Shown: piece after piece, positions 1-31,238 of the stretch
Layout: every line of letters begins with the position of its first letter
Position numbering within the stretch: the first letter of the stretch is position 1
Virus record (IMG/VR): IMGVR_UViG_3300044729_002663
Coordinates: 1 to 31,238 of that record
Source: a virus
Length of the DNA: 31,238 nucleotides
Strand: one strand, 5' to 3'
The notes under the pieces: model-generated
Told to the model about the DNA's origin: nothing
The model's database searches: none
Seen by the model: the letters and a program-made list of their open reading frames with translations, nothing else
Translations under genes and position numbers: made by a program

Positions 1-213
1 CCATGCAAATCATCAACAAAGCCATTGATGATGATTATCGAAATTGGCAGGCCAACATCGATGCGAAAAACAAATCCTTTTTGAATCAGCGTCAATATAT
101 CAACGATTTGCAAGGCCAGTTTAAAGACAAGCGAGAACTGGCTTTAGCTCAAAAAGCATTAGCCTATGATCGAGCCAATGCTCAGTTGATGGAGATTGCT
201 TCGAAACGAAAAG
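1..213. repeat. Contig-end overlap, left copy (circular closure)
   Basis: Bases 1-213 match 31026-31238 except at three positions (23/31048, 53/31078 and 86/31111). In the reading frame that crosses both copies, all three differences fall on third codon positions and leave the protein unchanged. The gene starting at 30461 runs in frame through the right copy and joins the open frame here. I infer that one copy is an assembly overlap of a circularly permuted or terminally redundant genome about 31,025 bp long. The silent mismatches look like strain variation rather than sequencing error. Confidence 0.9.
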
Positions 214-920
214 GCTTAGAAGCATTGCCACAGTTTCAGGCTCTTCAAGCAAACATTTTAGACAATCGAAATAAGCAATATTTAGAACTCGCTAAGCTTA
301 AAGCTGAAACCGCGAAGGCGGAAAGAGAAGCATCAGCAGAACAATTGCCTAAGTTTGGGGATATTAAACAAAATGAATTTTTAGCAGCAACTTTTGCCAC
401 AAGAGGCAATCAAGCAGAACAGTTGTTATCTGAATTAGATCAAGAAGGATTCAATCCAGCTTCATTAGGAGTTGGCGCTCAAACATTTTTCCTTCCTGAA
501 CGAGTAAAATCATCAAATTTAAAAAAATATGAGCAAGCGGCCAGTAATTTTATTACCGCTGTTTTAAGGAAAGAATCAGGCGCTGCGATTGCTAAAGATG
601 AATTTGAAAGAGAATATCAAAAATACTTTGCGCAGCCTGGTGACTCATCAGACATTTTGCAACAAAAAGCTCAAGCGCGACAAATTGCACTTGCTGGTTT
701 AAGAGCGGAAGGACAAAGGGCGTTGCCTTATGTGACAGGTCAACTTCAGGCAGCTCAACCTGCTGCTCCTGTACAAAGACAGGCGTCGAGAATTACGCCA
801 GCTTTACAAGCTCAGGCACAAGCTCAAATGCAAGCCGCCACACAGGCTTTGCAAAAGAATCCGAATGATGCGGTTGCTAAACAAGTTCTCGAACGAGCAA
901 AATTGATTTTGGGGCAATAA
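1..920 (+). CDS. Internal virion/ejection-like protein, C-terminal part (gene starts at 30461 across the junction)
   Basis: This is the downstream 305 codons of a 494-codon gene whose first 189 codons lie at 30461-31027. The Met codon at base 3 is internal, not the start. The protein is rich in Gln, Ala, Lys and Glu and looks mostly helical. It has a long coiled-coil-like stretch near the start of this segment and an Ala/Gln-rich tail. It sits between two other large Ala/Gln-rich genes downstream of the tail genes, where podoviruses place proteins that are packed in the head and ejected with the DNA. The stop codon TAA overlaps the ATG of the next gene. The function is inferred from position and composition, not from a recognised domain. 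Confidence 0.7.
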   Translation, partial: MQIINKAIDDDYRNWQANIDAKNKSFLNQRQYINDLQGQFKDKRELALAQKALAYDRANAQLMEIASKRKGLEALPQFQALQANILDNRNKQYLELAKLKAETAKAEREASAEQLPKFGDIKQNEFLAATFATRGNQAEQLLSELDQEGFNPASLGVGAQTFFLPERVKSSNLKKYEQAASNFITAVLRKESGAAIAKDEFEREYQKYFAQPGDSSDILQQKAQARQIALAGLRAEGQRALPYVTGQLQAAQPAAPVQRQASRITPALQAQAQAQMQAATQALQKNPNDAVAKQVLERAKLILGQ

Positions 921-3505
921 TGGCAGAGTTAATGGATCCAAATGAGTTTCTGAAACAAACTGAGTTTGCTGTGCCTCCTGCGCAGCCTCAAGCAGAGCAA
1001 CCATCATTGATGGATCCTAACGACTTTCTAAAACAAACTGAGTTTGTCGAATTTGAGGGACTGGGGCCTAAAGCCGCAGCTCTTGGCGCTGGTGTTGCTC
1101 GGGGTGTTACTTTTGGACTTTCCGATGTGGCTTTAAGAAGCTTAGGCGTTTCCAAAGACACCTTAGCCAATTTAAAAAAATATCAGCCTGGCTTGTCTTT
1201 GACAGGTGAGTTAACAGGTGCGATTGGACCAACACTTCTTTCGGGAGGAGTTGGAGGAGTTGCAACAGCGGCACGACTTGCGTCTGCCCCTGTTCGAGCT
1301 GTGGCAAAAGCTGGTCAATTAGCTGAAGGCGCACTCGCTCGTCGTTTTGTTTCAGAGGCAGCCAAAGGCTCTGCACGAAAGGTTCTCGAAGGTGCCGCGA
1401 CAAAAGGTTTAGGCTCAGCCGTTGAGGGGTTAGCTTATGGTGCAGGACAGGTCATATCTGAGGCTGCTTTGGGAGATCCTAAAGAAGTCGCAGAAAATGC
1501 GGTGGCTACCTTGGGCGTTTCGGCACTATTGGGTGGTGCTTTTGGAGCGGGAACTAAAATAGCGGGTGCCGTTGTAAAAGGCACAGCAGAAACCCTGAAG
1601 CCTCAGCTTAAGAATTTAAAGCAAAATCTCATCGGTATTAGTGATGATGCCGCCAAAACCATTCTTGAAAAACCAGAACAGGTCCGAGGTTTGGCTCAAT
1701 ATGGTGACGATGTTGATGAAATCTTTAAAAACTTTGCGACTGAAAAATCCGCTCAAGCTTCAACAGCTCGCTATGATTTGATTGAAAAGGTTAAGTCAGA
1801 AGTTAAAGATCTTATAGAAAAAAATGGGCTACAGGGAAAAAGCGTTTCTGTTTCATCATTGTTAGATGCGATTGATGAAACAAAATCTCGAATTAGTCCT
1901 CGCGGAAAAGCGGTGACAAAAGAGGTTCAATCTTCTCTCAAAAATCTCAATCAAATCGAAAACAGCTTTTTGCAGTATGTAAAAACATCTGCCGGATTGG
2001 CCGATGAGCTGCCTCTTGTTCAGGTTAAAGATCTTGTAAAGTCAGATAATTTAAAACTAAACGCATTAGATTTAAATGATCTGAAGGCGCAATATTACGC
2101 GAGCACAAAAGATGCGTTTTTGGTTGGCAAATCAGATCCCATCAATTCTCTTTATGAAAGACTTGGCGGTCTTGCCAACAAGGCCCTCGATAAAATTGAT
2201 CCATCAATTCGATCTGCTAATGCAAAGCTTTCTAAAACGTTATCAGCTCAAGAAAAGCTTAAAAATCTTGGACTGTTTGATCGATACGAATTTGATCCTG
2301 AAAAGTTTAAAAAAGTTTTTGTTGCTAAGGGTGACAAGTGGGTTGAGTACAAAGACGCACTGAAAGTGCTGGATGAGAATTGGGGAACTAATCTCGTTGA
2401 GGCTGCGGAGCTTGGAAGGGCTTATAAAGAGCTGTTTCCTAAAGATGTGATCAGTCGATATTTTACAGGACGAGCAGTCTTAGCACCGACAATCGGTGGG
2501 GCGGCTGGAGCGTTGCTTGGTGGTCCCATAGGAGCGGCTGGTGGTGCTTTGGCATCTGCGGCGTTAGCTTCACCTCTTGCGACAGAGCTTAAATTAAAGT
2601 CAGCCAATGCGATTGAAGATCTCATTAGCAAAAGACTTTTGCCAGCTGGTCAAAAGTTCGGGCAAATGAACAAATACGTTCCTGAAAATTTAGCCCCTTT
2701 TATCAGTGGAAAGATTGCGGCTTTAACGACTCTCGAAAGACAAAATCAAAAGGTTGATCGACAAATCAACTCAGCCATCAATGGGTTTTTAAGCCCTGAT
2801 TCTTTTGAGCAAGCGCCTACTAATATTGATGCTCTTAAGGGCGTCTCGTTTACGAAGCCTTATTCTAAAAGCATTGATGATCGAATCGATGCGTTTAATA
2901 AGCGCCTTTCAGAGATCATTCAAGTTGGATCAAACCTGGATTCATTGAATGAAACGATTGCGAAAAACACTCAAGCAGTGAACTTAATTGCTCCTACTGT
3001 TGCGAGCGAAATGCTTGCTAAGGGAGTTCAAGCCACCCAGTTTTTGCTTTCAAAAGCGCCCCAAAATCCTGTGGCAGATCCTTTACAGCCACAGAAAACT
3101 GACTGGCAGCCGAGTGATGCACAGTTGGCTAAGTTTGAACGCTATGTTGAGGCCGTTGAAAATCCTTTGGCTATTTTCAAAGATCTCAAATCGGGGATTA
3201 TTACGAATGAGCAGGTAGAAACGATTCGGGCCTTGTACCCATCAATCTATGACAAACTTGTCACGGGCTTAAGAGCCAGGATTGCTGAGAGTAAAAAGCC
3301 CGTTAGTTACGCTCAAAAGAATCAGCTTTCGGTATTATTTCAAGAGCCTTTGACGCAGTTGCACAAGCCTCAGACGCTTGCAATGCTTCAAAAGCCGATT
3401 CAACAACAAGCGCCTCAAGGTGCGCCTCGATTTTCAGCACAGAGCCGAAAGCTCGTATTGAATAATTTAACAGAAACGCAAAGAATAGAAGCGGGAGAAG
3501 GATAA
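920..3505 (+). CDS. Large internal virion/DNA-ejection-like protein (861 aa)
   Basis: The start ATG overlaps the upstream stop by one base (TAATG). The N-terminus carries two copies of a 13-residue motif (LMDPN-E/D-FLKQTEF) at residues 4-16 and 30-42. A Gly/Ala-rich hydrophobic stretch follows at about residues 48-67, and a second, strongly hydrophobic Gly/Ala segment lies at about 518-552, flanked by long charged helical regions. Large helical proteins with amphipathic or hydrophobic Gly/Ala segments next to tail genes are typical of podoviral ejection proteins that form a conduit through the host envelope. I see no clear peptidoglycan-hydrolase motif. The assignment is contextual. Confidence 0.65.
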   Translation: MAELMDPNEFLKQTEFAVPPAQPQAEQPSLMDPNDFLKQTEFVEFEGLGPKAAALGAGVARGVTFGLSDVALRSLGVSKDTLANLKKYQPGLSLTGELTGAIGPTLLSGGVGGVATAARLASAPVRAVAKAGQLAEGALARRFVSEAAKGSARKVLEGAATKGLGSAVEGLAYGAGQVISEAALGDPKEVAENAVATLGVSALLGGAFGAGTKIAGAVVKGTAETLKPQLKNLKQNLIGISDDAAKTILEKPEQVRGLAQYGDDVDEIFKNFATEKSAQASTARYDLIEKVKSEVKDLIEKNGLQGKSVSVSSLLDAIDETKSRISPRGKAVTKEVQSSLKNLNQIENSFLQYVKTSAGLADELPLVQVKDLVKSDNLKLNALDLNDLKAQYYASTKDAFLVGKSDPINSLYERLGGLANKALDKIDPSIRSANAKLSKTLSAQEKLKNLGLFDRYEFDPEKFKKVFVAKGDKWVEYKDALKVLDENWGTNLVEAAELGRAYKELFPKDVISRYFTGRAVLAPTIGGAAGALLGGPIGAAGGALASAALASPLATELKLKSANAIEDLISKRLLPAGQKFGQMNKYVPENLAPFISGKIAALTTLERQNQKVDRQINSAINGFLSPDSFEQAPTNIDALKGVSFTKPYSKSIDDRIDAFNKRLSEIIQVGSNLDSLNETIAKNTQAVNLIAPTVASEMLAKGVQATQFLLSKAPQNPVADPLQPQKTDWQPSDAQLAKFERYVEAVENPLAIFKDLKSGIITNEQVETIRALYPSIYDKLVTGLRARIAESKKPVSYAQKNQLSVLFQEPLTQLHKPQTLAMLQKPIQQQAPQGAPRFSAQSRKLVLNNLTETQRIEAGEG

Positions 3506-3885
3506 TGTCAGGATCTAGAGCACGATTAGTTAGCGCGCAAATTTATAATGCCGCAACAATGACAGGAACAGGTGTAAACCTATCAAGTGAAATTGATGTG
3601 TCTCAAGCAGAGATTGCAGCGATTGAACTTGTTTGGACTGGAACCCCTACGGGAACTTTCCAAATTCAAGCGGCTGTTCAAATCCTCGGTGGTGGTGCTG
3701 CTGGTGGTACGGGAGCTGGGGTAACTTGGCAAAATATCATCTCACCCGCTCCGACGGCTTCGGGCGCAGCGGGCCAGCATTTGATTAACTTGTCAGATTT
3801 TGGATTTAGCAAGTTGCGCGTTGAATACACAAATGCGTCAGGAACTGGAACACTGAACGGTTATATCACCGTGAAAGGGCAGTAA
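3505..3885 (+). CDS. Small beta-rich virion protein, unknown function (126 aa)
   Basis: The ATG overlaps the upstream stop, so translation is probably coupled. The protein is Gly/Thr/Ala/Ser-rich with alternating hydrophobic residues, typical of a small beta-sandwich, and has a Gly-rich loop near residues 68-78. It resembles in style the small decoration or fibre-associated proteins found in podoviral tail blocks. It lies between the ejection-protein gene and a tail-fibre-like gene. I recognise no specific family. Confidence 0.6.
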   Translation: MSGSRARLVSAQIYNAATMTGTGVNLSSEIDVSQAEIAAIELVWTGTPTGTFQIQAAVQILGGGAAGGTGAGVTWQNIISPAPTASGAAGQHLINLSDFGFSKLRVEYTNASGTGTLNGYITVKGQ

Positions 3886-3886
3886 G

Positions 3887-5194
3887 ATGGCATTTTTTAC
3901 TTATCCTCCGAATGAAGCAATTTCGCCTTTATTCACTCAAATTTCAGTGAGTAGCATTACGACAGGAACTAACGTTTTTGGTTCTGAAACCGTTGCTAGC
4001 TCAATTACAAGCTTTTCGTATATTAAACCGGCAGATGTGGGAACGCTTGACGGGAGAACGGTCGGCATTCGAGCACGAGTCACTGGAAACACGAATCAAA
4101 CCACAGGCGCTACTATTGCTTTAAGAGCAGAAGCCAGGCGTTCAACAATGAGCGCTTCTGTTTCTGATACAGCATCTTTTACGGCATTGAGTTTGGGCAA
4201 AGGCGCATTAATTGATTTTACCGCTGCAAGTATTCCTGCGACTTACACAAGCACAGGAACTCATCGAGCGATTTTGATCGATCAAGTTTTCGGATCTAAC
4301 CTGACCGGAAACACCTTGGCGATTTCAAATATTTTTGGAATTGAGTTTGTCGCCGATTCACAAGCCAACACGGGCCGAAAAGCCAATATTAAAATGAATG
4401 CTTTGAGCGGCGGCACTGTTGGCAATGCTCAAATTGCTGACAATGATGCTTACTCGGGTTCATGGTTTATCAATAGCACGAGTACAGCACAATCACAATT
4501 AAGTGGCATTGTAGGGTTGGGAGCAAGTCCTAATGCTGCTTTTGGATTAAGAGTTGGTCACACCGCGCTGACAGGAACGGGACAAGTAGGAATTAGTATT
4601 GATGCTGTAGCATCAACGGCTGCAACTAGTAGTATGTCGGGAATCACTTCTGGTCCGTCAACAGCCAACAGTGCGTTTACTTGTGGTCTGTTCATGGCTT
4701 TTAATGCCTCAAACACTGCAAAAGGTGCTGCAAGTACAATTACTCGTCACGTCATGTACTATGGAGCCACTCCTACTCAAGGAACAAATAACGCTTTTAT
4801 CGCAGACAACACGTCATTCACTGGCTCATGGTTTATCAATAGCACCACGACGAACAAATCAAGTTTCACGGGAGCGATTGCGACTGTTAGATTTGATGTG
4901 GCTTCAGCGGCAACGATTACGGCTCTTGATTCCACGCGAAATTTTGTGAAGTTAACAGGTAGTACCGCAACAGCGCTGCAAGGGATCACAGCTGGAATTG
5001 ACGGACAAAGACTAACTCTTGTTAACCTAACAGGCGCTAACCTGACGGTAGCTCATGAAAATGCAGGCGCTACAGCAGCGAACCGAATCACAACGATGAC
5101 GGGTGCTGACATTGCAACCACTGCAAACGGTGCCGCCGAGTTTATTTATGATACAAGTTCATCACGCTGGATTTGTCTCTACGTAACGGCATAA
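3887..5194 (+). CDS. Tail fibre-like protein (435 aa)
   Basis: The protein is Thr/Ser/Ala/Gly-rich with low charge and strong beta-strand periodicity, typical of trimeric fibres. It contains an internal repeat: a GSWFINST core occurs twice about 122 residues apart, backed by an identical 20-nt DNA repeat at 4460-4479 and 4826-4845. The C-terminal roughly 100 residues (around GITAGIDGQRLTLVN onwards, ending in SSSRWICLYV) resemble the terminal beta-domain seen on many phage fibres and capsid appendages. It begins 2 bp after the preceding stop. Role inferred: host attachment or a virion surface appendage. Confidence 0.65.
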   Translation: MAFFTYPPNEAISPLFTQISVSSITTGTNVFGSETVASSITSFSYIKPADVGTLDGRTVGIRARVTGNTNQTTGATIALRAEARRSTMSASVSDTASFTALSLGKGALIDFTAASIPATYTSTGTHRAILIDQVFGSNLTGNTLAISNIFGIEFVADSQANTGRKANIKMNALSGGTVGNAQIADNDAYSGSWFINSTSTAQSQLSGIVGLGASPNAAFGLRVGHTALTGTGQVGISIDAVASTAATSSMSGITSGPSTANSAFTCGLFMAFNASNTAKGAASTITRHVMYYGATPTQGTNNAFIADNTSFTGSWFINSTTTNKSSFTGAIATVRFDVASAATITALDSTRNFVKLTGSTATALQGITAGIDGQRLTLVNLTGANLTVAHENAGATAANRITTMTGADIATTANGAAEFIYDTSSSRWICLYVTA

Positions 5195-5204
5195 GGGGGA
5201 ATTT

Positions 5205-5732
5205 ATGATTGCACAGGTAGTTGGTGTTGATGATGTCATTTCGGTCACGCCAACCTTAGATACTTCCGCTTATGCGAGCGGAGACAGACTAGGAACCATT
5301 CACACAATCACGGGTGCTTTCAGACGAATGAATCGTTCGTATGATAACAATCCTGCGATTGCAAAAGATGCTCCTAATCAGTGCGCCAAAGTGGTTTTGC
5401 AAAGTATCGTGATTATCGATCAAGCGCTGCAAAGTCAGCCGATGGACATTTTGTTTTTCGATGAATTGCCAACAGTAGCGAGTGCAGATAACTCGCCCAT
5501 TGATATTTCAGATGCTGAAATGATCGCAAAATGCATTGGCTCAATTACTATTGATGCGCCCTATATTGCTTTAGCCGCAAACTCAGTGGTTACGGAAAGC
5601 AACCTAGGTTTGTTGCTCAAGCAAAAATCAACAGCGGCAGATGGTAACCTTTATGCCGTTTGTATCATTCGAGGAATTGCGACCTATGCCGCAAGTTCGC
5701 TCGTGTTTCGTTATGGATTTTTGCAGGATTAA
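5205..5732 (+). CDS. Virion-associated protein of unknown function (175 aa)
   Basis: The start has a strong purine-rich ribosome site (AAGGGGG, 5 nt upstream). The product is acidic and beta-rich. It resembles small hypothetical proteins encoded beside fibre genes in environmental podoviruses, with no catalytic motif visible. It lies in the same operon between a fibre-like gene and the glycine-rich modules, so a role in the virion surface or fibre assembly is likely. I cannot assign a family. Confidence 0.6.
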   Translation: MIAQVVGVDDVISVTPTLDTSAYASGDRLGTIHTITGAFRRMNRSYDNNPAIAKDAPNQCAKVVLQSIVIIDQALQSQPMDILFFDELPTVASADNSPIDISDAEMIAKCIGSITIDAPYIALAANSVVTESNLGLLLKQKSTAADGNLYAVCIIRGIATYAASSLVFRYGFLQD

Positions 5733-5735
5733 ATC

Positions 5736-6596
5736 ATGCGATATGTGGCCACAAAACGCAGTGTGTTTTTTAATCACACAAGTGATGTTTTTTTAGGCAC
5801 ACAAAACGGACAATATGGCGACGGCTCCGACTTGGACGTGGTTGTAAATACAACGATTACACTTGTTCGCGATCAATACTATAACAACTTAACAATCAAC
5901 AGCTCTGGGATTATCAACACGGCAAGTTATAGAATTTTTGTAGCTGGTGTTTTGACCATGCGTCCTGGTGCCATCATTCAAAACAATGGAAACGCTGGAA
6001 GTGGTGTCACGCGCGGCTCTGGAATCGCTAACGCGGTTTTTGGTGGAAGTGGTCAGGGAGGAACCGGCGCAACATTTCCGACTGTAGCGGGGACTGCTGG
6101 CAGTGGAAACACAGATGGGCATGGTGGCTCTGGCGGTGCAGGTGGTGGTGCTAGCGGTGGAACTGGTGGAATAAATGCGATTAACAATTTAAACACGGGT
6201 TCATTTTATTTTGGTGCGTGGCCTTTGCAAATTAAAGGATCGACTATTGCTGGGAACGTATACTGGTTTGGTGGTTGTGGTGGTGGTGGTGGAGAAGCTG
6301 TTTCAAATTTTGGAGGAGGAGGCGGCGCAGGAGCTGGAATTATTTTTATTGGTGCTCGAGCCATTGTTGCAGCTGCTGGCTCTTTTGTTCGTGCGATTGG
6401 TGGAAACGGTGGTAACGGAACTGGAGGAGCTGGAGGCGGCGGAGGCGGTGGTGGAGTAATTATTTGTTATACCGCTGGAAGTCCCACAAGAATCAACTGG
6501 ACTGCTAATGTTTCTGGCGGACTTGGTGGAACTGGCTCAACACCAGGAGTTAATGGCAACGCGGGACAATATTTGCTGATAGCGAGTAATGAATGA
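5736..6596 (+). CDS. Glycine-rich fibre/adhesin-like protein, single module (286 aa)
   Basis: One copy of a roughly 240-270-residue module. A beta-rich N-terminal part carries the pattern NTTxTLxRDxYYNNLTxxxxGxI and YRIFVxGxL, followed by NGN. Next comes a very Gly-rich region, then a hydrophobic strand segment around GAGIIFIGARAI, and a terminal poly-Gly run (GGGGGGGGVIICY). Glycine-rich regions of this type can pack as polyglycine helices and occur in phage adhesins. The gene overlaps the next one by four bases (ATGA), and that gene contains two more copies of the module. Receptor binding is an inference. Confidence 0.65.
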   Translation: MRYVATKRSVFFNHTSDVFLGTQNGQYGDGSDLDVVVNTTITLVRDQYYNNLTINSSGIINTASYRIFVAGVLTMRPGAIIQNNGNAGSGVTRGSGIANAVFGGSGQGGTGATFPTVAGTAGSGNTDGHGGSGGAGGGASGGTGGINAINNLNTGSFYFGAWPLQIKGSTIAGNVYWFGGCGGGGGEAVSNFGGGGGAGAGIIFIGARAIVAAAGSFVRAIGGNGGNGTGGAGGGGGGGGVIICYTAGSPTRINWTANVSGGLGGTGSTPGVNGNAGQYLLIASNE

Positions 6597-8212
6597 AAAA
6601 TGAATTTCGATTTGGTTCTGGCCGAGATGGCAACGTAGTTATTTCTGGAAACACCACGCTTTCAAGAGATATGCACTATCGAACCTTAGAAGTTAAGCCA
6701 GCGGGTAATTTGAACACGGGCCGTTATCGAATCTATGTTTCAGAGCTTTTGACATTAGATGGGGTTATTCAAGCGAATGGAAATGATGCGTCCGGTGCTT
6801 CGGGTGGTGGTCCTTTAGGTGCCGCTACTCTTGGCGGTGGTTCAAGAGGAGGTAACGGCGGAGTTGGGGCGGGACAAGCAGGAACGTCTCAAACAAACGC
6901 CATGGGTGGCGCTGGAGCATCAGGAGGCTTAGGATCGGGTGGAGCTGCGGGCGCAGGAGGGACGATAACTGCACCAACGGCAGCAAATGGCGGTGTGCAA
7001 ATCTGGCAAAGTGGTCCATATGCCTGGAACCCTAATTTGCCAGCAAGTGCCACGAAATTTAGCGGTGGTTCTGGTGGTGGTTCTGGCGGTGGTTCGGGAA
7101 GTGCAAACGGTGGGGGATCAGGATCGGGCGCGGGTGTCGTTCATATTTATGCAGCGAAAATTATTGGAACAGGTGCGATTCAAGCCGTAGGCGGTAAAGG
7201 TGCTGCAGGAACTGCAGTTAACTGCGGCGGTGGCGGCGGCGGCGGAGGTGGTTGTGTGGTGGTCTGTTCGACCACTAGACAAGCGGACTCCGGCATAACT
7301 GTTCAAGTCTCCGGTGGAACCGGCGGACTTTCTGGTGGCGGAACTGGTGTTAATGGAAGTGCTGGAGCTGCTGGGCGTTCATTTTGGCTTGATGAGGATT
7401 CGTGGATCTATGGAAATGCTGCAGATGGAAATGCAACGCTTGGAAACACAACACTTTCAAGAGACGTTTATTATAATAATTTAACCGTAACCGCTGGGGC
7501 TGTTATTACGACAGCGGGCTATCGAATCTTTATTAAAGGCATTTTGAATTTAAATGGCACCGGAGTCATTCGACGAAATGGGACCGCTGCATCGGGCACA
7601 AGTGGAGCTGCTGCTCTTACTGGGAATATGACCGCTGCATCGGGAGCTGGTGGAAACGGTGGCACAACAAACGGCGTTGTCGGAACGGGTGGCACAAGCT
7701 CTTTAGGTGCTACTGGTGGAAAAGGTGGCAACGGCAGTGGTGGAAACGGTGGAAGTGCAACGGCAGTGGTGGCACCTGGCTCTACCGGTGGGGGAACTGG
7801 AATTCCTCGCAGCCTTCCTTTTGCGCAAATTCCTACGATTCATGGAAACTCATTTTCTCGTTATAACGGCGGCGGTGGGGGTTCTGGTGGTGGTGGAAAC
7901 GCAACGAATGCCGGTGGTGGGGGTGGATCTGGTGGCGGGTCTGCGCTTGTTTTTGCTCGTTACATCGCGCCCGGTGGCGGCATAATTGAAGCTAAAGGTG
8001 GTAATGGAGGCTTGTCTCTCATTACGGGATGTGGCGGTGGTGGCGGCGGAGGCGGCGGTTTAGTCGTACTTGTAACATCTCAACCGACAAATACTTTAGG
8101 GCTTACGATTGATGTAACCGGTGGCGCCGGTGGCGCCGGTGGTGGCAGTGGTGGACTTAACGGAGATTCTGGACAAACAGGGCGAATTTATATTTTAAGA
8201 GGTGGACAATGA
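6593..8212 (+). CDS. Glycine-rich fibre/adhesin-like protein, two tandem modules (539 aa)
   Basis: Two tandem copies of the module in the gene upstream. Copy one covers roughly residues 1-260. Copy two begins near the WIYGNAADGN segment at about residue 265. Each has the N-terminal NTTLSRD, YRI, G-x-L-x-L and NGN/NGT signature, a Gly/Ser/Ala-rich middle, and a poly-Gly run before a short hydrophobic strand (CVVVCS, GLVVLVTS). A 9-nt GGTGGCGCC unit repeats in tandem near 8121-8145, which could vary by slippage. The start overlaps the upstream stop as ATGA. A likely surface-exposed adhesin or fibre; function inferred. Confidence 0.65.
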   Translation: MKNEFRFGSGRDGNVVISGNTTLSRDMHYRTLEVKPAGNLNTGRYRIYVSELLTLDGVIQANGNDASGASGGGPLGAATLGGGSRGGNGGVGAGQAGTSQTNAMGGAGASGGLGSGGAAGAGGTITAPTAANGGVQIWQSGPYAWNPNLPASATKFSGGSGGGSGGGSGSANGGGSGSGAGVVHIYAAKIIGTGAIQAVGGKGAAGTAVNCGGGGGGGGGCVVVCSTTRQADSGITVQVSGGTGGLSGGGTGVNGSAGAAGRSFWLDEDSWIYGNAADGNATLGNTTLSRDVYYNNLTVTAGAVITTAGYRIFIKGILNLNGTGVIRRNGTAASGTSGAAALTGNMTAASGAGGNGGTTNGVVGTGGTSSLGATGGKGGNGSGGNGGSATAVVAPGSTGGGTGIPRSLPFAQIPTIHGNSFSRYNGGGGGSGGGGNATNAGGGGGSGGGSALVFARYIAPGGGIIEAKGGNGGLSLITGCGGGGGGGGGLVVLVTSQPTNTLGLTIDVTGGAGGAGGGSGGLNGDSGQTGRIYILRGGQ

Positions 8213-8505
8213 AAGAATGGAAATTGATTCGTAAAGCGGACGGCTATTTGTCCATGGTTTATTTTCAGGTTTCTCAGCCTGATTTTAATCCTGCTTTTGG
8301 AGAGGAAAAAGATTTTCAATGGAGTTCTCGTGATGTTTCTGTTTCTGAATATGATGCCATTAAACGAGACCAGTTTGTTGAGCAATTGCCGATATTTTTA
8401 GCTGAGTTTTTAGAGGCTTATCATGAAAAAGAGTCTGAAGCGAAACCCGCTAAAATGAATGCGTTGATGCAAAAAATCTCTGACTTGAAAGCGTCTATTC
8501 TATGA
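8209..8505 (+). CDS. Small fibre-associated protein, unknown function (98 aa)
   Basis: The ATG overlaps the stop of the glycine-rich gene (ATGA), which suggests coupled translation. The protein is charged, with aromatic residues in the first half and a helical C-terminus from about residue 60. Small proteins immediately after a fibre gene often act as fibre assembly chaperones, and that is the most likely role here, but no family is recognised. It overlaps the start of the next gene by four bases. Confidence 0.55.
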   Translation: MKEWKLIRKADGYLSMVYFQVSQPDFNPAFGEEKDFQWSSRDVSVSEYDAIKRDQFVEQLPIFLAEFLEAYHEKESEAKPAKMNALMQKISDLKASIL

Positions 8506-8780
8506 AAGATGACTTTGCGTCTTGGACGTTAAAGCAACGAGTGCCTTTGGGCTGGTTGCTGACAACGATCATTGTCATGCTAAGTTCTTTAGCTGCTGCC
8601 GTGTCATTAGGCTCTAATCTTCATGAGTATTCATCAAGACTTGAGGCACAAGAGCGGGCGATGATTGATGTGGATAACACGCAACTTGAACTTAGGCGAA
8701 AGCTTGAGGCTATTGATCAGAGACTCTCAAGAATTGAGGGACAATTAGAATTTATTAGGACCAGATTGAATGGACGTTAA
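8502..8780 (+). CDS. Membrane-anchored coiled-coil protein of the lysis cassette (i-spanin- or holin-like, 92 aa)
   Basis: One hydrophobic transmembrane segment spans about residues 16-39. It is followed by a charged coiled-coil-like region to the C-terminus with heptad-like Leu/Ile spacing (LELRRKLEAIDQRLSRIEG). This layout, a short cytoplasmic N-terminus, one membrane span and a periplasmic coiled coil, fits an inner-membrane spanin, although small phage holins can look similar. It overlaps the lytic transglycosylase gene by 11 bp and the upstream gene by four. The lysis context is strong; the exact role is not settled. Confidence 0.55.
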   Translation: MKDDFASWTLKQRVPLGWLLTTIIVMLSSLAAAVSLGSNLHEYSSRLEAQERAMIDVDNTQLELRRKLEAIDQRLSRIEGQLEFIRTRLNGR

Positions 8781-9318
8781 GCAACTCCGCAACCCGATGC
8801 ACAGTCGGTCTGAAATGTACCGAATGGTGCATGAGAATGCGCATTTGCTTAAGCTTCCATTTGAACATGACGCAAGACGTCTGTTGCTTGCGTTTTCAGA
8901 GTTAGAATCTTCTGTGGGAAAATTCAATTTTCGATACGAGCCAGCTTATGGGCTGCAGGGTCTTTACTATCGTCGAAGCAGTTTATTGAAAGAGCGATAC
9001 GAAGAGTTTGGGCCTATGGTCGCGATGTCTTATGGCCCATGGCAAATCATGTACATTGTAGCAGTTGAGCATGGCTTTAGTGGTCATCCTCTTGAGTTAA
9101 CAGATGGAAATGTTTCTCTTCCTTATGTCATAGAAAAAATGAATCGAGACGGACGAAGAGGGGCTGTGAGCCTTCGTATGATTGCTTCAGCTTATAATGG
9201 CGGCAATCCATCAGCTTTGTTTAGGAATGAAGCCGTTCAAAAATACGTCAATAAACTTGAGGCGGCCTATGATCGATGGAAGCAGATCAATATTGAATGG
9301 GAAAATTATAATTCTTAG
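8770..9318 (+). CDS. Lytic transglycosylase-like endolysin (182 aa)
   Basis: Motifs of the soluble lytic transglycosylase/goose-lysozyme fold appear in order. The probable catalytic Glu46 lies in SELESSVG. SYGPWQIM at 87-94 matches the S-x-G-x-x-Q-I/L-M motif. AYNGG lies at 141-145 and YVNKL at 159-163. These cleave the glycan strands of peptidoglycan. No signal peptide is seen, so export would need a holin. The gene sits between a membrane coiled-coil gene and a holin-like gene. An AGGA lies about 10 nt upstream of the ATG. Confidence 0.8.
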   Translation: MDVKQLRNPMHSRSEMYRMVHENAHLLKLPFEHDARRLLLAFSELESSVGKFNFRYEPAYGLQGLYYRRSSLLKERYEEFGPMVAMSYGPWQIMYIVAVEHGFSGHPLELTDGNVSLPYVIEKMNRDGRRGAVSLRMIASAYNGGNPSALFRNEAVQKYVNKLEAAYDRWKQINIEWENYNS

Positions 9319-9344
9319 GCGTATACTTTAGCGAAAGGGGACTT

Positions 9345-9536
9345 ATGGAAAAAAAATCATACTTATCAAAATCAATGTGGCTTGGGCTTTTGATCGCTGT
9401 TAGCGGTCTGTTAAGTTCTGTCATTCCTTCATTTCATGAATGGGTCATTTCAAACAATGAGTTTTTGCTCATGGCGATTGGCGTGGTCTCGATGGGACTT
9501 CGCGCTGTGACCAAAGACAAAATCGTGTTATGGTAG
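9345..9536 (+). CDS. Holin-like small membrane protein (63 aa)
   Basis: Two hydrophobic segments (about residues 12-29 and 39-54) are separated by a short polar turn containing HEWVISNNE. The N-terminus is basic and the C-terminus short and charged. This is the class II holin layout, and the gene directly follows the endolysin. The ribosome site is AAAGGGG, 5 nt upstream of the ATG. No family-specific motif is needed for the call, but none is available to confirm it. Confidence 0.6.
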   Translation: MEKKSYLSKSMWLGLLIAVSGLLSSVIPSFHEWVISNNEFLLMAIGVVSMGLRAVTKDKIVLW

Positions 9537-9577
9537 GCTTTCCGAATAATCATTAGAGCATCTCCATAGGGGGGTCG

Positions 9578-9796
9578 ATGTTAGAACTGATTAAACTAGC
9601 TTTGATGGGTTTGGCATCGATCCCCAAAATTCTTGAATATTTAGAGTCTCTCAATTTAGCCATTCGACTTGATCGAATTGAGAAAAATCAAGCTGCTATC
9701 AAAGATGGATTTGATCAGCTTGCAAAGGCGAAAACACCCAATGAAATTCAAAATGCTGCCACTGCTGTTTCTGCTGCTTGGAATAAGTTTAGTTAG
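9578..9796 (+). CDS. Small amphipathic protein in the lysis cassette (72 aa)
   Basis: The start is preceded by a strong purine-rich site (AGGGGGG). The N-terminal 28 residues are amphipathic and moderately hydrophobic, with a helical charged middle and a C-terminus ending in NAATAVSAAWNKFS. The last 56 bases encode, in another frame, the signal peptide of a lipoprotein gene. Nested small genes of this kind recall Rz/Rz1 spanin pairs, but a clear membrane span is missing here. It may be an antiholin-like or inner-membrane partner; function unknown. Confidence 0.5.
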   Translation: MLELIKLALMGLASIPKILEYLESLNLAIRLDRIEKNQAAIKDGFDQLAKAKTPNEIQNAATAVSAAWNKFS

Positions 9797-9995
9797 TTGC
9801 GGTCCAAACAGACCACCTCTTTCAATTTGTTTCTTTAGTTCGCAAGACAGAGTTATGAAGTGCTCAGATCCAAAGGGTCAAGCATTTGAAGTCACGATTG
9901 AAAACATGAATGGGTATTTTGGATTAAGTCCTCGTGATGCGGAAAAACTTTTACAGTACGTCACAGATCTCGAAAAGAATCAGAAGTCAAAATAG
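9741..9995 (+). CDS. Lipoprotein, candidate outer-membrane spanin (84 aa)
   Basis: I chose the ATG at 9741 because it produces a canonical lipoprotein signal peptide: MKFK, a Leu-rich core, then the lipobox LVSC with Cys20. An upstream TTG in frame would bury it. The mature part is about 64 residues, with an internal pair of Cys residues and a helical C-terminus. The start lies out of frame inside the preceding small gene, as in nested spanin genes. The last 16 bp overlap the convergent zinc-ribbon gene. A lipid-anchored product in the lysis cassette implies a Gram-negative host. Confidence 0.6.
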   Translation: MKFKMLPLLFLLLGISLVSCGPNRPPLSICFFSSQDRVMKCSDPKGQAFEVTIENMNGYFGLSPRDAEKLLQYVTDLEKNQKSK

Positions 9996-10207
9996 CCTGA
10001 GTGATGATTCACATAGCTTCGGCAGTAGTTGCAAAAATAATCATAGCGAACCGAGCCATTGAATTGTGAAGTCATAAGCACTTCGCATCGTTTGCATCGA
10101 ACTTCTTTCCAGGTAATTTTGCTTAGGCCCATGTATTCACGAAGAGCATGAAGAGAGTCCTCATCGTCGTTTTTAAAGATCCATTTTTTAATATCGACGA
10201 CCTTCAT
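9980..10207 (-). CDS. Small zinc-ribbon protein (75 aa)
   Basis: Two CxxC knuckles (residues about 38-41 and 58-61) are spaced as in a rubredoxin-like zinc ribbon, preceded by a charged helical N-terminus. The start overlaps the stop of the phosphoesterase gene (ATGA), with AAGG 9 nt upstream, so the two are probably translated together. It is the last gene of the leftward operon and converges with the lysis cassette, overlapping it by 16 bp. Specific function unknown. Confidence 0.6.
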   Translation of the reverse strand: MKVVDIKKWIFKNDDEDSLHALREYMGLSKITWKEVRCKRCEVLMTSQFNGSVRYDYFCNYCRSYVNHHSGYFDF

Positions 10208-10887
10208 TTGAATTTGCCTTGATCGTTCATAGGAATGAACAGGGCTTGCTCACCATCTATGACCACTCCACAGCCTAAAACCGGTTTTTCAATAATGTGC
10301 TTTCCATAAGAGAAGGCCTCTGAAGTGGTATCAATTAAGCACCCTGCGTTCATGGTAAAATGTTTATAGCGTTTTGTTTGAGAATAGAAAACGCCAGCCC
10401 TTGAGTGAAGATGACCCATGACTACGGACGATTTATATTTTTGATGTGCAAGTTGCCACGATCCTCCCGAGATACCTTCACCGTGGGTATAAAAAACACC
10501 ATCAATGAGAAGATGATCTCCAACCAGTGACCAACCTTTGACGAAACCCAAGATCTCTTCATAACGTCGTAAAACTTTCGCGGGCATTCCGCTGACCATG
10601 TTTTTTTTAAAAATCCTCATGCCGTGATTAGATTCCAAAACGTCGACATGAGGAAAGTCTTTGTAATAGCGCGCTAAAGATTCTTTCGCTAATTCCAGCT
10701 CTCTGGAAGCTGAGTGGAGTTCGGGATTCATCGGCCATCGAGCGGAGAAGGCGTGAAGATCAACTTCATCACCTAGGTTTACCACACGATCGGTTTTAAA
10801 AGTGTCTCTGACTCTGCACAGAAAATCTCGGGCTTTTGGATGATCCCACGGAGCGTGCATATCTGGCCAAACAAGAACTCTTGCCAC
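10204..10887 (-). CDS. Calcineurin-like metallophosphoesterase (227 aa)
   Basis: The metal-binding motifs of the superfamily are in order: D-x-H at 9-11, GD at 39-40, NH at 87-88 (the GNHD position), His135 in the THG motif, and GHLH at 158-161. Such enzymes hydrolyse phosphodiesters or phosphomonoesters; phage members include nucleases and 2',3'-cyclic phosphodiesterases. The start appears to be GTG at 10887 with no obvious ribosome site. It lies downstream of a putative terminator after the ERF gene and is coupled to a zinc-ribbon gene. The substrate cannot be read from sequence. Confidence 0.8.
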   Translation of the reverse strand: MARVLVWPDMHAPWDHPKARDFLCRVRDTFKTDRVVNLGDEVDLHAFSARWPMNPELHSASRELELAKESLARYYKDFPHVDVLESNHGMRIFKKNMVSGMPAKVLRRYEEILGFVKGWSLVGDHLLIDGVFYTHGEGISGGSWQLAHQKYKSSVVMGHLHSRAGVFYSQTKRYKHFTMNAGCLIDTTSEAFSYGKHIIEKPVLGCGVVIDGEQALFIPMNDQGKFK

Positions 10888-10942
10888 TGAGTTAAGTGTG
10901 ACAAGTTTTTGATTCGCCGCAATAAGAGCAAAGCGTCATTTT

Positions 10943-10978
10943 AAAAAAGGGGATCTCCGGGCGGTTGGACACCCGGAG
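10943..10978 (-). terminator. Putative intrinsic terminator after the ERF gene
   Basis: Read on the minus strand, a 7-bp GC-rich stem (CTCCGGG/CCCGGAG, plus-strand 10955-10961 and 10972-10978) with a 10-nt loop is followed after six bases by six T residues (complement of 10943-10948). It lies 30-65 bp downstream of the ERF-like gene. The spacing between stem and T-run is longer than ideal, so read-through into the phosphoesterase gene is possible. Confidence 0.55.
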
Positions 10979-11007
10979 GATTCATGCGTTAATTATGAGG
11001 GAAGTGC

Positions 11008-11484
11008 TTACGATACCGGTCGTGTGTTTGGTGTCATCATTTTTTCTGCGGGTTTTGCAAACGCCGGTTTAGAGGCTGTAAAAGCTGGACGAGGTTGCGG
11101 TCTTGGTTGTGCAGCTTCCGCATCGTCATCATCGGTTGTAAGGCCAACCAAAGCGCTTAAAGCGTATCGTCGCGCATAGCTCATACCACTTCCCATGGCT
11201 TGGGGTGTTTCATCTTTGGCGACTACGGGATAGATGCCGCTGATAGATTGACCCGACTTGTGAAGGAGAGTTGTACGAATAACAACCCGTCCTTCAACCA
11301 AGTCTGTGGTCTGTACAATGCTGAGTCCGTTTTTAGTCAACGGCTCTCGAATAGCATCCCAACAAGATTCGAGGGTAGCATATCTGCTTTTGAAGAAAGG
11401 ATTGTTAGCATCCTTCTTAGCAGGTTTCATTTCCGCTTGGGCTTTTGCCAAAGCTTCCGCCAGTTCATTAAGATTTTGGTTCAT
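11008..11484 (-). CDS. erf: ERF-family single-strand annealing protein (158 aa)
   Basis: The N-terminal two thirds match the ERF recombinase pattern: an amphipathic start, then NPFFKSRYATLESCWDAI, GLSIVQT, and the conserved GSGMSYARRYALSALVGL segment. The C-terminus is a Pro/Arg/Ala-rich disordered tail. ERF proteins bind single-stranded DNA and anneal it during phage recombination and genome circularisation. The gene lies downstream of a Gp157-like gene, with which it overlaps by 17 bp, and of a RusA-like resolvase. GAGGT is 10 nt upstream of the ATG. Confidence 0.88.
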   Translation of the reverse strand: MNQNLNELAEALAKAQAEMKPAKKDANNPFFKSRYATLESCWDAIREPLTKNGLSIVQTTDLVEGRVVIRTTLLHKSGQSISGIYPVVAKDETPQAMGSGMSYARRYALSALVGLTTDDDDAEAAQPRPQPRPAFTASKPAFAKPAEKMMTPNTRPVS

Positions 11485-12025
11485 AGTCGAGGTACCTCAT
11501 AGCTGGTTTGATATTGAGTCGATGTTTTTGCTCGATAATGCCGTAGCGATTATCAGAAATTTCGCCCGATTCAATCGCATTCATGACTGCTTTTTTGTCT
11601 AAGCTATAGGTGATTTTGGTTTTGACGAATGGATCGTTTTGAGAGGCCAGACTTTCAAGCTCAACGTCACCAAGACCAGAGTGTAACGACTTCGGGTTTC
11701 TTTTTACGCTAAGCTCAAAAGCCTGACCTTTTATCGGTTTGTCGTGGTGCAGAATAATCGAAACGAAGTATTCCTCTAAGCGTTCTTTGAGCTTTTGAAG
11801 AGATTTAGCTTTTGCATAACGCTTATCAGCTTCTTCTTTAAAATATTCAGTTTCGAGTGCGAGTTTTTGGATGAATGTTGCGATGGAGTCGACTTTGTGC
11901 TCAACGGCGCTTTCGTGGTCCCTGATGAGGTGCTCCAAGCTTTCATCAATAACACCTTCGTTGGTTTCGATGGCATGGTCAATAAGCTCCTGCTGTTCGA
12001 GTAAAAGTTGAATTAGGGTTGCCAT
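11468..12025 (-). CDS. Gp157-like protein (siphovirus Gp157 family, 185 aa)
   Basis: The sequence has the family layout: a helical N-terminal half, rich in Glu and Lys and coiled-coil-like, then a beta-rich C-terminal domain with LSVKRNPKSL and a terminal GIIEQKHRLNIKP segment. Members of this family are commonly encoded beside ERF or other single-strand annealing proteins, and one was linked to phage resistance in Streptococcus. GGAGG lies 6 nt upstream of the ATG. A recombination-accessory role is inferred from gene context. Confidence 0.75.
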   Translation of the reverse strand: MATLIQLLLEQQELIDHAIETNEGVIDESLEHLIRDHESAVEHKVDSIATFIQKLALETEYFKEEADKRYAKAKSLQKLKERLEEYFVSIILHHDKPIKGQAFELSVKRNPKSLHSGLGDVELESLASQNDPFVKTKITYSLDKKAVMNAIESGEISDNRYGIIEQKHRLNIKPAMRYLDYEPKS

Positions 12026-12186
12026 GAAACCTCCGGCTCAACAAAAACGGTATGAGCTTCTTTGCGGTAGAGTGCTAATTCATCTTTGAGGCGTTGGTTT
12101 TCAGATTTCAATTCTCGATTTTCTTTCAAAAGAAAATGAATCAAACGACTTGAGGTCTGAGAGACCAGTTCAGCTTTGTAATCCAT
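12013..12186 (-). CDS. 57-aa coiled-coil protein
   Basis: A short frame with ATG at 12186 and TAA ending at 12013. Its last 13 bp overlap the start of the Gp157-like gene, and that gene's ribosome site lies inside it. The central 30 residues form a clear coiled coil with Leu/Asn heptads (LLKENRELKSENQRLKDEL), a leucine-zipper-like pattern. No strong ribosome site precedes the ATG. It could be a small regulator or an assembly partner of the recombination proteins. The coding call rests on overlap, heptad pattern and operon position. Confidence 0.55.
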   Translation of the reverse strand: MDYKAELVSQTSSRLIHFLLKENRELKSENQRLKDELALYRKEAHTVFVEPEVSWQP

Positions 12187-12223
12187 GGGGTGGATTTATC
12201 ACAACTAAACCAACTCGGTAGGT

Positions 12224-12256
12224 GTAACTTTTGTTACCACTGGTAACTATTGTTCC
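12224..12256. repeat. Phased GTAAC/GTTAC half-sites (possible operator)
   Basis: Alternating inverted half-sites occur at 12224 (GTAAC), 12233 (GTTAC), 12243 (GTAAC) and 12252 (GTTCC, one mismatch), 9 to 10 bp apart. Two overlapping palindromes result: GTAAC-tttt-GTTAC and GTTACC-act-GGTAAC. The array spans the 3' end of the rusA-like gene and the 60-bp gap before the 57-aa gene. The roughly one-helical-turn phasing suits cooperative protein binding. It is not GC-rich enough for a typical terminator. Function unknown. Confidence 0.4.
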
Positions 12257-12657
12257 AGGTATTCTTCTAGGTAGATGTCGGTGTAACTTTCGTTTCTCGG
12301 TGAAACTTTTTTTTCTACAGTGACACGCCAGAAGGTTGAATCGTCACAGTACATCAGCGAAGCCAAGGCGTCTAAAAGGGCTTTTAAACGGTTTTGAGCG
12401 TCTATGCGTTTAAACGTCCCCTTTTTCGTTATAAGCGACGATCTATCGAAGTAGCACTCTACCCTTACACTGAAGCGTTTGTTCGCAAGGGAGAGCCTCC
12501 TGGGCTGTTCTAATTCCTTCTGTGCAAACATTGCGTAGTCCTCGACGAGTTCTAAAAACTTTAAATACTCTTTGGTTTTAAAGCGCTGATTAGGTCTGCG
12601 ACCGTTTTGATGAAGTTTGTTGTCAGACGGTGGGAAGGGAAAGTTCTTAAGCCACAC
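12247..12657 (-). CDS. rusA: RusA-like Holliday-junction resolvase (136 aa)
   Basis: The N-terminal FPFPPSDNK motif matches the RusA opening strand-loop. The core RIDAQNRLKALLDALASL followed by YCDDSTF fits the RusA active-site region, with acidic residues at about 86, 96, 105 and 106. The usual second Asp of the D-x-D-N motif appears to be Gln88, so catalysis may rely on a variant site. The length is usual for the family. The only in-frame start near the front is GTG at 12657, directly after a stop codon and without a clear ribosome site. It resolves recombination or replication branches in DNA. Confidence 0.8.
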   Translation of the reverse strand: MWLKNFPFPPSDNKLHQNGRRPNQRFKTKEYLKFLELVEDYAMFAQKELEQPRRLSLANKRFSVRVECYFDRSSLITKKGTFKRIDAQNRLKALLDALASLMYCDDSTFWRVTVEKKVSPRNESYTDIYLEEYLEQ

Positions 12658-12677
12658 TTAAAGTTTGCCCAAAATGC

Positions 12678-12707
12678 ACAAAAGCCCGCAACCGAAATTG
12701 CGGGCTT
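12678..12707 (-). terminator. Terminator-like hairpin between the leftward promoter and rusA (possible attenuator)
   Basis: A perfect 10-bp stem (AAGCCCGCAA at 12682-12691 with TTGCGGGCTT at 12698-12707) has a 6-nt loop. On the minus strand it runs directly into four T residues, then GTGC, the form of an intrinsic terminator. On the plus strand no T-run follows. It lies about 25 bp before the rusA-like start and about 25-30 bp after the predicted transcription start from the promoter at 12739-12767, so it would attenuate the recombination operon unless bypassed. Confidence 0.6.
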
Positions 12708-12738
12708 CTGCGCACTATGAAATGATTCGCTTTTTATC

Positions 12739-12767
12739 ATTATCGCAAAAAAATTCGCTGCGTGCAA
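12739..12767 (-). promoter_or_regulatory. Predicted leftward promoter for the recombination operon
   Basis: On the minus strand a -35-like TTGCAC (complement of 12762-12767) and a -10 GATAAT (complement of 12739-12744, five of six matches) are separated by exactly 17 bp. Transcription would start near 12732 and run into rusA. The -35 lies inside one arm of a large palindrome, a suitable place for an operator. Predicted from sequence only. Confidence 0.45.
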
Positions 12768-12795
12768 ATTAGACTTTACACGCGGAGCGAATTTT
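12750..12795. repeat. Large interrupted palindrome overlapping the leftward promoter
   Basis: The arms AAAATTCGCT-g-CGTG (12750-12764) and CACG-cgg-AGCGAATTTT (12779-12795) flank a 14-nt spacer, giving 14 paired bases. On the minus strand the distal arm leads into seven T residues (complement of 12747-12753), so the element also has the form of an intrinsic terminator for leftward transcripts entering from the structured-RNA region. It covers the -35 of the predicted promoter. It could be an operator, a terminator or both. Confidence 0.5.
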
Positions 12796-13006
12796 ACTTA
12801 ATGATTTTATCGGAAGAGCTTTGAAGGTAATTGCCTGAGAAGATTCTGACAAGTGTGATTTTATTGGCCCGTAGGCATCGATTTTTTGGTGGTTGGCTTA
12901 ATCAGCCGGTGCTGGAAAATGCGACATAGCTTCAAAAGTATCGGTTCTAAATTATTTATCGGAAAGCGACCTAGATCGGGAGATACTTAAAATCTTAAAA
13001 TTTATC
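12796..13006. other. Non-coding stretch before the structured RNA
   Basis: No convincing gene is seen. There is a possible hairpin GGTTGGCT/AGCCGGTG with wobble pairs near 12892-12912, which suggests that RNA structure may extend this far upstream. A GGTTCTAAA motif at 12943-12951 recurs at 15643. Two tandem copies of CTTAAAAT lie at 12986-13001, immediately before the first long-range stem. The AT-rich part could hold the promoter for the rightward RNA or a replication origin, but I cannot point to a clear -35/-10 pair. Confidence 0.4.
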
Positions 13007-13327
13007 ATCGCGGTGGCAGGGGCAGAGTATGAGCCAATGAGGCTCTCAAGTGGAATTGCTCAAAGGTAACGCGATTCAGCACGTGAAAATCGTGCCGGCG
13101 ATCTCCTTTTTAGGGACACGAAATTGTACCGAGCTGAGAAGCAGCAGAAGATTCCATGCTTGTGCGACGTGGACTCACGGGAGAAATCGTGAGCTTGTGT
13201 GCAAGAGTTATCTTTGAACTCCAGAATTGAAATTTTGGGGTAAGGGGCAGCTCTTGCTTGAACGGCCATGGATCTTCGGGAGAAGCCGCATGAGCGAGCC
13301 CTTTAGGGGAGCTCAGGCGAATGCGGC
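13007..13327 (+). ncRNA. Candidate large structured RNA upstream of the nuclease pair
   Basis: At least seven nested or adjacent stems occur in 320 nt. ATCGCG/CGCGAT (13007-13012 with 13070-13075) encloses GAGCC/GGCTC (13031-13045). GCACG/CGTGC spans 13079-13095 and CTCACG/CGTGAG spans 13174-13193. GCAAGAG/CTCTTGC (13201-13207 with 13251-13257) encloses a 9-bp hairpin at 13218-13241. CTTC-GGGA-GAAG at 13274-13285 has a GNRA tetraloop. GCCGCAT/ATGCGGC (13285-13291 with 13321-13327) encloses GAGC..CCC-TTTA-GGG..GCTC. The 13218-13241 stem uses two G-U wobbles that only pair on the plus strand, which fixes the orientation. The last stem ends 12 bp before the ribosome site of the first nuclease-like gene. 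It could be a cis-regulatory leader or a separate RNA such as HEARO/omega, GOLLD or ROOL. The family is not established. Confidence 0.6.
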
Positions 13328-13347
13328 GTGATTAAGCAGGGGGCTTG

Positions 13348-13725
13348 ATGAGGTTTGTTACTCCGGATCGTGAGTGGGTGCGGAAAGAACTATTAATACA
13401 AGATTTTATGGGGACTGATTGGATTTTAAAAAATCCGCCAAAAGTTTGGAAATTAAAAACAAATAAAAATGAAATTGGTTTAGAAGGACTGAAAAAGTTT
13501 TTTAAAGAACACAATTACCGATTTGAAACTTTTGGATCATTTGCTCATCGATGGATTCGAGATTTGATAGATCACCGAGATAAAATTGTTTTGCATCACT
13601 GTCAGGTTGGTGCTGCTGAAAAAAGAATCCAGAGCATTTTGGGGTATTCATTTTACAAGTTTGATTTGAAAAATTGGAGGAGCGAGGGACAACGTATTTT
13701 GGAGCTTTTAAATGCACAAAAATAA
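13348..13725 (+). CDS. DUF559-like protein with degenerate active site (125 aa)
   Basis: I chose the ATG at 13348 because AGGGGG lies at the right distance; a TTG three bases earlier is the alternative. It aligns by eye with the next gene's product. Both have a G-x-x-W-x-L-x-NPP motif (here at about 22-31). A 30-residue segment ends in RWIRDL here and RYIADL there, and both continue with GY/GF-x-x-x-x-x-x-W. The Asp of the first nuclease motif is kept (Asp72), but the E-x-D of the partner is V-L-H here, so it is probably catalytically inactive. The C-terminus overlaps the partner gene by 14 bp, suggesting a co-produced complex. Confidence 0.6.
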   Translation: MRFVTPDREWVRKELLIQDFMGTDWILKNPPKVWKLKTNKNEIGLEGLKKFFKEHNYRFETFGSFAHRWIRDLIDHRDKIVLHHCQVGAAEKRIQSILGYSFYKFDLKNWRSEGQRILELLNAQK

Positions 13726-14266
13726 ATGGATGGGCCGTCGCTTTAATCAGTGGATTGAAAACAATCTTCGTCAAATGTTTGGCGATGAGTGGATGCTCGA
13801 TAATCCACCAGCAAACTTTGAGGTTTTGTTAAATTATTCAACCAAGCTCAAGCAAACCTGTGGATCTTATGAGTATTCAATTGCAAATCGACTGAGGAAA
13901 TTAGGTCTGCCTATTGAGCATCAAGCCATTTATTTTAATCGATACATTGCAGATTTAACGCTATTTGAGGCTAGAACGATTATTGAACTTGATGGCCCCG
14001 AGCACCAATTTAAAAAAGAAAAAGATCAAACTAGAGATGAGGTTTTTATTCGATTTGGATTTGATGTTCATCGTTGGCCTATGCCGATGAAAACAGAAGA
14101 TCTTGATCGTAAAATCCTTTCGTTTTTTAAAGCCTATCGAAGATTTGCAAAAAATTACCCGTTGAAACCACTTGTAAGAAGCCCCTTGCTAGAAAAGGCC
14201 TATCCAAACGGACTGGTGCAAAGGGCCTTAAATTTGAAAGAAATTAAAAGCAAAAAAGATCATTAG
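13712..14266 (+). CDS. DUF559/VSR-like PD-(D/E)XK nuclease (184 aa)
   Basis: The nuclease core is visible: Glu54 in a helix, Asp81 in RYIADL, and Glu92-x-Asp94 in IIELDGPEHQ. Next come a K-x-x-x-D-x-x-RD motif and GFDVHRW, the order seen in DUF559 and very-short-patch-repair-like endonucleases. The N-terminal GDEWMLDNPP motif is shared with the upstream protein. GGAG lies 7 nt upstream of the ATG, inside the preceding gene. The C-terminal 50 residues are basic and may bind nucleic acid. Likely a DNA endonuclease (homing, repair or defence). The structured RNA directly upstream of the pair is unusual for this family. Confidence 0.72.
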   Translation: MHKNKWMGRRFNQWIENNLRQMFGDEWMLDNPPANFEVLLNYSTKLKQTCGSYEYSIANRLRKLGLPIEHQAIYFNRYIADLTLFEARTIIELDGPEHQFKKEKDQTRDEVFIRFGFDVHRWPMPMKTEDLDRKILSFFKAYRRFAKNYPLKPLVRSPLLEKAYPNGLVQRALNLKEIKSKKDH

Positions 14267-14274
14267 AAAAATAC

Positions 14275-14334
14275 ACTAGCGCTCCCCCCTCTGGCTCCCT
14301 ACGGGCCAGGGGGTCGCTAAAATGGGGGCCTAGT
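14275..14334 (+). other. Strong nested stem-loop element after the nuclease pair
   Basis: An outer inverted repeat ACTAG/CTAGT (14275-14279 and 14330-14334) encloses a strong hairpin at 14278-14318 (AGCG/CGCT plus a nine-pair C-rich/G-rich stem with an 8-9-nt loop). A second G5 run at 14324-14328 can compete with 14309-14313 for the C-run, so two exclusive folds are possible. There is no T-run on the plus strand, so it is not a standard terminator. It fills most of the 126-bp gap before the next gene. Possible processing site, switch or transcription barrier. Confidence 0.45.
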
Positions 14335-14392
14335 ATAAATATTGTTTTGATGCTATGCAGCTTTGATTTAAAATTGACAGGGGGGCGTTTTT

Positions 14393-14566
14393 ATGGAGGA
14401 AGAACTCAAAAAGCTCATGATCAAGTGCGTTGGTTGTGGCTGCGTTTGGAAAAAGCATTTCAAAAAAGTTCAGCGACACGGGAAGGTTCAATGGATTCAA
14501 TCCAAAGAGATGCACTTTTGTTTGCCGAAACCAAGACTCGAAGAGACAAGGAAAGATTGGCAATGA
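14393..14566 (+). CDS. Small Cys-rich, zinc-knuckle-like protein (57 aa)
   Basis: The frame begins at ATG 14393 behind a strong AGGGGGG site and ends at TGA 14566. It contains KCVGCGC near residues 11-17, an HF-x10-HG stretch, and H-x-C near 41-43, a plausible zinc-binding cluster. The downstream gene starts on the overlapping ATGA. A longer frame in another register covers this interval, but the ribosome site and the overlap favour this one. Function unknown; perhaps a small DNA- or protein-binding factor. Confidence 0.55.
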   Translation: MEEELKKLMIKCVGCGCVWKKHFKKVQRHGKVQWIQSKEMHFCLPKPRLEETRKDWQ

Positions 14567-14727
14567 CTGACCAGACTGACTGGTATCGTGTTTGTGGGCT
14601 CACCCGGGAAGATGATGTAGTTCAGGTTTGCAAGCAATGCTTGAGTGAAACCTGGTCCCCTGAGGGAAACGTTATTTATTGCGATGAGTGTGGGCACCGG
14701 TTACTCTACGAAGAAGAGGAGGAATAA
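14563..14727 (+). CDS. Small zinc-ribbon protein (54 aa)
   Basis: The start ATG overlaps the upstream stop as ATGA, with AAGGAAAG a few bases before it. Two CxxC pairs (VCKQC near residues 22-26 and YCDEC near 38-42) form a zinc ribbon, followed by GHRLLYEEEEE, an acidic tail. An upstream in-frame start would yield a 126-residue protein whose first 72 residues are low-quality and overlap another gene, so I chose the short form. Function unknown. Confidence 0.6.
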   Translation: MTDQTDWYRVCGLTREDDVVQVCKQCLSETWSPEGNVIYCDECGHRLLYEEEEE

Positions 14728-14728
14728 T

Positions 14729-14887
14729 ATGCCACTTACAAAAGGTTATTCAGCAAAGTCGATGTCCAAAAACATTAAGTCCGAGATGAAGCGTGGCAAG
14801 AGCCAAAAACAGTCGGTTGCTATCGCGTACTCCGTGGCTCGGAAAGCCAAAAAAGCTGCTGGTAAAAAATCAGCCAAAAAGAAATGA
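14729..14887 (+). CDS. Small basic protein, DUF6496-like (52 aa)
   Basis: The start is preceded by GAGGAGGAATAAT, an excellent ribosome site. The sequence has the pattern GYSAKSMSKNIKSEM, then G-x-SQKQSVAIAYSVARKA, then a Lys/Ala tail. Proteins with this pattern are widespread in environmental phages and appear to be small basic nucleic-acid-binding proteins. A longer in-frame version from 14645 is rejected because it lacks a ribosome site and overlaps the zinc-ribbon gene. Confidence 0.7.
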   Translation: MPLTKGYSAKSMSKNIKSEMKRGKSQKQSVAIAYSVARKAKKAAGKKSAKKK

Positions 14888-15057
14888 AGTCGCTGAGTCT
14901 TTATCGGGAATGTCTTAAACTTTCGCCGAGAGATCCTAACTACATTCCCCAGTTGGAAGAGGCCGCAAAACAAATGGCCCTAACCATCTCGGAACTGCTT
15001 CCAATCGTTCACAAGCAAATCGACGAGCTGCAAGCAAAGCAAGATTTTGAGAGTTAG
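14884..15057 (+). CDS. Small helical protein (57 aa)
   Basis: It begins on ATGA with the stop of the basic protein and ends at TAG 15057, overlapping the start of the HNH gene. The product is helical and amphipathic (LEEAAKQMALTISELLPIVHKQIDELQAKQ), with no catalytic motif. The chain of overlapping starts and stops across four consecutive small genes supports that it is translated. Function unknown. Confidence 0.55.
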   Translation: MKSLSLYRECLKLSPRDPNYIPQLEEAAKQMALTISELLPIVHKQIDELQAKQDFES

Positions 15058-15298
15058 AAGCGATCAAAACTTAGAACTCGTCAAAAATCAGCCCTGTTAT
15101 ATCTGCGGCAAACGCCCCGTTGACCCGCATCACATTCGCTCTCGAGGAGCCGGGGGAGGCGATGAATTAGAAAACCTTATCGCCTTTTGTAGACCCCATC
15201 ATGTTGAGTGGCATCAAACCGGGGGAAAGACGATGACCAAGAAATACAACCTCCCGATTGAGTGGGGAATCTACCCCAGGCGTAACGACCTCAAATAA
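15047..15298 (+). CDS. Small HNH endonuclease-like protein (83 aa)
   Basis: The HNH/treble-clef layout is clear: CYICG, then VDPHHIRSRGAGGGDELENLIAFC, then R-x-HHVEWHQTG, with zinc ligands from the CxxC and later Cys/His and the catalytic HH. The only start is TTG at 15047, overlapping the previous gene by 11 bp. Small phage HNH proteins near terminase genes can stimulate packaging cleavage, while others are recombination nucleases of the NinG/Ref kind. Either is possible here. Confidence 0.75.
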   Translation: MRVRSDQNLELVKNQPCYICGKRPVDPHHIRSRGAGGGDELENLIAFCRPHHVEWHQTGGKTMTKKYNLPIEWGIYPRRNDLK

Positions 15299-15338
15299 TT
15301 AAACAATTTCAATTTAACCAAAAGACTTCAAAATGGGT

Positions 15339-15344
15339 TATAAT
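15339..15344 (+). promoter_or_regulatory. Perfect TATAAT box seven bases before an ATG
   Basis: A consensus -10 hexamer lies at 15339-15344. Transcription would begin about seven bases later, at the A of the ATG at 15351, giving a leaderless mRNA. No clear -35 is found 16-18 bp upstream, which weakens the call. The alternative is that this sequence is simply codons of a longer gene starting at 15333. Confidence 0.35.
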
Positions 15345-15350
15345 GGCCCT

Positions 15351-15542
15351 ATGGAGATTTTAAGGGTTGTAAAGAAGGACCGCCACTACGCCGTTGTCAT
15401 GAACGGCACTCAAGACGGCGGCTTCATTGTGTACTATTTGAGACCCGGCGGCGCTCTTGGATTACCTGTGACAGATGCCTATCAATACAAATTTGATGCT
15501 TTTGCAAAGCTCTTTGAGCTTGAAATTGAACTTCAGAATTAG
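15351..15542 (+). CDS. Small beta-rich protein, unknown function (63 aa)
   Basis: Starts are possible at 15333 and 15351. I prefer 15351 because a perfect -10 box overlaps the first codons of the longer form and no good ribosome site precedes either. The product has short strands (ILRVVKKDRHYAVVMNG), a Gly-rich turn and a helical C-terminus (FDAFAKLFELEIELQ). It is a single-gene unit closed by a strong terminator just downstream, which suits a regulator, but no helix-turn-helix is seen. Confidence 0.5.
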   Translation: MEILRVVKKDRHYAVVMNGTQDGGFIVYYLRPGGALGLPVTDAYQYKFDAFAKLFELEIELQN

Positions 15543-15561
15543 CTGACAAAGCCTGGCGGAG

Positions 15562-15595
15562 GCCCGACCGGAGAAATCCGGCGGGCAACTTTTTT
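15562..15595 (+). terminator. Strong intrinsic terminator before the structural operon
   Basis: GCCCG-a-CCGG (15562-15571) pairs with CCGG-CGGGC (15578-15586), a 9-bp GC-rich stem with one bulge and a 6-nt loop, followed by AAC and six T residues (15590-15595). It separates the small-gene cluster from the terminase/structural operon, so that operon should have its own promoter in the AT-rich 85 bp that follow. No convincing sigma70 pair is visible there. Confidence 0.85.
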
Positions 15596-15679
15596 CAAAG
15601 AACTCACGTATAGATCGATTTTAAGCCTTTATTAAACAAACTGGTTCTAAAATTTAATTTCTAAGTTTATCCTGAAAGA

Positions 15680-16123
15680 ATGCAGAACTCTCGCAAGGGC
15701 ATAGGCGGTCGGCCCACTAAGTACAAGCCTGAATACTGTTCAAGACTTATTGAACTATGTGCCCAGGGCCTTTCAAGACGAGCCCTTTGTGCTGAAATCG
15801 GCATTTCAACAGAAACTTTCTACGATTGGGTCAAAAAGATTCCTGAGTTTTCTGATGCGTACAGGAAAGGCGAAGCTGCCGCGTCTCACTTTTACGAATC
15901 TAAAATGCTTGAGGGTGGGTTAGGCAGGATTAAAGGCTTTAATGTCATGGCTCTGACTTTCCTCATGAAGAATCGCTACCCCAAAGAGTTTCGAGATAAG
16001 CAAGACGTAGAACTGTCAGGAAATGAAAGTCATCCCATTAAAATCGAAACCTCGGAAGCAGCTCAGTCATTGACTGATGCCGAACTCAAGAAACGCTTGA
16101 AAGATCTTCTCAAAGACTCGTAG
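15680..16123 (+). CDS. terS: Small terminase subunit (147 aa)
   Basis: The N-terminus GGRPTKYKPEY leads into a helix-turn-helix at about residues 29-51 (LSRRALCAEIGISTETFYDWV), typical of the DNA-binding domain of small terminases. A helical oligomerisation region follows with MALTFLMKNRYPKEFRDK, also common in this family, and an acidic C-terminus. It recognises the packaging site and regulates the large subunit. It is the first gene of the structural operon, after a terminator, 1.1 kb ahead of the large subunit. Confidence 0.8.
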   Translation: MQNSRKGIGGRPTKYKPEYCSRLIELCAQGLSRRALCAEIGISTETFYDWVKKIPEFSDAYRKGEAAASHFYESKMLEGGLGRIKGFNVMALTFLMKNRYPKEFRDKQDVELSGNESHPIKIETSEAAQSLTDAELKKRLKDLLKDS

Positions 16124-16132
16124 ACTTTGCCC

Positions 16133-16333
16133 ATGCAGACAAAAACTCTCGAAGACCTTCAAACTGAATACATGAAACTTGTCGCTGAATATGGCGACCG
16201 ACACTTCAGAATCGTGCGTGAGACGAAAGCCCTACGCGAGATTGAAGCAAAGCTCGCTGAGCTTGACGCTGAATACCTGAAGCTCCCTAAAGACCAAGAG
16301 ACCAAGACTGAGACAACTGATAGCGCTGCTTAA
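16133..16333 (+). CDS. Small coiled-coil protein (66 aa)
   Basis: The ATG at 16133 is preferred to a TTG six bases earlier. The protein is charged and helical throughout, with a Glu/Leu-rich pattern (RETKALREIEAKLAELDAEYLKL) indicating a coiled coil, and ends in a Thr/Glu-rich tail. Its last base is shared with the ATG of the next gene (TAATG). Position between terminase genes is common for small accessory proteins. No family recognised. Confidence 0.55.
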   Translation: MQTKTLEDLQTEYMKLVAEYGDRHFRIVRETKALREIEAKLAELDAEYLKLPKDQETKTETTDSAA

Positions 16334-16752
16334 TGAGCGCAATCCTTATCAGAGACGCTGAGCCAACGGATGTGCCATTCATTATGGACTCGTGGCTAAA
16401 GCGGGCCGTAAACTTTCGAGATTCGCGAATGGCGAACGATCACACTTGGTTTGTGCACTACAGGCCAGTGGTTGAAAGATTGCTTCAGACGGCGAACTGT
16501 AAGGTAGCAGCTTATGCTGACATGCCTCATCAGATCTTTGGCTATATCGTCTTTGAAGACGGCCCCGTGGTGCATTGGCTGTTCGTTAAAAAGATCATGC
16601 AGAACATGGGAATTGGAAACAAGCTCTTACAAGACGCTGTGGGACTCGATAAAGACTTTACGATCACGCACTTCACCGATGATGTGCCCAAGCTCTATCG
16701 AAAGCGCAGGGTGACTTTTAACCCCATTCTGCTCATGAAAGGACACTCATGA
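16333..16752 (+). CDS. GNAT-like acetyltransferase domain protein (139 aa)
   Basis: It opens with ILIRDAEPTDVPFIMDSWL, the first strand-helix of the GNAT fold. The acetyl-CoA-binding motif is seen as VHWLFVKKIMQNMGIGNKLLQ (Q-x-x-G-x-G). GNAT-like genes are often present beside terminase genes in environmental podoviruses, but their substrates are unknown. It overlaps both neighbours by one to four bases, so it is co-translated with the packaging genes. Confidence 0.7.
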   Translation: MSAILIRDAEPTDVPFIMDSWLKRAVNFRDSRMANDHTWFVHYRPVVERLLQTANCKVAAYADMPHQIFGYIVFEDGPVVHWLFVKKIMQNMGIGNKLLQDAVGLDKDFTITHFTDDVPKLYRKRRVTFNPILLMKGHS

Positions 16753-17021
16753 ACGAAGGACAACGAAGAATGTCTGACCGGTTTTTTGGTCGATTTGGGA
16801 AGATCCCCACCCCGACTTGTAACGTCTGTTCACAACCTGTGAATGAATTTGGCATCAGTTTCAATCCCGACAACAGCACCATGACCTTTTCGGTGAAGTG
16901 CCATGGAGAGAAGGAAGACGCCACGATGTGGTATGACAAAGTCATGTCTCTGCCCGATGAGACCGTCCCCGTCGTTCAAAAAGCTTTCGCTAATCAACCC
17001 AAACGGAGGATCATTATATGA
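16749..17021 (+). CDS. Small Cys-containing phage protein (90 aa)
   Basis: The ATG overlaps the upstream stop (ATGA), with GAAAGGA 5 nt before it. A CNVCSQPV knuckle at about residues 24-31 and a KCHGE motif near 50-54 suggest a zinc site, in the style of small hypothetical proteins between terminase genes of podoviruses. Function unknown. Confidence 0.6.
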   Translation: MNEGQRRMSDRFFGRFGKIPTPTCNVCSQPVNEFGISFNPDNSTMTFSVKCHGEKEDATMWYDKVMSLPDETVPVVQKAFANQPKRRIII

Positions 17022-17311
17022 AAATCAAAGAGATCAAAACTTCGCTTTCAGTTTACTTCTCGGGCTCTGAGCGCTTCCACTTTGCTTCGGGTACAAGCCA
17101 CATCTACCCCTACGGCCTTGAATTGACCTATCTAGAAAAACCCGAAGGCGTTCTGGTCAAAAGCAAAGACGCTGAAGTCTGGGTTAACCTTGCGAACATT
17201 TCATACATGAAGTTCTTTGACGAGATCGCCGAGACAGAAGGGGATGTTTCACGTGAAACAATCAAAAAGCGAGGACGCCCAGCAAAAGTTGATACCGCTA
17301 TCGCAAGCTGA
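17018..17311 (+). CDS. Small phage protein overlapping the large terminase gene (97 aa)
   Basis: Begins on ATGA with the preceding gene, with CGGAGG upstream. The first 70 residues are beta-rich. The C-terminus becomes basic and includes DVSRET, which is the translation of the parS palindrome in this frame, then KKRGRPAK, an AT-hook-like basic motif. It overlaps the terminase gene by about 60 bp. Function unknown. The C-terminal GRP core could bind the minor groove of AT-rich DNA, but this is speculative. Confidence 0.6.
   Translation: MKIKEIKTSLSVYFSGSERFHFASGTSHIYPYGLELTYLEKPEGVLVKSKDAEVWVNLANISYMKFFDEIAETEGDVSRETIKKRGRPAKVDTAIAS
17245..17260. promoter_or_regulatory. parS: parS: perfect 16-bp chromosomal-type ParB binding site
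   Basis: TGTTTCACGTGAAACA is a perfect palindrome identical to the consensus centromere-like parS site recognised by chromosomal ParB across many bacterial phyla. It lies inside the overlap of two genes. One frame reads DVSRET, the other MFHVKQ. A GTG that is a likely start of the large terminase lies in its core. No ParB or ParA gene is visible in this genome, so host ParB is the probable ligand. A partial match occurs at 13079-13090 and is not symmetrical. Confidence 0.85.
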
Positions 17312-18674
17312 TCTTCTAGCCGAAGCGAAGCGCCGCTTTATCGACAAAGATCTCAAGCCGGTCGATATTCTTTTTGAAAAACAAAAGCTGTTCCATCGGG
17401 ACTCTCACCGATTTAAAACCGCTTTAAACACACGAAGGAGTGGTAAATCATTCCTTGCCGCAGTGCGTCTTCTCGAAGCTGCAAAGACAGGGCTCTCTCA
17501 AAATCCCTACCTGGCTTTGACTCGGGAATCAGCCCGAAGGATTTTGTGGCCCACCCTCACAGATCTCATCGAGAAGTTTAAAATTCCCTGCACGCCTAGT
17601 GAATCATCTCTCACCGTTTCGTTTCCTAATAAAGCCGAGATCTTTCTGGTCGGAGCAGATCAAAAGAACTTTGCCGCTCGTCTTCGAGGGATTAAGGCTC
17701 GCCGAGCCGTTATTGATGAGGGCCAGGACTTTAAAGATCATCTCGGGGATCTGATCGACTCCATTCTGATTCCAACTTTGGTTGATTTTAACGGAGACCT
17801 CGACATCTACGGAACGCCTGGAATCCGACCCACCGGGTTCTTTTACGAGATTACGACTCAAGAGCGTGGCTTTAAACAGTTTACTTGGTCAGTTCTCGAT
17901 AACCCTTTCGTCCCGAATGCTCGAGAGTTCATGGAAGAGATCCTGAAACGACGAAACTGGACTGAAGAGAATCCAACCTACCGCCGAGAATGGCTCGGGG
18001 AATGGGTGCTTGATCTCGACGCCTTACTCTTCAAATTCAATCGGCAAAAAAACACAGTCTCAGAACGCCCCTCAGGCATCGCTTGGACCAATGTTTTAGG
18101 CATCGACCTCGGCTTTAATGACGCTACAGCCTTTGTGGTCATGAGCTATTCCGAAGCCTCAAAACAGACCTTTGTGATTCACTCCGAAGCTCACGCCGAG
18201 ATGATTCCTTCCGAAATCGCAGAGAAGACAAAGACTCTCATTGATCGTTTTAAGATCGCTTCCATCGTGGCTGATACGGGAGGACTAGGAAAATCGATTG
18301 CGGAAGAGCTTAAACGAAGACACGGGCTCCCTATTAAACCCGCTGTGAAGGTCGACAAAGCCACTCGAATTTCGTTCATCAATGGAGACTTCATCGACCG
18401 AAACCTATTTGTGCTCTCTCATTGCAACGCTTTAATTGATCAGCTCGAAACCGTGGCTAAAAACGAGAAGGGTTTGGAAGACGATCGAACGCCTGTCGAT
18501 TTGTGTGATGCGATGCTTTACGCCTACAACGAATCAAAACACTGGAGTTTTGAACCAAAAGACCCCAAACTTGATCGGTATTCCGAGGATTTCGTTCTCG
18601 ATCAACTCGAGAAGGAAGCTCAACGAATGATCGCTCTTCGCCGAGAGCAAGAACAAGAGGAGGGGCTTCTTTGA
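17253..18674 (+). CDS. terL: Large terminase subunit, ATPase and nuclease (about 473 aa)
   Basis: The packaging motor. Numbered from the GTG start, a Walker-A-like TRRSGKS lies at about 60-66, Walker B AVIDEGQ at 152-158 and the coupling motif YGTPG at 186-190. A RNase-H-like nuclease domain follows with Asp285 (GIDLG), Asp341 (VADTGG) and an acidic pair near Asp419 (VDLCDAMLYA). AAGGGG sits nine bases before GTG 17253, which decides this start. ATG 17244 and TTG 17217 are alternatives. The start lies within the parS palindrome. The portal gene follows after one small gene. Confidence 0.9.
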   Translation: MKQSKSEDAQQKLIPLSQADLLAEAKRRFIDKDLKPVDILFEKQKLFHRDSHRFKTALNTRRSGKSFLAAVRLLEAAKTGLSQNPYLALTRESARRILWPTLTDLIEKFKIPCTPSESSLTVSFPNKAEIFLVGADQKNFAARLRGIKARRAVIDEGQDFKDHLGDLIDSILIPTLVDFNGDLDIYGTPGIRPTGFFYEITTQERGFKQFTWSVLDNPFVPNAREFMEEILKRRNWTEENPTYRREWLGEWVLDLDALLFKFNRQKNTVSERPSGIAWTNVLGIDLGFNDATAFVVMSYSEASKQTFVIHSEAHAEMIPSEIAEKTKTLIDRFKIASIVADTGGLGKSIAEELKRRHGLPIKPAVKVDKATRISFINGDFIDRNLFVLSHCNALIDQLETVAKNEKGLEDDRTPVDLCDAMLYAYNESKHWSFEPKDPKLDRYSEDFVLDQLEKEAQRMIALRREQEQEEGLL

Positions 18675-18871
18675 CCTTAGCCGAATTTAAAAAACTACTT
18701 TTGTTCGCCCGTAAGAACAAACTCGTCAAAATTAAATGCGGTGAGTTCGAAGCCGAACTCTCTCCGCAGTCCTGGCTCAATCGTAAAGAGCAAAAAGCTT
18801 TTGAAAACCTTCTTTCGCCCGATTTTAAACAACCCGTGAATGATGAAGACCTGTTTTGGTCTGCGAAATAA
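18671..18871 (+). CDS. Small protein between terminase and portal genes (66 aa)
   Basis: TTG start overlapping the terminase stop, with a strong GAGGAGGGG eight or so bases upstream, which outweighs the rare start codon. The N-terminal helix is basic and a short beta-hairpin follows (KIKCGEFEAELS). The C-terminus ends in EDLFWSAK. Small proteins with a similar FxFxxL then LFWS ending occur beside terminase genes in environmental podoviruses. Function unknown. Confidence 0.65.
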   Translation: MTLAEFKKLLLFARKNKLVKIKCGEFEAELSPQSWLNRKEQKAFENLLSPDFKQPVNDEDLFWSAK

Positions 18872-18880
18872 GGAGAATTT

Positions 18881-20677
18881 GTGGCTCGAAAACTTGATAC
18901 TTACTGGTGGAAAAAAGACAAAGATCAGCTTCCCGAAACTGTTAACTCCATTGTGAACTTCCTTCAGAAGCAGCAAAACTATGTGACCGAAGAGAATGTG
19001 AAGCACATGAAGCTTTATGGAAACGCTGACATCTTTGGGCTTTCCGCGATGGATTATGCACCAGCAAGTGCAAATGCTTATCAACGAAACAACCTAACTT
19101 TGAATGTCATCAAATCCTGTGTGGATACGATCACCAACAAAATTGGCAAGAATCGACCTCGGCCCATGTTCTTAACCTCTGGTGGGGATTGGGCTCAGCA
19201 GCAGCTTGCAGAACAGCTGACCGCTTATAACGATGGCTTGTTCTATCTGACAAAGATCTACGAAGTTTTGCCTATGGTGTTTCGAGATGGTTGCATCTTT
19301 AACACCGGTGGTTTTGCAAAGATCTTTCGAGAAGAGAGGGACATTAAGATTGAGCGAGTTCACAACCAAGAGCTCTTCTTTGATGATATTGAAGCCTACT
19401 ACGGCAAATACTCGAATTTGTATCAGCTGAAGTATTATCCCCGAGATGTGCTGGTTGATATGTTTCCATCCAAAAAGAATCTGATTTTGAACGCTCCCGA
19501 TGCCGAAGTTCGCTACGGAGTTACTCAAAGTTTGTCAGATCAAATCCAAGTGATTGAAGCGTGGAAACTCGCCTCAAAGAATGCTCTTGGAAAGCACGCT
19601 ATCGTGATTCCTAACGGTGTGCTTGTCGAAGATGACTGGAAGTATGACTATTTTCCTTTTGTGAAATTCCAGTGGTCAGCTCCTTTGTTTGGGGCTCGTG
19701 GTCAATCCTTGGCTGAAGAGTTGACGGGCATTCAGGTTGAAATCAATCGAATCCTTAGAACCATTCAACAGATCCTTCGACTAACTGTTCCAAAACTCTT
19801 TGTCGAAAAAGGCGCTAAAGTTGTTTATTCACATTTAAACAATGACATTGGTGGCATTGTAGAATTCTCAGGCACTAAACCTGTTTATGACTTCCTGCAA
19901 GCCATCCCACCAGATCTCTATGCGCAGCTTGATCGGCTTTACAATCGAGCCTTTGAAATTGCCGGAATCTCTCAACTCAGTGCTCAAGCTCTTAAACCGG
20001 CAGGTCTAGATTCAGGCAAAGCCCTTCGAATTTATAACGATCTCGAAACTGAGCGCTTTATTTTGAAGGCTCAGGCTTACGAAAATATGTACTTAGACGC
20101 CGCTCGGCAGATGATTAACCTCTCTCGAGAGATTGCGGATGAGTACGGCTCACTGAAAATCAAAGTGCCGAATCGAAAGGGTATTGAGCAAATTGATTGG
20201 AAAGAAGTCGATCTCGACGAAGACTCATACATCATGCGGCTCTTCCCGACATCTTCACTTTCACAAACTCCCGCCGGACGGCTAGCCGATGTTCAAGAGC
20301 TCTTACAAGCTGGTTTTATTTCAAGAGAAGACGGCCTTAAGTTGCTCGACTTCCCAGATCTTGAAACCACCATGTCACTAGCCAATGCAGCAGTTGAGGA
20401 CATCATGTCCACAATCGACAACATCGTGAAAAAGGGCATCTATCAGCCGCCTGAACCTCTTCAAAATCTCGAATATGGAATCGGCAAATGCCAAAGTGCT
20501 TATCTTCGCGCCAAGCTCAATAAAGTGCCCGAGGAGCGACTTGAATTGCTTCGCCGATGGATTGAAGAGGCCTCAGCCATGCTGCAGTCGATGCAGCTGC
20601 CCGCACCCATGCCTCAGCCCTTAGGTGTACCGGAAGCTGCTCCCGTTAGTGAAATGCTGCCATTGCCCACAGTTTAA
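18881..20677 (+). CDS. Portal protein (598 aa)
   Basis: GTG start with AAGGAG seven bases upstream. The length and order of segments match podoviral portals of the P22-like kind: an N-terminal helical region with YQRNNLTLNVIKSCVDTITNKIGKNRP, a mixed alpha/beta wing, a long crown/stem segment around ELTGIQVEINRILRTIQQILR, and a Pro-rich, Met/Leu-rich tail. Forms the dodecameric DNA entry pore at the head vertex. Located between terminase and scaffold genes as expected. Confidence 0.88.
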   Translation: MARKLDTYWWKKDKDQLPETVNSIVNFLQKQQNYVTEENVKHMKLYGNADIFGLSAMDYAPASANAYQRNNLTLNVIKSCVDTITNKIGKNRPRPMFLTSGGDWAQQQLAEQLTAYNDGLFYLTKIYEVLPMVFRDGCIFNTGGFAKIFREERDIKIERVHNQELFFDDIEAYYGKYSNLYQLKYYPRDVLVDMFPSKKNLILNAPDAEVRYGVTQSLSDQIQVIEAWKLASKNALGKHAIVIPNGVLVEDDWKYDYFPFVKFQWSAPLFGARGQSLAEELTGIQVEINRILRTIQQILRLTVPKLFVEKGAKVVYSHLNNDIGGIVEFSGTKPVYDFLQAIPPDLYAQLDRLYNRAFEIAGISQLSAQALKPAGLDSGKALRIYNDLETERFILKAQAYENMYLDAARQMINLSREIADEYGSLKIKVPNRKGIEQIDWKEVDLDEDSYIMRLFPTSSLSQTPAGRLADVQELLQAGFISREDGLKLLDFPDLETTMSLANAAVEDIMSTIDNIVKKGIYQPPEPLQNLEYGIGKCQSAYLRAKLNKVPEERLELLRRWIEEASAMLQSMQLPAPMPQPLGVPEAAPVSEMLPLPTV

Positions 20678-20692
20678 CAATAAGGAGGAACC

Positions 20693-21577
20693 ATGTCCGA
20701 AACTTCGCAAACCCTAGAAACAACCGAAACCAAAACGGAAACCACCGAAACACCTGTTCAGGAGGGGACACCGAATGAAGCCGCAAAACCCGAAGCCAAA
20801 GAAGAACTACCAAAAGATGACGAGTTCACCAAAAAACTTAACTGGCTGGCAAAAAAAGAACGAAAGCTTCAAGAGGAAAAATCCGCCCAAAAAGCCATTA
20901 AAGATGAGCTTGAGCAAATCCGAAGAGAAAACGAAGCCCTCAAACAATGGAAAGATGGACTTAAAAAATCTCCCTTATCTCAGCTTAAGCAGGAAGGAAT
21001 CTCATTTGAAGATCTTACGGCTCAAGCCCTTTCAGGTGATCGCGAAAACGATCGGTTGCTTGCTCTCCAAACTGAATTGGAAACGCTCAAAAACGAGTTA
21101 GGCAGCTATCGCAAAACGAATGAAGAAAAAGAAGCTGAACAACGCAAAGCACAAGAAGAGTACGCTGTTCATTCTTTCAAAACTGAGATTGGTTCATTTT
21201 TAGACACTTCAAATGAACATGAGCTTTGTAAATCTTTTCAAAGCACAGATTTAGTTTACGATACTATTGAGGAGCATTATAATCAGACCGGTCGCATTCT
21301 TTCAGTAAAAGAAGCGTCCGACTTGGTTGAAACATACCTCGAAAAAAAGGTAGAGGACGATGCAGTTCGCCTCACCCGTACTAATAAGTATAAATCAAAA
21401 CTGGCCTCTAAATTTATTATTGAAACTAAGGCTGAAGAACCTCCCGCAAAGGCAGAACCTACACAACCGCGGGTCACACTAACAAACAAAACCGAATCGT
21501 CACCGCGAATGGATCGCGAGTTGACCAGAGAAGAGCGTCTCAAAGAAGCCGCAGCTCTGCTTAGATTCAATACTTAA
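20693..21577 (+). CDS. Scaffolding protein (294 aa)
   Basis: Highly charged, Glu/Lys/Thr-rich and largely coiled coil. A disordered Thr/Glu-rich N-terminus precedes helices from about residue 45 to 160, and the C-terminal end (MDRELTREERLKEAAALLRF) is a helix like the coat-binding tail of scaffold proteins. It lies between portal and major capsid protein genes. AAGGAGG upstream of the ATG. Confidence 0.8.
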   Translation: MSETSQTLETTETKTETTETPVQEGTPNEAAKPEAKEELPKDDEFTKKLNWLAKKERKLQEEKSAQKAIKDELEQIRRENEALKQWKDGLKKSPLSQLKQEGISFEDLTAQALSGDRENDRLLALQTELETLKNELGSYRKTNEEKEAEQRKAQEEYAVHSFKTEIGSFLDTSNEHELCKSFQSTDLVYDTIEEHYNQTGRILSVKEASDLVETYLEKKVEDDAVRLTRTNKYKSKLASKFIIETKAEEPPAKAEPTQPRVTLTNKTESSPRMDRELTREERLKEAAALLRFNT

Positions 21578-21592
21578 TTTAGGAGTTTTAAA

Positions 21593-22798
21593 ATGGCACT
21601 AGATCTTACAAGCTTCGCCCCAGCGCTGAAGCAGTATTACACCAAGGGCTTCATGCAGAATCTTGTTTATAAGAATAATCCGATGTTGGCCCTGCTTCCA
21701 AAATACACCGATTTCGTCGGTTCTAATATGCCGATTCCAGTGATCTATGGTAACCCCACAGGTCGATCAGCTGCTTTCGCAACCGCTCAATCAAATAAAA
21801 ACGAATCCAAACTCAAGGGATTTACCATCACTCGTGACAAAGATTATTCTTTGGCCTCGATTGATAACGAAACTCTGGAAGCCTCACAAAACGATCGTGG
21901 CGCTTTCATGAAGGCCGTAACTGTTGAAGTCGATGGCGCTATTCAAGCCGCTACTCGATCTTTGGCAACTGCCTTGTTCCGAGATGGATCCGGTGCGATT
22001 GGCCGTATTAACGCCACCGTTACTGGTACAACTTTGACACTCGCTACGGCTCAAGACATCGTTAACTTTGAAGTTGGAATGAAAATCAACTTCACAGGTG
22101 ACTTGTCTGCAACCCGAGCTGGTGGTCCTTTGACTGTTAACAGCGTTAACCGATCCGCTGGTTCGATGGTTGTTTCTGCTAACTTGAACACCATTACGGG
22201 GTTGACCGCTGCTGACTACATTTTCGTCCAAGGTGACTTGAATGCGAAAGTGAAAGGTCTGGATGCTTGGTTGCCTTCCTCCGTGACTTCAACCTCATTC
22301 TTTGGCGTTGACCGAACCGCGGACAGCACTCGATTGGGTGGCGTTCGTTATAATGATGGTGCCAGCCAGCCGATTGAAGAAGCTCTTGTCGATGGTCTCT
22401 CACTTCTTGAAAGAGAAGGCGGAAGCCCTGACTATTGCTTTATGAGCTTTGCGAACCTTTCAAACTTGAAAAAAGCTTTGGGTTCTAAAGTTCAGTACGT
22501 TGATGTGGATGCTGGATACGAAGCTAAGCTTTCGTTCAAAGGCGTCATGATCGATGGAAACAAAAAGCCTGTCATTTGTATTGGTGATCAAAACTGTCCT
22601 GCGGCAGTTGCTTACTTTATTCAAATGGATACCTGGGGTCTCTACTCCTTGGGCGATGCTCCTCGTATTTTGGATTCCGATGGAAACAAAATGCTTAGAG
22701 AAGCCAGCTCAGATGCAGTCGAAGTTCGAGTGGGCTATTATGCTCAGTTGGGTTGCTCAGCTCCCGGCTATAATGCTCGTGTATCTTTGGCTAGCTAA
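21593..22798 (+). CDS. Major capsid protein (401 aa)
   Basis: Length and position fit a HK97-fold coat protein. The N-terminal helical arm FAPALKQYYTKGFMQNLVYKNNPMLALLPK is typical of coat proteins from environmental podoviruses. A beta-rich domain of Gly/Thr strands follows at about 135-210, then a conserved core with RLGGVRYNDGASQPIEEAL and a C-terminal segment with EVRVGYYAQLGCSAPGYNARV. Directly followed by a strong terminator, so it may end a high-abundance transcript. Confidence 0.87.
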   Translation: MALDLTSFAPALKQYYTKGFMQNLVYKNNPMLALLPKYTDFVGSNMPIPVIYGNPTGRSAAFATAQSNKNESKLKGFTITRDKDYSLASIDNETLEASQNDRGAFMKAVTVEVDGAIQAATRSLATALFRDGSGAIGRINATVTGTTLTLATAQDIVNFEVGMKINFTGDLSATRAGGPLTVNSVNRSAGSMVVSANLNTITGLTAADYIFVQGDLNAKVKGLDAWLPSSVTSTSFFGVDRTADSTRLGGVRYNDGASQPIEEALVDGLSLLEREGGSPDYCFMSFANLSNLKKALGSKVQYVDVDAGYEAKLSFKGVMIDGNKKPVICIGDQNCPAAVAYFIQMDTWGLYSLGDAPRILDSDGNKMLREASSDAVEVRVGYYAQLGCSAPGYNARVSLAS

Positions 22799-22808
22799 TG
22801 AATCATCA

Positions 22809-22838
22809 CCTAACGGGGCTTCGGCCCCTTAGGTTTTT
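22809..22838 (+). terminator. Intrinsic terminator after the major capsid gene
   Basis: CCTAA-c-GGGGC (22809-22819), a UUCG tetraloop, then GCCCC-TTAGG (22824-22833) and five T residues. A textbook stem with a stable tetraloop. As genes on the same strand continue 14 bp later with no visible promoter, it probably gives partial termination that boosts coat expression relative to the downstream genes. Confidence 0.9.
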
Positions 22839-22852
22839 AAGGAGAGAATAAA

Positions 22853-23224
22853 ATGGCAGATCGAAACATGAAAAATATGCAGGCTCTCGACTACAAAGTG
22901 AGCGTGTTAGCCGGCCAAGTCGTCATTGCAACAGGCACAACTGGAGTATCTTCAAGCTCCATTTTGGGCGCTTCTGTTGCGAGAACGGGGACTGGAGCTT
23001 ACCGAATCACTTTGGCAGATGCGTGGCCTGAATTGCTTTCAGCTAACCTCACTGTTCAAAAAACCACAGCGCAAGACCTTGTGCCTCAAATTTCAGCAGT
23101 CAACCTTGCTTCTAAGCAAATCGACTTCGTAAATTTGACAGGCGCTACGGCAACAGATCCGACAACGGATGCTGCTACTGTGAACGTCTTGCTTGTGTTC
23201 AAAAACTCGACGATTAACCCGTAA
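22853..23224 (+). CDS. Decoration/head-stabilising-like protein (123 aa)
   Basis: A small beta-rich protein with Thr, Val and Ser patterning directly after the major capsid gene. Such proteins in podoviruses decorate the head surface. The ribosome site is AAGGAGAG. I recognise no specific family. Confidence 0.55.
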   Translation: MADRNMKNMQALDYKVSVLAGQVVIATGTTGVSSSSILGASVARTGTGAYRITLADAWPELLSANLTVQKTTAQDLVPQISAVNLASKQIDFVNLTGATATDPTTDAATVNVLLVFKNSTINP

Positions 23225-23238
23225 GTTGGAGGTGGACC

Positions 23239-23556
23239 ATGATGCTCATGGGCGGCCCTAAAAAACTTGCGGCAATTATTGTAAGCTCAAAGAAGATGGA
23301 GTCTCCTAAGTCTTCGGTGGCGATGGAAATCCTTCAGAAAATGAAGGAACCAAAGCCCATCGAAATGAAACCGAAAGAGGCACCGGAAGAAGTTGATGCT
23401 TACAAAGAAGCGGTACTATCCCAAGCGAAAATGATTCTTAAGGCGATTAAGTCTGAAGATCCTGAGAAGTTTGGAGAGTACCTCCAGAATTTCATCTCGA
23501 TGTGCTCACAAGGCTCCGAGATGGAAGACGAAGGCGAAGAAGAGGGCGAAAGCTAA
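23239..23556 (+). CDS. Small acidic-tailed protein (105 aa)
   Basis: Strong GGAGGTGG before two ATG codons. The N-terminus MMLMGGPKKLAAIIV is hydrophobic and glycine-containing. The middle is Lys/Pro/Glu-rich and the C-terminus is very acidic (DEGEEEGES). Similar short proteins follow capsid genes in environmental podoviruses. Function unknown; the acidic tail might mimic DNA or interact with the head interior. Confidence 0.6.
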   Translation: MMLMGGPKKLAAIIVSSKKMESPKSSVAMEILQKMKEPKPIEMKPKEAPEEVDAYKEAVLSQAKMILKAIKSEDPEKFGEYLQNFISMCSQGSEMEDEGEEEGES

Positions 23557-23563
23557 AGGGCGA

Positions 23564-23592
23564 CGGGGGGTTTTTAACCCCCCGCTTCTTTT
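23564..23592 (+). terminator. Intrinsic terminator in the structural operon
   Basis: Perfect nine-base inverted repeat CGGGGGGTT (23564-23572) and AACCCCCCG (23576-23584) around a three-base loop, followed by CTTCTTTT. It lies 8-36 bp after the small acidic protein gene and ahead of the adaptor gene, the second such stop signal in the structural operon, suggesting graded expression. Confidence 0.8.
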
Positions 23593-23601
23593 GGAGGAAT
23601 A

Positions 23602-24291
23602 ATGGCAACGATCACACTGGGTTCTTTAAAAACACAAGTCAGACAGCGTGCTGACATGCAGAACTCAAAATTTATTGCTGATAGTGAGCTTCAGAACTTC
23701 ATTAATACGAGTATTGCAGAGCTTTATGATCTTCTCGTTCAGAAGTTTGGGAACGATTATTTTCTACTCAGCACAAGCTTTCCGTTAGTTGCAAACACTG
23801 ACACTTATGCACTTCCAGCAACTTTTTATAAATTGATTGGCGTAGACCTTCAGTTACAAAACGGTGAATACTCAACACTTAAACGATTTGAGTTTTCAGA
23901 GCGTAACCAATACACGACAGCTCTTTATCGAGGCGTTTTTGGTGCGGCTTATTTGAGATATAAGATCCAAGGAAACAGCATTCGTTTTGTTCCCATGCCT
24001 ACAAGCTCAGAAAACATTCGAATTTGGTTTGCACCCTTGCCGACCTATCTAACAAGCGATTCAGACCTTTTTGATGGATACAGTGGTTGGGAAGAATACG
24101 TGATCGTTGATGCGGCAATAAAATGTTTGGAGAAAGAAGAGTCAAACACGGCAGCTCTCATGAATCGAAAAGCGTATTTGATTAAGAGAATTGAAGAAGC
24201 TGCTGGGAATAGAGACGCGGCATTTTCACCACGAATTGCAGACACACGACGAATTGAATTTGAACAAGGAACAGAATTTAGGTTCTACTGA
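23602..24291 (+). CDS. Head-tail adaptor / tail accessory protein, P22 gp4-like (229 aa)
   Basis: The N-terminal pattern TLGSLKTQVRQRADM, then ELQNFINTSIAELYDLLVQKFG, is characteristic of podoviral adaptor proteins of the P22 gp4 type. A beta-rich middle follows (TYALPATFYKLIGVDLQL) with a C-terminal helix pair ending EEAAGNRDAAFSPRI. These bind below the portal and start the tail. The ribosome site TTGGAGG is strong. Position after the capsid genes supports the call. Confidence 0.75.
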   Translation: MATITLGSLKTQVRQRADMQNSKFIADSELQNFINTSIAELYDLLVQKFGNDYFLLSTSFPLVANTDTYALPATFYKLIGVDLQLQNGEYSTLKRFEFSERNQYTTALYRGVFGAAYLRYKIQGNSIRFVPMPTSSENIRIWFAPLPTYLTSDSDLFDGYSGWEEYVIVDAAIKCLEKEESNTAALMNRKAYLIKRIEEAAGNRDAAFSPRIADTRRIEFEQGTEFRFY

Positions 24292-25013
24292 TGATCTCGA
24301 ACTTTAAAAAGATCAACGATCCTAAGCTTCCGAGTTTGCAGGGCGTTCAAGATAACGTTCGAGAGGCGCTTCAGCCTTTTATAACTAACCCTTTATTGGA
24401 TGGAGTGCTTCTCGAAAATCTTGAGTTAAATTCCGGAGAAAATCTTATCGAGCACAAACTAGGCCGTGATTATCGCGGATACGTTTTGTGTTCGACCGGA
24501 ACAACGACAGAAAATGCTTTTAGCTTCACTCCATTTACTCCAACCGTATCAGCTGGCGGGGGAATGACTGCAACGCTGACGAACGCTTATCATGCCGATT
24601 ATCGAATTGTAGGCGATACTTGCGATGTTCATCTTTATTTACAAATCACCACGGGTGGGGCGGCAGATCCCAGAATTTTTATCTCACCCCCGGTTCCCAT
24701 GGACGCTGGCACAGGAGCAACAGCGGTGCCATTAGTTACTTATAAAAACGATTCTGGTGGTAGTTCAGGCGAAGCCACTGAGATGCTTATTGACTATACT
24801 AACAATCGTTTTGTGGTTTATCACAATTTCAATACATCATCGAACTGGCCAACAGCAGCAAATCAGGTTTTGGCCGTGTGGGCATCATATGAGGTCGCGT
24901 CAGACTATTCATTTGGCTTTGCTCTCGTAGAAAGACCGTCACCAGATAAAAGCAAATTTTTAAAAGTGATAGCCAACGGGCGAATGTCTTCGGCTAAGAT
25001 ATACGTGTTTTAG
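24291..25013 (+). CDS. Tail protein, unknown function (240 aa)
   Basis: The ATG shares its A with the preceding TGA stop. The N-terminal half carries ENLELNSGENLIEHKLGRDYRGYVL, a motif common in virion proteins of environmental podoviruses. The rest is beta-rich with Gly/Thr/Ser segments. No catalytic motif. Probably a minor tail or appendage protein between the adaptor and a fibre. Confidence 0.6.
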   Translation: MISNFKKINDPKLPSLQGVQDNVREALQPFITNPLLDGVLLENLELNSGENLIEHKLGRDYRGYVLCSTGTTTENAFSFTPFTPTVSAGGGMTATLTNAYHADYRIVGDTCDVHLYLQITTGGAADPRIFISPPVPMDAGTGATAVPLVTYKNDSGGSSGEATEMLIDYTNNRFVVYHNFNTSSNWPTAANQVLAVWASYEVASDYSFGFALVERPSPDKSKFLKVIANGRMSSAKIYVF

Positions 25014-25021
25014 GAGGTTTC

Positions 25022-26161
25022 ATGGCAACACCAGCAATGGGCTTAACACTACCAGTAGTCGGCGTCACAACGGGCGCAACGGCTGGAACTAATATCGTTG
25101 ATAACTTTACGATTATTGATACTCATGACCATTCGTCTGGTAAGGGCGTTCAAATTCCTACAGCAGGGCTAAACATCAATGCAGCCTTAAGCTTTGGAAA
25201 TCAAAAAGCGTTTAATTTATTGTGTACGCAGTTTACGAGCCAAACCTCATCGCCCACAAGTGCTGGGGATCGGCCTAATGTTCACGTGTTGAATGGGGAT
25301 CTTTACTATGTGAACAGTTCTGGCACAGCCGTTCAGATCACGAATGCTGGCTCGATTTCAGGAGCTTCTGGCTCAATCGGTGGTCTTGCTTCACCCGCAT
25401 CTGCACAGTTTGCGACTAATACTTTTACATGGAAAGCAACCGCAACTGATTATGCCAAGTTTGCTCTAAGTGAAATTAACATCTATCCGTTTACGACAAG
25501 CCCAGCAAACGCACTGACACTGAAGGTTTCCAACTCGGTGACAGCGTATACAATCACTCTGCCTGATGCTCCACCGATTTCAAACGAGGCGCTGATCATG
25601 GCTTCAAGCGGAACGGTTTCCACTGTTTCCTATGACACTATCGGTTCTGGCATGACATCAACCGGAGCAAACTCGATTGCAGCAGCAAGAACTCGATCCA
25701 CAGGAACAACGGTGGGAATTGGTGGAATAGCCATTAGTGCAAGTTCAGCAACATTTTCTACAAGTTCAAGCTCGCTTGTAGACGTTACAAATTTATCGGT
25801 AACGATTACGACCTCAGGAAGACCCGTACAACTCGCACTAATTGCGGATGGTTCTGGTGGAACATCAGGAATTCAAATTCAACGTTCTCCTACCGCTACA
25901 ACAAGCTTAATAAATACAGGCTTTGTTTCGTTCGTAAGAGGTTCAACAGTATTAACTGATGACCAAATTGGAAATGCAATTACGTCAGGAGCATCAACAT
26001 TTACAAATTTGAAGGTTGATTATCCAGCTTCTGCATTTGCATATATCGATGCAGTTTCTGCTGGAACTGTAACTTATAAGCTACAAGTATCACATTCTGG
26101 AACTTTAGGTTCGGGAATTTTAAGTGTAACCCGTTGTAAACTTATCGCTTTCGAACTTTAA
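25022..26161 (+). CDS. Tail fibre/appendage protein (379 aa)
   Basis: The N-terminal region NFTIIDTHDHSSGKGVQIPTAG is shared by many phage tail fibre and appendage proteins and probably anchors to the tail. The remainder is Thr/Ser/Ala-rich with beta-strand periodicity. Excellent ribosome site (TAGGAGG). It lies between tail genes. A structural appendage or receptor-binding protein. Confidence 0.65.
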   Translation: MATPAMGLTLPVVGVTTGATAGTNIVDNFTIIDTHDHSSGKGVQIPTAGLNINAALSFGNQKAFNLLCTQFTSQTSSPTSAGDRPNVHVLNGDLYYVNSSGTAVQITNAGSISGASGSIGGLASPASAQFATNTFTWKATATDYAKFALSEINIYPFTTSPANALTLKVSNSVTAYTITLPDAPPISNEALIMASSGTVSTVSYDTIGSGMTSTGANSIAAARTRSTGTTVGIGGIAISASSATFSTSSSSLVDVTNLSVTITTSGRPVQLALIADGSGGTSGIQIQRSPTATTSLINTGFVSFVRGSTVLTDDQIGNAITSGASTFTNLKVDYPASAFAYIDAVSAGTVTYKLQVSHSGTLGSGILSVTRCKLIAFEL

Positions 26162-26170
26162 GGAGATCGC

Positions 26171-29100
26171 GTGGCGCTTCAAAACCAATATCTCCAAGTC
26201 GTATTTGCAAGTGGTATCGATACCAAAACTGAAGCTAAGTATGTGGCTGAAAATAAGCTGCTGAACTTAGAGAACGGTATCCTTACGAAGACGGGAAGCA
26301 TTGGTAAGAGAAACGGCTACACTAACCTTGCGGGCAGCACCCTTTCATTCACTGATTCTGGCTCAACCATCACGCTTTCTAAAATTGAGGCTCTTGGTTC
26401 ATTTAAAGAACAGCTTTTGATTTTTGGTAAAGGATATGGCGCAAGCTATTCGCAAGCAGCGGGACTATTTAACAGCATTGGCAAGACTCCCCAGGTCATT
26501 GTGGGCACTCAACAGATTGTTGATGATAACAACGTTCAGACCATGGCAGATTGGGATTGCGTCAATGATATTGCGATTTATGCCTGGATGGACTCAAACG
26601 CTGGAACTGCGGCCATCAAGTATTCGGTCATTGATAGAACCGACAACACAATTATCATCAATAAAACAAATGTTACAACCACAGCGGGTGCGCATTCTCC
26701 AAAAGTTGTCATTTTAGATAACTACGCATTCATTATTTATGCGATTTCGGGCTCAACATTGCTTCGATATCGTCGAATCGATTTGATTAACCTTCGGGTA
26801 TTACAAGCGGAACAAAACTTCCCAAGTTCAAACATCAATTCGACTTTAGCGAATCAGCACTTTGATGTGCATAAAATGGATTCGACGCGATTTGCTTTTG
26901 CTTACAACAGAGCGGGCGGTGGGGTTACTTTTGGAATATTTTTAGGAAACGCCCCATCGGTGACAGTAACTCAAGACGCTTCATCGATCACTGAGAATGC
27001 GGATCAGTGTATTTCAGTAATCACAGACGCAAGTTTGAATTTGTGGGTGGCTTACTACAATACCTCGAACGCTATTGTCAGATATTTTGTGCGCTCAGTG
27101 GTTTTAGCCGCTGTACTCGCTCCAACATCGATTACAGGAGCAACGGGCGATATTCGAGCGGTAACTTTGGCCATAGATCCTGCTGATGCAAGCAAAGCGT
27201 ATGTTGTCATTGGCGAAGCGGGAATGATTACAGGCTCTGTGACCTCAGGTGATACGGCAACAGAAGAATTCGTTTGCGCAGATCATGATTTGCAAACGGG
27301 AATGAAGATTCGATTTTCAAGTATTGTGTCATTGGCAACATCGCCTGCTTTATCGACAAGCACAGATTATTTTGCGCGGGTGACAACAAACGACCGATTC
27401 ACAGCGTTTACGAATCTTTATGCGGCACTCAATAACATCACAGCCGATCGGCTTGATATAACCACAAGCGGAACCGCCACAGTTACTCCTCAAGGATCTT
27501 ACAACGGAGCGGTGGCACCCTACTATTGGTCATGGAATTCTAGAGATTATACAGCGACTATTGGTGGAACGGTTGCGACTGGTTCAATATTTATTAACCA
27601 ACATTTGGTTTCAAAGGCTTTTGTTTATAATGACGATATTTTCTTTGTTGGCGAATATGTTTCAACAGAGCAGCCAACGTATTTTATTTATTCGGCAAAG
27701 ACTGGAGCAATTCAAGCGAAGATGCGTCCTGGGGAAGCTCAGGAAGTTCGCACGTATTCAGCGCTCCCGAAATTCGTAGACTGCGGATCGGGTCAATGGG
27801 CCGTACCTCTTGGGGTGCGTTCTAAGTTGGTCACTTTGACTGAAACCAGTAGACTTTGGTTGCAAGGTCTTTACTTGAGCACCATTAACTTTGAATCCAT
27901 CAATCAATACTTTAGCGAAGAGTTTATTGATAATCTCGTTGTGCAGTCTGGCATTTTGCAAAGCTATGACGGCGCTGAACTCGTTGAATACGGATTCAAT
28001 AAGTTTCCTGAGTATTTCGTAGCGGGTGAAAAATCATCAACGGTTGCGAACACACTCGCCAATGGAACGTATTCTTATGCTGCTGTTTATGAGTGGACGG
28101 ATGCGGCTGGAGTAAGACATCAAAGTGCTCCGGCCTTTAGTAACTCAGTTACAATCGCAAGTGGTCCTAAGCCAGTATTTGTTGCGTTGGAATCTTTGCC
28201 AGCATCGATGACGCTGAAAACGAATCCTAATGTGATTATTTCGCTTTATCGGACAGAAGCCAATGGTGTGATTTATTATCGAATCACGTCTATTTCGGCT
28301 CCGACTTATAATGACCCAACAGTTTATCAAATTACGTATGAAGACACTCAACCGGATTCGGCTATCATCGGAAACGAAGTCCTTTACACAACGGGTGGTG
28401 AAATTGAGAACTTAGCGCCTCCCAGTCCTAAGCTCATCGCGGTGAATAAGACCCGATGTTTCATTGTGCCTTCTGAATATCCTCAAGAAATTTGGTATTC
28501 GAAAGAATCGACAGACAACACAGAGCAGCCTGGATTTAGTCCTGGGTTTATCAAAACATTCGATTTAAAGGGCAAAGACATTTTAGGTCTGACTGTGGTT
28601 GATGACAAAATCATCGCCTTTAAAGAAAACAAGATCTTTTTCTTTAGCGGCGATGGTCCTAATAACTTAGGACAACAGGACACGTTTACGAATCCTGATC
28701 TCATCACGTCTGATGTGGGATGTTCTGAGCCCGCATCGATCACAAATACAGCAGAGGGCTGCTATTTCAAAAGCTCAAAGGGCTTTTACCTTCTAACAAG
28801 GGATCTTAACCTTGAATATGTTGGAAGAGACGTTGAGGCCTTTAATGGTGAAGCCGTAACATCTGGCACACTTGTCAGCGATACGAATCAAGTTCGATTC
28901 ACTCTCGAAAGTGGTACGGCTCTTGTTTATGACTATTTCCAAAAGCAATGGATGACTTTTGCAAATCATGATGCCGCAGATGCGTTGATCTATAAGAACG
29001 CCTATCTGTTTGCCAAACAAGACACCGTCAAACTGTTGCAAGAAACGGCTAATTTTTACAAAGACGAAAACATTACGGTTAGTCTGACGGTTGAGACCGG

Positions 29101-29503
29101 ATGGATTAAGCTCAACAGCATTCAAGGTTTTCAAAGGGTGCGACGCGGCATCATTGTTGGGAACTTTAGGTCTGAGCATAAACTCAAAATCTCTGTCGCT
29201 TATGACTATCAAGACTATTACACAGACGAAATTCTGTGGTCTGCTGATGATCTTTTTGATGTGACTCTTTACGGGTCCGAAGCCTTATTTGGAAACGATG
29301 AGTTTTTTGGCACGAATGACGACGAAACGACCTATCAGGTTCGCTTTCATATGCCGCGTCAAAAATGTGAATCGGTGAAATTTAAAATTGAAGACGTAAC
29401 GATCAGCAACCCAGGGCCTTCGATGGATATTAACCATCTGATGCTTGAAGTTGCTGTAAAAGACGGCGTCTACAAGTTAAACTCAGACAAAACAGTGGGG
29501 TAA
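26171..29503 (+). CDS. Large tail/stabilisation-like protein (1110 aa)
   Basis: GTG start with AAGGAG seven bases upstream. The protein opens with YLQVVFASGIDTKTEAKYV and ENGILTKTGSIGKRNGY, typical of podoviral tail stabilisation proteins (P22 gp10-like nozzle group). A long beta-rich middle follows. Conserved C-terminal segments such as VNKTRCFIVPSEYPQEIWYSKE, DDKIIAFKENKIFFFSGDGPNN and GCSEPASI look like a beta-propeller. Likely closes the tail channel. The length fits large nozzle proteins of environmental podoviruses. Confidence 0.7.
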   Translation: MALQNQYLQVVFASGIDTKTEAKYVAENKLLNLENGILTKTGSIGKRNGYTNLAGSTLSFTDSGSTITLSKIEALGSFKEQLLIFGKGYGASYSQAAGLFNSIGKTPQVIVGTQQIVDDNNVQTMADWDCVNDIAIYAWMDSNAGTAAIKYSVIDRTDNTIIINKTNVTTTAGAHSPKVVILDNYAFIIYAISGSTLLRYRRIDLINLRVLQAEQNFPSSNINSTLANQHFDVHKMDSTRFAFAYNRAGGGVTFGIFLGNAPSVTVTQDASSITENADQCISVITDASLNLWVAYYNTSNAIVRYFVRSVVLAAVLAPTSITGATGDIRAVTLAIDPADASKAYVVIGEAGMITGSVTSGDTATEEFVCADHDLQTGMKIRFSSIVSLATSPALSTSTDYFARVTTNDRFTAFTNLYAALNNITADRLDITTSGTATVTPQGSYNGAVAPYYWSWNSRDYTATIGGTVATGSIFINQHLVSKAFVYNDDIFFVGEYVSTEQPTYFIYSAKTGAIQAKMRPGEAQEVRTYSALPKFVDCGSGQWAVPLGVRSKLVTLTETSRLWLQGLYLSTINFESINQYFSEEFIDNLVVQSGILQSYDGAELVEYGFNKFPEYFVAGEKSSTVANTLANGTYSYAAVYEWTDAAGVRHQSAPAFSNSVTIASGPKPVFVALESLPASMTLKTNPNVIISLYRTEANGVIYYRITSISAPTYNDPTVYQITYEDTQPDSAIIGNEVLYTTGGEIENLAPPSPKLIAVNKTRCFIVPSEYPQEIWYSKESTDNTEQPGFSPGFIKTFDLKGKDILGLTVVDDKIIAFKENKIFFFSGDGPNNLGQQDTFTNPDLITSDVGCSEPASITNTAEGCYFKSSKGFYLLTRDLNLEYVGRDVEAFNGEAVTSGTLVSDTNQVRFTLESGTALVYDYFQKQWMTFANHDAADALIYKNAYLFAKQDTVKLLQETANFYKDENITVSLTVETGWIKLNSIQGFQRVRRGIIVGNFRSEHKLKISVAYDYQDYYTDEILWSADDLFDVTLYGSEALFGNDEFFGTNDDETTYQVRFHMPRQKCESVKFKIEDVTISNPGPSMDINHLMLEVAVKDGVYKLNSDKTVG

Positions 29504-29506
29504 AAT

Positions 29507-30460
29507 ATGGCACTTTTTAGCGCAATTAAGAGTGGTTTGGGCAACGTAGGGGAGGCATTAGGTTTAAAATCTCCGAGCGCACGAAAGAAGGCTGGCCTAG
29601 ACGTCATTCGCCTTTTAAAGCCAGAGCTTTATCAATACAGGCCAGAGGCTTTTCAAATGTCCCCGGTTTCTGGCACACAAGCTCAAGCAGCTCGTGAAGA
29701 GATGGCTGGATTTGGTGAAACGCTCAGAAGGCGAGCAGCTGGTGAAGCTCCGTCTTTAGCTCAATTACAACTACAGGCCGGACAGCAAAGAGCTCAGCAG
29801 TCATTGCAATCTGCTCTTGCTGGTATGAGAGGCCGTCAAGCGGGCCTTGGATTTCGAGGGCTTCAGCAACAATTCGCCGAACAAGGGCAAAGTTTAAATC
29901 AACAATTGGCTCAACTACGAGCGGTAGAACAAGCTCAAGCGGAGCAGGCCTTAGGAAGCTTTTTAGGACAGCGAGCTCAAACTGAATTGGCAGCTCAGGA
30001 AATGGCTTTTAGAGAAGCAGTTGCCAGACAACAGGCTCAAGCAGCATTAGAGGCGGCCAGAGGCCAAGACATCGCCGCATTGTTGGGAATTGGAGCACAA
30101 TCTGGAGCACAACAATTAGCCAGACAAACTCAAGGAATAGGGAGCTTATTACAGGCCGGTGGCGCGATGGGCGCGGCAGCTGTTGCAAGTGATATTAAAT
30201 TGAAAGAAGATGTTTCGCCCGCTGCCCAAGAATCCAAAGACTTTTTAGATGCGCTAACGGCTTACAAGTTTAAGTACAAGTCAGGCGGAAAGCCCCAACT
30301 TGGAATCATGGCTCAAGACGCTGAACAAAGCGAAATGGGTAAAGCCATTGTTGATAATTCAGGAAAAATGAAAAAGCTTGATGGCAAAAAAACCATCTCC
30401 GCCGTTTTAGCCTCTCTGGCTTATTTGAACGACAGACTTAATCAGATGGAGGGCAAATAA
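29507..30460 (+). CDS. Ala/Gln-rich virion protein with C-terminal S74-type intramolecular chaperone domain (317 aa)
   Basis: Residues 1-60 are mixed. Residues 60-220 are Ala/Gln-rich and helical, with Gly-rich hydrophobic bits. The last 90 residues (228-317) look like a short S74/endosialidase-type chaperone domain: SDIKLKEDV, then FLDALTAYKFKYK, then LGIMAQDAE, then TISAVLASLAYLNDRL. The Ser228-x4-Lys233 pair corresponds to the self-cleaving dyad of endosialidase chaperones and is kept. Such domains usually end fibres and spikes. Here the main part looks like an ejection protein. GTGGGG lies before the ATG. Confidence 0.65.
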   Translation: MALFSAIKSGLGNVGEALGLKSPSARKKAGLDVIRLLKPELYQYRPEAFQMSPVSGTQAQAAREEMAGFGETLRRRAAGEAPSLAQLQLQAGQQRAQQSLQSALAGMRGRQAGLGFRGLQQQFAEQGQSLNQQLAQLRAVEQAQAEQALGSFLGQRAQTELAAQEMAFREAVARQQAQAALEAARGQDIAALLGIGAQSGAQQLARQTQGIGSLLQAGGAMGAAAVASDIKLKEDVSPAAQESKDFLDALTAYKFKYKSGGKPQLGIMAQDAEQSEMGKAIVDNSGKMKKLDGKKTISAVLASLAYLNDRLNQMEGK

Positions 30461-31238
30461 ATGAGCGTCCCACCGAATGAATATTTAAATTTGCTACAAG
30501 GAATGAATCAGCCAATGCCAGAGCGTAATTTCACGCCTGGCCCTGGAATGGGTCCCGTAGCAATGCCTCAACCTGTTCAAGAAGTTTATTTAGATGAGTT
30601 CCCGCAACCAGTTGTACCTCAAGTGCAAGCGCCTATTCAACCGATGCAAGCTCCGATGCAGGCTCCCTCGCCATTTTCATATGGTGGAATGGAAGAAAGT
30701 CTTTTGCGAAGTGCAGGCCTTCAAACTCAAGCCGGTAGAGGACTAATGCAAGCTCAGCAACAAGCCGCTGCACAAGAGCAAAGAATTTATCAAGCTCAAC
30801 AACAAATGCTCGCTGAGCAAGAATCGCGCGTGAAACAAGAGCAGGCTGATTATGATCAAAAGGTTGCTCCTGCGATTGAACGCCTACAAGCTTTAGGAAA
30901 TGAAATTCAAGGCGCAAAGTATGAGGGCTTTTGGGCAAAAGCGAGCACTCCACAAAAGATTGGTGGCGCTCTCGCTGTTGGATTAGGCGCTCTGGGAGCG
31001 GGTTTGACGGGTGGTCAAAATACTGCCATGCAAATCATCAACAAAGCGATTGATGATGATTATCGAAATTGGCAGGCAAACATCGATGCGAAAAACAAAT
31101 CCTTTTTGAACCAGCGTCAATATATCAACGATTTGCAAGGCCAGTTTAAAGACAAGCGAGAACTGGCTTTAGCTCAAAAAGCATTAGCCTATGATCGAGC
31201 CAATGCTCAGTTGATGGAGATTGCTTCGAAACGAAAAG
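30461..31238 (+). CDS. Internal virion/ejection-like protein, N-terminal part (continues at base 214)
   Basis: GGAGGG precedes the ATG at 30461. The frame is open to the end of the window, then resumes in frame in the left copy and stops at 920, giving 494 residues. The first 90 residues are Pro/Gln/Met-rich. A Gln/Ala-rich coiled coil follows at about 90-165. A Gly/Ala-rich hydrophobic segment at about 167-187 (IGGALAVGLGALGAGLTGG) could enter a membrane. With the genes on either side it forms a trio resembling podoviral ejection proteins. No catalytic motif is seen. Confidence 0.7.
   Translation, partial: MSVPPNEYLNLLQGMNQPMPERNFTPGPGMGPVAMPQPVQEVYLDEFPQPVVPQVQAPIQPMQAPMQAPSPFSYGGMEESLLRSAGLQTQAGRGLMQAQQQAAAQEQRIYQAQQQMLAEQESRVKQEQADYDQKVAPAIERLQALGNEIQGAKYEGFWAKASTPQKIGGALAVGLGALGAGLTGGQNTAMQIINKAIDDDYRNWQANIDAKNKSFLNQRQYINDLQGQFKDKRELALAQKALAYDRANAQLMEIASKRK
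31026..31238. repeat. Contig-end overlap, right copy
   Basis: Matches bases 1-213 with three silent differences. The join allows a single uninterrupted reading frame across the ends. This copy, or the left one, should be removed to obtain the unit genome. Confidence 0.9.

Follow-up and report, generated by a model that had tools for sequence, protein, structure and literature searches.

Gene Content around the Palindrome

The window, by which we mean the whole stretch of DNA that was analysed, is a virus record from IMG/VR, 31,238 bases long. Its two ends (1-213 and 31026-31238) overlap by 213 bp and are identical at 210 of the 213 positions, indicating that little of the genome is probably missing; the overlap with its 3 mismatches probably reflects circular permutation or terminal redundancy of a near-complete genome, with variation between strains. 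A perfect palindrome lies between the terminase genes terS and terL, and the features around it are as follows.

11008-12657, minus strand: recombination cluster of DNA-metabolism genes (ERF / Gp157 / RusA)
15680-16123, plus strand: terS, terminase small subunit (phrog_309, 1.4e-32; PF20901)
17018-17311, plus strand: 97-aa ORF, frame GDVSRETIKKRGRPAKV, whose 3' part holds parS (no Pfam or PHROG match)
17224-17287 (boundaries approximate), plus strand: segment around parS whose counterpart, comprising parS and an RGRP-encoding tail, is shortened away in the relative L257 (alignment and tblastn)
17244-18674, plus strand: terL, terminase large subunit (phrog_2, 3.8e-38; PF17289, 7.6e-10)
17245-17260, no strand assigned: chromosomal-type parS, perfect palindrome TGTTTCACGTGAAACA (exact single match; 16/16 in the relatives L002, L003, and L004)

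Bacterial chromosomal parS sites were reportedly described by Livny et al. in 2007. The sequence at 17245-17260, which a preliminary description of this DNA had called a perfect parS, matched the 16-bp palindromic consensus of chromosomal parS, TGTTNCACGTGAAACA, at 16 of 16 positions and by sequence belongs to the chromosomal type (consensus as given in PMC7022226; also in PMC10197239). TGTTTCACGTGAAACA was the sole match within three mismatches in all 31,238 bases, and the second-best 16-mer differed from it at four positions. Under an order-2 Markov model the exact 16-mer is expected 1.5e-5 times in the window, which rules out a chance origin and agrees with the earlier estimate of far less than one occurrence. 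The site is read as V-S-R-E-T in the 97-aa ORF and as M-F-H-V-K-Q from a possible terL ATG; judging from the reading frames, terL may start either at this ATG (17244, inside parS) or at a TTG at about 17289. The parS segment (17245-17290) also codes for the end of the 97-aa ORF product, a KRGRPAKV tail that resembles an AT-hook. A hairpin in the RNA around the start of terL was considered and rejected, as the region folded no better than shuffled sequences (z = 0.04).

In six-frame searches of the record, no match was obtained for ParB_N (PF02195), ParA-type AAA_31 (PF13614), or the tyrosine integrase domain (PF00589); serine recombinases were covered through Pfam scans of the main ORFs only. 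The reported lack of ParA, ParB, and, for the tyrosine type, integrase was thus confirmed. By these domains the virus is neither an integrating temperate phage, which would carry an integrase, nor a phage-plasmid with its own partition system, which would carry ParA and/or ParB; parS without parA or parB is a feature that it shares with the orphan parS of the phi29 type. Given the perfect parS and no ParA or ParB, the proposal that host ParB is the likely ligand is supported as a prediction. No lysogeny or plasmid-maintenance genes were recognised in the window. The statement that replication genes are lacking stood in part: no gene could be recognised for a polymerase, primase, or helicase, but the window has genes for an annealing protein (ERF), a Gp157-like protein, and a RusA-like resolvase, and an HNH nuclease is encoded as well. 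The window also encodes a P22-like portal and a major capsid protein, and Rfam and tRNA scans returned nothing. The host search gave no DNA match to the window among reference phages and no match for the capsid; TerL showed only about 25% identity to Pelagibacter and other phages, the portal had one weak match (a Cellulosimicrobium phage), and the sole hit in a scan of genome contigs was a TerL fragment with 27% identity in a Thermaerobacter MAG.

Conservation of the Palindrome in Close Relatives

Four close relatives were compared with the window, of which L001 is identical to it and hence not an independent lineage. L002 and L003 (about 82.5% DNA identity) and L004 (73.5%) all kept parS at 16 of 16 positions, and homologues of the 97-aa ORF were present in each of the three. 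Across a 4.2-kb alignment of three lineages, in which 66% of columns were invariant, the longest invariant run was 17243-17260 (18 bp; the next longest was 14 bp), and indels flanked this run on both sides. Invariance in the 97-aa ORF was 0.75, 0.89, and 0.36 at the first, second, and third codon positions, respectively; at these rates, and with three lineages only, 16 invariant columns would arise with a chance of about 3e-4. In L004, a stop closes the MFHVKQ frame before the conserved TerL sequence, yet parS is perfect (16/16). A downstream start is therefore the only possibility for terL in that genome, and TerL coding does not explain the conservation of parS.

Pure coding constraint was ruled out by the frame break in L004 together with the third-position rates. 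Conservation beyond what the codons demand, which the preliminary description had singled out for checking, was borne out by the 18-bp run, the L004 frame, and the value of 3e-4. From these alignments, parS appears to be constrained beyond coding, and the site looks selected.

Limits of Conservation in Wider Relatives

A deeper scan of viral_contigs with a TerL profile found no further relatives, and a search with a portal profile recovered 33, picked regardless of parS. The nearest informative genome, L257 (TerL 72%), has a homologue of the 97-aa ORF (1051-1305), but the whole segment of about 40 bp is cleanly missing from it, so that parS and the RGRP tail are gone together. This points to acquisition or loss at the level of lineages and not to a fixed trait of the family. 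In the available DNA of the other portal-selected relatives, many of which are fragments, no parS was found within 2 mismatches except in L280, a contig identical with L064. That distant genome (portal 28% at the amino acid level), which was first fetched because of its parS and so is not an unbiased relative, has its parS between genes, some 2.4 kb upstream of terL. Its terL ORF (6633-9062, minus strand) is apparently split by an intein-like insertion (ECFPAGTIVDG ... VHNCQSD), maybe with a nuclease gene.

The preliminary description had held that absence or decay of the palindrome in close relatives would speak against its being used. It was intact in the three nearest lineages but absent from L257, and retention by selection is accordingly a finding for three lineages, with the site missing from L257 and most distant relatives. 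On the alignments, parS enters or leaves a genome as one compact unit, and, judged from L257 and the available stretches of most distant relatives, the wider group can do without it.

The Same 16-mer in Other Phages

The exact 16-mer occurred in 286 of 50,697 reference phage records, which are not independent (87 are Listeria, and many of these 87 are short unannotated contigs possibly holding host DNA). These records held 824 places, both strands counted, where about 0.5 would be expected by chance in the 2.3 billion bases; a permuted palindrome had 0 matches in the same records. The carriers included phi29-like podoviruses; Herelleviridae of Lactobacillus and Listeria; Roseobacter and Vibrio phages; actinophages of Microbacterium, Arthrobacter, Gordonia, Rhodococcus, and Clavibacter; microviruses, among them Spiroplasma phage 4; and an inovirus in which the exact 16-mer occurs six times. 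The phi29-like and P100-like carriers are generally regarded as virulent. No enterobacterial phage was seen among the matches listed or the ten commonest names, which is suggestive and not a count. Enterobacteriaceae, Pasteurellaceae, and Mycoplasmataceae are without chromosomal par genes (PMC7022226). PF02195 was absent (E<=0.001) from 16 of 19 reference records with exact or near-exact sites, or 17 of 20 with phi29 included; the parS-carrying actinophages KaiHaiDragon and Warren encode a PF02195 protein.

In IMG/VR, at least 120 stretches contained the exact 16-mer, and these fell into 90 clusters by blastn around the site. Of 50 parS-bearing records tested there, 48 had no ParB_N match at E<=0.001, although many are fragments. 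The first control, the permuted palindrome TGTTCTACGTAGAACA, also gave at least 120 viral_contigs stretches (L127-L246) and was a poor control, since 75 of the 120 lay in one homologous cluster in which the sequence is apparently coding; it formed 34 clusters in total, versus 90 for parS. The second control palindrome, TTGTTCACGTGAACAA, gave 5 stretches. Among 15 sites inspected in annotated phages (the Warren site has one mismatch), nine were intergenic, two overlapped a start codon, and four lay inside genes.

Two genomes were observed with unusual arrangements. Bajarodino virus 3 (L252; an inovirus of 6183 bp) has exact parS sites at 704, 740, 3041, 3583, 4380, and 5921 and no ParB_N match, the densest orphan parS array seen. 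In Vibrio phage phi 3 (KP280063), the exact parS at 2934 lies in the left terminal repeat and is therefore present twice per genome.

A partial literature search, with most subscription journals outside it, found no survey of orphan parS sites in phages, and their breadth looks under-described. We lean slightly towards the view that offering an orphan parS to host ParB is a general, convergent phage strategy wherever hosts have ParABS, spanning virulent and temperate tailed dsDNA phages as well as filamentous inoviruses and gokushovirus-like microviruses, with the window as an independent lineage. This breadth is the more interesting part of the results and is directly testable in cultured phages.

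Discussion

We propose that the palindrome is a functional orphan parS and that the phage would supply the site only. The chromosomal ParB of the host, whichever bacterium that may be, would bind it, close as a CTP-dependent clamp, and spread over the adjoining phage DNA, and host ParA, perhaps together with SMC, would then treat the resulting partition complex as it does a short stretch around the host's own origin. The likeliest benefit would be that an unintegrated phage genome is kept with the nucleoid and passed to daughter cells when lysis is deferred, as in a carrier or pseudolysogenic state. Binding by host ParB is likely. For the use of the site, retention and segregation of unintegrated phage DNA is our best guess among the uses that the preliminary description had listed, with a probability of roughly 0.5, because of the precedent of phi29 and Spo0J and the wide spread of the site in phages. 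The support in hand consists of an exact single site, no par genes, constraint beyond coding, compact gain or loss, and occurrence in many unrelated phages; from it we infer ParB binding in the window's host, spreading, and a role in retention or segregation. What counts against this reading is that the site is missing from L257 and, in the available stretches, from most distant relatives, that lysogeny and plasmid-maintenance genes were not recognised, that several carriers (phi29-like and P100-like) are generally regarded as virulent, and that a location next to terL would fit a role in regulation too.

That regulatory role is the main rival, in which host ParB also binds but the use is transcriptional: spreading from parS would lower expression of the packaging and late operon (terL, portal, and capsid) and couple it to the ParB state of the host. 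The site lies exactly at the terL start, and its constraint in L004 is independent of terL coding; moreover, ParB represses promoters beside parS3 and parS4 in Pseudomonas aeruginosa (PMC5521831), and long-range silencing is exerted by KorB, a relative of ParB (PMC11790492). However, a Bacillus subtilis spo0J null mutant had no significant expression change (PMC5521831), the promoter beside the window's parS is putative only, and as a general role silencing fits poorly with other phages, whose sites are found at many different gene boundaries and are not tied to terL (in L064 it is the intergenic site far upstream). We regard this explanation as rather unlikely. A more doubtful one is that host ParB is titrated or misdirected, with phage copies competing with chromosomal parS so that host segregation is perturbed or SMC is drawn onto phage DNA. 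Phage genomes accumulate to many copies, the bajarodino inoviruses with six exact sites in 6.2 kb would suit such a role, and the mobile element SGI1 destabilises its helper plasmid likewise (PMC10954446), but the window's single site would be a weak titrator early in infection, whereas one site is enough for retention.

The remaining two explanations dispense with host ParB. If a different regulator, of phage or host origin, recognised this site, such as the ParB-like Noc or an HTH repressor, its palindromic operator would also be conserved as DNA, and some parS-carrying actinophages (KaiHaiDragon and Warren) do encode a PF02195 protein; yet the window's sequence agrees with the general chromosomal parS consensus at every base and recurs in phages of unrelated hosts and families, unlike a phage-specific operator, which makes this quite improbable. 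Least probable is an accident of coding or RNA, in which two overlapping frames, or a hairpin at the terL start, fixed the sequence. The site does sit in overlapping frames, but it is perfect where the terL frame is broken (L004), coding in the 97-aa frame by itself would leave third positions free to vary, as they do elsewhere in the ORF, the ORF of L257 survives without the parS segment, and the folding score matches that of shuffles.

If use of the site for retention and segregation is true, a 16-bp tag gives a phage the chromosome-segregation machine of its host without a partition protein of its own. It would account for how phages that encode neither an integrase nor par genes are maintained as cells divide, would add a new cargo to ParABS biology, and would provide a sequence-only marker of deferred or carrier infection, testable in P100-like Listeria phages and in Microbacterium, Gordonia, Arthrobacter, and Lactobacillus phages.

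Comparison with Known Systems

Bacterial chromosomal parS is the identical 16-mer, but in the window it is carried on a phage genome of about 31 kb, singly and without parAB. One parS is enough for chromosome segregation in P. aeruginosa (PMC4368675). Phage-plasmids, such as P1 and extrachromosomal actinophages (PMC11652158, PMC7157519), resemble the proposed system in the centromere-based upkeep of unintegrated phage DNA but encode their own ParA and/or ParB, whereas the window encodes neither. Phages with sites for host CtrA, for which lytic deferment has been proposed (PMC9437464), likewise bring no more than the sites at which a host cell-cycle protein binds; the difference is that CtrA is a transcription factor and that its sites are multiple and are not a centromere. 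SGI1, a mobile element with parS-like sites only, is stabilised by the ParABS of another replicon and destabilises its helper plasmid by hijacking the parABS of the IncC plasmid (PMC10954446). The likeness is that an element brings parS-like sites alone and is partitioned by another replicon's ParABS; however, SGI1 is not a phage, the ParB is plasmid-encoded, and what is recognised is the IncC parS rather than the chromosomal consensus.

The closest parallel is phi29 (L289), which has four identical TGTTTCACGTGGAACA sites (equal to TGTTCCACGTGAAACA) at 10445, 15903, 17243, and 18760. These TGTTCCACGTGAAACA sites fit the consensus TGTTNCACGTGAAACA (PMC7022226), and the one at 17243 directly follows the packaging ATPase gene 16, whose stop is at 17242; the related B103 has one perfect site and one with a single mismatch. 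As in the window, the same domain test gave no PF02195 match in phi29, so that both carry orphan parS-type sites without par genes, and in phi29 host ParB is the reported partner: PMC9437464, citing Meijer et al. 2005, reports that the phi29 chromosome is entrapped in spores by Spo0J, the ParB of B. subtilis. The two differ in that phi29 has four sites to the window's one and is an unrelated, protein-primed phage of 19 kb with a spore-forming host, and in that the role is experimentally supported in phi29 and inferred for the window. The use of an orphan parS through host ParB is already known in principle from phi29, and the window adds a new lineage, in which one constrained site lies next to terL.
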